Assembly: GCA_017619975.1 (NCBI GenBank)
Contig: JAFZRH010000032.1
Coordinates: forward strand, 1 to 56,541
Source of the DNA: Lachnospiraceae bacterium
GTDB taxonomy: Bacteria > Bacillota > Clostridia > Lachnospirales > Lachnospiraceae
Reading direction: 5' to 3'
DNA length: 56,541 nt
In this document: one piece after another, positions 1 to 56,541 of the stretch
Layout: every line of letters starts with the position of its first letter
How positions within the stretch are numbered: the stretch's first letter is position 1
Notes under the pieces: model-generated
Told to the model about the DNA's origin: nothing
Seen by the model: the letters and a program-made list of their open reading frames with translations, nothing else
Databases searched by the model: none
Translations under genes and position numbers: made by a program

Positions 1-1
1 G

Positions 2-781
2 AACCTCACCCGCGTCACGGCCGAGAAGGAGCGCATCGGAGCGGAGCTGTCTCTGGCTACCCGGATTCAGGCAGCTATGCTTCCTCATGTCTTTCCTCCC
101 TTCCCCGACCGACGGGAATTCGATCTCTATGCTTCCATGGATCCCGCCAAGGAGATCGGAGGCGATTTCTACGATTTCTTCCTGATCGACGACGACCATC
201 TGTGTCTGGTCATCGCGGACGTATCCGGCAAGGGCATTCCTGCGGCGCTGTTCATGATGGCCTCCAAGATCATCCTGCAGAGCTGCGCCAGGCTGGGCAA
301 TTCCGCGGCGGCGATCCTGACCCGGACCAACGAAGCCATCTGCTCCAATAACCCGGAGGATATGTTCATCACGGTATGGCTCGGGATCCTGGAGATCTCC
401 ACCGGAAAACTGACGGCAGCCAACGCCGGACATGAATACCCGGTCTTAAAACGGGCCGACGGGCGCTTTGAACTTTTTAAGGACAAACACGGTTTTGTGG
501 CCGGCGGCATGGAAAACGTGCAGTATAAGGAGTACGAGCTTCAGCTTTCTCGGGGCGATAAGATCTTTGTCTATACGGACGGTGTCGTGGAAGCGCAGGA
601 TGCAGCGAAAGAGCAGTTCGGTACGGGACGGATGCTGGCCGCGCTGAACGAAAGCCGGGACGCCGCACCGGAACAGATCCTGAAAAACGTGCGCGGCGCG
701 GTGGACGAATTTGTAAAAGACGCGGAGCAGTTCGACGATCTGACGATGCTCTGCCTGGAATACAACGGAAAAGGAAATTGA
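2..781 (+). CDS. SpoIIE/RsbU-like PP2C serine phosphatase, 5'-truncated by window edge
   Basis: The reading frame is open from base 2, so only the last 259 residues are visible. They begin with the helical linker (SLATRIQAAMLP) that precedes PP2C domains of the RsbU/SpoIIE class. Metal-binding signatures are present: GGDFYD, ADVSGKGIPAAL and, near the end, YTDGVVEA and FDDLTMLCL. Family members dephosphorylate STAS-domain anti-sigma antagonists, so that the antagonist can sequester an RsbW-type kinase. The N-terminal sensor lies outside the window. The next gene, which starts 5 bp after the stop, encodes a STAS domain and an RsbW-like ATPase. These are the expected substrate and counter-kinase, so the pair is probably one partner-switching module. 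Function as a phosphatase is confident; the sensed signal is unknown. Confidence 0.9.
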   Translation, partial: NLTRVTAEKERIGAELSLATRIQAAMLPHVFPPFPDRREFDLYASMDPAKEIGGDFYDFFLIDDDHLCLVIADVSGKGIPAALFMMASKIILQSCARLGNSAAAILTRTNEAICSNNPEDMFITVWLGILEISTGKLTAANAGHEYPVLKRADGRFELFKDKHGFVAGGMENVQYKEYELQLSRGDKIFVYTDGVVEAQDAAKEQFGTGRMLAALNESRDAAPEQILKNVRGAVDEFVKDAEQFDDLTMLCLEYNGKGN

Positions 782-785
782 CGGC

Positions 786-2339
786 ATGACGATCAAACTA
801 AGCGGTCAGATCGATTCCAACAATGCGGCTTTCGCAGAAAAGGAGATATTGGCGCAGCTGGAAGCACAGGGGGACGCTGCTGTCATTTTTGATGCTTCCG
901 CGCTCGACTATATTTCTTCCGCGGGCCTTCGGGTGCTGCTGCGCATCCGGAAAAAGGTCCCGGACATGCGGATCACCGGCGTGAAGCCCGAAGTTTATGA
1001 AATCTTCGACATGACCGGCTTCACGGAGATGATGACGGTCGAAAAAGCGTACCGCGTCGTTTCCGTCGAAGGCTGTGAGGAGATCGGACGGGGCGCCAAC
1101 GGGACGATCTACCGCATCGATCAGGACAACGTCGTCAAGGTCTACAACAACGCCGATGCGCTGGCCGATATTCAGCATGAACGGGAGGTGGCCCGGTTGG
1201 CGCTGATCCTCGGGATCCCCACGGCCATATCCTACGATGTCGTTAAAGTCGGAGATAGCTACGGCTCCGTTTTCGAGCTGCTGAACGCCAGATCCTTCTC
1301 CGCGATCCTGGCGGCAGAGCCGGAAAAAATGGACTGGTGCGTGAAGGAATACGTCGATCTGCTCAAGAAGATCCACGGTACCGTCGTTCCGGCGGGGAAG
1401 CTTCCGGACATGAAGGAAAAGGTCCTGTCCTGGGCCGGATTCCTGCAGGACTATTTGCCGAAGAAAGCCGGCTGGAAGCTCCTTTCCCTGGTGGAGGCGG
1501 TGCCGCATGACGACCACATGATCCACGGCGATTACCATACGAAGAACGTGGTACTGCAGAACGACGAGGTCCTGCTCATCGACATGGATACGCTGTCGGT
1601 CGGTCACCCGATCTTCGAGCTGGCCTTTATGTTTAACGCCTTTCAGGGATTTTCCGAAAAGGATCATGAGATCATCAAGAAATTTCAGGGATTCGACTAC
1701 GAAACTGCCTCCGTTTTCTGGCACAAGGTCCTCGCGGCTTATCTGGGAACAAACTGCCGGACAAAGATCCGGGAAGTCGAAGACAAAGCCCGCATCCTCG
1801 GCTATACGCGTCTGATCCGCCGCTCTATCCGGCGGGGCGGCCTGGAAACCGAGGCGGGCCGGGAGGAGATCGCCTTCCGGAAGGAACGGCTGCTGGCGTT
1901 GCTGGAGAAAACAGATATGCTGACTTTCAGCCTTCAGGAAATGGAGATCGACGCCGTAAAGGAGAATCTGGCGGAGGTGCATGCCTTCGTGAATGAACAT
2001 CTGGAAGCGGCCGGCTGCCCGCTGAAAGTAAAACGGCAGATCGATCTTGCCGTCGAAGAGATCTTCATCAACATTGCCAGCTATGCGTATGCGCCGGAAA
2101 AGGGAAAAGCCACCGTTCGCGTGGAGGTGTCGGAGGATCCCGTTGCGGCGACGGTCACCTTTACGGACCGCGGGATCCCGTATGATCCCCTGGCGAAGGA
2201 AGATCCCGATATCAGTCTTTCGGCGGAGGAGCGCGAGATCGGCGGTCTGGGTATTTTCGTAACGAAGAAGCTGATGGATGACGTAAGCTATACCTACAAA
2301 GATGGTCAGAACATTCTGACGCTGACCAAAAATCTGTAA
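786..2339 (+). CDS. STAS - APH-like kinase (TIGR02172-type) - RsbW-like ATPase fusion protein
   Basis: This 517-residue protein has three domains. Residues 1-95 are a STAS anti-sigma-antagonist domain with the phosphorylatable-serine region ALDYISSAGLRVLL. Residues about 98-350 are an aminoglycoside-phosphotransferase/kinase-like domain with a glycine loop (GRGANGTIY), a VVKVY lysine, the catalytic loop HGDYHTKN at about 246 and the metal site LIDMDTL at about 264. Residues about 385-517 are an RsbW/SpoIIAB-type HATPase with an N box (AVEEIFINIASYAY), a G1 box (DRGIPYDP) and a G2 box (GGLGIF). Usually the STAS protein and the ATPase are separate polypeptides; here both are joined with a kinase between them. 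The gene starts 5 bp after the PP2C phosphatase stop, with an AAAGGA ribosome site. The domain calls are confident; the substrate of the middle domain and the output are unknown. Confidence 0.85.
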   Translation: MTIKLSGQIDSNNAAFAEKEILAQLEAQGDAAVIFDASALDYISSAGLRVLLRIRKKVPDMRITGVKPEVYEIFDMTGFTEMMTVEKAYRVVSVEGCEEIGRGANGTIYRIDQDNVVKVYNNADALADIQHEREVARLALILGIPTAISYDVVKVGDSYGSVFELLNARSFSAILAAEPEKMDWCVKEYVDLLKKIHGTVVPAGKLPDMKEKVLSWAGFLQDYLPKKAGWKLLSLVEAVPHDDHMIHGDYHTKNVVLQNDEVLLIDMDTLSVGHPIFELAFMFNAFQGFSEKDHEIIKKFQGFDYETASVFWHKVLAAYLGTNCRTKIREVEDKARILGYTRLIRRSIRRGGLETEAGREEIAFRKERLLALLEKTDMLTFSLQEMEIDAVKENLAEVHAFVNEHLEAAGCPLKVKRQIDLAVEEIFINIASYAYAPEKGKATVRVEVSEDPVAATVTFTDRGIPYDPLAKEDPDISLSAEEREIGGLGIFVTKKLMDDVSYTYKDGQNILTLTKNL

Positions 2340-2357
2340 ACGGGCGGGAGAGAAGAC

Positions 2358-3236
2358 GTGGATCTTTCGGGAAAAATCGATCTGCATATGCATACGACGG
2401 TCTCCGACGGCACGGATACGCCGCAGGAGATCGCAGCGCGGGTCCGGGAGGCCGGAATCGCGCTTTTTTCCGTGACGGATCACGATGCGGTAAAGGCCGG
2501 CCGGATCATTCCTCCGATGCTTGCGGAAGGCGATCCGGTCTTTCTGACCGGCGTAGAGTTTTCCTGCCGGGATCAGGAAGGAAAATATCATATCCTGGGC
2601 TACGGCTATGATCCGGACGCCGCGCCGATCCGAAAGCTCGTAGAGAGCGGGCATCGCTTCCGCATCCGCAAGCTCAAAGCGCGGCTGGATTTCCTGAAGT
2701 CAAAATACGGCTTTTCCTTTCCGAAGAAGGAACAGGAGGAGCTCTTTTCGCTGGACAATCCGGGGAAACCGCATATCGCGAACATGATGGTCCGCGAGGG
2801 GTATGCCGGAACGAAAGAGGAAGCCATCCGGAACTACATCAATCAGCTGCGTTTCGGGGACGTCTATTTCCATCCGGAAGAGGCCATAGGCGGCATTCTG
2901 GAAGGGGGCGGCATCCCCATTCTGGCGCATCCGCCCTTTGGGAGCGGAGAGGAGCTGATCGTCGGAGAAGAAATGGACCGCCGCCTACGGAAGCTGATGG
3001 ATATGGGGCTTCAGGGCGTGGAGGCGTTCTACGCCGGCTTTGACGAAAAGCTCCGGAAAGAGATGCTTTCCCTGGCGGCGCGCTACGATCTCTACGTTAC
3101 CGCGGGCAGCGATTACCACGGAAAAAATAAAACGGTCTCGCTGGGCGATACCGGCCTGGGCGGGCCCGACGAATGGCCGGACGGTCTGCGAAGATTCCTG
3201 AACGACGTCAGGAAGCAAAGAGGACAGGAAACATAA
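2358..3236 (+). CDS. PHP-domain phosphoesterase (TrpH/YciV-like)
   Basis: This 292-residue protein opens with the PHP metal motif IDLHMHTTVSDG, followed by SVTDHDAVKAG, GVEFSC and, near the end, AGSDYHG. These are the His/Asp metal ligands expected of trinuclear PHP phosphoesterases. Characterised relatives (YciV/RNase AM, 3',5'-nucleotide bisphosphatases) degrade nucleotide or RNA ends; the substrate here cannot be read from sequence. Translation most likely starts at GTG 2358, preceded by GGGAG. The gene lies 18 bp after the STAS-kinase-ATPase fusion and 12 bp before the MATE-ATPase fusion, so it sits inside the same transcription unit. It could supply or remove a nucleotide ligand for that signalling module, but this is inference only. 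Confidence 0.85.
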   Translation: MDLSGKIDLHMHTTVSDGTDTPQEIAARVREAGIALFSVTDHDAVKAGRIIPPMLAEGDPVFLTGVEFSCRDQEGKYHILGYGYDPDAAPIRKLVESGHRFRIRKLKARLDFLKSKYGFSFPKKEQEELFSLDNPGKPHIANMMVREGYAGTKEEAIRNYINQLRFGDVYFHPEEAIGGILEGGGIPILAHPPFGSGEELIVGEEMDRRLRKLMDMGLQGVEAFYAGFDEKLRKEMLSLAARYDLYVTAGSDYHGKNKTVSLGDTGLGGPDEWPDGLRRFLNDVRKQRGQET

Positions 3237-3248
3237 GAGGATATCGGT

Positions 3249-5021
3249 ATGAAAGAACAGGCGGCTAACGCCAGGATGGTCACCAAACTGCTGTTCCGGC
3301 TGCTGCCGATCCAGATCCTTCTGGCGGCGGTAGGGGCGGTAAACGGCCTCGTGTCCAGCTTTTTTGCCAGCAATTATGTAGGCATCGACGCCATGAGCGC
3401 AGTGGGGTTATACAGCCCGCTGAATATGCTGATCTCTTCCGTCAGCACGGTGTTGGTCGGCGGTTCGGTCATCCTGTGCGGGAAGTACATGGGGGAAAAC
3501 CGGAAAGACAGGATGCAGAATGTCTTTTCCCTGAATCTTGTCACCTCCGCTCTGATCGCGCTGCTCTTTACAGTCCTTGTCCTGGCCATGGGGGTTTTTG
3601 ACCTGAGCGGGTTTCTGACAAAGGACGGAACGGTCCGTCCGATCCTGAACCGGTATCTGACAGGACAGGCGATCGGGATCTTTCCGCTCATGCTGGGCAA
3701 TTCCTTTGCCGCGTTCCTCTCTCTTGAAAACAAAGGCCGGCGGACTTTTGCCGCCAGCCTGATCTATATACTGATAAACGTGCTGCTGAACTTCCTGCTT
3801 GTCCAGATTTTTCAGCTGGAAGCTTTGGGACTTGCGCTGGCGTCTTCTCTGGGCATGTGGGTTTTTATGGGTGTGCAGGCGCAGTTCTATTTTTCCGGAA
3901 AGTCCCACCTGCGGCTTCGGGTCAGGTCGTTAAGCTTCAGCGACATCGGAGAGATCCTGCGTATCGGCATTCCCGGGGCGCTCAGCAACGTCTATCAGAC
4001 TGTCAGAGGCCTTATCGTCAACAACCTCCTGACAAGCTTCGTCGGGAGCGTGGGCATCTCGGCCTTTGCCGCAGCAGACAATGTCATGCGCATTTTCTGG
4101 TCTGTCCCGGTGGGGATGCTGGCCGTGTCCCGTATGCTTATCAGTGTCAGCGTGGGAGAAGAGGACCGGCAGACCCTGACAGACGTGATGCGTGTCATGT
4201 TCAAACGCTTTCTGCCGCTGCAGACGGCAATATCCGCTGTCATCATCCTTTGCGCGGTCCCTCTGACGAGGATCTTTTTCCAGGATCCTGCCGAGTCTGT
4301 CTATATGATGACGGTGTGGGGCCTCCGTATCCTGCCGACCTGCATGCCGCTCAGCATCATCTGCATGCACTTTACCTGTTACGGACAGGCCTCCGGCAAG
4401 CATTTCCTGGTGCATCTGCTGGGCCTGCTGGACGGCGTGGTCTGCGTGGCAGGTTTTACGGCGCTGCTGATCCCCGTCCTCGGGATGAACAGCGTCTATA
4501 TCGCCAACCCGCTCAACGGTCTGGTTACCACGCTGACGATTCTTGTCTATGCCTGGGTGCGGAAAAAGAAATTCCCGCGGAACATGGATGATCTGATGGT
4601 GATCCCCGACAGCTTCGGCGCGTCCAAAAGCGACCGCATGGATTTAAGCGTCAGAAGTATCGAAGATGTCGTCAGCATTTCCGCGCAGATCAGACGCTTC
4701 TGCCTGGAGCACGGTATCGACAAAAGGCGTGCCAATCTGGCGGGCCTGGCGATGGAAGAGATGGCCGGCAATGTCGTGGATCACGGTTTCACGAAAGACA
4801 AAAAGAATCATTCCATTGACGTACGCGTAGCCCATAAAAATGATGACGTGATCCTGTGCATCAAGGATGACTGTGTTCCTTTTGACCCGGGCGAACGCCA
4901 GAAGATCGCCGAGAATGACGATCCCGCCAAAAACATCGGGATCCGCCTGGTCTTTAAAACCGCACGTGATGTGCAGTATCAGAACATCCTTGGACTCAAC
5001 GTGCTGACGATCCGGATATGA
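3249..5021 (+). CDS. MATE-family transporter fused to C-terminal RsbW-like ATPase
   Basis: This is a 590-residue protein. The first roughly 445 residues form about twelve hydrophobic segments in two MATE bundles, with NVLLNFLLVQIF and, in the second half, GIPGALSNVYQTVRG typical of the family. The C-terminal roughly 120 residues are not transporter sequence. They carry an anti-sigma-type HATPase with an N box (AGLAMEEMAGNVVDHGF), a G1-like DDCVPFDPGE and a G2-like KNIGIRLVFKTA. A normal MATE protein is about 450 residues and ends before this point. Transporters of this family use ion gradients, so a cytoplasmic GHKL ATPase suggests regulation by, or signalling to, the partner-switching proteins encoded upstream. 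The gene starts 12 bp after the PHP gene with an AGAGGA site. The transported compound is unknown. Confidence 0.85.
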   Translation: MKEQAANARMVTKLLFRLLPIQILLAAVGAVNGLVSSFFASNYVGIDAMSAVGLYSPLNMLISSVSTVLVGGSVILCGKYMGENRKDRMQNVFSLNLVTSALIALLFTVLVLAMGVFDLSGFLTKDGTVRPILNRYLTGQAIGIFPLMLGNSFAAFLSLENKGRRTFAASLIYILINVLLNFLLVQIFQLEALGLALASSLGMWVFMGVQAQFYFSGKSHLRLRVRSLSFSDIGEILRIGIPGALSNVYQTVRGLIVNNLLTSFVGSVGISAFAAADNVMRIFWSVPVGMLAVSRMLISVSVGEEDRQTLTDVMRVMFKRFLPLQTAISAVIILCAVPLTRIFFQDPAESVYMMTVWGLRILPTCMPLSIICMHFTCYGQASGKHFLVHLLGLLDGVVCVAGFTALLIPVLGMNSVYIANPLNGLVTTLTILVYAWVRKKKFPRNMDDLMVIPDSFGASKSDRMDLSVRSIEDVVSISAQIRRFCLEHGIDKRRANLAGLAMEEMAGNVVDHGFTKDKKNHSIDVRVAHKNDDVILCIKDDCVPFDPGERQKIAENDDPAKNIGIRLVFKTARDVQYQNILGLNVLTIRI

Positions 5022-5072
5022 CGGCGCAAGCCGATATTTATTGCCTTGATCCGGCGGGATGAGGAGTGAGAA

Positions 5073-5732
5073 ATGAGGACCGAATACAAAAACGACATCA
5101 CCATGGATCCCTCCGGCTTTGTGCTGCTGGCGGACTTTGTGCCGCACATCGTACAGGAGATCCGGTACTATTCCACGTACAATTTTATCGGAGAACGGAT
5201 AGACGGTTATGAGGAGCCCTGCGCGATTCTTACAAAAGAGGCCGCACGGGCGCTGAAATCCGTCAGCAACGAAGCTTTTGTCCAGGGTTACCGCCTCAAG
5301 ATTTTTGACGCCTACCGTCCGGCCTGCGCGGTCAGACAGTTCGTTCTCTGGGGTATTGAAGATCAGGATATCCGCATGAAGCCATACTTCTATCCCGGTC
5401 TGAGAAAGCAGGAGCTGTTCAGCAGGGGGTACATCGCCAAACAGTCCAGCCACAGCCGGGGCAGTGCGGTTGATCTGACGCTTCTGGACATGCAGACCGG
5501 CAAGGAATTGGACATGGGCAGCCCCTTCGATCTGTTCAGCGAGCTGTCCCACCCGGACTGCCGGGATATCACTGCCGAGCAGTACCGAAACCGGATGCTT
5601 CTTCAGCATCTGATGGTCCGCAGCGGGTTTTTGCCTATCGACTGTGAGTGGTGGCACTTTTCCCTGAAAGAGGAGCCCTACCCTGACACTTATTTCAATT
5701 TCCCAGTCTCGTCGGCATATCTGAGACGGTAA
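5073..5732 (+). CDS. D-alanyl-D-alanine dipeptidase, VanX/DdpX-like (peptidase M15D)
   Basis: This 219-residue protein has the M15D active-site signatures: SSHSRGSAVDLTL (zinc His and Asp) and CEWWHFSL (catalytic Glu and zinc His), with the upstream substrate-pocket motif FDAYRPACAVRQF. Family members cleave D-Ala-D-Ala or similar D-dipeptides, either in cell-wall turnover or as part of vancomycin resistance. No vanH, vanA or vanRS genes are nearby, so a housekeeping role in recycling or nutrient use is more likely than resistance. There is no signal peptide, so it is probably cytoplasmic. The start is supported by GAGGAG just upstream. It may be read through from the MATE gene, which ends 51 bp earlier. 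Confidence 0.88.
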   Translation: MRTEYKNDITMDPSGFVLLADFVPHIVQEIRYYSTYNFIGERIDGYEEPCAILTKEAARALKSVSNEAFVQGYRLKIFDAYRPACAVRQFVLWGIEDQDIRMKPYFYPGLRKQELFSRGYIAKQSSHSRGSAVDLTLLDMQTGKELDMGSPFDLFSELSHPDCRDITAEQYRNRMLLQHLMVRSGFLPIDCEWWHFSLKEEPYPDTYFNFPVSSAYLRR

Positions 5733-5747
5733 AACAGAAGATTTTCC

Positions 5748-6398
5748 TCAGGAAACACCTGTCTTATGCACATACATGCGCGAGAGTTCCTCGTCGCTTC
5801 CTTTGACCATGCACAAAAACTCCCAGCCGTATCTTTCGTAAAAACCGGTATGGTCGGTCAAAAGATAGAGCGTATCGATGCCCATCGCCGCCATATCGTC
5901 GCAGACGTACTGCAGCAGAAATCCCGCGATCCCCTGATTCCGGTATTCTTCATCCACATAGACGGCGCACACGTTCGGCGCCAGATCTTTCCGCTCGTGA
6001 AAGTCGTTCTCGATCACGCCGCATCCGGCAATGATCTTATGCTTCCGAACCACGACGTACCACTGCGGGATTCCGCTTTCTTCCCCCAGGCAGCTGCGGA
6101 TGCTTTCCCGATACGCTTCCAGCGGCACATGCCATCTTTCATGAAACCAGACGGCGATCTCTTCCCATGCTTCCGGCCAGTCACGGACGGGAATACAGAC
6201 CTCCCCGCGCAGCAGCTCGATTTCGAGAATATTGTCCTCAAAAAAGATGTATTCTCCGATCCGCAGGCTTTCCTTCTCCACGCCGAATTCATCCCGATTG
6301 TACTCGGCGTCATCCCATTCGCAGGCGCCGGTGAACGTCTCGCCGCTTTCGCATAGGATCCGGACTGTTGTATTGTTGTATTTCGACAGTTTGTTCAT
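5748..6398 (-). CDS. GNAT acetyltransferase with N-terminal LSm-like domain
   Basis: This is a 216-residue protein. Residues from about 85 to the end are a GNAT N-acetyltransferase with the acetyl-CoA loop EEYRNQGIAGFLLQYV and the following strand (IDTLYLLTDHTGFYERYGW). The first 65 residues form a small beta-rich domain (VRILCESGETFTG, then IFFEDNILEIELL). This resembles the short LSm-like fold that reads 'G-x-F-x-G' and ends 'FEDNI-x-x-IE'; the resemblance is by eye only. The acceptor substrate is unknown. Start ATG follows AAAGGGG. The gene is convergent with the dipeptidase, and the two stops are 15 bp apart. Confidence 0.82.
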   Translation of the reverse strand: MNKLSKYNNTTVRILCESGETFTGACEWDDAEYNRDEFGVEKESLRIGEYIFFEDNILEIELLRGEVCIPVRDWPEAWEEIAVWFHERWHVPLEAYRESIRSCLGEESGIPQWYVVVRKHKIIAGCGVIENDFHERKDLAPNVCAVYVDEEYRNQGIAGFLLQYVCDDMAAMGIDTLYLLTDHTGFYERYGWEFLCMVKGSDEELSRMYVHKTGVS

Positions 6399-6502
6399 AT
6401 ATTTTTCCCCTTTGAGTTTTCCCGGTCCATATTAGCACATTCAGCCAGGGAAAGACAAGGTTTTGCGGGAAAGCCCGGGGCGCACAGTGCCCTGAATCGG
6501 AG

Positions 6503-6542
6503 AAAAAAGCGTCTCGCAGGAGGTTTCCCCCGGAGACGCTTT
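6503..6542 (-). terminator. Rho-independent terminator after the hydrolase gene
   Basis: A 10-bp stem (AAAGCGTCTC paired with GAGACGCTTT), with a GC-rich loop and a T-tract on the minus strand, lies 35 bp past the hydrolase stop. It ends the lipoprotein-hydrolase transcript. Confidence 0.85.
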
Positions 6543-6576
6543 GCTCAGGAATGAATCATTTTAAATTTGCCGGTCT

Positions 6577-8475
6577 TTATACAGACGCAATGATGACGTG
6601 GCAGATGCCGAAGAGCAGTGCCAGCAGCGCAGACAGGATCCCGCCTGCCCAGACTGATCCCGTTTTCTTGTACATCAACCGGTTGGTAATGGCGCAGGTC
6701 GGTGTAATGATGATGGCGGACAGCAGTTCCAGCGTCGAAAAGTTTGTGGAAAGATCCTTCCATCCGCTGTTTTCGATCCCCAGATGACCGGTCGTGTAAA
6801 GGCTGGTATACTGGATCGCCAAAAGAATGATGATCGCCAGGCTCGAGCCCAGGATGATCAGCAGGTAATTGACCCATTCTTTTGCATTGTTCACCCGCGT
6901 TACAGAATTGAACACGACCGCATTTACCAGATGAGCCAGCAGCCAGAAAGGCAGGTACTTCAGAAAATTGATCCAGTGCAGATGATTCATCGGGGTAATG
7001 TCAAACTGCATGAAGGAAACGAACGTCCCTGTCAGGTCGTAGAAGAGGCAAAGCACCAGGTAGGCGATGCCGAACGTCGTCAGCGCCAGAAGGACCGCCT
7101 TTCCGATCTGCTTTCCGGGGATATTGAAGCCCAGATTGTCCAGGGTAGAACCTCTCTTTTTCCCGATGAAGAAATAGACCAGAACGACCACCAGGATCAG
7201 GATAGCGGAAGTGATCAGATTCATAACGACCGTCGGGTTGAGTCCGGGTGCAGAGAAATACAGGCCCTGCGGCAGCAGCTGCCAGGTCTTGTAGATGCCC
7301 GGCCAGCCGCTGACTTTGAAATACAGCAGCAGCATGGGGAGCTGCAGGCACAGAAACAGAAGAGCAAAGAGCCCGCCTTCTTTCCAGTTGTGGATCTCGT
7401 TCATGCTGGCCGGCTGAGGCCGTCTGATCGTCGCAAAGAAACGGGTATCCGCCAGCGAGAGCGCCAGCGATATCACAAAAACAAAGAAGCCGAAGAAGCC
7501 GAAGAACAGGAAAAACTGCCGCAGACCCCAGATCTGATCGTCCCGATCCAGCGTCGCCGCGCCGCCCCGGAGCGTAATATCCATGAAATCGATCATGTCC
7601 CCGACCGGCTTTTTGTCAAAAACAGCCAGGATATGGATATTGGGATACGTAAACGCCGCCCGCAGCTTGCCGATCCCCGCAATGGCGATCGCCGCGTTCC
7701 GTTCCAGCGGCGCCTTGTTTCCGTACATGAAATAGATATCCATGTCCAGATCGCGGACGCCGGCACCGGCTACGAACTGGGGAGAATGGGTATAGTTATA
7801 ATTGTCCAGATCCGTATTCCAGACAGTTTGGCCGAATTCGTCTTTCGAGCCGAAGATCGTGGCGGCATTGACCGGATAAGCCGTCAGCGCATAGCCGTAT
7901 GATCCGTTCGGAAGCTTTTCGATCGGATTAAAAGAGAAAGAAGCAATGACCAGGGAGCGGGGGACGATGACGGAAGGATCCGTATCGTGCGCTTTCCAGG
8001 CCGTCGCCGCCGCGTTCTGATTCCACATGTTTCCGCGGGAGTGGCCGATCATGCCGATCTTATTCTGATCGACCTGCGGCAGAGACCCCAGATACTGAAG
8101 GGCTGCGTAGGCGCCGTCGTCCCATTCCGGATAGGCGACGGGATCATTGGCTCCGGAATATCCCATGGCATAGGCGTCAAAAGCGATCACGATGTACCCG
8201 CGGCGGGCAAATTCCAGAGACACCCCTACCATCGTATTGTAATGCGCGGAATAGCCGTGCGCCATCACGATAGCCGGAAGCTTATTCTCCGGAGAAGCAT
8301 CCTTCGGCATCCACAGCTTTGCATAAAGAGAGACGTTCTGTTCCGTGACCAGGCGGACCTCGCTGACCGAAACTTTCCCCCAGTCAGAGCTGATGCAGCC
8401 GGCAAGGATACTCGCCGCCAGCACGATAACAAGAGATACAACGGCGATGATACGGGGGGTTTTGCTTGCTTTCAT
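6577..8475 (-). CDS. Membrane-linked alpha/beta hydrolase with polytopic C-terminal domain
   Basis: This is a 632-residue protein. A hydrophobic N-terminus runs into SILAGC, which is either a lipobox (Cys27) or a signal anchor. Residues about 40-320 are an alpha/beta hydrolase of the dienelactone-hydrolase/acyl-peptidase kind, with the oxyanion region MAHGYSAHY and the nucleophile elbow GHSRGN (Ser146). From about residue 330 there are about seven or eight membrane segments (for example FFLFFGFFGFFVFVISLAL). The hydrolase half is therefore predicted to face the outside or be tethered to the membrane. The substrate is unknown. The gene lies 65 bp downstream of a putative lipoprotein gene on the same strand and ends at a clear terminator. 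Confidence 0.75.
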   Translation of the reverse strand: MKASKTPRIIAVVSLVIVLAASILAGCISSDWGKVSVSEVRLVTEQNVSLYAKLWMPKDASPENKLPAIVMAHGYSAHYNTMVGVSLEFARRGYIVIAFDAYAMGYSGANDPVAYPEWDDGAYAALQYLGSLPQVDQNKIGMIGHSRGNMWNQNAAATAWKAHDTDPSVIVPRSLVIASFSFNPIEKLPNGSYGYALTAYPVNAATIFGSKDEFGQTVWNTDLDNYNYTHSPQFVAGAGVRDLDMDIYFMYGNKAPLERNAAIAIAGIGKLRAAFTYPNIHILAVFDKKPVGDMIDFMDITLRGGAATLDRDDQIWGLRQFFLFFGFFGFFVFVISLALSLADTRFFATIRRPQPASMNEIHNWKEGGLFALLFLCLQLPMLLLYFKVSGWPGIYKTWQLLPQGLYFSAPGLNPTVVMNLITSAILILVVVLVYFFIGKKRGSTLDNLGFNIPGKQIGKAVLLALTTFGIAYLVLCLFYDLTGTFVSFMQFDITPMNHLHWINFLKYLPFWLLAHLVNAVVFNSVTRVNNAKEWVNYLLIILGSSLAIIILLAIQYTSLYTTGHLGIENSGWKDLSTNFSTLELLSAIIITPTCAITNRLMYKKTGSVWAGGILSALLALLFGICHVIIASV

Positions 8476-8494
8476 AAAGTGATCCTCTCATTGC

Positions 8495-8518
8495 AGGAAA
8501 GGAGCGCTCCTTTCCTGA
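8495..8518. repeat. 24-bp perfect palindrome between lipoprotein and hydrolase genes
   Basis: The arms CAGGAAAGGAGC and GCTCCTTTCCTG are fully complementary with no loop. There is no T-tract on the minus strand, so it is not a standard terminator. It sits 20 bp upstream of the hydrolase start and could be an operator, an mRNA-stability hairpin or a translation control site. Confidence 0.6.
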
Positions 8519-8540
8519 AAGAGCGCTCCCGGAAAACCGC

Positions 8541-9413
8541 TTAGTTCTGCTTGCTGCAGCCATAGATCCAGCCGTTGGTCGTATCGGTGATGATCAGGCT
8601 GCCGTCCTCCTGAAGCGCCAGGTTCCAGTTGACGACATTGGACGTATCCGCCTTGCTGGTAACGGTCAGGTTGAACGCATCGGCAAACACATAGGTGTTG
8701 TCATTGATCTGGATACCGGCGATCATATACTGAACGGAATCCCCGGTAAAGACAAAGGTCTGTCCCTGTCCCGCCAGAGACGTCTCCACACCGGCCACGG
8801 TCATGCTGTTCAGATCCCAGGTTCCGACAAGCTCGTCTGCGGCAATGGCTTTGCCGTTGTTTTCCTGCGATTCGCTGGGTTTATAGGCGAGCGGATCCGT
8901 ATCGTCCGGTCTTTTCTCGCAAAGATAGATTACGCCGTACTCCGCATAGGTGATCACGAGGGTTCCGTCATCCTTCAGTTCGTAGGCCCAATCACCGACG
9001 TAGCTGGGATCGGCCTTATACCAGAAGTGCATGGTCACGTCGTCTTTCCACTCGTAACCTTCTTCATTGATCTCCTGCCCGTCCTGATAGAACCAGATGG
9101 TGTCGTCCGTGTACTTGAGGAACCAGCTGTCCACGACATTGACGTAACCGCCGGTGATAAGATCCCAGGCCGTGATCTGCCAGATGCCGGGAATCGTTTC
9201 CCGCAGGATCTCATTCACGCTCTTGGTGACAGGTTCTGTAGCGGCAGGCGTCGTTTCCGGGGCTTTCGTAGTCTCCGGAGCCTTTGTTGTTTCCGGAGCT
9301 TTCGTCTCGACAGGAGTCTGCGTCGGTGCCGCCGTGCTTTCCTTGCCGGAATTCCCGCAGGCTGCCAGGGTGAAGATCAGGACAGCAGCCAGAATAATGC
9401 TGAGTTTTTTCAT
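8541..9413 (-). CDS. Putative lipoprotein with two lipocalin-like repeats
   Basis: The start at 9413 is chosen because AAAGGAG lies 6 bp upstream; an in-frame ATG 21 bp earlier has no such site. The 290-residue protein has a lipoprotein signal (IILAAVLIFTLAAC, Cys at the lipobox) and a threonine/proline-rich linker built on PETTKA repeats. Two related roughly 95-residue beta domains follow. The first contains PGIWQITAWDL and DGTLVITYAEYGVIYLCEK; the second contains VGTWDLNSMTV and DGSLIITDTTNGWIYGCSK. The pattern matches lipocalin-like/META-type extracellular domains of clostridial lipoproteins. The function is unknown. It probably acts on the cell surface with the downstream hydrolase. Confidence 0.75.
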   Translation of the reverse strand: MKKLSIILAAVLIFTLAACGNSGKESTAAPTQTPVETKAPETTKAPETTKAPETTPAATEPVTKSVNEILRETIPGIWQITAWDLITGGYVNVVDSWFLKYTDDTIWFYQDGQEINEEGYEWKDDVTMHFWYKADPSYVGDWAYELKDDGTLVITYAEYGVIYLCEKRPDDTDPLAYKPSESQENNGKAIAADELVGTWDLNSMTVAGVETSLAGQGQTFVFTGDSVQYMIAGIQINDNTYVFADAFNLTVTSKADTSNVVNWNLALQEDGSLIITDTTNGWIYGCSKQN

Positions 9414-9466
9414 GGTTTTTCTCCTTTTTGTCATTTCGGTTTTTATGATTTCACGATCATGCTACA

Positions 9467-10801
9467 TCAAAACAGTTCCATGCGGTCCGCCTGGGTCCGC
9501 AGCCATTCCCTGAAGTCCGGATGCGCGATTTTGATCAGTTCTTCCACGCGCCCTTTCACGTCCAGCCCTCTGAGCCAGGCTACGCCGTATTCGGTGACCA
9601 CGTAATCCACATCGTTGCGGGAAGTCGTCACGACCGATCCGGGAGCCAGCATGGGAACGATCTTGGAATGCAGCACCTCTTTTCCTTCTGAATCGCGGGT
9701 CGAATAGGTGGAATGCATGGCCAGGATCGATTTGCCGCCCGGCGAGAGCTGGGAACCGATGACCGTATCCGCCTGTCCGCCGCTGCCGGAATACTGCCGG
9801 TAACCGACCGATTCGGAGGCGCACTGGCCGGTCAGGTCGACCTCCAGCGTCGCATTGATGGAAACGAATTTATTGACCTTGGCGATCTCTCCGGGATTGT
9901 TGGTGATCAGGCAGGACTTAAACAGGACGGAAGGATTGTCGTCCAGAAAGTCGTACAGTCTTTTGCTTCCCACGGTGAAAGAGCAAAGAGAGACCCCGTC
10001 ATAGTAACCCTTCCGGGAATTGTCGACCGCGCCGCATTCGATCAGATCCAGCATGGTCTCGGTGAACATCTCCGTCTGGATGCCGAGGTGTTTCTTATTG
10101 CGCAGTTCATGCGCTACGGCATTCGGGATATAGCCGATCCCCAGCTGGATCGTCGAGCCGTCTTCGACCAGATCGGCAATATATTTTCCGATGACGGCGT
10201 CCTTCTCCGTGTACGGCTGGATCTTTGCCTCGGGGATCGGACGGTCCGATTCGACCAGCGCCGTCACCTGAGAGATATGGACCATCGTATCGCCGAAGGT
10301 GCGCGGGAAGTTCGGGTTGACTTCCAGCAAAACGACAGCGCCTTTCTTGATGAGATCCATCTCATAGATCGCGCTGATAGACAGGGACAGATAGCCGTGT
10401 TTGTCCATGGGGGCAACCGTGGCGAAAAGGACCGGCCGGCGGCCTTCATAAGCCGCTCTGTCCAGCGCTTTTCCCAGGCAGAACTGGGAACGCTGCGGCA
10501 CGGTGGTCACCAGGCCTTCTTTATGGGCCTGACGGACGCCGGCCGAGAAAAACCAGCTGATATGATTCACGATGCCCTTCATCTCGGGATCGTGAAAGAA
10601 AGAATAATCCTGTGCCGGAACACAGGTCACAAACTGAACGTCCCGCACGCCGGTCGTTTTTAAATATTCCATTTTTTTCAGCAGCGCTGCCGGCTCAGCC
10701 GCCGCCTGGGCGCAGACGATGAAATCTTTGCTCTGAATGTGGTCCAGAACCTGTTCAGCAGACATTTTTTTCTCCTGATACAGTTCCTGAGCGGTCTTCA
10801 T
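9467..10801 (-). CDS. Acetyl-CoA hydrolase/CoA-transferase family (4-hydroxybutyrate or butyryl-CoA:acetate CoA-transferase type)
   Basis: The start at 10801 is supported by GGGGGAAAGG immediately upstream, giving 444 residues. The protein shows the Cat1/AbfT family layout. There is an N-terminal domain with FVTCVPAQDYSFF, a central LGIGYIPNAVAHEL loop and TEMFTETMLDL, then the C-terminal GGSGGQADTVIGSQLSPGG and TEYGVAWLRGLDVKGR. Enzymes of this family move CoA between acetate and butyryl-, 4-hydroxybutyryl- or succinyl-CoA, and in gut Clostridia they often close butyrate fermentation. The exact donor cannot be decided from sequence, and no butyrate-pathway gene is adjacent. A LysR regulator gene lies just upstream on the same strand. 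Confidence 0.85.
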   Translation of the reverse strand: MKTAQELYQEKKMSAEQVLDHIQSKDFIVCAQAAAEPAALLKKMEYLKTTGVRDVQFVTCVPAQDYSFFHDPEMKGIVNHISWFFSAGVRQAHKEGLVTTVPQRSQFCLGKALDRAAYEGRRPVLFATVAPMDKHGYLSLSISAIYEMDLIKKGAVVLLEVNPNFPRTFGDTMVHISQVTALVESDRPIPEAKIQPYTEKDAVIGKYIADLVEDGSTIQLGIGYIPNAVAHELRNKKHLGIQTEMFTETMLDLIECGAVDNSRKGYYDGVSLCSFTVGSKRLYDFLDDNPSVLFKSCLITNNPGEIAKVNKFVSINATLEVDLTGQCASESVGYRQYSGSGGQADTVIGSQLSPGGKSILAMHSTYSTRDSEGKEVLHSKIVPMLAPGSVVTTSRNDVDYVVTEYGVAWLRGLDVKGRVEELIKIAHPDFREWLRTQADRMELF

Positions 10802-10899
10802 AGGCCTTTCCCCCTTGTTTTTGATGAATCGATGCGGCAATTTTCTGAAAAAACTGTAGCATATCCTTGGGCAAAACGAAAATAGCGCTTTTTCATCTG

Positions 10900-11799
10900 T
10901 TATGAATTGAATTCATGTTCCTGGCCGCGCAGGCAGATTTCGAGAAATTTTTTCATCGGTTCCGTCAAATGTCGGTTTTTGGCATAGCATAAAGACAAGA
11001 CCCACGGCATCGGCGGATCTTCCACAGAAAGCATCCTGACTTCGGGTTTTCCCCATTTTTCCACAAGCCAGCGGGGCAGGAAGGTAATCCCGAAATTGGC
11101 CGCCACCATATCGTACAGCATGTCCCACTGAGAACTTACGAATACGACTTTCGGCTGGAACCCGGCTTTTCTGCAGAAATCATCCACGATCCCCCGAAAC
11201 ATGTAGTCCGGCGTCAGCATCAGAAATGACTCGTTTTTCAGCTCACAGAGCTGTATGGCCTCTTTCCCGGCCAGCGGATGATTCTCCGAAACGCAGCTCA
11301 CGATCTGTGAGCGGTACACCGGGTTTTTTATGTAGTTTGCGTTTTCAAACGGTTCCAGAACGATGCCCATGTCGATCTGGCCCATGTCCATTTTTTCGAT
11401 CAGCGTATTGGACGGCGTCTCCTCGATCCTCAGCTTCACGTTCGGATATTCCTGACGGAAAGTGTAGATGCGGGAATAGAAATACGCCGGTCCTGCCGTG
11501 GGCGGGATCCCTACGCTCAGGCTGCCCCCCAGTCCCTGAAAATGCTGTTTCAGCGCTTCTGTCTCGGTGGCAAAGAAATTCAGGACTCTTTGCGCATACG
11601 TATAAGCCAGTTTTCCTTCTTCCGTTAAGGCAAGCTCTTTGCCGCGTCGGTTGAGGATCTCAACCCCCAGCTCTTCCTCCAGCGCTTTCATGGATTTGCT
11701 TAACGTAGACTGACTTAAGTAAAGCTTTTCCGCCGCTTTGGTAAAGCTTTTCTGATTCACGATTTCCACCAGGTATACCAGCTGATTGTGCGTTACCAT
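10900..11799 (-). CDS. LysR-family transcriptional regulator
   Basis: This 299-residue protein has an N-terminal winged helix-turn-helix (QKSFTKAAEKLYLSQSTLSKSMKALE) and a C-terminal LysR substrate-binding domain beginning at about residue 90 (GSLSVGIPPTAGPAYFY). The start follows AGGAGG. LysR proteins usually bind a small-molecule coinducer and control neighbouring genes, so the CoA-transferase 98 bp downstream is the obvious candidate target. That link is inferred from position. The promoter-like sequence upstream is a decayed copy of the AAA_14 ATPase promoter (see 11854-11904). Confidence 0.88.
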   Translation of the reverse strand: MVTHNQLVYLVEIVNQKSFTKAAEKLYLSQSTLSKSMKALEEELGVEILNRRGKELALTEEGKLAYTYAQRVLNFFATETEALKQHFQGLGGSLSVGIPPTAGPAYFYSRIYTFRQEYPNVKLRIEETPSNTLIEKMDMGQIDMGIVLEPFENANYIKNPVYRSQIVSCVSENHPLAGKEAIQLCELKNESFLMLTPDYMFRGIVDDFCRKAGFQPKVVFVSSQWDMLYDMVAANFGITFLPRWLVEKWGKPEVRMLSVEDPPMPWVLSLCYAKNRHLTEPMKKFLEICLRGQEHEFNS

Positions 11800-11829
11800 C
11801 TGAACCTCCTGTCACCCCGCGCCCAAGCC

Positions 11830-11904
11830 GCATAGAACTCTCTTTTTAAGACGCATGGCGCTTACTTCTCTGCACAGAATAGCATAAAGCCGTTTTTTGT
11901 GCAA
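11830..11904 (-). pseudogene. Decayed promoter and first codons of a second AAA_14 ATPase gene
   Basis: The minus strand has a -35 TTGCAC (11899-11904), a 17-bp spacer and a -10 TATTCT (11876-11881). An ATG at 11856 follows, then codons reading MRLKKRVL before the frame decays. The same arrangement, with nearly identical bases, precedes the intact AAA_14 gene at 12767-13984 (start MRLKREL). This looks like the 5' end of a lost paralogue. The promoter is still well formed and points into the LysR gene, whose start is 57 bp further on. Confidence 0.6.
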
Positions 11905-11926
11905 AGTCATGTGTTTTTGATTTCTG

Positions 11927-12412
11927 TCATGCTCCCGCTCTGATCAGATGGCCCTCCTGTACCGCAGCAAAGGTTGCCAGGGCACAGACGAACAGTCCGC
12001 TGTACTTCAAATCAATCATCGACAGCGTGAAGGGCAGAAGAAACAGCGCGATGCCGGTCAGTTTATTCATCACGGTATGTACGGCCGCAAACTCTTTTCG
12101 CACAACATATCCGGACAGAATATTGATTATCTTGATCAGCGCTATGACAGCGGTCCAGATGATCAGCCATGTCGGAATATCAAGCACGGGAATCATCTTT
12201 ATCAGGCAGGCTGCCGCCAGAACAAAATCCGCCGCCGTGTCCAGCTTCGATCCAAAATTACTTACGGTTCCCGTTTTTCTCGCAACGGCCCCATCGATCA
12301 TGTCGCTGACGCCGGCAGCGATGTACAGCATATAAAAGGCGGGTGAAAACACAGGAAAAAACAGCAATGCGATACTGCAAACAATCCGGCTGCCGGTAAC
12401 GATATCTGCCAT
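11927..12412 (-). CDS. CDP-alcohol phosphatidyltransferase family protein
   Basis: The protein is a small membrane enzyme of about 161 residues. It has the family signature D-x2-D-G-x2-A-R-x8-G-x3-D-x3-D (DMIDGAVARK, then NFGSKLDTAADF) followed by several hydrophobic helices. Family members transfer a phospho-alcohol from CDP-alcohol to make phospholipids such as phosphatidylglycerophosphate. The substrate here is not defined, and this short divergent version may be an accessory enzyme. I prefer the ATG at 12412, which lies just after the TAA of the upstream TIGR04076 gene and begins MADIVTGSRI. An in-frame ATG at 12454 would add 14 residues. The gene is AT-richer than the housekeeping DNA around it. 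Confidence 0.8.
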   Translation of the reverse strand: MADIVTGSRIVCSIALLFFPVFSPAFYMLYIAAGVSDMIDGAVARKTGTVSNFGSKLDTAADFVLAAACLIKMIPVLDIPTWLIIWTAVIALIKIINILSGYVVRKEFAAVHTVMNKLTGIALFLLPFTLSMIDLKYSGLFVCALATFAAVQEGHLIRAGA

Positions 12413-12413
12413 C

Positions 12414-12663
12414 TTATTCAACGACTTCACCGTGAATGAAAACACGTCCTCCATCCTGACATTTTACATCAAACATTTTTGCTTTGCCTTCCCCATGATC
12501 CAGACTTCCACCGTTTAAAAGTGTGTATACCGAAGGATATATGCTGTTCCAAAGTTCATGGCATATAGGGGGGGCATAAATCTTCCACAATAAATTCTTG
12601 TCCCCTGGTAAAATAACCGCCTCTGCATTTACTTTCAACAACAGTAATCTTTACTTTTGGCAT
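12414..12663 (-). pseudogene. Frameshifted TIGR04076 family protein
   Basis: From ATG 12663 (preceded by GAGGAG) the frame reads MPKVKITVVESKCRGGYF and then TRGQEFIVEDLCPP, and stops early. The remainder, from CHELWNSIYPSVYTLLNGG through CQDGGRVFIHGEVVE, lies in the next frame. The break is at a run of seven C on the coding strand (12568-12574). Removing one C restores a continuous protein of about 82 residues ending at 12414. The TIGR04076 family has this look (KVKITV..., WN-x-IYP, GG, C-x-DG-RPV); its function is unknown. The cause is a real inactivating frameshift, a phase-variable tract or a sequencing error. Confidence 0.7.
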
Positions 12664-12766
12664 ATTCCACAGCTCCTCTGCAAACCCCAAGTTTACCAAC
12701 GCTTCATGTTCTTTTCAAACTTGCCTATATAGGTTTGCTTCAATTATATAACCCGAAACTATTCGT

Positions 12767-13984
12767 TTATGTGAGCATCAGATCTCTTTGTCCGAGCAGA
12801 AAATCCAATATGTTCAGATGAACGATGCCGTCATGGCTCATGTCGAGCCGGTCCAGAGACATGACATATTTCGGAGACGCATCCGTGATTCCCCGGTATG
12901 CGCCGAATTCTCTCCTGACCGTCTCTTCACCCGCCAGCAGATAGGCAACCTGAATGAAGCATTTCTTTCCGTTTCGGACCGCAACAAAATCCACCTCGCC
13001 TTTATAGGTTTTTCCCGCGAATACCGTATATCCTCTCGCTGCCAATTCATTATAAATGATATTTTCCAGGAAGAAGGTGTCTTCGTAATTGATCGTATTG
13101 GTGTTGATCGTCCGGAATCCCATATCGACGGCGTACTGTTTTTCTTTATTGGACAGCGCTGTTTTTCCGCTGATATTGTATCGTCCTACGCCGTGGATCA
13201 GAAAGGCCTTTTTCATCCGTTCCAGATAATAATACACCGTCCTGCGGGATATCTCCTTATGGTTCTTTCCATACTCTTTCAGCAAATTGTCGATGGACAG
13301 TTCTTTCCCGGCATTGGCCAGCAGGTACTGTGAAAAATCTAAAAAGGCCTTTTTGTCCGCGCTCCTGCTCTTTCCGATAATGTCCCGATTCACGATCCCC
13401 TCATACAGTGTGGAAAGATATCTCTTGACGGAGACTTCGTCCGGATAATCAAAGCGCAGCGGAAACCCGCCCCATTTCAGATAATCAAAGAACAGGTCAT
13501 CCGTCCAGGGCTTCTGATTCAGTTCATAATACTGTTTCATCTCCGCAAAAGAAAACGGAAACACTTCAAATTCCACGGTCCTTCCGGTGAGCAGCGAAGC
13601 CAGTTCCCCTGACAGCAAAGTTGAATTGCTCCCCGTAACAAAAAGGGAAACATTCATCGTCGCCCGGAAAGAAGCCAATGCCTTCTCAAATTCCCTGATG
13701 TGCTGGATCTCATCAAGAAAAATATAATATTTTTCGGTATCCGCGATCTGCCGCTTGATATCCGCATGAAGATCCGATGCGTTCTCAATGTAGGCTAGAT
13801 CCAGGTCTTCCAGGTTCAGATAAATGATATGGTCTTCCCTGATCCCCTGTGCAAGCAGTTCATCTCTGATGGTTTCCAGCATCACGGACTTGCCCGCTCT
13901 GCGCACACCGGTAATGACCTTGATGATATCAGACTCATAATAGGGACGTATTTGTTCCAGATACAACTCTCTCTTCAGCCGCAT
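12767..13984 (-). CDS. AAA_14 / DUF4143 ATP-binding protein
   Basis: The start at 13984 is fixed by AAGGAGGTGA, giving 405 residues. The N-terminal AAA_14 ATPase has a Walker A (GVRRAGKSVML), a Walker B (KYYIFLDEIQHI) and a sensor (LFVTGSNSTLL). The C-terminal half is a DUF4143 domain with a winged-helix part (SRRTVYYYLERMKKAFLI) and a PD-(D/E)XK-like end (GEVDFVAVRNGKKCFIQVAY). These proteins are common accessory genes in Clostridia and Bacteroidetes. Their biological role is not established; links to defence or toxin-antitoxin function are speculative. A decayed start of a second copy lies at 11830-11904. A 22-bp palindrome overlaps the promoter. Confidence 0.9.
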   Translation of the reverse strand: MRLKRELYLEQIRPYYESDIIKVITGVRRAGKSVMLETIRDELLAQGIREDHIIYLNLEDLDLAYIENASDLHADIKRQIADTEKYYIFLDEIQHIREFEKALASFRATMNVSLFVTGSNSTLLSGELASLLTGRTVEFEVFPFSFAEMKQYYELNQKPWTDDLFFDYLKWGGFPLRFDYPDEVSVKRYLSTLYEGIVNRDIIGKSRSADKKAFLDFSQYLLANAGKELSIDNLLKEYGKNHKEISRRTVYYYLERMKKAFLIHGVGRYNISGKTALSNKEKQYAVDMGFRTINTNTINYEDTFFLENIIYNELAARGYTVFAGKTYKGEVDFVAVRNGKKCFIQVAYLLAGEETVRREFGAYRGITDASPKYVMSLDRLDMSHDGIVHLNILDFLLGQRDLMLT

Positions 13985-14003
13985 GGTGCTCACCTCCTTG
14001 CAC

Positions 14004-14032
14004 AGAATAGCACAAAACCTCTTTTTGTGCAA
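14004..14032 (-). promoter_or_regulatory. Promoter of the AAA_14 ATPase gene
   Basis: Minus strand: -35 TTGCAC (14027-14032), 17-bp spacer, -10 TATTCT (14004-14009), followed by AAGGAGGTGA and the ATG at 13984. The same promoter is duplicated at 11876-11904. Confidence 0.75.
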
Positions 14033-14046
14033 GCATGCTTGCACAA
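14025..14046. promoter_or_regulatory. 22-bp perfect palindrome overlapping the AAA_14 -35 box (candidate operator)
   Basis: The arms TTGTGCAAGCA and TGCTTGCACAA are exactly complementary and cover the -35 hexamer. The position suits a dimeric repressor. The 11.9-kb remnant keeps only the right half of the palindrome, so the operator was not preserved there. Confidence 0.6.
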
Positions 14047-14229
14047 GTTTAAACAAGTCTTGCGTTTTATTAACTGGAAGTCGTTTTTTAGCTCATCTGT
14101 TAGCTGGAGAGACTGCCAAATGTGCAAAGGAAAAAGCAGAATATTGCACCCGAAAAGATTGCAAAAATGAAAAATCGGCGAGTCAGATTCGGCTGCCGGA
14201 GGGTATATAGAAGGACAATTATGGCACGC

Positions 14230-14275
14230 AAAAAAAGAGCCCGTAACAGCCAAAAACATTGGTGTTACGGGCTCT
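14230..14275 (-). terminator. Terminator of the truncated tRNA-Arg copy
   Basis: On the minus strand an 11-bp stem (AGAGYCCGTAA-type arms, 14236-14246 and 14265-14275) is followed by a T-tract. It is nearly identical to the terminator after the intact tRNA at 17252-17296. Confidence 0.8.
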
Positions 14276-14281
14276 TCTCGC

Positions 14282-14323
14282 CGTTTCCGGGCGGATTCGA
14301 ACCGCCGATCTTTCGCTTAGGAG
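14282..14323 (-). pseudogene. 3' half of tRNA-Arg(CCT), split at the anticodon loop
   Basis: The minus strand carries anticodon loop, anticodon 3' stem, variable loop, T arm (GGCGG-TTCGAAT-CCGCC) and a mutated acceptor end (CGGAAAC instead of CGGGAAC). Upstream of CTCCTAAG the sequence is not tRNA. It differs at two positions from the intact gene, as expected for a copy no longer under selection. Confidence 0.8.
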
Positions 14324-14479
14324 TTGGGGCGTTCAATTCCCAATTTTGCATTTTTCAAGGTCGTTTTCCCTTGATACACCTATATTTCTTTCGAGTTCGA
14401 ATTCCGGTGCGTGCGGTTAAAATCAGCTGAGTTTGTTAGAAATCGGCCGTTTCTGTTAGCTGGATTTCTGTCGAAACAT

Positions 14480-15151
14480 TTATTCTCCCCAGAGATCTAT
14501 CGAATAAGCCGGATAAGTAAACCGTCCCCCGTGCTTTGTCGCATTATACGCATCTCTGATTTGATAGATGCTTACGATGCTGACAGGAAGATGATCTTCC
14601 TGAGATGCCAGTCTTTCCCTTAATTCTTCTGAGGAGATAATGGTATCGGGTGTTATGAGGATCCGCACATTATAGGTATCGCAATCCAAATAAATCAGTG
14701 TATTGTTCGTCGCCTCTTCGACTGTGTACCAGGTAATATTTCCCCGGAAAAACTGTTGTTCTTCTCCTTGCAGTCTTTGCAAATGCTGAATCAGAATATA
14801 CACACCTATTACAAGAAGAGCTGCTGCGGCAAATAGAAAGACCGCCCTGCGGACAGCCTGTTTTTCCTTCTTTTTACTGTATTCTGCAACCAGCTTCAAC
14901 GGCGGTTCTTTCTGAAGTGTTTCCTCTTCGGGTGTTTCGGCAGCATGCTGACCATTCAGCAACTCTTTCACGTCTACACTATAAAAATCCGCAAGTCTGA
15001 GAATCGTTTCCAAATCGGGAATAGTCCTTCCGGTTTCCCAGCGGGACAGCGTTTTAGAGGAAACAAAAAGCTGCTCTGCGGCCTCCTCCTGTGTCAGACC
15101 TCGCTCTTTTCGTAATTGTCTGATGAATTCGCAAATCTTTTTCATTTCCAT
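14480..15151 (-). CDS. Membrane-anchored XRE-family regulator
   Basis: This is a 223-residue protein. Residues 5-66 are an XRE helix-turn-helix (LRKERGLTQEEAAEQLFVS, SRWETGRTIPDLETILRLAD). It is followed by a charged linker, one transmembrane helix at about 105-122 (AVFLFAAAALLVIGVYILI) and a C-terminal roughly 95-residue domain that should lie outside the membrane. This layout suggests a one-component regulator that senses an external or envelope signal. No partner is evident. The start (ATG 15151) has a modest purine-rich site (AAGGCGGG); ATG 15145 is an alternative. It lies inside the interval between the two tRNA-Arg half repeats and is AT-richer than the flanks. Confidence 0.8.
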   Translation of the reverse strand: MEMKKICEFIRQLRKERGLTQEEAAEQLFVSSKTLSRWETGRTIPDLETILRLADFYSVDVKELLNGQHAAETPEEETLQKEPPLKLVAEYSKKKEKQAVRRAVFLFAAAALLVIGVYILIQHLQRLQGEEQQFFRGNITWYTVEEATNNTLIYLDCDTYNVRILITPDTIISSEELRERLASQEDHLPVSIVSIYQIRDAYNATKHGGRFTYPAYSIDLWGE

Positions 15152-15367
15152 GGGGATCCCGCCTTAGCGGCTTGAAATCGGTGGCTCGCACCTTCTGAAA
15201 CCGATCACATTTTATCTCACATTGATCAAAATACATAGGACACTTTTTGAGAATGCAACGTTTTTACGAATATGTGTTGCCTTTTGATGCGATGTATTGG
15301 TGTTTTATGAAGCCACTTCCTCCCGTTCAAGTGGTCATTTTTCTCTGTGCCTTAGGTATACTCGGCA

Positions 15368-16768
15368 TTAAACTTCATCATTGATTTTCCAGTATCCGTT
15401 TTTATTTGAGCCGATTCGCTCAATAATACCTCTTTCCTTCAGGCTGGCGATTCCTTTTTGTATCGTTGTTTTCCCAACCCCCAAAGCTATTGCAAGATGC
15501 GGCTGTGAAATGTTTGGATTGTTTCTGATCTCTGCCAGGATTTTCTCCGGCCAGCTTTTACTTTTATCTATCAGTTTATCTGTCACTTTATCTGTCACTT
15601 CTATATTCTGGCTGGCAGATAAATACCGAAGAGGTATCGTCACCACAATGGAATTCTCTCTGAATTCAAATGCGTCTCTGCCATAAACGTCCGTGATTTT
15701 CGGAACGCCTCTTCCGGAACGCTCACTAATATGAAGCTGTAAAAACACATCCGACAGCTTCTGATTAACCGGTATGGATTCTCCCTGAAAAAAGCCTTCT
15801 ATTGTTTGCAGCGGTGCCAGCGTTCCTCTTGAAAGGATCCCGATTCTGTTGCTGTAGACCGTGATCATGGGAGCATTCCCATCAGTCCACTTATTATGGG
15901 CAAAGGCATTGATGATTGCCTCACGAAAGGCGTCCATGTCAAATAAGCTGATGTCTTTCCTGATCATCCCCCTGTTCTGTTCATCGACCTGTATCAGGTT
16001 TATTACATCACCGTACTCAAGGATCTTGTCCATCGCCGAAAGGATGCAGGTATAACCAAACTCTTTGATAGAATACATCGGTGAAGATTTCTTTTCCCCA
16101 CGAAAAATCGAAACCCGAATAGGCATGTGGCAATTATCTGAAAGAAGCTGTGCAAGTATATTATATTTCCCATCCCGGGTCAGCAGACCGAGGTTTTTCT
16201 TGAATGTTTCCTGTTTCAGGCTGATTCCCCTTCCAGCATAATAAGTAAAGAGCCTTTCAAAAGACAGATCTTGATACTCCGACTCCTGATTGTCAACAGA
16301 AGGCAGACCGTGTTTCAGTACATCAAAAAGCCTTGCCTCTCGTTCCGGATACTTCGAAACGTTTTCTTTGCTGGAACCGATACGCAGATAACGTTCCTTA
16401 TCAAAGGCTGTAGGAACATTGACCGCCGCAGGTATTTCGAGCACCACCACTTTCTTAGTGCCAATGATGACATTGTGAAAGCTAAAACCTACGTCCGGAG
16501 CTGTTTGACGGGCCAGATAATGCTGCAGCGGTTCATTTTTATAGTCCTGCTGGTAATTGAAACTCGTTCCTACGATCTCATGTGTTTTATCCCTGACACC
16601 CCAAACAAAATATCCGTACGGTCTTCCCTCCATGGCTGCCGAGTTGGATAACGCAGAGATATATTCTCCAAGAGCATGCGCCTCAAACCAGTTTTCTTTA
16701 AACTCGAACCATTCTTCTTCCGAATCATATTTCGTCAGTTCGTTAACGATTTCTGCATAGTCAGCCAT
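15368..16768 (-). CDS. AlbA_2 (Schlafen-like) domain, HTH-containing ATP-binding regulator
   Basis: This is a 466-residue protein. The N-terminal AlbA_2 domain includes EWFEFKENW, GYFVWGVRDKTHEIVGT and RIGSSKENVSKYPERE. A central GHKL-like segment has REAIINAFAHNKW, DGNAPMITVYSNRIGILSRG and SERSGRGVPKI. The C-terminal winged helix (NPNISQPHLAIALGVGKTTIQKGI) follows the typical VTDKVTDKLIDKSK linker. Proteins of this COG2865 type are frequent accessory transcription regulators whose signals are unknown. AGGAGG precedes the start. Three GTGGTAGATA boxes surround its promoter and suggest autoregulation. It is the larger of two genes in the interval between the tRNA-Arg repeats. Confidence 0.85.
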   Translation of the reverse strand: MADYAEIVNELTKYDSEEEWFEFKENWFEAHALGEYISALSNSAAMEGRPYGYFVWGVRDKTHEIVGTSFNYQQDYKNEPLQHYLARQTAPDVGFSFHNVIIGTKKVVVLEIPAAVNVPTAFDKERYLRIGSSKENVSKYPEREARLFDVLKHGLPSVDNQESEYQDLSFERLFTYYAGRGISLKQETFKKNLGLLTRDGKYNILAQLLSDNCHMPIRVSIFRGEKKSSPMYSIKEFGYTCILSAMDKILEYGDVINLIQVDEQNRGMIRKDISLFDMDAFREAIINAFAHNKWTDGNAPMITVYSNRIGILSRGTLAPLQTIEGFFQGESIPVNQKLSDVFLQLHISERSGRGVPKITDVYGRDAFEFRENSIVVTIPLRYLSASQNIEVTDKVTDKLIDKSKSWPEKILAEIRNNPNISQPHLAIALGVGKTTIQKGIASLKERGIIERIGSNKNGYWKINDEV

Positions 16769-16790
16769 AGAATGACCTCCTCATGAATTA

Positions 16791-16832
16791 TCTACCACAT
16801 TATAGCACAAGTGGTAGATAAAGTGGTAGATA
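16791..16832 (-). promoter_or_regulatory. Promoter with three GTGGTAGATA boxes (candidate autoregulatory operator)
   Basis: On the minus strand a -10 TATAAT (16799-16804) is flanked by boxes. One inverted copy (TCTACCAC, 16791-16798) lies downstream. Two direct copies of GTGGTAGATA (16811-16820 and 16823-16832) cover the spacer and -35 zone. The start of the AlbA_2 gene is about 30 bp downstream. Confidence 0.65.
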
Positions 16833-17029
16833 AATCGATATATAAAGTCTTCGATAAAACTATTGTAAATCTGCTTTTGCGTAGTTTTAGAACGTGGCAC
16901 AGAGTATCATGTGTTCTCTGTGATCTCACCCTCGGGAATAATCAAATATATCTAATCTTGGCCTCTTCGAAAAAATATTCCTTAGCGGAACTCAGCCGAT
17001 TTCAACAGGGGAGCGAAACACTCGCTTCT

Positions 17030-17102
17030 GTTAGCTGGGACGCCCACGAAAAAAGGTTGGAGTTTTTGTTAGCTGGAAAGGCATTTTTGTTAGCTGGAAG
17101 AC

Positions 17103-17128
<26 letters not shown>
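17030..17128. repeat. Cluster of GTTAGCTGG direct repeats
   Basis: GTTAGCTGG occurs at 17030, 17068, 17089 and 17120, with an inverted TTAGCTGG at 17109-17116. Each is usually followed by AAA/AAG and preceded by T-runs. Further copies lie at 14099 and 14455, and TTAACTGG at 14070. All flank the two tRNA-Arg repeats. The gene-free stretch 16769-17628 otherwise contains the AlbA_2 promoter, the tRNA-Arg, its terminator and the tRNA 5' half; I see no gene in it. Confidence 0.75.
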
Positions 17129-17376
<248 letters not shown>

Positions 17377-17497
17377 AAGGGTATTTTCAGGGGCTTTAAT
17401 GCCCTAAAAATCGGTATTATATTTTGGTTTCACAACTGAGTCCAATCGAACTCCTGACCTCCCGCTTTTTGCCTAAAGGCGCGTGCTGCACTACTGC

Positions 17498-17537
<40 letters not shown>

Positions 17538-17628
17538 AAGGGGGGCATGGTTCATCAGGACTATACCGCATTTGGCGGGAACCTGCAAGCCTTTTCTTTT
17601 CCGATCGGGATTTTTCGGGAGATCCGCT

Positions 17629-18246
17629 TCAGGCGGTGATCTCCCGGACTTTCTCAGCCAGCATGGCGGTCAGCGCTGCACCGAGCAGTTCTTCCGGGCT
17701 TTGATCCGGACGGATCCATTCCATGGCGGCCTGCTCCGGCAGAATGAGCGGCATCCGGTCGTGAAGAAAGCGGAGAGAGGGATCCGCGTCGCGGGTCAGC
17801 ACCACAAAAACAGGAAGACCGTTCTCGATCCGGTACAGACCGCAAAGCCAGGTCAGCGCTTCGCCGGCCGGGCGGATCCGATATTTCTCACCGGTCTTTT
17901 TCCGGCCGGAGGGAGAGGTCAGATGCTCCCACTCGAAATAATGGGCTGCCGGAATGATGCAGCGGTGACGGACCCAGGCATCGCGGAAAGTCGGTTTGAC
18001 GGAAGCCGTTTCCGAACGGGCGTTGATCAGCAGTGTTTTCTCACGGAAGCCCCAGCGCATGGGGAAGACCGCTTTTTCCCCGCGGCGGTTCGGCGCGATA
18101 ACCGGAGCCACATCCGCAGGACGGATCTCGCCGGAAGTTTTGACCGCTGCGGTCTGCTGCCAGCGGCCGATCAGCGGAGAACGCAGCATTTCTTCCACGA
18201 TCTCCCGTATCTCGGGAGATTCATCTGTCCAGTAACGGCAGCACAC
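17629..18246 (-). CDS. yedK: SOS response-associated peptidase / abasic-site DNA-protein crosslinker (YedK/HMCES family)
   Basis: This 205-residue protein starts at GTG 18246 (AGGAGG upstream), placing the catalytic Cys at position 2 (MCCRYW; most relatives read MCGRY). Other active-site elements are present: NARSET, YFEWE and HDRMP. Family members bind single-stranded DNA and form a stable thiazolidine crosslink to abasic sites to protect them during replication. The gene is divergent from mntP and shares a 191-bp intergenic region with it. It lies just outside the tRNA-Arg repeat region, back in GC-rich DNA. Confidence 0.9.
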   Translation of the reverse strand: MCCRYWTDESPEIREIVEEMLRSPLIGRWQQTAAVKTSGEIRPADVAPVIAPNRRGEKAVFPMRWGFREKTLLINARSETASVKPTFRDAWVRHRCIIPAAHYFEWEHLTSPSGRKKTGEKYRIRPAGEALTWLCGLYRIENGLPVFVVLTRDADPSLRFLHDRMPLILPEQAAMEWIRPDQSPEELLGAALTAMLAEKVREITA

Positions 18247-18383
18247 CGTTTCAGGCCTCCTTCTCTTTCGTCTTTCGGGTCCTTCCGAAAAGCAGTTTTA
18301 TCCTACCACGGAAACGGATGAGAAAGCAAGTGCCGCCGCGGCCTTCCCTTTTCAAAGAATCTGGCGGAATCCGCCGAAAACGC

Positions 18384-18412
18384 TTGTTGCAGAGCCCAAT
18401 CCGTGGTATAAA
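18384..18412 (+). promoter_or_regulatory. Promoter of mntP
   Basis: -35 TTGTTG (18384-18389), 17-bp spacer, -10 TATAAA (18407-18412), 25 bp before the start codon. The leader is too short for a yybP-ykoY riboswitch. Confidence 0.7.
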
Positions 18413-18437
18413 AACAAAACAACGGGAGGATATAAAG

Positions 18438-19022
18438 ATGGATCTTGTCTTTATCCTGAACAGCCTCGCCTTAGGGGTGGGGCTTGCCATGGATGCATTT
18501 TCGGTTTCGCTGGCCAACGGTCTGCATGAACCGACGATGCCGAAAAAAAGAATGCTCGGGATCGCCGCGGTTTACGCGGTCTTTCAGTATGCGATGCCGA
18601 TCATCGGCTGGGTGCTGATTAAAACCGTGGAAGAGCTGTTTTCGGCGTTTCATAAACTGGTTCCCTGGATCGCTCTGCTGCTTTTGCTTTATATCGGCGG
18701 CAAGATGCTGCTGGAGGGGCTGCGGGAGCGGAAAAACGGCGCGGAGGCAGCAGAAGACAGGCCGCCGCTGGGGCTGCGTCTTTTGATCGTACAGGGGATC
18801 GCGACGTCGATCGATGCGCTTTCCGTCGGTTTTACCCTGGAAGAATACAGCTTCTGGAAAGCCAATGCGGCGGCCCTGATGATCGGCGGCGTGACGTTTC
18901 TGATCTGTCTGGGCGGGATTCTGATCGGGCGGAAAGCCGGAACGAAGCTGTCCTGGGGTGCTTCGGTCCTGGGCGGACTGATCCTGATCGCGATTGGGAT
19001 CGAGATCTTTTTGACGCGCTGA
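18438..19022 (+). CDS. mntP: Manganese efflux pump MntP family
   Basis: This protein has 194 residues and six hydrophobic helices. The two internal repeats carry the family signatures LGVGLAMDAFSVSLANG and GIATSIDALSVGFTL, with the conserved acidic residues in MDAFSVS and IDALSVG. MntP exports Mn2+ across the cytoplasmic membrane. The start at 18438 is set by GGGAGGA 7 bp upstream; the frame is open further upstream but has no better site. It is a single-gene unit from its own promoter. A second likely Mn2+ exporter is encoded at 39649 under a Mn2+ riboswitch. Confidence 0.9.
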   Translation: MDLVFILNSLALGVGLAMDAFSVSLANGLHEPTMPKKRMLGIAAVYAVFQYAMPIIGWVLIKTVEELFSAFHKLVPWIALLLLLYIGGKMLLEGLRERKNGAEAAEDRPPLGLRLLIVQGIATSIDALSVGFTLEEYSFWKANAAALMIGGVTFLICLGGILIGRKAGTKLSWGASVLGGLILIAIGIEIFLTR

Positions 19023-19062
19023 AAACGCGCTGCCCGTCGCGCGGAATATCCCGGAAAGCGGA

Positions 19063-19092
19063 TTGACAACAACGGATGTTCTGCGGTATCTT
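19063..19092 (+). promoter_or_regulatory. Promoter of rsmD-coaD
   Basis: -35 TTGACA (19063-19068), 18-bp spacer, -10 TATCTT (19087-19092), followed by AAGGAG and the rsmD start. Confidence 0.65.
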
Positions 19093-19117
19093 TATAAAAA
19101 ACAAGGAGCGTTTTCCC

Positions 19118-19687
19118 ATGCAGGTGGTAGCCGGTTCTGCCAGACGAATACTTTTAAAGACGAGTCCGGGCGAGGCGACCCGGCCGACCTCCAACCGCAT
19201 CAAGGAGACGCTTTTTAATATCCTGCAGCCGGTCGTCCAGGGAAGCCGTTTTCTGGATCTTTTCGCCGGATCGGGAGCGATCGGCATCGAGGCCTTAAGC
19301 CGCGGCGCAAGAGAAGCGGTCTTCGTGGAAAACAGCCGGGCGGCCTGCGCCTGTATTCAGGACAATCTGACCCGGACGCATCTAAAAGAGAAAGCCACGC
19401 TGATGACGGCGGACGTTTTTGCCGCAATCCGGCGTCTTTCCTTAAACGGGAAGCCTTTTGACATCATCTTCCTGGATCCGCCGTATGACGCGGGCTATGA
19501 GGAAGAAGTGCTGAAGGAACTGACGGCTTCTTCGCTGGTGACGCCGGATACGCTGATCATTGCCGAAATGCGGATCCGGAAAGAGCTGGAAGGTCTTGAG
19601 GAGATGGGGCTCGCCATCCGCCGCGTAAAAGAGTATAAAAACAACAAACATGTATTCCTTGGCTTAAAAGGAGAGGAAGATGAATAA
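19118..19687 (+). CDS. rsmD: 16S rRNA (guanine(966)-N(2))-methyltransferase RsmD
   Basis: This 189-residue protein has the Rossmann-fold methyltransferase motifs DLFAGSGAIGIEALSRGA (SAM binding) and FLDPPYDAGYE (the DPPY catalytic motif of N-methyltransferases). The N-terminus VVAGSARRILL matches RsmD. It methylates G966 of 16S rRNA in 30S assembly. The start is set by AAGGAG upstream of ATG 19118. Its stop overlaps the coaD start by 8 bp, the usual rsmD-coaD pairing. Confidence 0.93.
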   Translation: MQVVAGSARRILLKTSPGEATRPTSNRIKETLFNILQPVVQGSRFLDLFAGSGAIGIEALSRGAREAVFVENSRAACACIQDNLTRTHLKEKATLMTADVFAAIRRLSLNGKPFDIIFLDPPYDAGYEEEVLKELTASSLVTPDTLIIAEMRIRKELEGLEEMGLAIRRVKEYKNNKHVFLGLKGEEDE

Positions 19688-20186
19688 GAAAAAGGAAAGA
19701 ACGATCCTTTACCCCGGAAGCTTTGATCCGCTGACGCTGGGACATCTGGATCTGATCCGCCGCGCCGCAAAAATTTTTGATAAAGTTTATGTGGGCGTTC
19801 TGGTCAATCCGTATAAAAAATCGTTGTTTTCTGTGGAAGAGCGTGTTATAATGATATGTCGTATAACAGCGGATCTTCCGCAGGTTGAAGTGGTCAGTTT
19901 CGGCGGTCTTCTGATCGAGTTCTGTCATAAACTGGGCATTCGGTGCATCCTGCGGGGCTTGCGGGATCAAGGCGATTTTGAAGCGGAGATCAAGGTTGCG
20001 CAGGGCCTGAAGGTGCTGGATCCCGATCTGGAAACGGTGTTCCTGGGAACGGATCCGCATTACAGCTATTTAAGCTCCAGCATGGTCCGGGAAGTCGCTT
20101 CCGGCGGCGGTGACGTGAGTGCTTTCGTACCGGACGGTCTGGCTCCGCTGGTTGCGGAAAAATATAAAGAAAAAGCAATGACCTAA
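19680..20186 (+). CDS. coaD: Phosphopantetheine adenylyltransferase
   Basis: This 168-residue protein has the nucleotidyltransferase signature YPGSFDPLTLGHLDLI (T/HxGH), RGLRDQGDFEAEI and the C-terminal YLSSSMVREVASGGGDV. It transfers AMP to 4'-phosphopantetheine in CoA synthesis. It is translationally coupled to rsmD. It also supplies CoA for the lipid and fermentation enzymes encoded in the window. Confidence 0.95.
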   Translation: MNKKKERTILYPGSFDPLTLGHLDLIRRAAKIFDKVYVGVLVNPYKKSLFSVEERVIMICRITADLPQVEVVSFGGLLIEFCHKLGIRCILRGLRDQGDFEAEIKVAQGLKVLDPDLETVFLGTDPHYSYLSSSMVREVASGGGDVSAFVPDGLAPLVAEKYKEKAMT

Positions 20187-20213
20187 GCTGAAATATAGAT
20201 GGGGGTTAAAGAT

Positions 20214-20822
20214 ATGAGCAGGATTGAACAGATCATCAACGAAATGGAAGAATATTTGGACGGCTGCAAGTCCCAGACCTTCTCCAACAACAAGCGTATC
20301 GTCGTCGAAAAGGACGTTATGGACGATATGCTGGTGGAACTGCGGATGCGCACGCCCGAAGAAATCAAGAAATATCAGAAGATCATCGCCAATAAGGACG
20401 AGATCCTGACCGAAGCCCGCCGTCAGGCGGAGGATACGCTGGTGGAGGCCAAGCGCCTGAAAGAGGAAATGGTCAGTCAGAGCGAGATCATGAAGACCGC
20501 TTCCGCAGACGCGCAGCAGCTGATGAGCGAGACTGAAGCCAAGGCACAGCGCATGATCGATGAAGCGACCATGGAAGCGGACGAGATCCGTCAGAGCGCC
20601 ATGAACTACACCGACTCGCTGCTGGCCGGCCTTCAGGATTTCCTGGGTCATTCCATGGACAGCCTGCAGAGCCGCTTCAACAGCTTCTACAATCAGATGC
20701 ACGCCAGCTATCAGGTGGTAGCCTCCAACCGTCAGGAACTGCGGAATCAGCAAGGCGCTGAGGAAGCAGAGGCACCTGCCGAAGAAGAGGAACCGAAGCC
20801 TGCGGAAGAGCCGGAAGAGTAA
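20214..20822 (+). CDS. Coiled-coil protein, DivIVA/ATP-synthase-b-like
   Basis: This 202-residue protein starts at ATG 20214 after GGGGG. It is mostly charged alpha-helix with heptad character (EARRQAEDTLVEAKRLKEEM, SETEAKAQRMIDEATMEADE) and ends in a proline/glutamate-rich tail. No transmembrane segment is visible. Comparable proteins follow coaD in many Lachnospiraceae and are labelled ATPase or vacuolar H-type by similarity to coiled coils. Real function is unknown; a scaffold or cell-division role is possible. It lies 27 bp after coaD and is followed by a terminator. Confidence 0.7.
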   Translation: MSRIEQIINEMEEYLDGCKSQTFSNNKRIVVEKDVMDDMLVELRMRTPEEIKKYQKIIANKDEILTEARRQAEDTLVEAKRLKEEMVSQSEIMKTASADAQQLMSETEAKAQRMIDEATMEADEIRQSAMNYTDSLLAGLQDFLGHSMDSLQSRFNSFYNQMHASYQVVASNRQELRNQQGAEEAEAPAEEEEPKPAEEPEE

Positions 20823-20831
20823 GGACCAGAG

Positions 20832-20859
20832 GGGACGGTTTTCCGTCCCCTTTCTTTTG
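20832..20859 (+). terminator. Terminator after the rsmD-coaD operon
   Basis: Stem GGGGACGG / CCGTCCCC with a TTTT loop, followed by TTTCTTTT. Confidence 0.85.
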
Positions 20860-20870
20860 GGAGAGAGTTC

Positions 20871-21458
20871 ATGAGTGCGTTTTTTGCCAACCCCTTTGCC
20901 AAGGGGCAGTATGAGTATTTTGCTGCGCGCAAGCGCCAGCAGCTGCGGATCACGCTGGTATTCGTTTTTTTCGTCGCCGCGTTTGTTGCGGCGGGGCTGA
21001 TCGTGTTCGGGAATACGAAAAACCTGCTTACGATCCCCGGCGTGCTGCTGGTTCTGCCCATGGCGAACTTTTTTGTGACCTATCTGGCGCTGGTGAAGGG
21101 GAAAGAGCTCGGGGAAGAAAAGCGCGCCCAGGTGCGGGTTTTCGAGGACAACGGTCTGGCGCTGTATCATCTGATGTATGTGGATGAGAAGGGAAAAAGA
21201 CATTTCCTGGATCATACCGTCGTGTATCAGAACGCGATCGTTGCCTATGCCTCGACGGTCAAGGCAGAGGAGCGGGTCCCGCTCGAGTCGGACTGCATCG
21301 TTCGACTGAAGAAAAAAAATATCAACCTACGGCTGAAAGTATATACCGAGTGGGAGGCATACTTGGCAAGGCTGGCAGAGATCGAGCCGGAAGTGCCGGA
21401 AGATCAGGTAAAACTGGTCGAGAAGGCGCAGGAGGTCCTGCTGGGGATGTGCCTGTAA
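20871..21458 (+). CDS. Conserved hypothetical membrane protein
   Basis: This 195-residue protein has two adjacent transmembrane helices at about residues 27-47 and 51-73 (LRITLVFVFFVAAFVAAGLI and IPGVLLVLPMANFFVTYLAL). A cytoplasmic alpha/beta domain of about 115 residues follows. I do not recognise the family. It starts 12 bp after the preceding terminator with GGGAGAG upstream, and lies 28 bp before the pseudouridine synthase, with which it is probably cotranscribed. Confidence 0.65.
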   Translation: MSAFFANPFAKGQYEYFAARKRQQLRITLVFVFFVAAFVAAGLIVFGNTKNLLTIPGVLLVLPMANFFVTYLALVKGKELGEEKRAQVRVFEDNGLALYHLMYVDEKGKRHFLDHTVVYQNAIVAYASTVKAEERVPLESDCIVRLKKKNINLRLKVYTEWEAYLARLAEIEPEVPEDQVKLVEKAQEVLLGMCL

Positions 21459-21486
21459 GGCGGCATTCGGATGGGATGAGGAGAGT

Positions 21487-22575
21487 ATGAGGAATCTATC
21501 CGTCGGGCCGGCCGATGCCGGCCAGCGTCTGGACAAATTTCTGGTTCGTACCTTTAAGGAAGCTGAAAAAGGCTTCCTTTATCGGATGCTGCGAAAAAAA
21601 AATATCACCTTGAACGGGTCGAAGGCGGCCGGCAATGAGATGTTAAAGGCCGGAGATCAGATCGAGGTCTATTTTTCCGATGAGACGTTTGAGAAGTTCC
21701 GCGGGACGGCCGGGAAGGTCGCCGCTTCCGCAGAAGAATCCGCCATGAAGAAGAATGGCACAGCCGGGGCGTTTTCAAAGCAGGCGCCTTCGCTGCTTTC
21801 GGTCGTTTATGAAGATGAAGCCCTGCTTTTTGTGAATAAACCGGCCGGCCTGCTCAGCCAGAAAGCCGGGCGGGACGACGACTGCCTGGCGGACCGGATC
21901 GCGGCCTACACGGCTGCGCAGAACGCGGCGAAGCCGGAAAGCGCCCGTTCCCAGGGCTTTACTCCGGCGCCGGCGCACCGGCTCGACCGCAACACCAGCG
22001 GTCTGGTCCTGGCCGGCAAGACGCTGCCCGGGCAGCAGCTATTATCTTTCCTGCTGCGGGAACGGGAACTCGAGAAATATTATCTCTGCGTGGTAAAGGG
22101 CAGGCTGGAAAAGCCGCTCCATTCCGTGCTTTTCTGGCAGAAGGACGAAGCGGACAATACGGTCACGATCCGGAAAGAAGCGGTGCCCGGTGCCGAAAAG
22201 GTGGAACTGACGGCCCGGACGGAGCGGTCGCTGGAGAGAGGTTACAGTTTGCTGAAGGTGCGGCTGATCAGCGGCAAGAGCCATCAGATCCGCGCGCAGC
22301 TCGCGTTTTTGGGGCTCCCGATCGCGGGAGACGCCAAGTACGGCAGCGCCGACGTCAACCGGGAACTGGCCGTTCTCTGGGGCGGTACGCTCCGCGTGCA
22401 GCTGCTGCACAGCTTTGAAGCCGTCTTTCCGGCTGCGCTGCCGGAAGAGGCGGGGCTCTCGGAAGAAGCCCGGCAGGTTTTTGAACGGGTCGCGGGCAAA
22501 AGCTTTCAGGCGCCGCTGCCGCCGGTCTTTATCAGCGTCATAAAGGCGCTGGGAGGAGGCTCCCATGGCGAATAA
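21487..22575 (+). CDS. RluA-family pseudouridine synthase with S4 domain
   Basis: This is a 362-residue protein. Residues 1-65 are an S4 RNA-binding domain (DAGQRLDKFLVRTF, RKKNITLNG). The catalytic domain carries PAHRLDRNTSGLVLAGK with the catalytic Asp at 167, then SGKSHQIRAQLAFLGLPIAGD. It isomerises uridine in rRNA or tRNA; the target (RluC- or RluD-like) is not resolved. It ends inside the start of recU (11-bp overlap), indicating coupled translation. Confidence 0.9.
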   Translation: MRNLSVGPADAGQRLDKFLVRTFKEAEKGFLYRMLRKKNITLNGSKAAGNEMLKAGDQIEVYFSDETFEKFRGTAGKVAASAEESAMKKNGTAGAFSKQAPSLLSVVYEDEALLFVNKPAGLLSQKAGRDDDCLADRIAAYTAAQNAAKPESARSQGFTPAPAHRLDRNTSGLVLAGKTLPGQQLLSFLLRERELEKYYLCVVKGRLEKPLHSVLFWQKDEADNTVTIRKEAVPGAEKVELTARTERSLERGYSLLKVRLISGKSHQIRAQLAFLGLPIAGDAKYGSADVNRELAVLWGGTLRVQLLHSFEAVFPAALPEEAGLSEEARQVFERVAGKSFQAPLPPVFISVIKALGGGSHGE

Positions 22576-23092
22576 TCACGGTCTGCGCGGCTCCACGCTG
22601 GAAGCGATGGTGAATATGACCATCGACCGATACCGGGAGGACGGGCTGGCGGTGATCCAGAAGATCCCGACGCCCATCACGCCCATCAATATCGAAAAAG
22701 AGACGCGGCATATCACACTGGCGTACTTCGACGCCAAGAGCACGGTGGACTACATCGGTACGGTGCAGGGCATCCCGGTCTGCTTCGACGCGAAGGAGTG
22801 CAAGGTGGATACCTTCCCCCTGCAGAACATCCACGAGCATCAGTACCGTTTCATGCGCGATTTCGAGGCGCAGGACGGTGTGGCCTTTCTGCTTCTGTTC
22901 TTTACCGGCCGGGACGAGATGATCTACCTGCCGTTCCGGGAGCTCAGGCATTTCTGGGAGCGCGCCGAGAAGGGCGGACGGAAGAGTTTTTTGTATGCGG
23001 AGCTCGATAAGGACTATGTGGTTCGCGACGGCGACGGCACGCCGGCGCACTTCCTGCCGCTCCTGCAGAAGGATCTGGATGAGAGAGAATAA
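22565..23092 (+). CDS. recU: Holliday junction resolvase RecU
   Basis: This 175-residue protein shows the RecU hallmarks. These are the N-terminal RGSTLEAMVNMTIDRYR, the nuclease core STVDYIGTVQGIPVCFDAKEC (Asp and E/K of the PD-(D/E)XK fold) and HEHQYRFMRDFEAQDG. RecU cuts recombination intermediates in Firmicutes, working with RuvAB. AGGAGG sits within the preceding gene. In Bacillus it lies beside ponA; here it follows a pseudouridine synthase and precedes a long hairpin. Confidence 0.92.
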   Translation: MANNHGLRGSTLEAMVNMTIDRYREDGLAVIQKIPTPITPINIEKETRHITLAYFDAKSTVDYIGTVQGIPVCFDAKECKVDTFPLQNIHEHQYRFMRDFEAQDGVAFLLLFFTGRDEMIYLPFRELRHFWERAEKGGRKSFLYAELDKDYVVRDGDGTPAHFLPLLQKDLDERE

Positions 23093-23097
23093 CGGAT

Positions 23098-23231
23098 AAA
23101 TGCCGAGCGCGCCCGACAATGCTTTTCGAATGCCCCTTGAGGCGACCTGACAATTCTTATGTTCAGGAAGGTCGCCGAAGCGGGCTGAGAAAAGCATTTG
23201 TCGAGGCAGCGAGGCTTGGAACAGGACATTT
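23098..23231. repeat. Long nested inverted repeat / structured intergenic element
   Basis: The gap between recU and the radical-SAM gene folds on itself almost completely. From outside in the pairs are TAAATG with CATTTA, CGACAATGCTTTTC with GAAAAGCATTTGTCG, GCCC with GGGC, GGCGACC with GGTCGCC and CTGA with TCAG. No T-tract follows. It could be a palindromic repeat element or a structured RNA. Confidence 0.65.
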
Positions 23232-23245
23232 AGAATCCGTGAATA

Positions 23246-25219
23246 ATGATTATGCGTAATTTAGCCTTGTCGGAAGACATTTTGAATACGGTCGAGAAGC
23301 CCGCCCGCTACGTGGGCGGCGAGCTGAACACGGTCATGAAGGACCCCTCCGCGGCGGACCTTCGCTTCGCGTTCTGTTTTCCGGACGTCTATGAGATCGG
23401 CATGGGCAATATCGGGCTGCAGATCCTTTACGACCAGTTCAACAAACGCCAGGACGTCTGGTGCGAGCGGGTGTATTCGCCCTGGCCGGATCTGGATAAG
23501 GTCATGCGGGAGAAGAAGATCCCGCTGTTTGCGCTGGAGTCACAGGATCCGATCCGGGACTTCGATTTCCTCGGCATCACGCTGCAGTACGAAATGTGCT
23601 ATTCCAACGTGCTGCAGGTACTGGATCTTTCCGGGATCCCGCTTTTGGCGAAGGACCGGACGGCGGCGGATCCGATCGTGATCGGCGGCGGGCCCTGCAC
23701 CTACAACCCGGAGCCGATCGCGGATTTCTTTGATCTTTTCTACATCGGCGAGGGCGAGGTCGTCTATGATCAGCTCTTCGATCTGTATATCCGCATGAAA
23801 AAGGCTGGCGCGGCCCGGCAGGACTTCCTGCGTGCGGCGGCCGGCATCGAAGGCATCTATGTGCCCTCGCTCTACGAGCCGCTTTACCGGGAAGACGGGA
23901 CGCTGGCGGATTTCCGGCCGCTTTTTGAGGACGTGCCGAAGAAGGTGAAGCGCGTGATCGTAAAGGAAATGGACCGGGTGGCGTATCCCGTGAGCCCGAT
24001 CGTTCCGTACTTAAGGCCGTTCCAGGACCGCGTGACGCTGGAGATCATGCGGGGCTGCATCCGCGGCTGCCGTTTCTGCCAGGCAGGCATGGTTTACCGT
24101 CCGGTGCGGGAGCGCAGCGTGGAAAGCCTGAAGAAGATCGCGGTCGAGGCTTTGAAGGCCAGCGGCTACGATGAGATCTCGCTGAGTTCCTTAAGCTCCA
24201 GCGATTACAGCGAGCTGAAGGAACTGGTGACTTATCTGATGGACGAATGCGCGGCCAGACACGTGAACATCTCGCTGCCCTCGCTCCGCATCGACAATTT
24301 CTCCCTGGACGTGATGAGCAAGGTTCAGGATATTAAAAAGAGCTCGCTGACCTTCGCGGCGGAGGCCGGCACGCAGCGCCTTCGGAACGTGATCAACAAG
24401 GGCATCACGGAGGAGGATATCCTGCGGGGTTCGGCGGCGGCCTTCCACGGCGGCTGGACGAAGGTGAAGTTCTATTTCATGCTCGGCCTGCCGACGGAGA
24501 CGGAAGAAGACCGAAAGGGCATCGCGGAGCTGTGCGAGCGGGTCGCCGAGCTTTTCTACGCGGAGATCCCGAAGGAAGAGCGGCGCGGGAAGATCCAGAT
24601 CACGGCCAGCTCGTCCTTCTTCGTGCCGAAGCCTTTCACGCCTTTCGAGTGGGCGAAGATGGAGAAGAAAGAGGAGTATCTGGCGCGGGCACATTTCGTG
24701 AAGGACAATTTCCGCGCGCAGAAAAACGGCCGCGTGATGCATTACGAGTATCACGATGCGGACGTGACGGTGCTCGAAGGCGTGTTTGCCCGGGGCGACC
24801 GGAAGATCGGCGCGGTGATCCGCCGTGCCTACGAGCTGGGCTGTCTCTTTGACGCCTGGTCCGAACAGTTTGACGATGCGAAATGGCAGCAGGCCTTTCA
24901 GGACTGCGGCGTGGATCCGGATTTTTACACCCTGCGGGAGCGCTCCGCCGAGGAGCTTTTCCCCTGGGATTTCATTGATATCGGCGTGAGCAAGCGCTTT
25001 TTGCGCCGCGAGTGGGAGCGCGCGATGGAAGGCGTGGTGACGCCGAACTGCCTGGAGCGTTGCAATGGCTGCGGCGCGGGTTCGTACGGCTGCGGCATCT
25101 GTCCGACCAATCAAAACCCGCTGGAGCAGGCGGCGCGCGGCATGCGCGGGGCGGCGGGGAAGCCGGCCGGCGAAGCGGACGGCAGCACGGCGGCAGGGGC
25201 CGGGGAGGTGACGGTATGA
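23246..25219 (+). CDS. TIGR03960 family B12-binding-domain radical SAM protein
   Basis: This is a 657-residue protein. It has an N-terminal cobalamin-binding-like Rossmann region (FCFPDVYEIGMGNIGLQIL), a radical-SAM core with the cluster motif RGCIRGCRFCQAG at about residues 271-278, and a C-terminal cysteine-rich segment (CLERCNGCGAGSYGCGIC). Family members always occur beside TIGR03936 proteins, as here; the reaction is not known to me. A start at 23246 or 23252 (MRNLALSED) fits the family; neither has a strong ribosome site, and the start follows a long hairpin. The stop overlaps the next start (ATGA). Confidence 0.9.
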   Translation: MIMRNLALSEDILNTVEKPARYVGGELNTVMKDPSAADLRFAFCFPDVYEIGMGNIGLQILYDQFNKRQDVWCERVYSPWPDLDKVMREKKIPLFALESQDPIRDFDFLGITLQYEMCYSNVLQVLDLSGIPLLAKDRTAADPIVIGGGPCTYNPEPIADFFDLFYIGEGEVVYDQLFDLYIRMKKAGAARQDFLRAAAGIEGIYVPSLYEPLYREDGTLADFRPLFEDVPKKVKRVIVKEMDRVAYPVSPIVPYLRPFQDRVTLEIMRGCIRGCRFCQAGMVYRPVRERSVESLKKIAVEALKASGYDEISLSSLSSSDYSELKELVTYLMDECAARHVNISLPSLRIDNFSLDVMSKVQDIKKSSLTFAAEAGTQRLRNVINKGITEEDILRGSAAAFHGGWTKVKFYFMLGLPTETEEDRKGIAELCERVAELFYAEIPKEERRGKIQITASSSFFVPKPFTPFEWAKMEKKEEYLARAHFVKDNFRAQKNGRVMHYEYHDADVTVLEGVFARGDRKIGAVIRRAYELGCLFDAWSEQFDDAKWQQAFQDCGVDPDFYTLRERSAEELFPWDFIDIGVSKRFLRREWERAMEGVVTPNCLERCNGCGAGSYGCGICPTNQNPLEQAARGMRGAAGKPAGEADGSTAAGAGEVTV

Positions 25220-26115
25220 TCATCCGGGTCCGTTTCGGAAAAGAAGGCGCGCTGCGCTTCATAGGACATCTGGACGTGCTCCGGACTTTCCAGAAGATCT
25301 TCCGGCGCGCGGAGATCCCGATGGTGTATTCGCAGGGCTACTCGCCGCATCCCATCATGAGCTTTGCGCTGCCGCTGGGCCTGGGGCTCTCTTCGGAAGG
25401 AGAGTATCTGGACGCGGAGATCGAAGAGATGGCTGTCCAGTCGCCCCCTCCGGCTTCGCTTTGCGAAGCACCCTCCCCCGCGTCCGGGGGAGGGCAAGCG
25501 GTGGTGGATGAGGTTGCCTTCCCCTTTGGGGAAGGGGGACCGCCGACGCAGTCGGTGGTGGATGAGGTTTTGAAGCGTCTTCGCGCGGCAACCTCTCCGG
25601 AGCTGCCGGTCTATGCGGTCCGCGTCCTGTCGGAAAAAGCCGGCAACGCGATGGCCAGCGTGGGCCGGGCCAGATACCGCCTGACCTTCCGTGAAGATCT
25701 GGCCAAGCCGCTTGCGGCGGCCGCGGACAGACTGCTGGCTGAAAAACAGCACATCATTGAGAAAAAAACGAAGACGCAGACGGTTTCTTTCGATCTGCGG
25801 CCGTGCTTATATGAAGTGACAGTGATCCGGGCAGAGGGGAGTGGGGAGGAACCTCATCCGCCTGCTTCGCAGGATGATCCTCTGTTCGCCCCCCACTGCC
25901 TTCGCATTGCTCAGGCACCTCCCCCCGCGTTCCCGGGGGGAGGCGAGGCAGTACTTCTTCTTGTCCTCTCGGCCGGCAGCAAGGCAAATGTGAAGCCGGA
26001 GCTGGTCTGGGAAGAACTGCTGAAGACCGCCGGCCTTCCGGCTGAAGAAAAACCGCTCGCGATCCGCCGTCTGGACCTGATGACCGAAGACGGTAGCTCA
26101 CTGGGCGAGGTATAA
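25216..26115 (+). CDS. TIGR03936 family radical-SAM-associated protein with two in-frame palindromic insertions
   Basis: This 299-residue protein begins at ATG 25216, overlapping the TIGR03960 stop. Its family core is visible in IRVRFGKEGALRFIGHLDVL, FRRAEIPMVYSQGYSPHP and FALPLGLGLSSEGEYLDAEI, and later in SAGSKANVKPELV. Relatives are about 210-240 residues. The excess comes from two low-complexity, Pro/Gly-rich stretches, at residues about 76-118 and 210-246. These correspond to palindromic DNA elements (see 25441-25568 and 25845-25951) and keep the frame open. Function follows the TIGR03960 partner and is unknown. The insertions are probably surface loops, but could affect activity. Confidence 0.82.
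   Translation: MIIRVRFGKEGALRFIGHLDVLRTFQKIFRRAEIPMVYSQGYSPHPIMSFALPLGLGLSSEGEYLDAEIEEMAVQSPPPASLCEAPSPASGGGQAVVDEVAFPFGEGGPPTQSVVDEVLKRLRAATSPELPVYAVRVLSEKAGNAMASVGRARYRLTFREDLAKPLAAAADRLLAEKQHIIEKKTKTQTVSFDLRPCLYEVTVIRAEGSGEEPHPPASQDDPLFAPHCLRIAQAPPPAFPGGGEAVLLLVLSAGSKANVKPELVWEELLKTAGLPAEEKPLAIRRLDLMTEDGSSLGEV
25441..25568. repeat. Palindromic element inserted in frame in the TIGR03936 gene (copy 1)
   Basis: The stretch contains back-to-back palindromes: GCTTCGCTTTGCGAAGC, CCCTCCCCCGCG/CCGGGGGAGGG and CCTTCCCC/GGGGAAGG. Two GGTGGTGGATGAGG repeats lie at 25500 and 25552. The CCCTCCCCCGCG...GGGGGAGGG core recurs at 25915-25949 and 56144-56174. Confidence 0.7.
25845..25951. repeat. Palindromic element inserted in frame in the TIGR03936 gene (copy 2)
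   Basis: It contains CCTGCTTCGCAGG and CCTCCCCCCGCG/CCGGGGGGAGG palindromes like those of copy 1. It translates as a proline-rich insert in the second half of the protein. Confidence 0.65.
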
Positions 26116-26129
26116 AAGGACTTTAGATC

Positions 26130-27260
26130 ATGCTGAAACTGATCGTAACGGAACATGAGAAAGGCCTGCTTTCCTTCCTCCTTGAAGACGGCCGGACTAT
26201 GCGGCTGAGTCTATCGAAAGCGGAAGGCGAAGCTTCCTTCGGGGATATTTTCCGGGCCCGCGTACAGACTGTGAATAAAGGTCTGCACTGCGCCTTTCTG
26301 GAGATCGGCGGCGGGCAGACGGCCTACCTGAATACCGGCGCACAAAGCGTAAAACCCGGTCAGGAACTGACTGTACAGATCACACAGGAAAGCTACGGCA
26401 CGAAGCTGCCGACCATAAGCAGCGAGATCAGCCTGCCCGGTGAATTGGTGGTCTTAACGGACGAACCCGGTTCGCTTGCCTTTTCCCGGCGGGCGGAGTT
26501 CGACGGCTATCAGCGGGAGCTTCTGCACGAACAGCTGCTGCCGCTGATGGAAAACAACGGCTTCATCCTGCGGACGGCGGCGGAAAAGGCCGAGCCGGAG
26601 GCGATCGAAAGGGAAGCGGCGCAGCTTGCGGCCCGCTTTGCCGCGCTCAGGCAGAAGGCGGAGCACAGTCCGGCGCCGGCCCTGATTGAAGCCGGACAGC
26701 CGATCTGGCTGGAATGGCTGCAGGGCTTAAACAAGGCGGACCTGGAAGAAGTCATCACGGACGTTCCGGCCGTTCATGAACAGCTTTCGGACTATTTTGT
26801 CCGCTGCGGCTTGCCGTCTGAAAAGCTCCGCCTGTATCAGGATCCGATGCTGGGCTTAAAGCAGCTCTATTCGGCTGAAAAACGAATCGCGGAAGCCACC
26901 GGCCGCAAAGTCTGGCTCGACTCCGGCGCTTATCTGATCCTCGACCGGACGGAGGCGATGACCGTGATCGACGTGAACAGCGGAAAGGATGATAAAGCCG
27001 CCCGCTCCGCGCAGGCGGCGGAAGATATCAACCGGGAGGCGGCGCGGGAGATCGCGCGCCAGCTTCAGCTGCGGAACATCAGCGGCATGATCGCCGTCGA
27101 TTTCATCAACATGACGCGCGCCGGCGCGCAGGCCGAGCTCATGGCGTACATGCGCTCGCTGACCGGGAGCGATCCGGTCTACGTAAAAGTGCTGGACATT
27201 ACGGCGCTGGGGCTCATGGAGCTGACCCGCCGCCGCATCCGCCGGCCGCTCGGCTTCTGA
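26130..27260 (+). CDS. rng: Ribonuclease E/G family protein (RNase G-like, short)
   Basis: This is a 376-residue protein. An S1-like RNA-binding segment spans about residues 35-90 (IFRARVQTVNKGLHCAFLEI). The DNase-I-like catalytic part has TVIDVNSGKD (about 279) and AVDFINMTR (about 325), which carry the two metal-binding Asp. RNase E/G cleaves single-stranded RNA near a 5' monophosphate. The protein ends at ALGLMELTRRRIRRP, just where relatives such as E. coli RNase G (489 residues) continue into the zinc-link CPxC and small domain. Both are absent and a terminator follows at once. The gene is 14 bp after the TIGR03936 gene, a common neighbourhood; the usual rplU and rpmA are not next. Confidence 0.88.
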   Translation: MLKLIVTEHEKGLLSFLLEDGRTMRLSLSKAEGEASFGDIFRARVQTVNKGLHCAFLEIGGGQTAYLNTGAQSVKPGQELTVQITQESYGTKLPTISSEISLPGELVVLTDEPGSLAFSRRAEFDGYQRELLHEQLLPLMENNGFILRTAAEKAEPEAIEREAAQLAARFAALRQKAEHSPAPALIEAGQPIWLEWLQGLNKADLEEVITDVPAVHEQLSDYFVRCGLPSEKLRLYQDPMLGLKQLYSAEKRIAEATGRKVWLDSGAYLILDRTEAMTVIDVNSGKDDKAARSAQAAEDINREAAREIARQLQLRNISGMIAVDFINMTRAGAQAELMAYMRSLTGSDPVYVKVLDITALGLMELTRRRIRRPLGF

Positions 27261-27264
27261 ATAC

Positions 27265-27320
27265 CGTGCCATCCCGGGCACAGGGCACCGCCAGATTCGG
27301 GATGGCACGATTTTTTTTCT
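27265..27320 (+). terminator. Terminator after rng
   Basis: 12-bp stem CGTGCCATCCCG / CGGGATGGCACG (27265-27276 and 27298-27309) followed by ATTTTTTTT. Confidence 0.9.
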
Positions 27321-27407
27321 GACTCTGTCCCATTTCCCTTATTTCTCCTGTATATATATCGAAAGCAAAAGTCCGGACGCTTTCAGATCACACACGCGGA
27401 GGGGTTT

Positions 27408-27884
27408 ATGGATTTCACAGCTTTTTATGAGCGGCATGCAGGCTGGATGTACCGGCTTGCCTGCGCGATCCTGAAAAACTCTCAGGACGCGGAGGATGCA
27501 TTGCAGGATGCATTTATTACCGTTTTCCGCCGGGCTGATTTCTACGGCTCGCTGGAGGAAGACCGGCTGAAAGCGGCTCTGACGGTGATCGTTAAAAGCC
27601 GGTCGATCAATATTCTGCGGAAACGCCGCGAAGAAAGCACGGATCCGGAGCTGATGGAGCGGATGCTGCCGGGCGATGAGATCTCCCTGACGGCAGGGCT
27701 GATGCTGGAGGAAGCCATTGCGGCGCTGCCGCCCCGCCAGCGGGAAATCCTTTTGCTGCATTTTGCGGATGGTTTTTCCGAAAGCGAGATCGCCGAGATG
27801 TTGGACTGCGGGCGGGAAAACGTGCGCAAAACGCTGTACCGGGCCCGAAAACAGATCCGCCGCTATTTGGAAAGTGAGGAATAA
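27408..27884 (+). CDS. ECF-type RNA polymerase sigma factor
   Basis: This 158-residue protein has sigma region 2 at about residues 3-70 (FYERHAGWMYRLACAILKNSQDAEDALQDAFITVF) and region 4 at about 98-150 (LPPRQREILLLHFADGFSESEIAEML, NVRKTLYRARKQIRR). There is no region 1 or 3, as in extracytoplasmic-function sigma factors. GGAGGGG precedes the ATG. The next gene starts one base after its stop and encodes a single-pass membrane protein, the usual place of a cognate anti-sigma factor. Confidence 0.92.
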   Translation: MDFTAFYERHAGWMYRLACAILKNSQDAEDALQDAFITVFRRADFYGSLEEDRLKAALTVIVKSRSINILRKRREESTDPELMERMLPGDEISLTAGLMLEEAIAALPPRQREILLLHFADGFSESEIAEMLDCGRENVRKTLYRARKQIRRYLESEE

Positions 27885-27885
27885 G

Positions 27886-29529
27886 GTGAGAAAAAAATAT
27901 ACAAAACGAGATATAAGAGAAGCCGCCGCCGCTGTGCAGCAGGTCTGGCTGTACAGTCTGGCTGAGCAGATGAACACAGAAAACACGCCTCTGCCGGAGA
28001 ACCTGGCAATGAGGCTTTCACAGGCGCTTGAGACACAGCAGGAGAGCGCGGCACAGGCATCCGGGAAAAAACGGCTCTTTTCCCATCCCCGTTACCGCAT
28101 CATAACCGCGCTGCTGGCGATATGCTTGCTGCTGGGCGGCTGGCTGGCTGTGGATGTAAAAGCCCGCGCCGCGGTGGCAGATGGGCTTAGCCGTCTTTTC
28201 AGTTCCAAACAGCAACGGGAATATGACGCCTACAAGGCTTATGAACGCCTGATGGATTTCATCGGCGGAGAAGGTGAAAACCGGAAGAATTACCGGAAGG
28301 CTGCGGGAGAAGCCTACCGCAGCGTATACGGCGGAGCCTATCTGAATACGGATAAAACGCTGGTCATCTTCCTGACGGAGGATACAGAGGAGATCCGGCA
28401 GGTGTTTCGGAACGCGCTGCAGTTTGACGAAGTCCTGTTTAAAGCAGCGGACTACAGTTCGGATGAACTCTATGCGCTGTATGAACGCATCAATGTACGT
28501 GTCCAGGAAGAAGCCTTCCCCGATACCGATGCGGAATGGGAGCTCGATGTGACCGAAAACCGGGTGCAGGTGCATTTGTCTGAATTGACCGAGGAGACGC
28601 GAGATGCCTTTTTTCGGTGGCTGGGAACGGACGCGGAAAGAATGATCATTTTTTCCGAAAAGAACGGGTACAGCATTACGACGCCGGAGAGTCTGGAAAG
28701 GGCAAAACTGGATCAAATCCTGAAAAACGAGCTCTTCGACGACTGCCATCTTATAAAGTTGGGAAATATCGATGCGGCCAGAACACCTGCAGCGGAGCCT
28801 TCCCGGGAGCAGATCGAAAGGTTCATGCAGCGCAGGGTGGAGAACGCTCCGATGATCCTCCGATCCGAAAAGTCGCTGGTGGAGGAGGGGGATCTTCTGA
28901 AAGCGTCCTGGCGGATCTACAGCGAAACGAAGATCTATGAAGATCTGATGATGAAGGAAGAGACGATCCGCTGCGGCGAAACAACGCCGAGCCCTTACCG
29001 GCAGGTCATCGAGCGCTCCGTGGAAGGCCGGAAGGTTGGTGAAACGTTTACGATCGAAATGAACAGGGAAGCCTTCGGAGCCGACGAACCGCTCTGGTGC
29101 GACGTCACCATCCGATATATTTATACGGTGACTCCTGCGGTTCTGGATGATGCTTTTGTCCGTACAAATACCGAATATGACAGCGTAGAGGCATGGCGGG
29201 AAGCACTGTTCCGGGAAGAACTGCGCGATTATCAGTCGGCGGCCTGGGAAGAGGTGCTGGAAAAACTGCTGCCGGCGAGCAGCTTCAGGCTGAACGAAGG
29301 GAAGATTCGTGAAAAGACGGAGAATCCGGATGATACGATAGCCCAGATCAAAGAGTATCTGCTTGTCCGCGCACTGGCGGATGCCTGCGGGATCGAAGTA
29401 ACGGCGGAAGATACATGCGATTATTGCAGCCGGAACCGGATCAATCCGGAAGCCCAGACCGTACGCCAGGCAGCCGTGACCGAATGGCGTGTCCTGCGGG
29501 AACTGGTCATCGAAGAAATGACGAAATAA
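27886..29529 (+). CDS. Putative anti-sigma factor with extracytoplasmic trigger-factor-like region
   Basis: The gene starts at GTG 27886, one base after the sigma-factor stop, and encodes 547 residues. A roughly 65-residue cytoplasmic N-terminus is followed by one transmembrane helix at 71-88 (IITALLAICLLLGGWLAV) and a long outer part. From about residue 370 the outer part resembles trigger factor. It has an FKBP-like end (ERSVEGRKVGETFTIEM, VTIRYIYTVTPAVLDDAF) and a chaperone-arm-like helical segment (YDSVEAWREALFREELRDYQ, LEKLLPASSF). No zinc-finger HxxxCxxC motif is seen in the N-terminus. Position and topology support an anti-sigma factor. The chaperone-like part could sense misfolded envelope proteins; that is inference. 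Confidence 0.7.
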   Translation: MRKKYTKRDIREAAAAVQQVWLYSLAEQMNTENTPLPENLAMRLSQALETQQESAAQASGKKRLFSHPRYRIITALLAICLLLGGWLAVDVKARAAVADGLSRLFSSKQQREYDAYKAYERLMDFIGGEGENRKNYRKAAGEAYRSVYGGAYLNTDKTLVIFLTEDTEEIRQVFRNALQFDEVLFKAADYSSDELYALYERINVRVQEEAFPDTDAEWELDVTENRVQVHLSELTEETRDAFFRWLGTDAERMIIFSEKNGYSITTPESLERAKLDQILKNELFDDCHLIKLGNIDAARTPAAEPSREQIERFMQRRVENAPMILRSEKSLVEEGDLLKASWRIYSETKIYEDLMMKEETIRCGETTPSPYRQVIERSVEGRKVGETFTIEMNREAFGADEPLWCDVTIRYIYTVTPAVLDDAFVRTNTEYDSVEAWREALFREELRDYQSAAWEEVLEKLLPASSFRLNEGKIREKTENPDDTIAQIKEYLLVRALADACGIEVTAEDTCDYCSRNRINPEAQTVRQAAVTEWRVLRELVIEEMTK

Positions 29530-29559
29530 ATAAGCTTTCTTAAGGAAGCATAAAACGCC

Positions 29560-29589
29560 GCGGCAGGGCTTGCCCTGCCGCTTCTTTTA
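29560..29589 (+). terminator. Terminator after the sigma/anti-sigma pair
   Basis: 10-bp stem GCGGCAGGGC / GCCCTGCCGC followed by TTCTTTTA. Confidence 0.85.
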
Positions 29590-29657
29590 TGGTATAAACA
29601 TTTTTTGTGATCTTCAGGGATCCGCCTCATTTCGAAAGCATTTTCAGGGAGTTTTCA

Positions 29658-31391
29658 ATGAAAAGATGGTTTAAATATGTGAAGCCCTACCTGCCGTTCT
29701 TTATCCTCGGTCCCTTATGCATGATCGTGGAAGTGGTGGGAGAGGTCATCATGCCCAAGCTCCTGGCGAACGTGATCAACGCGGCGAACAACGGCACGCT
29801 GACCAACGGCATCAGTCTGGGTACCATGGCGCTCATGATCGGCACGGCGCTGATCATGATGGCCGGCGGCGTCGGCGGCGCGTACTTCGGCTCCAAGGCC
29901 TCCGTCAATTTCGCGGCGGACCTGCGGGCCGACATCTACGCGCGCGTCCAGACTTTTTCCTTCTCCAACATTGACAAGTTTTCCACCGGCTCGCTGGTGA
30001 CGCGCATGACGAACGACGTCACGCAGCTGCAGAACTTCGTGAACATGATGCTCCGCATGATGCTCCGCGCCCCGGGCATGATGATCGCCGCCCTGATCAT
30101 GGCGATCGCGCTTCGGCCCTCGCTTTCCGTGGTCTTCGCGGTCAGCATCCCGCTGCTTTTGCTGGCGGTCGGGATGATCATCAAGACGGGCTTTCCGCGC
30201 TTCAAGAAGATGCAGGAAAAAGTCGACGGCATCAACTCCACGGTGCGCGAAAACGTGACGAATGTCCGCGTGGTGAAAAGCTTTGTACGGGAAGACTTCG
30301 AGATCGAAAAGTTCGGAAAGGCCAATCAGGAACTCAAAGACGCCAATATCAGCGCGGTCCGCGTCATGATCTTCATGCAGCCCGTGATGACCGTCATCAT
30401 GTACGGCACCATCATGGCACTGGTGCTGGTCGGCAGCCCGCTGGTCCTGGCGAAAGACATGGAAGTCGGCGATCTGTCTGCCTTCGTGACCTACGCGACG
30501 CAGATCCTGTCCTCTCTGATGATGGTCACCTTCCTCTTAATGTTCTCCTCCCGTGCCATGGCCTCCGCCAAGCGTATCGCCGAGGTGCTGGACGAAAAGA
30601 GCGACATCACGGATCTGCCGGGGGCCGATCCGGATCGGAAGGTTGAGAAGGGCAGCATCGAGTTCAGGAACGTTTCCTTCCGCTACTACAAGAACAGCGA
30701 GGATCAGGTTTTAAATCACGTCAGCTTGAAGATCCCGGCCGGGACCACGCTGGGCATCACCGGCTCCACCGGCTGCGGCAAGACGACGCTGGTCTCCATG
30801 ATCCCGCGCCTCTATGAGCCGGACGAAGGTGAGGTGCTGGTGGACGGCACCGACGTGAAAGATTACACTCTAAAGAACCTGCGCGACGGCGTCAGCATGG
30901 TGCTTCAGAACAACATGCTCTTTACCGGCAGCATCGCGGAAAACCTGCGCTGGGGCGATGAAGAGGCGCCGGACGAGGAAGTCCGTCAGGCGGCCGGGTA
31001 CGCGCAGGCGGCCAAATTCATCGACACCTTCAAGGACGGCTACGACACGCTGCTCGAAAAGGGCGGCTCGAACGTCTCCGGCGGTCAGAAGCAGCGGCTC
31101 TGCATCGCGCGGGCGCTCTTAAAGAAACCGAAGATCCTGATCCTGGACGACTCCACCAGTGCGGTGGATACGGCCACGGAAGCCATGATCCGCGAAGCTT
31201 TCCGCACGAAGCTGAAGGATTCCACGAAAATCATCATTTCCCAGCGGATCAGCTCCGTGAAGGACGCCGATCAGATCCTGGTGATGGAAGAGGGGGCCGT
31301 TTCCGGCCTCGGCACGCATGAGGAGCTGCTGACTTCGAACGAAGCCTACCGCGAGATCTGCGAATCCCAGATGGAAAGAAAGGAGGCGTAA
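29658..31391 (+). CDS. ABC exporter half-transporter (degenerate ATP site)
   Basis: This 577-residue protein starts at ATG 29658 after CAGGGAG. The N-terminal six-helix membrane domain is followed by an ATPase with Walker A GSTGCGKTT, signature NVSGGQKQR and Walker B LILDDSTSAVD. The catalytic Glu is replaced by Asp (DDS), as in the non-consensus subunit of TM287/288-type heterodimers. It exports an unknown substrate, perhaps a drug, lipid or peptide. Its partner starts one base after its stop. Confidence 0.9.
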   Translation: MKRWFKYVKPYLPFFILGPLCMIVEVVGEVIMPKLLANVINAANNGTLTNGISLGTMALMIGTALIMMAGGVGGAYFGSKASVNFAADLRADIYARVQTFSFSNIDKFSTGSLVTRMTNDVTQLQNFVNMMLRMMLRAPGMMIAALIMAIALRPSLSVVFAVSIPLLLLAVGMIIKTGFPRFKKMQEKVDGINSTVRENVTNVRVVKSFVREDFEIEKFGKANQELKDANISAVRVMIFMQPVMTVIMYGTIMALVLVGSPLVLAKDMEVGDLSAFVTYATQILSSLMMVTFLLMFSSRAMASAKRIAEVLDEKSDITDLPGADPDRKVEKGSIEFRNVSFRYYKNSEDQVLNHVSLKIPAGTTLGITGSTGCGKTTLVSMIPRLYEPDEGEVLVDGTDVKDYTLKNLRDGVSMVLQNNMLFTGSIAENLRWGDEEAPDEEVRQAAGYAQAAKFIDTFKDGYDTLLEKGGSNVSGGQKQRLCIARALLKKPKILILDDSTSAVDTATEAMIREAFRTKLKDSTKIIISQRISSVKDADQILVMEEGAVSGLGTHEELLTSNEAYREICESQMERKEA

Positions 31392-31392
31392 G

Positions 31393-33321
31393 ATGGCACG
31401 GTCCCTTTCTGAACTGCAGGCCCGCTACAACAGCACCGCCGCGCGCGGACGCGGCCCCGGCAGCGGCGGCCCCTGGTCCCGCGGCGCGGGCAAGGAAGCC
31501 CTGACCAAAAACAGCGGCAAGACCATCGTCCGCATCTTTTCCTATCTGAAGGCCTTCCGCGGCCGGATCGCCGTCGCGCTGACCTGCATGCTCTGCAGCA
31601 CTGTCTTTTCGCTGATCGGCTCCTACATGATGGCGCCCGTCATCGACAAGCTGGCGGTCACGGTCAATCCGGACATTCCTTCGAACCTGAACCGGATCTC
31701 GCAGGCGATCGACGGATTCATCGACAGCCTGACGGCCGGCGGGCCGGTCATGCGCTACGTGCTGACCGCCATGCTCCTCACCGGCGCGACCTACGGTCTG
31801 GCAGCGCTCATGACCTACCTGCAGGCCCGGATCCTGATCAACGTTACGGAAAGCATCATGAAAAAGATGCGCGACGAGCTCTTCGAAAAGCTGCAGCGCC
31901 TGCCCTTAAAATACTTTGACGGACACCCGACCGGCGAGATCATGTCGCGCTTCACGAACGACATCGACAACATCGACACGATGCTGAACAACTCGCTGAC
32001 CTCCATCATTTCCGGCACCGTGACCCTGATCGGCACGCTGATCTTCATGGTCACGACCAACTGGGTGCTGACGCTGATCGTGGTGGTCTTCGTTCCCGTC
32101 TTCCTCTTCGGCGGTCTTTCGATCGCGAAGCGCTCGCGAAAGTACTACGGCGCGAACCAGGCGGCTCTGGGGGCGGTCAACGGCTACATCGAAGAAACGG
32201 TCAGCGGCCAGAAGGTCGTGAAGGTCTTCAACCATGAAGAGGTCTGCTCGGAGGAATTCGGCGAGCTGAACGGCGACATGCGCGAGAAACAGTTCAAGGC
32301 GCAGTTCTGGGGCGGCGTGATGGGCCCGCTCATGGGCAACACTTCCCAGATCTCGTACGCCGTGACCATCGGCATCGGCGGCATCCTGATCCTGGCGGGA
32401 CGCCTGTCCCTCGGCGGCCTGTCCGTCTTTGCGAACTACTCGCGGCAGTTCTCCATGCCCATCAACCAGCTCTCGCAGCAGATGGCGACCATCTTCGCAG
32501 CGCTGGCCGGCGCGGAGCGCGTCTTTGACGTGATGGATGCCGAGCCGGAGAGCGCGGACAAGCCTGACGCCGCGGATATGTCGGCCATGAAGGGCTATGT
32601 GATCATGAAGGACGTCTCCTTCGGCTACGTGCCGGAAAAGACGGTCTTAAAGCATATCAACGTGTATGCCAAGCCGGGGCAGAAGATCGCCTTCGTGGGA
32701 TCGACCGGCGCCGGCAAGACCACGATCACCAACCTTTTGAACCGCTTCTACGACATCGAAGAAGGGGAGATCACGATCGACGGCGTGGAAGTAAAGGACA
32801 TGAAGCGCGAAGAGCTTCGCTCGAAGATCGCGATGGTCCTGCAGGATACACACCTCTTTACCGGCACCGTGCGCGAGAACATCCGCTACGGCCGCCTGGA
32901 CGCGACGGACGAGGAAGTGGAGCAGGCGGCCCGGACGGCCTCCGCGCATTCCTTCATCCGGAAGCTTTCGGACGGCTACGATACCGTGATCGAGGGCGAC
33001 GGCACGAACCTTTCGCAGGGCCAGCGCCAGCTCTTAAATATCGCGCGGGCAGCGGTCTCCAAAGCCCCTATCCTGGTCCTGGACGAAGCGACGAGCTCCG
33101 TCGATACCCGTACCGAGCGGCACATCGAAAAAGGCATGGACCGCCTGATGAAAGACCGCACGACCTTCGTGATCGCGCACCGGCTTTCCACGGTCCGCAA
33201 CGCGAACGCCATCATGGTGCTGGAGCAGGGCGAGATCATCGAGCGCGGTACGCACGAAGAGCTGCTTGCCATGAAGGGCCGCTACTACGAGCTTTACACC
33301 GGCAAGAGAGAACTGGATTAA
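31393..33321 (+). CDS. ABC exporter half-transporter (consensus ATP site)
   Basis: This is a 642-residue protein. A Gly/Arg-rich N-terminal extension of about 35 residues (ARGRGPGSGGPWSRGAG) precedes six membrane helices. The ATPase has Walker A GSTGAGKTT, signature NLSQGQRQL and a complete Walker B LVLDEATSSVD with the catalytic Glu. With the preceding gene it forms a heterodimer with one active and one degenerate site. It ends at a clear terminator. Confidence 0.9.
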   Translation: MARSLSELQARYNSTAARGRGPGSGGPWSRGAGKEALTKNSGKTIVRIFSYLKAFRGRIAVALTCMLCSTVFSLIGSYMMAPVIDKLAVTVNPDIPSNLNRISQAIDGFIDSLTAGGPVMRYVLTAMLLTGATYGLAALMTYLQARILINVTESIMKKMRDELFEKLQRLPLKYFDGHPTGEIMSRFTNDIDNIDTMLNNSLTSIISGTVTLIGTLIFMVTTNWVLTLIVVVFVPVFLFGGLSIAKRSRKYYGANQAALGAVNGYIEETVSGQKVVKVFNHEEVCSEEFGELNGDMREKQFKAQFWGGVMGPLMGNTSQISYAVTIGIGGILILAGRLSLGGLSVFANYSRQFSMPINQLSQQMATIFAALAGAERVFDVMDAEPESADKPDAADMSAMKGYVIMKDVSFGYVPEKTVLKHINVYAKPGQKIAFVGSTGAGKTTITNLLNRFYDIEEGEITIDGVEVKDMKREELRSKIAMVLQDTHLFTGTVRENIRYGRLDATDEEVEQAARTASAHSFIRKLSDGYDTVIEGDGTNLSQGQRQLLNIARAAVSKAPILVLDEATSSVDTRTERHIEKGMDRLMKDRTTFVIAHRLSTVRNANAIMVLEQGEIIERGTHEELLAMKGRYYELYTGKRELD

Positions 33322-33334
33322 TTGAAAGGCAGCG

Positions 33335-33360
33335 GGCGGCGCTTCGGCGCCGCCTTTTCT
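33335..33360 (+). terminator. Terminator after the ABC exporter pair
   Basis: Stem GGCGGCGC / GCGCCGCC with a TTCG tetraloop, followed by TTTTCT. Confidence 0.88.
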
Positions 33361-33424
33361 CTACGCAGCGCAGGTTGCTTCCGGCCGCTTCATACGCTAT
33401 GATCAGCGTCGGGAGGAAAAGAAG

Positions 33425-34027
33425 ATGAACCAATATGTGACCGGCGCCATGATCCGGCGCCTGCGGGAAGAAAAGAGGATCACGCAGCAGCAGCTGGCAG
33501 AGAAGATCAATGTCAGTGACAAGACCGTTTCCAAGTGGGAGACCGGAAGAGGCTATCCGGATATCAGCCTGATCGAGCCGCTGGCGAAGGCGCTCGGCGT
33601 TTCGGTCATTGAGCTTTTTTCAGGCGAAGACGTGGTCAATACCAACCGCTCCTTCCGGATGCAGCGGATGAAGCTCTGTGTATGCCCGGTCTGCGGGAAC
33701 GTGATTCCCGGCACGGGCGAAGCCGTCGTCAGCTGCTGCGGCATCACGCTGCCGCCGCTGGAAGCGGAGGCGCCGGATGAAGCGCATGCCGCCCGGATCG
33801 AAAACGTGGAAGATGAGTATTACGTCAGCTTTTCGCATGAGATGAGCAAGACGCATTACCTTTCCTTCCTTGCCGCAGTGCGGGATGACGGCTTTGATTT
33901 CGTCAAACTGTATCCGGAGGGCGGCGCGGAGGCGCGCTTCAAGAGGAGAGGCGTCCGATTTTTCTATGCTTTCTGCAACCGCCACGGACTGTTCAGGCTG
34001 CCGGTCCGGCCTGACAAAATAGAATAA
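33425..34027 (+). CDS. XRE DNA-binding domain fused to desulfoferrodoxin/superoxide-reductase-like domain
   Basis: This is a 200-residue protein. Residues 1-66 are an XRE helix-turn-helix (LAEKINVSDKTVSKWETGRG). Residues 85-195 match desulfoferrodoxin. A rubredoxin-like knuckle CPVC (87, 90) and CC (104, 105) is followed by the five iron ligands of the superoxide-reductase centre: His121, His138 (SHEM), His144 (KTHY), Cys184 and His187 (CNRHGLF). Superoxide reductase turns superoxide into peroxide, so here the fold may act as an iron redox sensor coupled to DNA binding. The gene stands alone between terminators. Good GGAGG site. The domain match is by motif order only. Confidence 0.82.
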   Translation: MNQYVTGAMIRRLREEKRITQQQLAEKINVSDKTVSKWETGRGYPDISLIEPLAKALGVSVIELFSGEDVVNTNRSFRMQRMKLCVCPVCGNVIPGTGEAVVSCCGITLPPLEAEAPDEAHAARIENVEDEYYVSFSHEMSKTHYLSFLAAVRDDGFDFVKLYPEGGAEARFKRRGVRFFYAFCNRHGLFRLPVRPDKIE

Positions 34028-34057
34028 GCAGGGCTTGGCAAGCCCTCCGGCGGCATG

Positions 34058-34087
34058 AAAAAGGCGGCGCTGATGCGTCGCCTTTTT
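34058..34087. terminator. Bidirectional terminator between convergent genes
   Basis: 12-bp stem AAAAAGGCGGCG / CGTCGCCTTTTT with a 6-nt loop, giving a T-tract on both strands. It separates the XRE-fusion gene from the surface-protein gene. Confidence 0.88.
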
Positions 34088-34109
34088 CGCGGAAGATTTT
34101 TCCCTGTGG

Positions 34110-37022
34110 TCAGTCTTCCTTCTTTTTTGCGGCCGCCAGTGCCTTGTTCTTGCCGATCAGCGTGACGGCCAATCCGGCGGAAACGGCTCCGAGACCGACG
34201 GCGGGGATCAGGACCCAGGCAGGGATGCCGGAGGATCCGCTGCCTCCTTTTTCCGGTTCCCCGGAAGCCGTCGTTTCCTCGGGCGCCTGCGTTGCCGCGT
34301 TCGTCGGTTGCTCGGCCGCCTTTGTCGTTTCGGCCGGAGCGGCGCTCGTTTCGGGCGGCACAGCTTCGGTCTCGGCCGGCACGTAAACGAACTCGCCGGA
34401 GGCCAGATCCGCTGCGCTCAAAGCCCGCTCGACGGTAAAGATCTCTTTCTCGCCGGGCGCCAGTTCTTTGACGGTCCACTGCTTTCCGCTGATCTCGTCT
34501 GTTACGGTCACGTCATGCAGTGTCTCGCTTCCGCTGTTCTCTGCGATGACCTGATAGCTTACGGTTTCGCCGTCTGTGAAGGCCGTTCCGTTCGACGGAA
34601 CCGTCAGCAGCTTTTTCGCGATTTTGAGGAACTTCTCCGGATCGCTTCCCGGCGTCGTCTCCGGAACACCGCCGATCGGCAGGATCTCTTTCGTCTCGAT
34701 GTGCATGATATCGTGCCGGCAGATCCGCTCAGCCATACCGTATTCCGTCGCCGTCGCTTCCTTGATGACCTTCCATTCACTCCAGTCGTGTCCGAGCGCT
34801 TCCCGGATTACATCCGCATGGTCGGCCACGGGGTTCAGGCCTTCTGCATCCCAGAACCATTCGTCGCATTCCGAACACTCATAGTGCTCGATCACGCCGG
34901 CTTCCGTACAGGTGGCATCCTTTCCGCTGATTGGGATCATGCTGTGCCCCAGAGCAGGCAGGATCACCTCCGAATGATCCGTGATCAGATTTTCGCCGTC
35001 CTGATCCCAGAACCATTCTTCGCAGTTGCCGCAGATATAATGCTCCTTGACGCCGTCCTCCAGACAGGTCGGATAATGGAATTCGACCGAAGTCATGTCG
35101 TGGCCGAGGGCGGGCAGGACCACTTCCGAATGATCCGCGATCGGATACTGACCCTCCTGATCCCAGAACCATTCCTCACAGTTATCGCAGATAAAATGTT
35201 CCTTGACTCCGTCTTCCGTACAGGTCGGATAATGGAATTCGACAGAAGTCATGTCGTGGCCGAGGGCGGGCAGATCCACCTCCGAATGATCTTCGATCGG
35301 ATACTCGCCGTTCTGATCCCAGAACCATTGGCCGCAGCGGCCGCAGATATAGTGTTCCTTGATGCCGTCCTCCAGACAGGTCGGATAATGGAAAGTGACC
35401 GAAGTCATGTCGTGGCCGAGGACAGGCAGAACTGCTGCCGAATGATCCGTGATCAGGTGTTCGCCGCTCTCGTCCGAGAACCATTCGTGGCAGGCGCTGC
35501 AGACGTAGTATTCGGTATTGCCTTCTTCGGCGCAGCCGGCCGCTTTGGCTTCGACCCGGGAGAGAGAATGGCCGTAAGCCTTTAAAACAACGGCACTCTG
35601 ATCCGTTACCGGATGCTTGCCTTCGGCATCCCAGAACCATTCCTTGCATTCGGAGCATTCATAATGCTCCACGACGCCGTCTTCCGTGCAGGTCGGCTTC
35701 AGACCGCCGATATGTGTCATAGCGTGGCCGTTGGCGGGCAGATTCACCGCGTTATGGTCGCTGATGATGTATTTTCCTTCCGGATCCTCATACCACTTAT
35801 GGCATTCGCTGCATTCATAGTGTTCCAGCAGGCCGCCCTCGGTGCAGGTCGGATTCGAACCGTTCACATATGTCATGGAGTGACCGTACGGTGCCAGATC
35901 CACTTCACCCGGTTCCTCGACGGGGTATTTTCCTTTCGCGTCCCAGAACAGGGCGCCGCAGCCGATGCAGACGTAATGCTGCTTGACGCCCGGATCCGTG
36001 CACGTGGGATAGGAGAAGCTGACGGATTGCAGCTTATGCTCCAGGATGAATTCGATCGTCTCGTAAACGGTCGTTTCCTGTGCGGCGATCACATCGTCGG
36101 GCAGGGAGAGAATGAAGCTGTCTGCCAGATTGCTGGTGGCGGCTGTTCCGCCGTAGCGCATGACGCCGCCGGTGGAATAGGACACCCGGACCAGCTGCAG
36201 ATCAAAATTGCCGTCCTTGTCCAGATCGTACAGGCGGTTCTCGTTCGTTTCACGGTGCCAGGCGTAGTTGTTGGAACTGTAGGTGAGCTTGCGGTCGATG
36301 AGGCCGGCTTTCCAGGCGGCGTCCAGCGTGTGTTCATCGTCCGCGCTGAATTCACAGGGCCCGCCGTTTCCGGCAATGGTCGTATCCACCAGACGGTAGG
36401 AGCCTTTCAGGATCTCCGTAAACACAGCTTCGATAGTGACGTTCTCCGCCGGCATGTAGAAGCAGTTGTACTGATCCAGATCGACACTGTCCGGGCAGTC
36501 CCACCTTTCCAGGCAATATCCCGCCGGCGCATATCCCTGCCAGGCAAGCGTGATGTGCTCGCCGGCCTGGAAGGTCGTGGCCGCGTGATAATACACGTTC
36601 TGGGCTTCGCCGCCGGTCACGTAAACATTGTAATGGGTCTCTTTCCCGGAGATCCGGATGCTGAATTTCCAGGAACCCTGATTGTTGTTGACGTCCGTGG
36701 CTTTTACCGTAAAGGTAAAGGTGCCGGACTGGCTGGGCGTGCCGGAAATGTCGGCGAAAGCGACGCCGCCTTCACAGCCAAGCTTCAGTCCCGGCGGCAG
36801 GGAGCCTTCTATGATTTCGTACGTGTAAGGCGCGGTCCCGTTGGCCAGATAGATCGAACCGAAATAGGTTTGTCCGACAGTCCCGTCATGCACCTGCGTG
36901 CCCGGTTCGTCGAGACTGAGCGAAAGGGCCGCGGCGTGCTTCCCCGGCAGGAAGAAGCAGACGGAGAGCAGAAGAACTGCGATCCACAGGCATTTTACGG
37001 TCAGAGCTGTTCTGTTTTTCAT
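34110..37022 (-). CDS. Large repeat-containing surface protein, C-terminally membrane-anchored
   Basis: This protein has about 970 residues. The start at 37022 has GGAG 6 bp upstream; GTG 37034 is an alternative. A signal peptide (LWIAVLLLSVCFFLPG) is followed by a putative Ig domain (GTAPYTYEIIEGSLPPGLKL) and a beta domain (VYVTGGEAQNVYY). Eight tandem repeats of about 52 residues follow, with the pattern PTC-x2-DG-x3-HY-C-x2-C-x-WF-x-D-x-G and DHS-x-V-LPALGH. A DUF11-like adhesion domain (FTDGETVSYQVIAENSGS), a Thr/Glu/Pro-rich stalk and a transmembrane helix near the C-terminus (VLIPAVGLGAVSAGLAVTLI) complete it, ending in KKKED. No LPXTG sortase motif is present. It is probably an adhesin or surface scaffold; the ligand is unknown. 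Confidence 0.82.
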   Translation of the reverse strand: MKNRTALTVKCLWIAVLLLSVCFFLPGKHAAALSLSLDEPGTQVHDGTVGQTYFGSIYLANGTAPYTYEIIEGSLPPGLKLGCEGGVAFADISGTPSQSGTFTFTVKATDVNNNQGSWKFSIRISGKETHYNVYVTGGEAQNVYYHAATTFQAGEHITLAWQGYAPAGYCLERWDCPDSVDLDQYNCFYMPAENVTIEAVFTEILKGSYRLVDTTIAGNGGPCEFSADDEHTLDAAWKAGLIDRKLTYSSNNYAWHRETNENRLYDLDKDGNFDLQLVRVSYSTGGVMRYGGTAATSNLADSFILSLPDDVIAAQETTVYETIEFILEHKLQSVSFSYPTCTDPGVKQHYVCIGCGALFWDAKGKYPVEEPGEVDLAPYGHSMTYVNGSNPTCTEGGLLEHYECSECHKWYEDPEGKYIISDHNAVNLPANGHAMTHIGGLKPTCTEDGVVEHYECSECKEWFWDAEGKHPVTDQSAVVLKAYGHSLSRVEAKAAGCAEEGNTEYYVCSACHEWFSDESGEHLITDHSAAVLPVLGHDMTSVTFHYPTCLEDGIKEHYICGRCGQWFWDQNGEYPIEDHSEVDLPALGHDMTSVEFHYPTCTEDGVKEHFICDNCEEWFWDQEGQYPIADHSEVVLPALGHDMTSVEFHYPTCLEDGVKEHYICGNCEEWFWDQDGENLITDHSEVILPALGHSMIPISGKDATCTEAGVIEHYECSECDEWFWDAEGLNPVADHADVIREALGHDWSEWKVIKEATATEYGMAERICRHDIMHIETKEILPIGGVPETTPGSDPEKFLKIAKKLLTVPSNGTAFTDGETVSYQVIAENSGSETLHDVTVTDEISGKQWTVKELAPGEKEIFTVERALSAADLASGEFVYVPAETEAVPPETSAAPAETTKAAEQPTNAATQAPEETTASGEPEKGGSGSSGIPAWVLIPAVGLGAVSAGLAVTLIGKNKALAAAKKKED
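34790..36015 (-). repeat. Eight tandem ~156-bp coding repeats
   Basis: The repeats encode ~52-residue units with four conserved Cys/His positions (PTC, HY-C-x2-C). Units five to seven are almost identical at the DNA level (for example the shared CATGTCGTGGCCGAGG blocks), pointing to recent duplication or recombination. Confidence 0.8.
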
Positions 37023-37161
37023 GACGATCTCCACTCCTTTTTGTTATTCAGCGCCGCAGCGGATGCGGCAGAAGCGTGCGTACAGATTTCCTTGCTGCCA
37101 TCTATCATATACTTTCTCCGGGGATTTCGCAAGGGCGGAACGCCGGCGGCGAAAAAACCAT

Positions 37162-37206
37162 AAAAAAACAAGTGCCCTGACCAAAAAGGCCGGGGCACCT
37201 GTTTTA
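37162..37206 (-). terminator. Terminator after the acyltransferase-like gene
   Basis: Imperfect stem CAAGTGCCC / GGGCACCTG around an A-rich loop. A T-rich run (seven T) follows on the minus strand, directly after the stop at 37211. Confidence 0.75.
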
Positions 37207-37210
37207 TTCT

Positions 37211-38062
37211 TCAGATCTCGGGATCCGTCACGATCTTCGGGGCCGGTCCTTCCAAAAGATGGGGATCCGCCATGAATTCCCGGAAGCGGCGGAAGGCATT
37301 GGCAAAGTAGTGGCCGGAGGCGATCCGCTCGTCCATGACCATGCCCAGCGGAATGCACCGTTCCAGAACGACCTGTCCGTTTTTCATCTTCGGAATATCC
37401 CGGGCGTTTCCGGCGGCGAAGATCATGCTCGTGGTGCCGAAATCGTAGCAGTGGTGGTAGATATGGTTGGTCCGGATGCTGGCCAGGTTCGTAAAGACCA
37501 TGGAGCAGTGGAAGGGGCTCGCATCGATGATGGACTTCGGCAGCAGGTTGTGCTTGTCGGCCCATTTGATGAGATTCACGGCAAAACGCAGCACGCCCGG
37601 GATGGCGGTCAGCTTGCGCATCAGCTCTTCGGTGGAATTGTCTCCTTTGCGGTTCTTCACGATATATTCCTGGATCTTTCTGTCGACCTCGAAGATGTCG
37701 TCGTTCGGGTCGAAATAGATCTTGGACATGGTGCCTTCATTCGCGGTCCCTTCCTCCGCTTTGGCGCCGAGCACGACCATCCCGAAGGCGATCTCCTTGC
37801 GGGCGTACGGCGTTTTATTGACGATAAAGCGGTTTAAGGCGGGATATTCCGCGAAGAGCCGAACGAAGCCGGCCATGAGGACCGCCAGATGGCTGACCGG
37901 CGTGCCGGCCTTCCGCTTTTCCTGCATATAAGCCTTGATGGGCTCGTGGGGAATAAACAGTTCGATGGCGTTCTGCGCGTCGCTCCGCTTGGCCATGACC
38001 TGCGCCGCGATGCGGTACATGACATCGGTATGTTTCAATTTGATTCCGTCTGCGCGTTTCAT
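37211..38062 (-). CDS. CAT/E2-acyltransferase-fold protein lacking the catalytic His
   Basis: The start at 38062 (MKRADGIKLK) has GAGG upstream, giving 283 residues. The sequence follows the chloramphenicol-acetyltransferase/2-oxoacid-dehydrogenase E2 fold: MYRIAAQVMAKRSDAQN, LAVLMAGFVRLFAEYPALNR and, late, FTNLASIRTNHIYHHCYDFGTTSMIFAAG. The catalytic HxxxDG of active enzymes aligns with DERIASGHYFANAF, in which His is Glu and Asp is Ser. The protein may therefore be inactive as an acyltransferase or use another mechanism. No lipoyl domain and no dehydrogenase genes are nearby. Function is unknown. Confidence 0.7.
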   Translation of the reverse strand: MKRADGIKLKHTDVMYRIAAQVMAKRSDAQNAIELFIPHEPIKAYMQEKRKAGTPVSHLAVLMAGFVRLFAEYPALNRFIVNKTPYARKEIAFGMVVLGAKAEEGTANEGTMSKIYFDPNDDIFEVDRKIQEYIVKNRKGDNSTEELMRKLTAIPGVLRFAVNLIKWADKHNLLPKSIIDASPFHCSMVFTNLASIRTNHIYHHCYDFGTTSMIFAAGNARDIPKMKNGQVVLERCIPLGMVMDERIASGHYFANAFRRFREFMADPHLLEGPAPKIVTDPEI

Positions 38063-38157
38063 ATTGACCTCGGGTGTGGCAGTATATAATTTTTTTGAGA
38101 ATAGCACAAACCGCCCGAAAAGTAAAGAATTTATAAAAATTATGAAAAGACGGGAAA

Positions 38158-38186
38158 TTGCTATTTCCGCAGATATCCGGTATAAT
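38158..38186 (+). promoter_or_regulatory. Promoter of the PASTA lipoprotein gene
   Basis: -35 TTGCTA (38158-38163), 17-bp spacer, -10 TATAAT (38181-38186), 31 bp before the ATG. Confidence 0.75.
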
Positions 38187-38216
38187 AACAAAAAAGAACA
38201 CAGGTATAAGGTGCAT

Positions 38217-39401
38217 ATGCTTTCCATTCATAAAACGAAACTGATCGCGGCGATTCTTCTGATTCTGACAGGGATCTTCTTTGCCGGCTGCGCCGGGGAA
38301 AATCCGGCTGTCGGTTCGGAAGCGGAAACGGCGGTTTCAACCGCCCGGGGCACCGTACCGGAAACGACGGCGGAAAAAGAAACGGAGCCGCTTTCCGTTC
38401 CGGTTCCTTTCGTGGAGGGGATCACGGCGGAAGAGGCCAGAAACGCTTTGATACAGGCCGGGCTGGCCGATCCGATCATGTCCCGGGAATACAGCGAAAC
38501 GGTGCCGAAGGGGCAGGTCATCAGCCAGAACGTTCCGGCCGGGACGGTGCTGACCAGAGGCTCCGTGATCTCACTGACAATCTCACGGGGACCGGAGCCG
38601 TTTGAGCTGCCGGATCTGAGAGGCTGGGAGGCCGCTGCGGCCAAAGCGGTGCTGGACGCAAAAGGAATCACGGTCAGTTTTGATTATGTGATCGATCCGG
38701 ACGTTTCGGAAGACGTTGTCCTGACGCAGGATCTTCCGGCGGGCAGTATTCTGTATCAGGGAGACGCCGTTCGGCTGACCGTCTCCGAAAAAGAACCGCT
38801 TCGTGAAGTGGCTGACGCGGCCGGACTTTCCAAAGAGGCGGCGGAGGCGCTGCTGCGCGGGCAGGGATTTACCGTTCAGGCAGAAGAAGAGTACGATCAG
38901 CGGGTCCCGGCCGGCTGTGTCATTTCGCAGCAGCCGGCGGCCGGCAGCCTGCAGGATCCGGGGACGCAGATCACGATTCTGATCAGCCGCGGACCGAAAC
39001 CGACGCAGCCCGTACCGACACAGCCGAAACCGACACAGCCTGCGCCCACGCAGCCTGCTGTGACGGAACCGGAGCCCACACAGCCCGTTCCTACGACGGC
39101 AGAGACGCCGCCGGTGACGGAAAAAGCTTATACCTCCTATCATTTCCGCAGCAGCAAGCTGCTGAACGAGCATTATCAGAAGCACGGGATCGAGATGGGC
39201 TTTAAGAGCGCTGCGGCTTATGAAAAAGCAGCCAGCGACGTGATCAACAATCCGAACGCCCTGTCCAAGCGCGAAAAGGAAGACAACGACTGGGTCTTCT
39301 ATATTGTCGCGACCAATGAATTTGTGGTCCTCTCGACCGACGGGTATATCCGCACCTATTTCCTGCCGAACGCCGGGAAGGCCTATTACGACAGGCAGTA
39401 G
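38217..39401 (+). CDS. Lipoprotein with three PASTA domains and a C-terminal nuclease-toxin-like (BECR-type) domain
   Basis: The start at ATG 38217 has AAGGTG upstream, giving 394 residues. A lipoprotein signal ends at FFAGC (Cys25). Three PASTA repeats of about 67 residues follow (for example VPKGQVISQNVPAGTVL, VLTQDLPAGSILYQGD and VPAGCVISQQPAAGS), then a TQP-rich linker. The last roughly 90 residues read LNEHYQKHGIEMGF and later TNEFVVLSTDGYIRTYF. This resembles the C-terminal domain of polymorphic toxins with the barnase/EndoU/ColicinE5/RelE (BECR) fold. PASTA domains bind peptidoglycan and normally sit on kinases or PBPs; neither is present. No obvious immunity gene follows. The toxin-domain match is by memory of the pattern and is moderate. 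Confidence 0.78.
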   Translation: MLSIHKTKLIAAILLILTGIFFAGCAGENPAVGSEAETAVSTARGTVPETTAEKETEPLSVPVPFVEGITAEEARNALIQAGLADPIMSREYSETVPKGQVISQNVPAGTVLTRGSVISLTISRGPEPFELPDLRGWEAAAAKAVLDAKGITVSFDYVIDPDVSEDVVLTQDLPAGSILYQGDAVRLTVSEKEPLREVADAAGLSKEAAEALLRGQGFTVQAEEEYDQRVPAGCVISQQPAAGSLQDPGTQITILISRGPKPTQPVPTQPKPTQPAPTQPAVTEPEPTQPVPTTAETPPVTEKAYTSYHFRSSKLLNEHYQKHGIEMGFKSAAAYEKAASDVINNPNALSKREKEDNDWVFYIVATNEFVVLSTDGYIRTYFLPNAGKAYYDRQ

Positions 39402-39432
39402 GAAACGGCAAAAAAGATTTCCTTTGTACCCC

Positions 39433-39461
39433 TTGACTTTTGGAGCGGGCTTTGTCATAAT
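39433..39461 (+). promoter_or_regulatory. Promoter of the riboswitch-ATPase unit
   Basis: -35 TTGACT (39433-39438), 17-bp spacer, -10 CATAAT (39456-39461). Transcription would begin just before the riboswitch. Confidence 0.75.
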
Positions 39462-39465
39462 ACTT

Positions 39466-39609
39466 CTGCTCTTGAGGGAGTAGCAGGCGTTCCGGCTTTT
39501 AAGGCGGGTTCGCAGCAAGCCAACAATCTCGACGCACATCTGTCTGGTTTGTTTTAAATTGCGAGACTCATGAAGCTGCAAAAAAGCGGCTTTACGGGTC
39601 TGTTTTTTT
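39466..39609 (+). ncRNA. yybP-ykoY manganese riboswitch with terminator expression platform
   Basis: Conserved aptamer pieces are in the right order. GAGGGAGTAGC (39474-39484) corresponds to the GGGGAGUAG box, GCAAGCCAACAATCTC to the second Mn2+-binding loop, and GCGAGACTCATGAAG to the closing 3' strand. P1 pairs CTTC..TGAG with CTCA.GAAG. The same 3' strand (39564-39579) can instead pair with 39586-39602 to form a terminator stem followed by eight T. In the known mechanism Mn2+ stabilises P1 and prevents termination, switching on Mn2+ export. Confidence 0.88.
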
Positions 39610-39648
39610 GCCAGAATACAATCCTTATACATTGACGGAGGAAAATGT

Positions 39649-42360
39649 ATGAAATGGTATCTGGAAGAGAAAGACGCGGTCCTGCGTGAGCTCGGGACCG
39701 GGGAAAACGGTCTTTCGGAAGAGGAGGCGGCGCGCCGCCTTCAGGAAAAAGGTCTGAACAAACTGAAAGAGCACGAGAAGGAGAGTCTCTTCTCGCGCTT
39801 TATTCATTCCTTAATGGATCCGATGATCATCATGCTGATCGTCGCGGCCGCGATCCAGGCCGTGGTCACGGTGCTGGAAAAAAGAAAGAACTTCACGCTG
39901 TCCGACTTTGCGGACGTGATCGTGATCCTGGCGGTCGTGGTGATCAATACCATCATGTCGCTGGTGCAGGAGAGCAAGGCGGAAGCCGCCATGGAAGCCC
40001 TGCAGCAGATGACGGCGGCGACTTCCAAGGTGATGCGCGGCGGTCAGGTACGCGTGGTCAAGAGCGAAGAGCTCTGCCCGGGCGACGTGATCGTGCTGGA
40101 GGCCGGCGATGCGGTCCCCGCGGACTGCCGGATCCTGGAGGCGCACAGCTTAAAGGCGGAAGAAGCGGCGCTGACCGGCGAATCCGTGCCCGTCCTCAAG
40201 ATGACGGAGATGCTGATGTTGAAAAACGCGACGGCGGATATCCCGCTGGGCGACCGCCGGAACATGCTTTACAGCGGATCCACCGTAGTCTACGGCCGCG
40301 GCAAGGCGGTCATTACCGCCACCGGTATGGACACCGAGATGGGCAAGATCGCGGACGCGCTGACCCTTGCGGAAAAAGAGCAGACTCCGCTGCAGAAGAA
40401 GATGACGGAGCTTTCGCATTTCCTGACCAAGCTCGTGATCGGGATCTGCGTAGTGGTCTTCGTGATCGGGATCGTACAGTCCGTCTTTTTATCCGGCAAG
40501 CCCTTCAGCTGGACCATGCTGGGCGAGGAAACGCTGGATACCTTCATCGCGGCGATCGCGCTGGCTGTCGCGGCGATTCCGGAAGGCCTGCCGGCCGTCG
40601 TGACCATCATCCTTTCCATCGGCGTCACGGCGATGAGCAAGCGGCAGGCGCTGATCCGCAAGCTGACGGCCGTGGAGACTCTGGGCTGCACGCAGATCAT
40701 CTGCTCGGATAAGACCGGGACCTTAACGCAGAACAAGATGACCGTGGTGGATGCGTTCACGAACGACGAGCCGCTGCTGGCCCGCGCGATGGCGCTCTGC
40801 TCGGATGCGGAGATTCTGCCCGGGGAGGCGCATTCGACCGGCGAACCGACCGAGTGTGCGCTGGTGGATTACGCGAACCGCCTCGGTCTGCCGAAATATC
40901 AGCTGAAAGGCGAGATGCCGCGCGTCGGCGAAGCGCCTTTCGATTCGCTGCGCAAAATGATGTCCACCGTTCACTCGGACGGCGATGATTTCGTACAGTA
41001 TACCAAAGGCGCACCGGACGAAGTCTTAAAGCGCTGCACCGGCTATCTGCAGGATGGCGAGATCCTGCCCATGACGCCGGCGCTGACGGAAAAGATCTTA
41101 AAGACCAATAAGGCCTTCGCGGACCGCGCGCTGCGCGTGCTCTGCGCGGCTTACCGGAAATACGACGTCATGCCTGCCTCCGTGGAACCGGAGGATCTGG
41201 AGCACGATCTGATCTTCATCGGTCTGACCGGGATGATCGATCCCTGCCGGCCCGAGGTCTATGACGCGATCAAAGCCTGCCGCGAAGCAGGCGTGCGGCC
41301 GATCATGATCACCGGCGACCACAAGGATACCGCCGTAGCGATCGGCCTGGATCTGGGCATCATCAAGGATGCGGACGAAGCGCTGGTCGGCGCCGAACTG
41401 GATAATTACAGCGACGAGGAGATGATCGAGCTGGTCACCCGCTACAGCGTGTACGCCCGCGTGCAGCCGGAGCACAAGACCCGCATCGTCAAGGCGTGGA
41501 AGGCCCGCGGCATGGTGACTGCCATGACCGGCGACGGCGTCAACGACGCTCCGTCCATCAAGGCGGCGGACATCGGCATCGGCATGGGCATCACCGGCAC
41601 CGATGTGACCAAATCCGTCGCGGACATGGTGCTGGCGGACGACAACTTTGCGACCATCGTGAACGCGGTGGAAGAGGGACGCAAGATCTACGACAACGTT
41701 CTAAAAGTCCTGCAGTTCCAGCTCTCCACGAACATGGCGGAAGTCATCATCATGTTCCTGGCCTCGCTGCTGAACTTTACCATCCTGTCGCCGGTGCACC
41801 TTCTGTGGATCAACATGGTGACCGACTCTCTGCCCGGCCTGGCGCTCGGCATGGAAAAGGCGGAAGGCGACCTGATGAAGCGCAAGCCCCGTCCCACGAC
41901 CGACGGCATTTTCTCCGGCGGCGCCGGCGCGGACATGGTCTGGCAGGGCGTCTATCTGGCCGTGATCGAGATCGCGGCGTACTTTATCGGCTATCATCTG
42001 GAAAACGGCAGCATGAGCGGGCTCTTTAAAGGCGAGATCTGCACCAACGCCATGGCCATGGCCTTCCTGACGGTCAATTTCGCGGAAATGTTCTGCGCGG
42101 TCTGCATGCGCTCGCGGAAGGGTTCGCTGTTCTCGAAACATATGCTGCAGAATATCAACTGGTGGCTGGTCGGCGCCTTTGGCATCACCACCGTGCTGAC
42201 CCTGATCGCGATCTATCTGCCCGGTCTGCAGACGGTCTTCGGCATCGAGCCCGGCACCTTCCAGTTCCACGAGCTGCTGATATCTTTCGGTCTGGCGCTG
42301 TCGGTCGTCCCGGCCTTCGAGATCGGCAAGGCGATCCACCGGAAGGTAAGGAAAGAGTAG
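39649..42360 (+). CDS. P-type cation ATPase, probable Mn2+ (or Ca2+/Mn2+) exporter
   Basis: This 903-residue P2A-type ATPase has all core motifs. These are actuator TGES (LTGESVPV), M4 PEGLPAV, phosphorylation DKTGTLT, nucleotide-binding KGAPDEVL, hinge TGDGVNDAPS and M6 NMVTDSLPGLALG. The N-terminal cation-ATPase domain is also present. By sequence alone it would be called a Ca2+ ATPase. The yybP-ykoY riboswitch directly upstream indicates control by Mn2+, as for the YoaB/MneP-type exporters of lactic acid bacteria, so Mn2+ efflux is the better prediction. GGAGG precedes the ATG. Confidence 0.9.
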   Translation: MKWYLEEKDAVLRELGTGENGLSEEEAARRLQEKGLNKLKEHEKESLFSRFIHSLMDPMIIMLIVAAAIQAVVTVLEKRKNFTLSDFADVIVILAVVVINTIMSLVQESKAEAAMEALQQMTAATSKVMRGGQVRVVKSEELCPGDVIVLEAGDAVPADCRILEAHSLKAEEAALTGESVPVLKMTEMLMLKNATADIPLGDRRNMLYSGSTVVYGRGKAVITATGMDTEMGKIADALTLAEKEQTPLQKKMTELSHFLTKLVIGICVVVFVIGIVQSVFLSGKPFSWTMLGEETLDTFIAAIALAVAAIPEGLPAVVTIILSIGVTAMSKRQALIRKLTAVETLGCTQIICSDKTGTLTQNKMTVVDAFTNDEPLLARAMALCSDAEILPGEAHSTGEPTECALVDYANRLGLPKYQLKGEMPRVGEAPFDSLRKMMSTVHSDGDDFVQYTKGAPDEVLKRCTGYLQDGEILPMTPALTEKILKTNKAFADRALRVLCAAYRKYDVMPASVEPEDLEHDLIFIGLTGMIDPCRPEVYDAIKACREAGVRPIMITGDHKDTAVAIGLDLGIIKDADEALVGAELDNYSDEEMIELVTRYSVYARVQPEHKTRIVKAWKARGMVTAMTGDGVNDAPSIKAADIGIGMGITGTDVTKSVADMVLADDNFATIVNAVEEGRKIYDNVLKVLQFQLSTNMAEVIIMFLASLLNFTILSPVHLLWINMVTDSLPGLALGMEKAEGDLMKRKPRPTTDGIFSGGAGADMVWQGVYLAVIEIAAYFIGYHLENGSMSGLFKGEICTNAMAMAFLTVNFAEMFCAVCMRSRKGSLFSKHMLQNINWWLVGAFGITTVLTLIAIYLPGLQTVFGIEPGTFQFHELLISFGLALSVVPAFEIGKAIHRKVRKE

Positions 42361-42372
42361 GCCGATCCTCCC

Positions 42373-42491
42373 GTGTCATCCTGAGCGGAGCCGAAGGATC
42401 TTTCGCCCGCAGGACGAACCGATTGTGCTGAATAAATAAGATTCTTCGACTCAGGAGGAGGCTTTGCCTCCTCCTTTGCTCAGAATGACAC
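42373..42491. repeat. MITE/REP-like element with GTGTCATYCTGAGC inverted ends
   Basis: The left end GTGTCATCCTGAGC..CGAAGGATCTTT is the inverse of the right end AAGATTCTTCGACTCAG..GCTCAGAATGACAC. The right half carries an internal hairpin (GGAGGAGGC/GCCTCCTCC). A half element with the same conserved words lies at 51825-51886. Confidence 0.75.
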
Positions 42492-42518
42492 ATTATTTCC
42501 CTGTCTGTCGTAAAATAT

Positions 42519-42547
42519 TTTACATTTCCGGTTTTTTATGATATAGT
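42519..42547 (+). promoter_or_regulatory. Promoter of the pyrH operon
   Basis: -35 TTTACA (42519-42524), 17-bp spacer, -10 TATAGT (42542-42547), 35 bp before pyrH. Confidence 0.75.
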
Positions 42548-42582
42548 ATCCTGCGGGTCTTCCCGAAAGGAGAATTTGGCGT

Positions 42583-43287
42583 ATGGAATCCTGCAGAAGG
42601 GTCATATTAAAGCTGAGCGGCGAAGCGCTCGCCGGAGAGAAGCGCACGGGCTATGACGAAGCCACGGTCCGGGACGCGGCATTGCAGGCGCTCCCCGCGG
42701 TCCGGGAAGGCGTGGAGCTGGCGATCGTGATCGGCGGCGGCAACTTCTGGCGCGGCCGCAGCAGCAAGAGCATCGACCGCGTGAAAGCAGACCAGATCGG
42801 CATGCTGGCCACGGTCATGAACGCGCTCTACGTCTCCGAGATCTTCCGCTCCTGCGGCATGGAGACCGAGATCTTCACGCCCTTTGTCTGCGGCAGCATG
42901 ACGAAGCTCTTCTCCAAGGACGCGGCGAACGAAGCTTTTAAGGCCGGCAAAGTCGTGTTCTTCGCGGGCGGCACCGGACATCCGTACTTTTCCACGGACA
43001 CCGGCATCGTCCTGCGGGCGATCGAGATGGAAGCGGATGAGATCCTGCTGGCCAAAAACGTGGACGGCGTCTACGACTCCGACCCGGACAAGAACCCGGA
43101 CGCGAAAAAATTCGACACCATCTCCATCGACGAGGTGGTGGAGCGGAAGCTGGGCGTCATCGATTTAACGGCGTCGGCGCTCTGCGCGGACAACCGCGTG
43201 CCGCTCGCGGTCTTTTCGCTGGCCGGCGAGCAGAGCATTTACAGAGCCCTGAAGGGCGAGATCAGCGGAACCCGGATCACCGTATAA
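42583..43287 (+). CDS. pyrH: UMP kinase
   Basis: This 234-residue amino-acid-kinase-fold protein has LKLSGEALAG, VIGGGNFWRGR, the regulatory/UMP region GTGHPYFSTDTG and the ATP site KNVDGVYDSDPDKNP. It phosphorylates UMP to UDP for RNA, cell-wall and CDP-lipid supply. AAAGGAGAA precedes the ATG. It leads the conserved pyrH-frr-uppS-cdsA-rseP-ispG-polC run. Confidence 0.95.
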   Translation: MESCRRVILKLSGEALAGEKRTGYDEATVRDAALQALPAVREGVELAIVIGGGNFWRGRSSKSIDRVKADQIGMLATVMNALYVSEIFRSCGMETEIFTPFVCGSMTKLFSKDAANEAFKAGKVVFFAGGTGHPYFSTDTGIVLRAIEMEADEILLAKNVDGVYDSDPDKNPDAKKFDTISIDEVVERKLGVIDLTASALCADNRVPLAVFSLAGEQSIYRALKGEISGTRITV

Positions 43288-43336
43288 AGACAGTTTCAAA
43301 AGACAGTTTGATAAAGAAAGAAGAGGAGGATATCTG

Positions 43337-43891
43337 ATGACCGATTATTTGCTTGATGCAGAAGAAAGAATGGAAAAAACCTTAAGCAACTTAAAGGATG
43401 AATACGTAACGATCCGCGCCGGCCGCGCCAACCCCGGCGTCCTGAACCGTGTAACGGCGGATTATTACGGAGCTCCGACCCCGATCCAGCAGCTGGCAAA
43501 CGTCTCCGTGCCGGAAGCCCGGATGCTGGTCATCCAGCCCTGGGACAAGACGGCTTTAAAGGCGATCGAGCGCGCGATCCAGGCCTCCGATATCGGGATC
43601 AATCCGAATAACGACGGCTCCGTGATTCGCCTGATCTTCCCGGAACTGACCGAGGAACGCCGCAAGGATCTGACCAAGGACGTCCGCAAGAAAGGCGAAG
43701 CCGCGAAGGTCGCGCTGCGAAACATCCGCCGCGACGCGGTGGACCGCATCAAGAAGGCCCAGAAGGCCGGCGAGATCACCGAGGACGATCAGAAGAAGGA
43801 CGAAGAAGCCGCCCAGAAACTGACGGACAAATTCGTGGAGAAAGTCGACAAGGCCGTCGAAGAGAAGACCAAGGAGATCATGACGGTCTAA
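43337..43891 (+). CDS. frr: Ribosome recycling factor
   Basis: This 184-residue protein has the RRF helices and loop: RMEKTLSNLKDEYVTIRAGR, PEARMLVIQPWDK, NDGSVIRLIFPELTEERRKDL and RNIRRDAVDRIKKAQ. With EF-G it splits the post-termination ribosome. GAGGAGG precedes the ATG. It lies 49 bp after pyrH, as is usual. Confidence 0.96.
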   Translation: MTDYLLDAEERMEKTLSNLKDEYVTIRAGRANPGVLNRVTADYYGAPTPIQQLANVSVPEARMLVIQPWDKTALKAIERAIQASDIGINPNNDGSVIRLIFPELTEERRKDLTKDVRKKGEAAKVALRNIRRDAVDRIKKAQKAGEITEDDQKKDEEAAQKLTDKFVEKVDKAVEEKTKEIMTV

Positions 43892-43919
43892 AGACCGAAA
43901 AAACCGTAAGAATCAGTGC

Positions 43920-43941
43920 GGGCGGCACTTTCGTGCCGCCC
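43920..43941 (+). other. GC-rich hairpin between frr and uppS
   Basis: Perfect 9-bp stem GGGCGGCAC / GTGCCGCCC with a TTTC loop. The downstream CTCCCTTTA is not a good T-tract, so this is more likely an mRNA-processing or attenuation hairpin than a full terminator. Confidence 0.6.
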
Positions 43942-43966
43942 CTCCCTTTACCAAAGAGGTTTTGCT

Positions 43967-44689
43967 ATGGAACAGAACAATCAGCCCCGCCACATCGCGG
44001 TGATCCTGGACGGCAACGGCCGCTGGGCCAAAAAGAAAGGCGTGCCGCGGGCGATCGGTCACAAGGAAGGCTGCGAGACCTTAAAGCATATCCTGGATAC
44101 CTGCTACTACAAAAAGATCGAGTTTTTCTCGGTTTATGCGTTTTCCACCGAAAACTGGAAGCGCTCTCAGGCGGAAGTGAAGGCCCTGATCCAGCTGATG
44201 CGCTATTACCTGCCGCGGCTGGAAAAACGCTCCATGGAGCGCAACACGAAGGTGCGCATCATCGGCGACATCGGCGGCTTTCCCGAAGACGTGCAGAAGA
44301 TCATGCGGCATTTGATCGAGACGACGGCGGTCAACACCGGCCTCACATTCATCATGGGCTTAAACTACGGCGGCCGCGACGAGCTGCGCCGCGCCATGGT
44401 CAAGCTGGCTCAGCGGGTAAAGGACGGTGAGCTGGAGCCGGAAGAGATCACGGAGGCGATGATCTCCGCCAGTCTGGATACGGCGGACATCCCGGATCCG
44501 GACGTGATCATCCGCACGAGCGGAGAGATGCGCCTGTCCAACTTCATGACCTGGCAGAGCGCCTATTCGGAACTGGAATTCCCGACCGTGCTCTGGCCGG
44601 ATTTTTCTGACGCGGATCTGGAGGAAGCCATCCGTGTTTACAACAGCCGGGATCGGCGTTTCGGCGGGAGGAAAGAGGATGAAGCGTGA
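43967..44689 (+). CDS. uppS: Isoprenyl transferase (undecaprenyl diphosphate synthase)
   Basis: The start at ATG 43967 is set by AAAGAGG, giving 240 residues. It has the cis-prenyltransferase signatures AVILDGNGRWAKKKG (catalytic Asp15), YAFSTENWKR and the C-terminal IRTSGEMRLSNFMTWQSAYSE. It makes the C55 carrier lipid for peptidoglycan. It overlaps cdsA by 11 bp. Confidence 0.95.
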   Translation: MEQNNQPRHIAVILDGNGRWAKKKGVPRAIGHKEGCETLKHILDTCYYKKIEFFSVYAFSTENWKRSQAEVKALIQLMRYYLPRLEKRSMERNTKVRIIGDIGGFPEDVQKIMRHLIETTAVNTGLTFIMGLNYGGRDELRRAMVKLAQRVKDGELEPEEITEAMISASLDTADIPDPDVIIRTSGEMRLSNFMTWQSAYSELEFPTVLWPDFSDADLEEAIRVYNSRDRRFGGRKEDEA

Positions 44690-45488
44690 TTTCTGGATCC
44701 GGCTGCGCAGCAGTATTATCCTGATGGCGGTCACGGTTGCCGGCTTTTACTTCGGCGGCCTCGCCCTCTTTGCGCTGCTCTGCTTCGTGTCGCTGGTCGG
44801 GATCTTTGAGCTTTACCGCGTCTGCGGGATCTGGGGCACGGCGCCGGCCGCGGCCGGCTTCATGGGGGCCTGCCTGTTTCTGGAGGCCGTCTGGCTGGGC
44901 TGGGACAGCTGGCTTTTATTCGTGCTGTTTTTAGGCTTCATCCTGATCCTCGGGACCTACGTGTTTACCTTCCCGCGCTATTCCTTCGCCAAGGCGGCGT
45001 ACAGCCTCTTCGGCATCCTTTATCTGCCGGTGATGCTTTCTTACCTGTACCGCATCCGCGAAATGGAGGAAGGCATCTGGCTGGTCTGGCTGGTCTTCCT
45101 GGCCTCCTGGGGCTGCGATACGATGGCCTACTGCACGGGGATCCTGATCGGGAAGCACAAAATGACGCCCGAGCTGTCTCCGAAAAAGACCTGGGAGGGG
45201 GCCGTCGGCGGCGTGCTTGGCAGCGCTCTTCTGGGCTTTCTGTACGCGCTGATCGTCGGGGAGCATTTGAGCATCCTGGGGCAGCCCCTGCTTTTTACGC
45301 CGCTGCTGTGCGCGGCCGGCAGCATCGTTTCCCAGATCGGCGATCTGGGGGCCTCTGCCATCAAGCGCAGCTTTCAAGTCAAAGATTACGGCAGTCTGAT
45401 CCCGGGGCACGGCGGCATTCTGGACCGCTTCGACTCGGTGATCGTGACGGCGCCGATCCTTTATTATCTGCTGCTTCTGCTTCAGTAG
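44679..45488 (+). CDS. cdsA: Phosphatidate cytidylyltransferase
   Basis: This 269-residue membrane protein has about seven helices. It carries the signature LSPKKTWEGAVGG and the C-terminal IPGHGGILDRFDSVI of CdsA. It makes CDP-diacylglycerol, the precursor of all phospholipids made by CDP-alcohol transferases. The start inside uppS has a GAGGAAAGAGG site. The next gene is rseP; dxr, which commonly sits between them, is absent. Confidence 0.93.
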   Translation: MKRDFWIRLRSSIILMAVTVAGFYFGGLALFALLCFVSLVGIFELYRVCGIWGTAPAAAGFMGACLFLEAVWLGWDSWLLFVLFLGFILILGTYVFTFPRYSFAKAAYSLFGILYLPVMLSYLYRIREMEEGIWLVWLVFLASWGCDTMAYCTGILIGKHKMTPELSPKKTWEGAVGGVLGSALLGFLYALIVGEHLSILGQPLLFTPLLCAAGSIVSQIGDLGASAIKRSFQVKDYGSLIPGHGGILDRFDSVIVTAPILYYLLLLLQ

Positions 45489-45512
45489 AGCGGAAGCATT
45501 CGGGAGTAAAAT

Positions 45513-46826
45513 ATGACGTTTGTAAGTATACTCATTGCGATCGTGGTCTTCAGTCTGCTGGTGCTGTTCCATGAATTCGGCCACTTTATCGTGGCGAAGG
45601 CGGTCGGCATCGGCGTGACGGAGTTTTCGCTGGGCATGGGACCGCGGATCCTGTCTTTTCAGAAAGGCGAGACCCGCTATTCCTGGAAGGCGATCCCCTT
45701 CGGCGGTTCCTGCGCCATGGTAGGAGAGGATGAAGAGGAAACGACCCCCAATTCCTTTAACGCGAAACCGGCCTGGGCCCGCTTTCTGGTCGTCTTTGCC
45801 GGACCGGCCTTCAATGTGATCCTGGCGCTGATCCTTTCCTTCTTCCTGATCGGGAAGGGCGGCATCAATACGGGGACGGTGCATCAGGTCACGTCGGGCA
45901 GTGCCGCCGCCAAAGCGGGGATCACGGCCTGGGAGGATTCGGTGACTTCCATCAACGGCAAAAAGATCGCGATGGGCCGGGACCTGCTCCTGTACACGCT
46001 CTCGCATCCGCTGGACGGTTCGGAAGTGACGGTCGGCCTGAAAAACAAGGCCGGCGAAGAACGGACGGTCACGCTGGATCCGAAGGTCAGCGGCTTCCGC
46101 ATCGGGATCGCTTATACGAACAGTGATGCACCGGCGGCGCTGTCCGGCGTGACGGAAGGCCTTCCGGCGGCAGAAGCCGGTCTTCAGACCGGCGACGTGA
46201 TCACGGCGATCAACGGCAGCGGGATCACCAGCGGCAGCGAAATGGCCGCCTATTTCACGGAGCATCCGATAGACGGCAGCACGCTGGAACTGACGGTGAA
46301 ACGCGGGGAGGAAGTCCTGGATCTGAGCATGACGCCCGAGCCCTACGAGACGAATGATCTGGGCTTTCAGGCATATTATGTTTACGAAGAGTGGGACGGC
46401 AATCTCGGAACCCTTCTCGGCAGCAGTCTGCGGGAAGTGCGCTACTGGCTGTCCTACGTTGTGGTGACGCTTCGGATGCTCTTTACCGGCCAGGTCGGTG
46501 TGAAGGATCTGTCCGGCCCGGTCGGCATCGTTTCCACCATCAGTACGGCGGTGGAGACCGGGGTGCAGAACGGCGGGGCCAAGATCGCATTTATCAACGT
46601 GCTGGAGCTGACGGTGCTTTTAAGCGTCAATCTGGGCGTCATGAATCTGCTGCCCATCCCGGCGCTGGACGGCGGGCGGATCCTGTTCATCCTGTATGAA
46701 CTGATCTTCCGGAAACCGGTGCCGAAAAAGGCGGAGGGGATCGTCCATCTGATCGGTTTTGCGCTGCTGATGCTGCTGATGGTCTTCGTCCTGTTCAACG
46801 ACGTATTGCGGCTGATCCGGGGGTAA
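45513..46826 (+). CDS. rseP: RIP metalloprotease RseP (site-2 protease)
   Basis: This 437-residue protein has the zinc motif HEFGH at residues 20-24 in the first membrane helix and the distal NLLPIPALDGGRIL ligand motif. Two PDZ-like domains lie between them (GSAAAKAGI and GLPAAEAGLQTGDVITAING); many Gram-positive RseP homologues have one. It cuts membrane-embedded substrates such as anti-sigma factors and signal-peptide remnants. The anti-sigma-like membrane protein encoded at 27886 is a conceivable substrate, which is speculation. Confidence 0.93.
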   Translation: MTFVSILIAIVVFSLLVLFHEFGHFIVAKAVGIGVTEFSLGMGPRILSFQKGETRYSWKAIPFGGSCAMVGEDEEETTPNSFNAKPAWARFLVVFAGPAFNVILALILSFFLIGKGGINTGTVHQVTSGSAAAKAGITAWEDSVTSINGKKIAMGRDLLLYTLSHPLDGSEVTVGLKNKAGEERTVTLDPKVSGFRIGIAYTNSDAPAALSGVTEGLPAAEAGLQTGDVITAINGSGITSGSEMAAYFTEHPIDGSTLELTVKRGEEVLDLSMTPEPYETNDLGFQAYYVYEEWDGNLGTLLGSSLREVRYWLSYVVVTLRMLFTGQVGVKDLSGPVGIVSTISTAVETGVQNGGAKIAFINVLELTVLLSVNLGVMNLLPIPALDGGRILFILYELIFRKPVPKKAEGIVHLIGFALLMLLMVFVLFNDVLRLIRG

Positions 46827-46834
46827 ACGAAACG

Positions 46835-47893
46835 ATGGAAAGAAAACTGACAAGACAGGTCCGGATCGGAAGCTGCGTGATCGGCGGCGGAGCCCCGATC
46901 GCGATCCAGTCCATGACGAATACGAAAACCGAAGACGCGGCGGCGACCGTGCGGCAGATCCTTGCCCTGGAAAAAGCCGGCTGCGAGATCATCCGCGTAA
47001 CGGTCCCCACTCAGGAAGCCGCGCTGGCCCTGGAGGAGATCAAGCCGCTGATCCATATCCCGCTGGTAGCGGATATCCACTTTGACTGGCGCCTGGCCGT
47101 AGCCGCGATGGATCACGGCGCGGATAAAGTCCGCATCAATCCGGGCAATATCGGCAGCGAAGAAGGCGTGAAGGCCGTTGTGGAACGCGCCGCGAAGGAC
47201 GGGATCCCGCTCCGGGTCGGCGTCAACAGCGGTTCGCTGGAAAAGAAATATATCGAAAAATACGGCGGCGTCACGGCGGAGGGACTGGCGGAAAGCGCAC
47301 TGGGCCAGGCCGCTCTGATCGAAGCCTTCGGCTATGACAATCTGGTGATCAGCATCAAATCCAGCCGGGTTCCCATGAGCATCCGCGCGCACGAGATCAT
47401 CGCGGAGCGCTGCGATTATCCGCTGCATGTGGGGATCACCGAAGCCGGCACGGTCCGGGGCGGCAGCATCAAGTCCGCCGTGGGCATCGGTGCGATCCTT
47501 TCCCGCGGCATCGGGGATACGATCCGCGTTTCCCTGACCGGAGATCCGCTGGAGGAGATCCGCGTGGCGAAACAGATCCTGCGGGACCTTGGCCTTCGGA
47601 AGGAGGGCATCGAGGTCATTTCCTGTCCGACCTGCGGCCGGACCAACATCGATCTGATCCCTCTCGCGAACGCGGTGGAAGAACTGGCTTCCCGCTACGA
47701 CAAAACGCTGACCGTCGCGGTCATGGGCTGCGTGGTGAACGGTCCGGGAGAAGCCAGAGAGGCGGATCTGGGCATTGCAGGCGGAAAGGGCGAAGGCTTC
47801 CTCTTCAAAAAGGGAGAGATCGTGAAGCGTCTGCCGGAAGAAAAGCTGCTCCCCGCTCTTCAGGAAGAAATCGAAGCCTGGAACGGAAAATAA
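46835..47893 (+). CDS. ispG: 4-hydroxy-3-methylbut-2-enyl diphosphate synthase (flavodoxin)
   Basis: This 352-residue protein has a TIM-barrel N-terminus (IAIQSMTNTKTEDAAATVRQ, VADIHFDWRLAV). The Fe-S cysteines lie in SCPTCGRTNIDL and GCVVNGPGEARE. It is the sixth-step enzyme of the MEP isoprenoid pathway and feeds uppS in the same cluster. It starts 8 bp after rseP. Confidence 0.96.
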   Translation: MERKLTRQVRIGSCVIGGGAPIAIQSMTNTKTEDAAATVRQILALEKAGCEIIRVTVPTQEAALALEEIKPLIHIPLVADIHFDWRLAVAAMDHGADKVRINPGNIGSEEGVKAVVERAAKDGIPLRVGVNSGSLEKKYIEKYGGVTAEGLAESALGQAALIEAFGYDNLVISIKSSRVPMSIRAHEIIAERCDYPLHVGITEAGTVRGGSIKSAVGIGAILSRGIGDTIRVSLTGDPLEEIRVAKQILRDLGLRKEGIEVISCPTCGRTNIDLIPLANAVEELASRYDKTLTVAVMGCVVNGPGEAREADLGIAGGKGEGFLFKKGEIVKRLPEEKLLPALQEEIEAWNGK

Positions 47894-47959
47894 TTTAAAT
47901 TTCGAACCCTGCCTGCTGTAAAATGTGCTCAAAAAGCACTTTGAGGAAAAACAAGTACC

Positions 47960-50900
47960 ATGGCTGACAAGGAAACAGGAAAAACCTTACAGGAGACCAT
48001 GCCCGACCTTCGGACGGTCTCTTTTATTACGGAGAATGCCGACCGGATCATGATCGAAAAGATGACGATGACCCGCAGCCGCGACCGCCTGCGGATCTAT
48101 CTTCACGCGCCTTTCCTGATCCAGAAGAAAGATATCTACGCCATGGAGGCGGCGGTCAAGAAGCAGTACTTCCGCAACAAGCCGGTCAGGGTGGAGGTGC
48201 GGGAACGCTTTCATCTGGCCGATATGACACCGCGCGCAGCCTATCTGGCTTACCGGGAAAGCCTGCTGCTGGAGCTGAAGACAAACAGTCTGTTTGCTTA
48301 CAACCTGTTCCGCGGCGCGGAACCGGAGTTTACCGACAGCGCTCTCATGCTGAAGCTGCCGGACAGTCTGCTGGCCGCGACACGGGGCGAGGAACTGGCC
48401 GAGTATCTGCGGAACGTTTTCCGCGACCGCCTGGGCTTCGACCTCTCCGTCCGCATCAAAAAACAGCTGGTGCAGGCGGCATCGGAGCCGGATGCGGGAC
48501 TGGAGCAGGAGATCGCGCGCGTAACGGCGCTCTACCGGGAGAAGCAGGAAGAAGAACGGGCAAGCCGCGCGGCGGAACAGACCGCGGCGCCGAAGAAAAA
48601 GCACGAAAAGAAGACGAAGCTGACGGCTTCCCGCGGCTTCGGCTATGATTTTGAAGGCGAACCCGTCCCGCTGGATAAGATCGAAGAAGGCATGGGACCG
48701 ATCGTGGTGCAGGGCCAGATCATCGCGCTGGACATGAGAGTCCTGTCGACCGGCAACCTGCTGTACAGCTTCGTTCTGACCGACCGCCGCGACTCCATCC
48801 GCGTCAAGGTCTTTATCAAGCCGGAAGATCAGGAAAATCTGGAAGCGTATATAAAGAAAGATACCTATGTAGCCCTGAAGGCCGAACCGGAAGCCGACCG
48901 CTACGATCATGAACTGACGCTGTCCCACGTCAGCGGCATCCGGCCGGCCGAGGCAGCGGAAAAGAAGGAACGGAAGGATCAGGCACCGGTCAAGCGGGTC
49001 GAACTGCATGCCCATACGCAGATGAGCGAGATGGACGCGTTCACGCATGTGGACGAATATATCGAACGGGCGGCGGAATGGGGCCATAAAGCCGTGGCTG
49101 TTACGGATCACGGGGTGGTCCAGTCCTTCCCGGATGCGTTCCACAAGTGGCAGAGCCTGCGCAAGAAAGGCAAAGACATCAAGATCCTCTACGGCTGCGA
49201 GGGCTATCTGGTGGACGATGCGCCCGGGATGAGCAAAGAAGAGATCCTGCAGGCGCCGACCTATCATATCATCATTCTGGCGAAAAACGAGACGGGACGC
49301 GTCAATCTTTATCGCCTGGTCTCCGAATCGCATCTGAACTATTTCCGGCGCCGGCCGCGCATCCCGCGCAGCCTGCTGACGGAGTGCCGCGAGGGACTGA
49401 TCTTAGGCTCCGCCTGCGAGGCGGGCGAGCTTTACCGGGCGCTGCTCAGAAACGCGTCCGAGGAGGAACTGGCGAAGATCGTCAGCTTTTACGATTATCT
49501 GGAAGTCCAGCCGCTCGGCAACAACGCCTATCTGACCCGGACCGGGCGGAACGGCCGGATCTACACGCAGGCGGAGCTGGAAGGCTTCGTGCGGAAGATC
49601 CTCGAGCTGGGCCGGCAGTTTGCCAAGCCGGTCGCGGCGACCTGCGACGTGCATTTCCTAAATCCGGAGGACGAAGTTTACCGCCGGATCGTCCAAAAGG
49701 GCCAGGGCTTTGCGGACGCGGACAGCCAGCCGCCTCTGTATTTCCGCACGACCGAAGAAATGATGGCGGAGTTTGCCTTCCTGGATTACAGCGAAGCGAA
49801 GCAGATCGTGGTCGACGATCCGAACCGGATCGCGGACTGGTGCGAGGTGATCGAACCGGTGCGGCCGGACAAGTGCCCGCCGAAGATCGAAGGCTCCGAA
49901 GAGGAGCTTCAGAAACTGTGCTACGAAAGAGCGCACGACTGGTACGGCGAGACGCTGCCGGAGCAGGTCTCCGTGCGGCTGGAGAAAGAGCTCAAATCCA
50001 TCATCGGCAACGGCTATGCGGTCATGTATATCATCGCGCAGCGCCTGGTGAAGAAATCCAACGACGACGGCTATCTGGTCGGGTCCCGCGGTTCGGTAGG
50101 CTCCTCGCTGGTGGCGACTTTAAGCGGCATCTCCGAGGTCAATCCGCTGCCGCCGCACTACCGCTGTCCGAAGTGCCGCCACAGCATCTTTGACAACGAA
50201 GAAACGCGGAAAAACGCCGGCGGCGCCGGTGTGGATATGGCGCCGCTTACCTGTCCCGTCTGCGGCGAAGAAATGATCCGCGACGGCTACGACATCCCCT
50301 TCGAAACTTTCCTGGGCTTCAAGGGCGACAAAGAGCCGGATATCGACTTAAACTTCTCCGGCGAGTATCAGAGCAAGGCGCACGAATATACCGAAGTCCT
50401 GTTCGGCAAGGGCTGCACCTTCAAGGCGGGAACCATTACCGGGCTGGCGGACAAGACCGCCTACGGGTATACGTTAAAATACTTTGAAGAGAAGGGAATC
50501 GTAAAGCGCCGCTGCGAGATCGACCGCATTGCGGCGGGCTGCGTGGGCACGCGCCGCACGACCGGCCAGCATCCGGGCGGCATCGTGGTGATGCCGCGGG
50601 GTGAAAATATCTATTCCTTCACCCCGATCCAGCATCCGGCCAACGACGTGAACAGCAACATCATCACGACGCATTTTGATTATCATTCGATCGACCACAA
50701 CCTGCTGAAGCTGGACATCCTGGGACACGACGATCCCACCATGATCCGGCGTCTGGAGGATCTTTTGGGCATCGACATGACCAAGGTGCCGATCAACGAT
50801 CCGGACGTCCTGGCGCTCTTTAAGGGAACGGAATCCCTGGGTATCCGCAGCGAGGATATCGGCGGCTGTCCGCTCGGCACGCTCGGGGTCCCGGAGTTCG

Positions 50901-51793
50901 GGACGGACTTCGCCATGGGCATCGTGCAGGACGCAAAGCCCGAAAGCGTGGCTGACCTGGTCCGTATCGCCGGCATCGCGCACGGCACCGACGTCTGGAA
51001 GGGCAACGTGCAGGATCTGATTGTAAACGGGACGGCTTCCTTAAAGGAATCCATCTGCACGCGAGACGATATCATGCTGTATCTGATCTCGAAAGGAATG
51101 GATCCGGCGCTGTCGTTCAAGATCATGGAAAGCGTCCGGAAAGGAAAAGTCGCGAAGAAGGGCGAACCGAACTGGCCGAACTGGAAAGAACAGCTGATAG
51201 AACATAACGTACCGGACTGGTATATCGGTTCGGCGGAGAAAATCCAGTACATGTTCCCGAAGGCGCACGCGGCCGCCTACGTCATGATGGCGCTGCGCGT
51301 GGCCTACTGCAAGGTCCATTATCCGCTGGAATACTATACGGCGTATTACAGCATCCGCGCGGACGGTTTCGATTACGCGCTGATGTGCCGCGGCCGGGAA
51401 GAACTGGCGAAAAACCTGGAACTGTTCCGCCGCAACAAGGATACACTTTCCGACAAGGAAAAGCTGGTCCTTCGGGATATGCGGCTGGTGGAGGAAATGT
51501 ACGCGAGGGGCTTTGCGTTTACCCCGATCGATATTTACAAAGCCAAAGCAAAACGCTTCCAGATCGTGGACGGAAAGATCATGCCGTCCTTCGTCAGCAT
51601 CGCCGGTCTGGGCGAGCAGGCGGCCGTCAGTCTGGAAGAGGCGGCGGCGGAAGGAAAGTTCCTTTCCCGTGAAGATCTGCTGCAGCGCAGCAAGCTGTCT
51701 TCGACAATGGTGGATACGATGTATCAGCTGGGGATCCTGGGCAATATGGCCGAAAGCAACCAGCTCTCGTTCAGCGATCTTTTGTTTGAATAG
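47960..51793 (+). CDS. polC: DNA polymerase III PolC lacking the internal 3'-5' exonuclease domain
   Basis: This 1,277-residue protein is the PolC replicase by its overall order. It has an N-terminal domain, an OB fold at about 235-330 and a PHP domain beginning VELHAHTQMSEMDA (about 348). The palm active site is KEPDIDLNFSGEYQ (about 794), the zinc-binding cysteines are CPKC and CPVC, and HPGGIVVMPRG is present. In ordinary PolC (about 1,430 residues) a DnaQ-like proofreading exonuclease of about 170-200 residues interrupts PHP after the YGxEAYLVDD strand. Here GCEGYLVDD (about 418) is followed by only a roughly 15-residue linker and then YHIIILAKNETG. No DIETTGL motif occurs anywhere. The frame is continuous. 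Polymerase identity is certain; the exonuclease loss is read directly. Confidence 0.95.
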   Translation: MADKETGKTLQETMPDLRTVSFITENADRIMIEKMTMTRSRDRLRIYLHAPFLIQKKDIYAMEAAVKKQYFRNKPVRVEVRERFHLADMTPRAAYLAYRESLLLELKTNSLFAYNLFRGAEPEFTDSALMLKLPDSLLAATRGEELAEYLRNVFRDRLGFDLSVRIKKQLVQAASEPDAGLEQEIARVTALYREKQEEERASRAAEQTAAPKKKHEKKTKLTASRGFGYDFEGEPVPLDKIEEGMGPIVVQGQIIALDMRVLSTGNLLYSFVLTDRRDSIRVKVFIKPEDQENLEAYIKKDTYVALKAEPEADRYDHELTLSHVSGIRPAEAAEKKERKDQAPVKRVELHAHTQMSEMDAFTHVDEYIERAAEWGHKAVAVTDHGVVQSFPDAFHKWQSLRKKGKDIKILYGCEGYLVDDAPGMSKEEILQAPTYHIIILAKNETGRVNLYRLVSESHLNYFRRRPRIPRSLLTECREGLILGSACEAGELYRALLRNASEEELAKIVSFYDYLEVQPLGNNAYLTRTGRNGRIYTQAELEGFVRKILELGRQFAKPVAATCDVHFLNPEDEVYRRIVQKGQGFADADSQPPLYFRTTEEMMAEFAFLDYSEAKQIVVDDPNRIADWCEVIEPVRPDKCPPKIEGSEEELQKLCYERAHDWYGETLPEQVSVRLEKELKSIIGNGYAVMYIIAQRLVKKSNDDGYLVGSRGSVGSSLVATLSGISEVNPLPPHYRCPKCRHSIFDNEETRKNAGGAGVDMAPLTCPVCGEEMIRDGYDIPFETFLGFKGDKEPDIDLNFSGEYQSKAHEYTEVLFGKGCTFKAGTITGLADKTAYGYTLKYFEEKGIVKRRCEIDRIAAGCVGTRRTTGQHPGGIVVMPRGENIYSFTPIQHPANDVNSNIITTHFDYHSIDHNLLKLDILGHDDPTMIRRLEDLLGIDMTKVPINDPDVLALFKGTESLGIRSEDIGGCPLGTLGVPEFGTDFAMGIVQDAKPESVADLVRIAGIAHGTDVWKGNVQDLIVNGTASLKESICTRDDIMLYLISKGMDPALSFKIMESVRKGKVAKKGEPNWPNWKEQLIEHNVPDWYIGSAEKIQYMFPKAHAAAYVMMALRVAYCKVHYPLEYYTAYYSIRADGFDYALMCRGREELAKNLELFRRNKDTLSDKEKLVLRDMRLVEEMYARGFAFTPIDIYKAKAKRFQIVDGKIMPSFVSIAGLGEQAAVSLEEAAAEGKFLSREDLLQRSKLSSTMVDTMYQLGILGNMAESNQLSFSDLLFE

Positions 51794-51824
51794 AAATTCG
51801 GAGGCTGTCAAGAAGCGTCCAGGG

Positions 51825-51886
51825 GTGTCATTCTGAGCGACGGCGGAAGCATTTGCTTCCGCCGTCGTCGAAGAATCTTTTTTTTT
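51825..51886. repeat. Half-element of the GTGTCATTCTGAGC repeat family
   Basis: GTGTCATTCTGAGCG, then a hairpin GACGGCGGAAGC/GCTTCCGCCGTC, then GTCGAAGAATCTTTTTTTTT. The flanks equal those of 42373-42491; the hairpin interior differs. It may also act as the polC terminator. Confidence 0.75.
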
Positions 51887-51912
51887 GCAGAACGATCTGC
51901 TAATGGCATTCG

Positions 51913-52632
51913 TTATTCATACGTTATAAACAGCGTGAGAATCGGTGCGCCGTCCTTGCTTCCCCGGACGGAATACCGGTTTTCTTCCTGTCCGATCACA
52001 AGTTCCATGCTTTCGTCCAGTTTCAGTTCATGGGTAAATTCTATGATCAGCTCGCGCAGTTCTTTTCCCTGCCGCGGCGCGGCCAGACAGTTTTCCGCGA
52101 TCTCCACGTAGCGGGTATTGTTCATGTGCCCGACCACGTCGATAAAGCTGTACGGAACGGTAAAGGAAGCGCGGCCGATCTCCGGCAGCAGCTGTTTCGG
52201 CAGGCGGGGCAGAGGCATCAGGGCTTCTTTTTCCGGGATCGGCATTTCCAGCCCTAAGGCCGCCGGCTGGATCATCACGCGGGTTTTAAGATCCAGGATC
52301 ACCCAGAGGAAGCAGGAGCGGATCAGGCTTTCCCCGGCAGCGTCACGGATCTCCATATAGCGGGGGAAAAGACCGTGCATGCCTTTCCCCGGCCAGGTCG
52401 TGATGTGCAGGATCTCGTCCTGGCCCGGCATGCGGCTGATCTCGATCCGCTGCCGTACGACGACCCAGGAGAGGTTTTTCGGATTCAGGACGTCGCTTCC
52501 GAAACCCAGCTTTTCGGCATGCAGACCGGAGACGGTCTGGATGATCTCCAGCAGCCGCGCAGGACGCAGTTTTCCGAACATATTCACGTCGGTCGCTTCG
52601 ATGCAGTATTCTTTCTGAAAAATCAGTTCCAT
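51913..52632 (-). CDS. Acyl-[acyl-carrier-protein] thioesterase (FatA/FatB-like double hotdog)
   Basis: This 239-residue protein has two hotdog halves. The first has FQKEYCIEATDVNMFGKLRPARLLEIIQ and WVVVRQRIEISRMP. The second has FTVPYSFIDVVGHMNNTRYVEI with the catalytic-type D-x3-H-x-N-N-x-x-Y. Bacterial members release fatty acids from ACP; the chain length is unknown. It is convergent with polC. A plain AGGAG-like site (AGGAATC) precedes the ATG. Confidence 0.88.
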   Translation of the reverse strand: MELIFQKEYCIEATDVNMFGKLRPARLLEIIQTVSGLHAEKLGFGSDVLNPKNLSWVVVRQRIEISRMPGQDEILHITTWPGKGMHGLFPRYMEIRDAAGESLIRSCFLWVILDLKTRVMIQPAALGLEMPIPEKEALMPLPRLPKQLLPEIGRASFTVPYSFIDVVGHMNNTRYVEIAENCLAAPRQGKELRELIIEFTHELKLDESMELVIGQEENRYSVRGSKDGAPILTLFITYE

Positions 52633-52695
52633 AGAGATTCCTCCGAAAAGAAGAGGGGCTGCCCCTCGGCAGCCCCGGTCAAAGTCTGGCGGTGA

Positions 52696-53070
52696 TTATT
52701 CTTCTACGACAACGGGGGAATCCGGCGCGTTGCGGCGGATGGAATCGATGCCGTTCAGGCAGCTGGCCTTGGCTTTGTAGCTCTCGCCGGTCGCGATAAT
52801 CTCGCCGTTGCGGGCTTTTAAGCGGAAGCGGAATTCACCGGCTTTGTCCTTATAGACTTCGAACTTCGGGTTGGTCACCTTCTCGAAGTTTTCCACGGTC
52901 TGGTCTTCCAGCTTGGCTTCGACGGCGTTCTTGCGGATGCTTTCAATGCCGTTCTTGCAGGCAGCTTCACTGTTGTAGGTCTCGCTGGTCGCGATAACTT
53001 CGCCGTTGCCGGCTTTCAGATTGAAACGAAAACCACCGTTCTTGGTAGGTCCCATCACGAATTTACCCAT
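52696..53070 (-). CDS. DUF1508 / YegP-family protein, two repeats
   Basis: The start at 53070 is set by AAGGAG 8 bp upstream, giving 124 residues. It has two copies of the roughly 50-residue DUF1508 unit. The first includes GGFRFNLKAGNGEVIATSE and ACKNGIESIRKNA; the second includes GEFRFRLKARNGEIIATGE and SCLNGIDSIRRNA. YegP-like proteins are small cytoplasmic proteins of unknown function, often stress-linked. It has its own promoter at 53106-53134. Confidence 0.88.
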   Translation of the reverse strand: MGKFVMGPTKNGGFRFNLKAGNGEVIATSETYNSEAACKNGIESIRKNAVEAKLEDQTVENFEKVTNPKFEVYKDKAGEFRFRLKARNGEIIATGESYKAKASCLNGIDSIRRNAPDSPVVVEE

Positions 53071-53105
53071 AAAATACACTCCTTCTATGGTATTTATTTG
53101 GCTTT

Positions 53106-53134
53106 ACTATAACACGCGTTTCGGCCCAATGCAA
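53106..53134 (-). promoter_or_regulatory. Promoter of the DUF1508 gene
   Basis: Minus strand: -35 TTGCAT (53129-53134), 17-bp spacer, -10 TATAGT (53106-53111). Confidence 0.75.
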
Positions 53135-53196
53135 GCCCTTTTGCTCATTTTCTTAAGTGAAACAGTGTTTTCGCTTAATTCAAAGCGGCTTTTGGT

Positions 53197-54144
53197 CTAT
53201 ACGATGCGGTTCCGCTCTTTTCCCTCGTTAAAATCGCTCAGGTTCTTGACGAGTTCCTCCATCAGACGTTCGCGGGCTTCCCGGGAAGCCCAGCCCATAT
53301 GAGGCGTCAAGATCACGTTCGGCAGCGCTTTGATCGCCTGATAGGGATGATCCTCCGGGAACGGTTCGGGCGAGAACGCATCGCAGCCGAAACCGCCGAG
53401 CCTGCCGTCCAGCAGCGCCTGTGCGACGGCCGCCTCGTCTACGATAGGTCCGCGGGCGACGTTGATCAGGATGGCGCCGGGCTTCATCAGTGTGAGTCTT
53501 TCGGCGCTGATCAGGCCGCGGGTCCCGTCGTTTAACGGTACATGCAGGCTGACCACATCCGCGCGGGAGAGCAGTTCTTCTATAGAAACGGTGGGGTACA
53601 GCGCGGAAGGACGCCGCTGCCAGGTGATGACTTCGCAGCCGAGCGCCGCCGCGACCTTTGCCACGCCGCCGCCGATGGTGCCCGCACCGACGATGCCCCA
53701 GGTCTTGCCGGCCAGTTCATTCCAGACAGGCTCTACCTGCGTAAACAGACCGGCCCGTGTGTAGCGGCCGTCTGCGCAGTATTCCCGGTATTCACCCAGC
53801 TTCGTGGAGAGCGAAAAAGCCATCGCCAGCGTCAGCTGCATGACAGAAGTCGTGGAATAGCCTTTGACGTTCGCAACGGCGATTCCGTGATCGCGGCAGT
53901 AGGCGGTGTCGATATTGTCAAAGCCGGTAGCGGCCTCCAGAACCAGACGGAGCTTCCCCGCGCCGGCCAGGGTTTTTTCGTTCAGGCGGCATTTATTCGT
54001 AACGACGACGTCCGCGTCCGCGACGCGGGACGGGATCTCTTCCGGGGCCGAGACCGGATATAAGGTCAGAGAGCCGAAAGCTTTCATGACATCCCAGGAA
54101 ATATCAGAGCCGAGGGTGACGGCATCCAGAACCACGATCTTCAT
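53197..54144 (-). CDS. D-2-hydroxyacid dehydrogenase (NAD-dependent)
   Basis: This 315-residue protein has a Rossmann NAD site (WGIVGAGTIGGGVAKVAAALG), the catalytic Arg in NVARGPIVDE, Glu in FSPEPFPEDHP and the catalytic His in LTPHMGWAS. It belongs to the glycerate/lactate dehydrogenase group (2-Hacid_dh_C). The substrate, such as hydroxypyruvate or pyruvate, is not resolved. GGAGG precedes the ATG and a TATAAT -10 lies just upstream of it at about 54171-54182. Confidence 0.88.
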   Translation of the reverse strand: MKIVVLDAVTLGSDISWDVMKAFGSLTLYPVSAPEEIPSRVADADVVVTNKCRLNEKTLAGAGKLRLVLEAATGFDNIDTAYCRDHGIAVANVKGYSTTSVMQLTLAMAFSLSTKLGEYREYCADGRYTRAGLFTQVEPVWNELAGKTWGIVGAGTIGGGVAKVAAALGCEVITWQRRPSALYPTVSIEELLSRADVVSLHVPLNDGTRGLISAERLTLMKPGAILINVARGPIVDEAAVAQALLDGRLGGFGCDAFSPEPFPEDHPYQAIKALPNVILTPHMGWASREARERLMEELVKNLSDFNEGKERNRIV

Positions 54145-54291
54145 AAAAAACCTCCATGCGGAATAGAATTAGTTGTATTATAACAGATAAAATCTGCTGT
54201 GGATAGTCTTTTTCACGAAGCCCTGTCGGAAAAGGAGCGGGCCTCTTCACAAAATCCTCACAAAATTCTTGCGAAAAAACGGAAAAACCTG

Positions 54292-54320
54292 TTGACAGAA
54301 AGGCGGGCGGGTGGTATCTT
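54292..54320 (+). promoter_or_regulatory. Promoter of hrcA-grpE-dnaK
   Basis: -35 TTGACA (54292-54297), 17-bp spacer, -10 TATCTT (54315-54320); CIRCE begins 12 bp downstream. Confidence 0.85.
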
Positions 54321-54331
54321 ATGCATAGATG

Positions 54332-54358
54332 TTAGCACTCATAGCGCTTGAGTGCTAA
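54332..54358 (+). promoter_or_regulatory. CIRCE operator (HrcA binding site)
   Basis: TTAGCACTC, nine bases, GAGTGCTAA: an exact match to the CIRCE consensus, between promoter and hrcA start. HrcA binding here represses the operon until heat shock titrates GroEL or HrcA. Confidence 0.97.
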
Positions 54359-54375
54359 CGGAAGAGGAAGAGCTT

Positions 54376-55425
54376 ATGGAACTTGACAGCAGAAAAAAAG
54401 CGATCCTGTATGCGATCATCGAGAACTACCAGGAGACCGGCGAACCGGTCGGCTCCCGGACCATCTCCAAGCTGGAGCACTTCAAGTTCTCGCCGGCGAC
54501 CATCCGCAACGAGATGGCGGACCTGGAGGAGATGGGGCTGATCGTGCAGCCGCATACCTCCGCGGGCCGCATCCCGACCGATAAAGGCTACCGTCTCTAT
54601 GTGGACAAGATGCTGGAGGAGCAGAAGGAAGAGAAGAAGGATCTGCCGGCGCTGCCCATGGCGAACCTCTTAAGCAAGCGGATCGACCGGGTAGAAGAGC
54701 TCCTCGTGAAGATGGCGCAGATCCTGGCCTCCAACACCAACTACACCACCATGGTGACCGGCCCGCACTACCGCAAGAACAAGCTGAAATTCCTGCAGCT
54801 TTCCGGGATGGAGGACGGGAAGATCCTGGCGGTCGTGGTGCTGGAAGGCAATATCGTCAAGAACAACATCCTGACCGTGGAGGAAAACCTGGATCCGCAG
54901 GAGCTGCTGAACTTAAGCTTCCTCTTGAACAACAAGCTGAACGGCCTGAGCCTGGAGGAAATCAACCTGGGGCTCATCAGCCAGATCAAGGAAGAAGCCG
55001 GCAGCCACAGCGCGCTGGTCACGAAGATCCTGGATGCAGTCGCGGAGACCTTCGCGCAGGAGGAGAGCTACCCCATCTACACCAGCGGCGCGCCGAACAT
55101 TTTCCGCTATCCGGAATTGACGGGCGGCGACAAGGCCAGCGAGCTCATCAGTACGCTGGAGGAAAAGAAGGAGCTGGGCACGGCGATCGGACAGCTTTCC
55201 GAGAGCGGAAGCCAGCAGGACATTCAGGTCTTCATAGGCGACGAAGTCCCGGTGGATTCCATGAAGGACTGCAGCGTTGTGACCGCGACCTACTCGCTCG
55301 GCGAAGGCGTGCAGGGCAAGATCGGCATCATCGGGCCGAAGAGAATGAACTACCAGAAGGTCGTGGATACCTTAAAGGATACCATGAACCAGCTGGATCA
55401 AGTATTTGCGAAACCGGAGGAATAA
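54376..55425 (+). CDS. hrcA: Heat-inducible transcription repressor HrcA
   Basis: This 349-residue protein starts at ATG 54376, preceded by GAGGAAGAG. The N-terminal winged helix (ILYAIIENYQETGEPVGSRTIS, SPATIRNEMADLEEMGLIVQPH) is followed by PTDKGYRLYVDKML and the GAF-like dimer domain. HrcA binds the CIRCE element found just upstream, so it represses its own operon with grpE and dnaK. Confidence 0.96.
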   Translation: MELDSRKKAILYAIIENYQETGEPVGSRTISKLEHFKFSPATIRNEMADLEEMGLIVQPHTSAGRIPTDKGYRLYVDKMLEEQKEEKKDLPALPMANLLSKRIDRVEELLVKMAQILASNTNYTTMVTGPHYRKNKLKFLQLSGMEDGKILAVVVLEGNIVKNNILTVEENLDPQELLNLSFLLNNKLNGLSLEEINLGLISQIKEEAGSHSALVTKILDAVAETFAQEESYPIYTSGAPNIFRYPELTGGDKASELISTLEEKKELGTAIGQLSESGSQQDIQVFIGDEVPVDSMKDCSVVTATYSLGEGVQGKIGIIGPKRMNYQKVVDTLKDTMNQLDQVFAKPEE

Positions 55426-55429
55426 AACC

Positions 55430-56104
55430 TTGGAAGAAAAAGATAAAGCAACAGCGGAAGCCGAAACGGAGGAAGAAGCCGTGAAGGAGGCGCCGGAGAC
55501 GGAGCCGGAAACCGCAAAGAACGGCGGGCAGACGGAAGAAAAGCCGGATGCCGAAGCAGCGGAGGCGGAAAACGCCGAAGCGGAAAAGCCGGAAAGCCGG
55601 CCCGAAAAAGAAAAGAAGAAATTTTTCGGGAAGAACGACAAGCTGGAGAAGGCGGAGAAAGCCTTGAAAGAAGCCGAGGCGAAGCTGGAGTATGCTTCGG
55701 ACAGGATGAAGCGGCAGCTGGCGGAGTTTGACAATTACCGCAAGCGGACCGAGAAGGAAACAGCGGCGTCCTTCGACATGGGAGCCCGCAGCGTCATCGA
55801 AAAGCTGCTGCCGGTGGTGGACAGCTTTGAGCGGGGCCTGGGCGGCCTTTCGGAGGAACAGAAAGCGGAGCCTTTCGCCGCGGGGATGGACCTGGTCTAC
55901 AAGCAGTTAAAGAAGATGCTGGATGACCTGGGCGTCGAGGCGATCGAAGCCGTCGGCAAGCCGTTCAACCCCGATCTGCACAATGCGGTCATGCACGCAG
56001 AGGATGAGTCCCAACCGGAAAACACGGTGGCGGAAGAATTCCAGAAGGGATACACTTACCGCGGAACCGTGATCCGCTACAGCATGGTAAAAGTAGTGAA
56101 TTAA
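55430..56104 (+). CDS. grpE: Nucleotide exchange factor GrpE
   Basis: The likely start is TTG 55430, nine bases after GGAGG at the end of hrcA, giving 224 residues; no ATG lies near. The acidic, low-complexity N-terminus (about 75 residues) is longer than average. A coiled-coil dimer helix ([14 protein letters not shown]) and the beta domain follow ([34 protein letters not shown]). GrpE exchanges ADP on DnaK, encoded next. Confidence 0.93.
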
Positions 56105-56109
56105 CCTTG

Positions 56110-56176
56110 GCGGGGGCAAGCCGCCCTCACCCGGCCTTACAGGCCACCCTCCCCCGCGCCCGGGGGAGGGCAAGGA
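56110..56176. repeat. Palindromic repeat between grpE and dnaK
   Basis: CTTGGCGGGGGCAAG and CACCCTCCCCCGCGC/CCGGGGGAGGG palindromes; the second core equals that inserted in the TIGR03936 gene at 25.4 kb. It does not form a T-tailed terminator. Confidence 0.7.
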
Positions 56177-56213
56177 TAAAAATATAACAACAATCTATCA
56201 GGAGGATATAAAA

Positions 56214-56541
56214 ATGAGTAAGATTATCGGTATCGATTTAGGTACAACCAATTCCTGCGTGGCCGTGATGGAAGGCGGCAAGCCCGTCGTCATCGCGAAC
56301 ACCGAGGGCGTACGGACCACCCCGAGCGTGGTGGCCTTCACCAAGACCGGCGAGCGTCTGGTCGGCGAATCCGCCAAGCGGCAGGCCGTTACCAACGCGG
56401 ACCGCACCGTTTCATCGATCAAGCGGAAGATGGGCACCGACTACCGCGTGCGCATCGATTCCAAGAGCTACACGCCGCATGAGATCTCCGCGATGATCCT
56501 GCATAAGATGAAAGACGACGCGGAAAGCTATCTGGGCGAAA
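56214..56541 (+). CDS. dnaK: Molecular chaperone DnaK, 3'-truncated by window edge
   Basis: The first 109 residues are visible: the Hsp70 ATPase start [38 protein letters not shown] and [27 protein letters not shown] precedes the ATG. It belongs to the CIRCE-controlled hrcA-grpE-dnaK operon and is separated from grpE by a palindromic repeat. Confidence 0.97.

Follow-up and report, generated by a model that had tools for sequence, protein, structure and literature searches.

The 56,541-nucleotide stretch of DNA analysed here (the window; contig JAFZRH010000032.1 of a Lachnospiraceae bacterium, assembly GCA_017619975.1) carries a polC gene whose product lacks the DnaQ-like exonuclease domain (Exo) usually inserted into the PHP domain (Table 1). 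The genome is a draft of 82 contigs, 94.45% complete with 3.13% contamination, and encodes one PolC and one DnaE. Judging from their translations, the ORFs upstream of polC are presumably uppS, cdsA, rseP and ispG. The dxr gene does not lie between cdsA and rseP (44634-46826): the dxr match of this genome is on contig C76, and in four relatives (G092, G022, G034 and G098) dxr shares a contig with polC, at a distance of no more than about 10 kb. On the minus strand (52696-53079), a 127-aa protein made of two similar halves is encoded, which we take to be YegP/DUF1508-like.

Table 1. Position of polC and of the regions and motifs of its product within the window
Feature	Coordinates	Strand	Remarks
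polC, Exo-less PolC-type DNA polymerase III α subunit	47960..51793	+	single ORF, 1277 aa
PolC N-terminal region, residues 1-225	47960..48634	+	PF14480 above, PF11490 under cut-off
OB fold, residues 249-321	48704..48922	+	PF01336 under cut-off
PHP domain, first half, residues 346-420; ligands H350, H352, D359, H384, E414	48995..49219	+	
14-residue linker, residues 421-434, at the usual place of the ~190-residue DnaQ-like Exo	49220..49261	+	
PHP domain, second half, residues 435-600; ligands H436, C486, D563, H565	49262..49759	+	
Polymerase active-site motif D794-I-D796	50339..50347	+	third carboxylate D919 at 50714-50716
C-terminal clamp-binding motif, QLSFS, residues 1268-1272	51761..51775	+	consensus QLSLF

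The length of the protein given in the initial annotation agrees with that of the ORF. Both NCBIfam equivalogs for PolC match it above cut-off (NF001688 with 1415.2 bits, cut-off 873; TIGR01405 with 1283.3 bits, cut-off 1043.45), and Pfam places PHP, Pol3, finger and HhH domains in that order (PF02811, PF07733, PF17657 and PF14579, all above cut-off). N-terminally, PF14480 also exceeds its threshold (33.9 bits, cut-off 22), while PF11490 (22.8, cut-off 26.3) and PF01336 (19.1, cut-off 27) stay below theirs and lie at the right place before PHP. The arrangement by which a PolC is recognised, with NI/NII and OB regions ahead of PHP, is thus present in the window protein. The polymerase carboxylates D794, D796 and D919 are invariant in the seven genus PolCs aligned and also align with those of other PolCs; after known C-family enzymes, we take them to be the catalytic residues. 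In a phmmer search, residues 234-1271 align with the Geobacillus PolC 3f2b. A second full-length PolC, a possibility raised in the initial annotation, was not found in the window genome at an E-value of 0.001.

The PHP domain had been described as uninterrupted, and Pfam indeed reports it as one stretch (residues 348-510). Between GCEGYLVDD and YHIIILAKNE we counted 14 residues, close to the linker of about 15 noted before. The closest Exo-containing relative (PolC L019 of genome G022) has 206 residues between VDD and YH, a difference of 192, and its insert holds DIETTG and the remainder of the DnaQ-like domain. No DxETTG motif was found in the window PolC, and neither RNase_T nor Exo families are among its Pfam matches up to E=1, which bears out the claim that the internal domain and its DIETTG-type motif are missing. 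The same Pfam search revealed no Exo relocated within the protein, and searches of the window genome with RNase_T and a DnaQ model revealed none relocated elsewhere. Since the end of the linker, SKEEILQAPTYH, resembles the flank downstream of Exo in the G022 PolC, DSEAIKKMPTYH, the cut looks clean, with 192 residues apparently removed in frame. Residues 345-690 were modelled with AlphaFold from 11 sequences (mean pLDDT 87.9, about 90 in the linker). A short helix flanked by two strands bridges the gap in this model, whose top structural hit is 3f2b. According to the available text of PMC5636811, the same PHP loop has a length of 18 residues in the Taq enzyme and of 9 in E. coli DnaE, and it is the loop in which the DEDD exonuclease of Geobacillus PolC sits.

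We next consider how this architecture is distributed, based on a set of 61 genomes (the window genome and 60 relatives). In 16 of 16 genus genomes examined, the PolC match runs through the junction; in one of them (G011), polC is split over two contigs, with the break further downstream than the junction. In 21 other genomes of the family the match breaks at about residue 424, and three genomes of the same order show a DnaE-like match only. Named genomes were scanned as well, and the best 80 of 449 loci comprise these proteins again, in MAGs that bear the label Lachnospiraceae and often come from ruminant guts, together with further Exo-less relatives. The loss of Exo from the window PolC is confirmed as real.

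For a family-wide view, one genome per genus was surveyed, and a PolC match was obtained in 147 of 150; long frames were presumed to contain Exo, and frames cut by contig ends were left unassigned. Six short frames were fetched, of which those of G092, G083, G173 and G185 and the second copy of G119 are Exo-less, while that of G156 has Exo. The family set comprises 120 rows after removal of 16 with an identical C-terminal core; the Exo-containing L031 was not parsed, and three Exo-containing genes are present twice (L019/L046, L024/L045, L030/L047). A first tree, built from the columns after the Exo site of 119 PolCs (L048 excluded), requires four changes of Exo state, all forced by well-supported branches: clade A, consisting of the window genus plus L063, L092 and L093, with G022 as its nearest Exo-containing relative; clade B (22 rows); L067; and L068, a long branch whose placement is unsure. 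L068 belongs to genome G119, which holds two PolCs (L069/L068), a 1524-aa Exo-containing frame and a divergent Exo-less frame of 1059 aa, in which PHP starts near residue 131.

At the level of the class, PolC was found in 138 of 148 genomes. Eighty of these 138 were fetched, 40 of them chosen for their short frame, and 77 were parsed; the 17 Exo-less PolCs among them, spread across eight further family codes, are therefore not a frequency sample. A joint tree of 188 clostridial PolCs, 60 of them Exo-less, implies 11 switches between the Exo-containing and the Exo-less state, 8 or more of them forced; this count does not separate gain from loss (L030, L045, L046, L047, L048, L224, L226, L255 and L272 are excluded from this tree). 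The window genus is nested among Exo-containing relatives and has thus lost Exo rather than never had it. We propose that Exo would have been removed cleanly and in frame in an ancestor of this ruminant-gut Lachnospiraceae lineage, leaving a PolC that would still be functional. Three PolCs of family code f63 (L217, L219 and L223, from G325, G272 and G300), not parsed in the class set and absent from its tree, carry a shortened insert at the Exo site that lacks DIETTG and other DEDD residues, with PHP and polymerase residues intact. This insert looks like a dead Exo remnant and is a possible intermediate of loss.

If Exo is gone, which site edits? The initial annotation had noted that the PHP metal motif is kept, and we found all nine ligands (HHDHEHCDH) intact in the window PolC and in all 60 Exo-less rows, 43 of 43 in the family set and 17 of 17 in the class set. 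Ligand 8 is Asp563 in the window PolC and aligns with Asn in Geobacillus PolC. In the available text of PMC5636811, M. tuberculosis (Mtb) DnaE1 is described to proofread with a nine-ligand trinuclear zinc PHP site, and this activity is gone when D226 is changed to N. By its position in the nonad, D563 should be the equivalent of D226, and the window PolC has the full ligand set of a PHP-proofreading C-family polymerase, giving it a putative editing activity. In three genus pairs, dN/dS is 0.05-0.11 for PHP, 0.04-0.09 for the polymerase part and 0.04-0.14 for the whole PolC, showing that PolC and its PHP domain are under strong purifying selection.

These data lead us to the following model. 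Removal of Exo would restore a short loop between the PHP strands, as in DnaE polymerases, and would leave the zinc-type PHP site as the sole 3′-5′ exonuclease site built into PolC. Mismatched primer ends would be edited by this site, or be handed over to DnaE1 in the same cell and edited by its PHP site in the way known from mycobacterial DnaE1, or both; mismatch repair would clear remaining errors. Based on sequence comparison, we consider it probable that a functional PolC lost Exo and that the PHP sites of PolC and/or DnaE1 now proofread. Ligand conservation does not prove editing, however: fidelity may simply be lower, and conservation of PHP may be structural. The complete nonad is also kept in 74 of 77 Exo-containing rows of the family set (the exceptions being L048, an odd frame; L065, with one ligand changed; and L130, which is cut), so that Exo-less and Exo-containing rows do not differ in ligand conservation and there is no sign that PHP gained importance after the loss. 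In the automatic alignment, three Exo-containing PolCs (L224, L226 and L065) seem to have a disrupted set of PHP ligands, as opposed to none of the 60 Exo-less rows. Of the three sources of fidelity initially put forward, namely a DnaQ protein in trans, the PHP domain or relaxed fidelity, the second is the best supported, by its ligands in 60 of 60 Exo-less rows and by purifying selection, and the transfer of proofreading to the PHP site(s) is the most likely outcome.

The single DnaE of the window genome, for which the initial annotation suggested a search, has an intact PHP nonad and clamp motif, and on these two features we judged it to belong to the DnaE1 group. The PHP nonad of DnaE1 is intact in 37 of 37 genomes examined, and its clamp motif ends in F or L in the same number (37/37). 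Three genomes (G083, G185 and G026) gave no DnaE1 match at E 1e-40; these are drafts of 90%, 68% and 86% completeness, and the match is probably missing together with the sequence.

A further feature concerns the C-terminus of PolC. According to the available text of PMC3919608, 98% of PolCs carry the consensus clamp motif QLSLF, in which positions 1, 4 and 5 matter most. The window tail, QLSFS, does not match the consensus over these positions. Position 5 is F in none of the 15 readable genus rows (S, T or E in nine, L or M in six). A polar or small residue occupies it in 29 of 59 Exo-less versus 1 of 113 Exo-containing rows with a readable C-terminus, a count from which 16 of the 188 rows were dropped because their C-terminus is cut or cannot be read, and which uses a polar/hydrophobic split set after the sequences had been seen. 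F is kept in the Exo-containing sister PolC (L019), in the basal Exo-less members of clade A (L063, L092 and L093) and also in L064 and L155 of clade B. As F thus persists in part of each Exo-less clade, the clamp motif seems to have eroded after Exo was lost; for clade B, parsimony on the 188-row tree takes the kept F as a reversal instead.

PolC may therefore have been partly demoted to a shorter, clamp-poor task, with DnaE1 performing most of the processive, proofread synthesis and with Exo lost before the clamp motif eroded. The skew at position 5, the lack of F throughout the readable genus rows as opposed to the sister and basal clade-A PolCs, the motif's near-universality, the F- or L-ended motif of DnaE1 and the question asked in the available text of PMC3919608, whether Clostridia normally replicate with DnaE1, all point this way. 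Corrected for descent, however, the association between Exo loss and clamp change is only suggestive. Parsimony gives four gains of a polar residue, three of them in Exo-less lineages, which make up 26% of branch length, and three reversals; our own binomial for three of four gains is about 0.06, and an independent-pairs sign test with four pairs is powerless. Outside the family, 13 of 17 Exo-less PolCs keep F and two have Y; on the strength of the 13, we reject the idea that losing Exo generally alters the clamp motif. The ratio of PolC to DnaE1 branch length is 0.90 within the genus versus 0.68 on Exo-containing branches, but branchwise tests for an acceleration of PolC after Exo loss did not reach significance (p 0.31 for clade A and 0.26 for clade B). 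Strong purifying selection on PolC also continues, and the L or M present in six of the 15 genus rows may still bind the clamp. We regard this demotion as possible but rather doubtful; PolC may have ceded part of its processive role to DnaE1.

Much less likely is that a separate DEDDh exonuclease, either a DnaQ or an ERI/KapD-like protein, proofreads in trans. The window genome does encode one RNase_T protein (365 aa, C19:27203-27658), which we take to be ERI/KapD-like, and five of the 16 genus genomes (G002, G005, G009, G013 and G014) possess a second, full-length RNase_T gene whose size fits DnaQ; the other 11 have no other full-length RNase_T match. However, the 365-aa protein is a weak match to the DnaQ model TIGR00573, scoring 22 bits against a cut-off of 71.5, and because homologs with 38-44% identity over more than 300 residues are present in four of four Exo-containing relatives checked (G022, G018, G034 and G027), it was not gained with the loss of Exo. 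DnaQ-size stand-alone genes are likewise frequent in Exo-containing relatives, and RNase_T and TIGR00573 searches revealed no canonical stand-alone DnaQ in the 94.45% complete window genome. The suggestion of a DnaQ in trans thus finds no support in this species, whose sole RNase_T protein is shared with relatives that have Exo. The stand-alone DnaQ-like proteins of G005, G009, G013 and G014 are 39-40% identical to the best-scoring PolC Exo; by pairwise scores, this is the Exo of the sister G022 in one of the four, and Exo splitting off into a separate gene was rejected.

Clade B also speaks against a DEDDh enzyme in trans. Of its 22 rows, 14 genomes were searched for RNase_T, and 12 of these gave no RNase_T (DEDDh) match; the same 12 were negative with TIGR00573 (G083, G191-G198 and G200-G202). 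Editing in clade B should therefore come from another fold.

An equally improbable explanation is that the lineage replicates with relaxed fidelity, as a constitutive weak mutator. The main known proofreader is gone, and a compensating gene was not found in 11 of 16 genus genomes. Yet MutS_I matches were obtained in all 40 genomes (only a partial one in G007), the MutS of the window genome being intact, both polymerases retain their PHP ligands, and the at least eight changes of Exo state together with the loss in whole clades speak against a heavy cost. Finally, that the gap is an assembly deletion or comes from a mis-binned contig, as a draft genome might allow, is hardly conceivable, because sixteen separately assembled species show one junction, which excludes chance and misassembly and answers the concern about an assembly deletion, and because the same C-terminal cores recur on named contigs of MAGs from several projects, which probably coincide with the assemblies of the genus set.

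Two Lachnospiraceae clades may be dismantling PolC stepwise, first Exo and then the clamp tail, while DnaE1 would keep its PHP site and clamp motif and become the main proofreading and processive replicase; most of clade B would then be devoid of any DEDDh exonuclease, with all replicative editing done by PHP sites. We offer this broader scenario tentatively, as a shade less likely still than the demotion of PolC itself. The Exo-less lineages, some with an altered clamp tail and no DEDDh exonuclease detected, amount to natural deletion experiments on two questions: can a genome be proofread by PHP sites alone, and which polymerase carries the fork? As the role of PolC may differ between gut Clostridia, they might also be relevant to PolC-directed antibiotics.

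The initial annotation implied that an Exo-less PolC is new, a claim reduced by its publication in 2013 (PMC3919608). In its available text, Exo-less PolCs make up 6% of PolCs, are confined to Clostridia and Negativicutes except for a single additional copy in Thermotogae, and account for 16% in PolC + DnaE1 systems, and the roles of both polymerases in the clostridial PolC + DnaE1 system are given as unknown. A 2026 survey (PMC12926913) states, in the text available, that Clostridia mostly have three apparently active proofreaders and that in Pol III α subunits PHP, not the DnaQ proofreader, is inactivated. The dead-looking Exo of L217, L219 and L223, with its intact PHP, stands beside this statement. 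Among open-licence papers, supplements aside, we found none combining an Exo-less PolC with the clamp motif and Lachnospiraceae, or dnaQ with the rumen.

The window protein has an uninterrupted PHP domain within a PolC, in a genome with DnaE1, and lacks the Exo-in-PHP hallmark of a typical PolC; it belongs with the published Exo-less PolCs. Like those of Clostridia and Negativicutes described by Timinskas et al. (PMC3919608, available text), it has no Exo insertion, a DnaE1 partner and a conserved PHP metal site. Whereas the clamp consensus holds there for nearly all PolCs, it is altered in every readable genus row here, and we counted many separate changes of Exo state and a clade mostly without an RNase_T match. 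The architecture was already known; new are the number of Exo-state changes, the clade mostly without DEDDh and the fact that these lineages also have a changed clamp tail. With the B. subtilis-type PolC of PolC + DnaE3 systems, the window PolC shares the order of N-terminal region, OB, PHP, polymerase, finger and HhH, but it differs in the absence of Exo, the presence of the PHP Asp, the DnaE1 partner and the altered clamp tail. The Geobacillus kaustophilus PolC structure 3f2b, the best match in both structure and sequence, has a short loop at the Exo site as well; this deletion is man-made, Exo having been removed for crystallisation (PMC12592400, available text), and its PHP Asp position is Asn, unlike in the window PolC. 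Mtb DnaE1 (PMC5636811, available text), which proofreads through a nine-ligand PHP site without a DEDD exonuclease, provides the mechanism proposed here for the window PolC; it is a DnaE1-type enzyme with measured activity, whereas the window PolC is known from its sequence.
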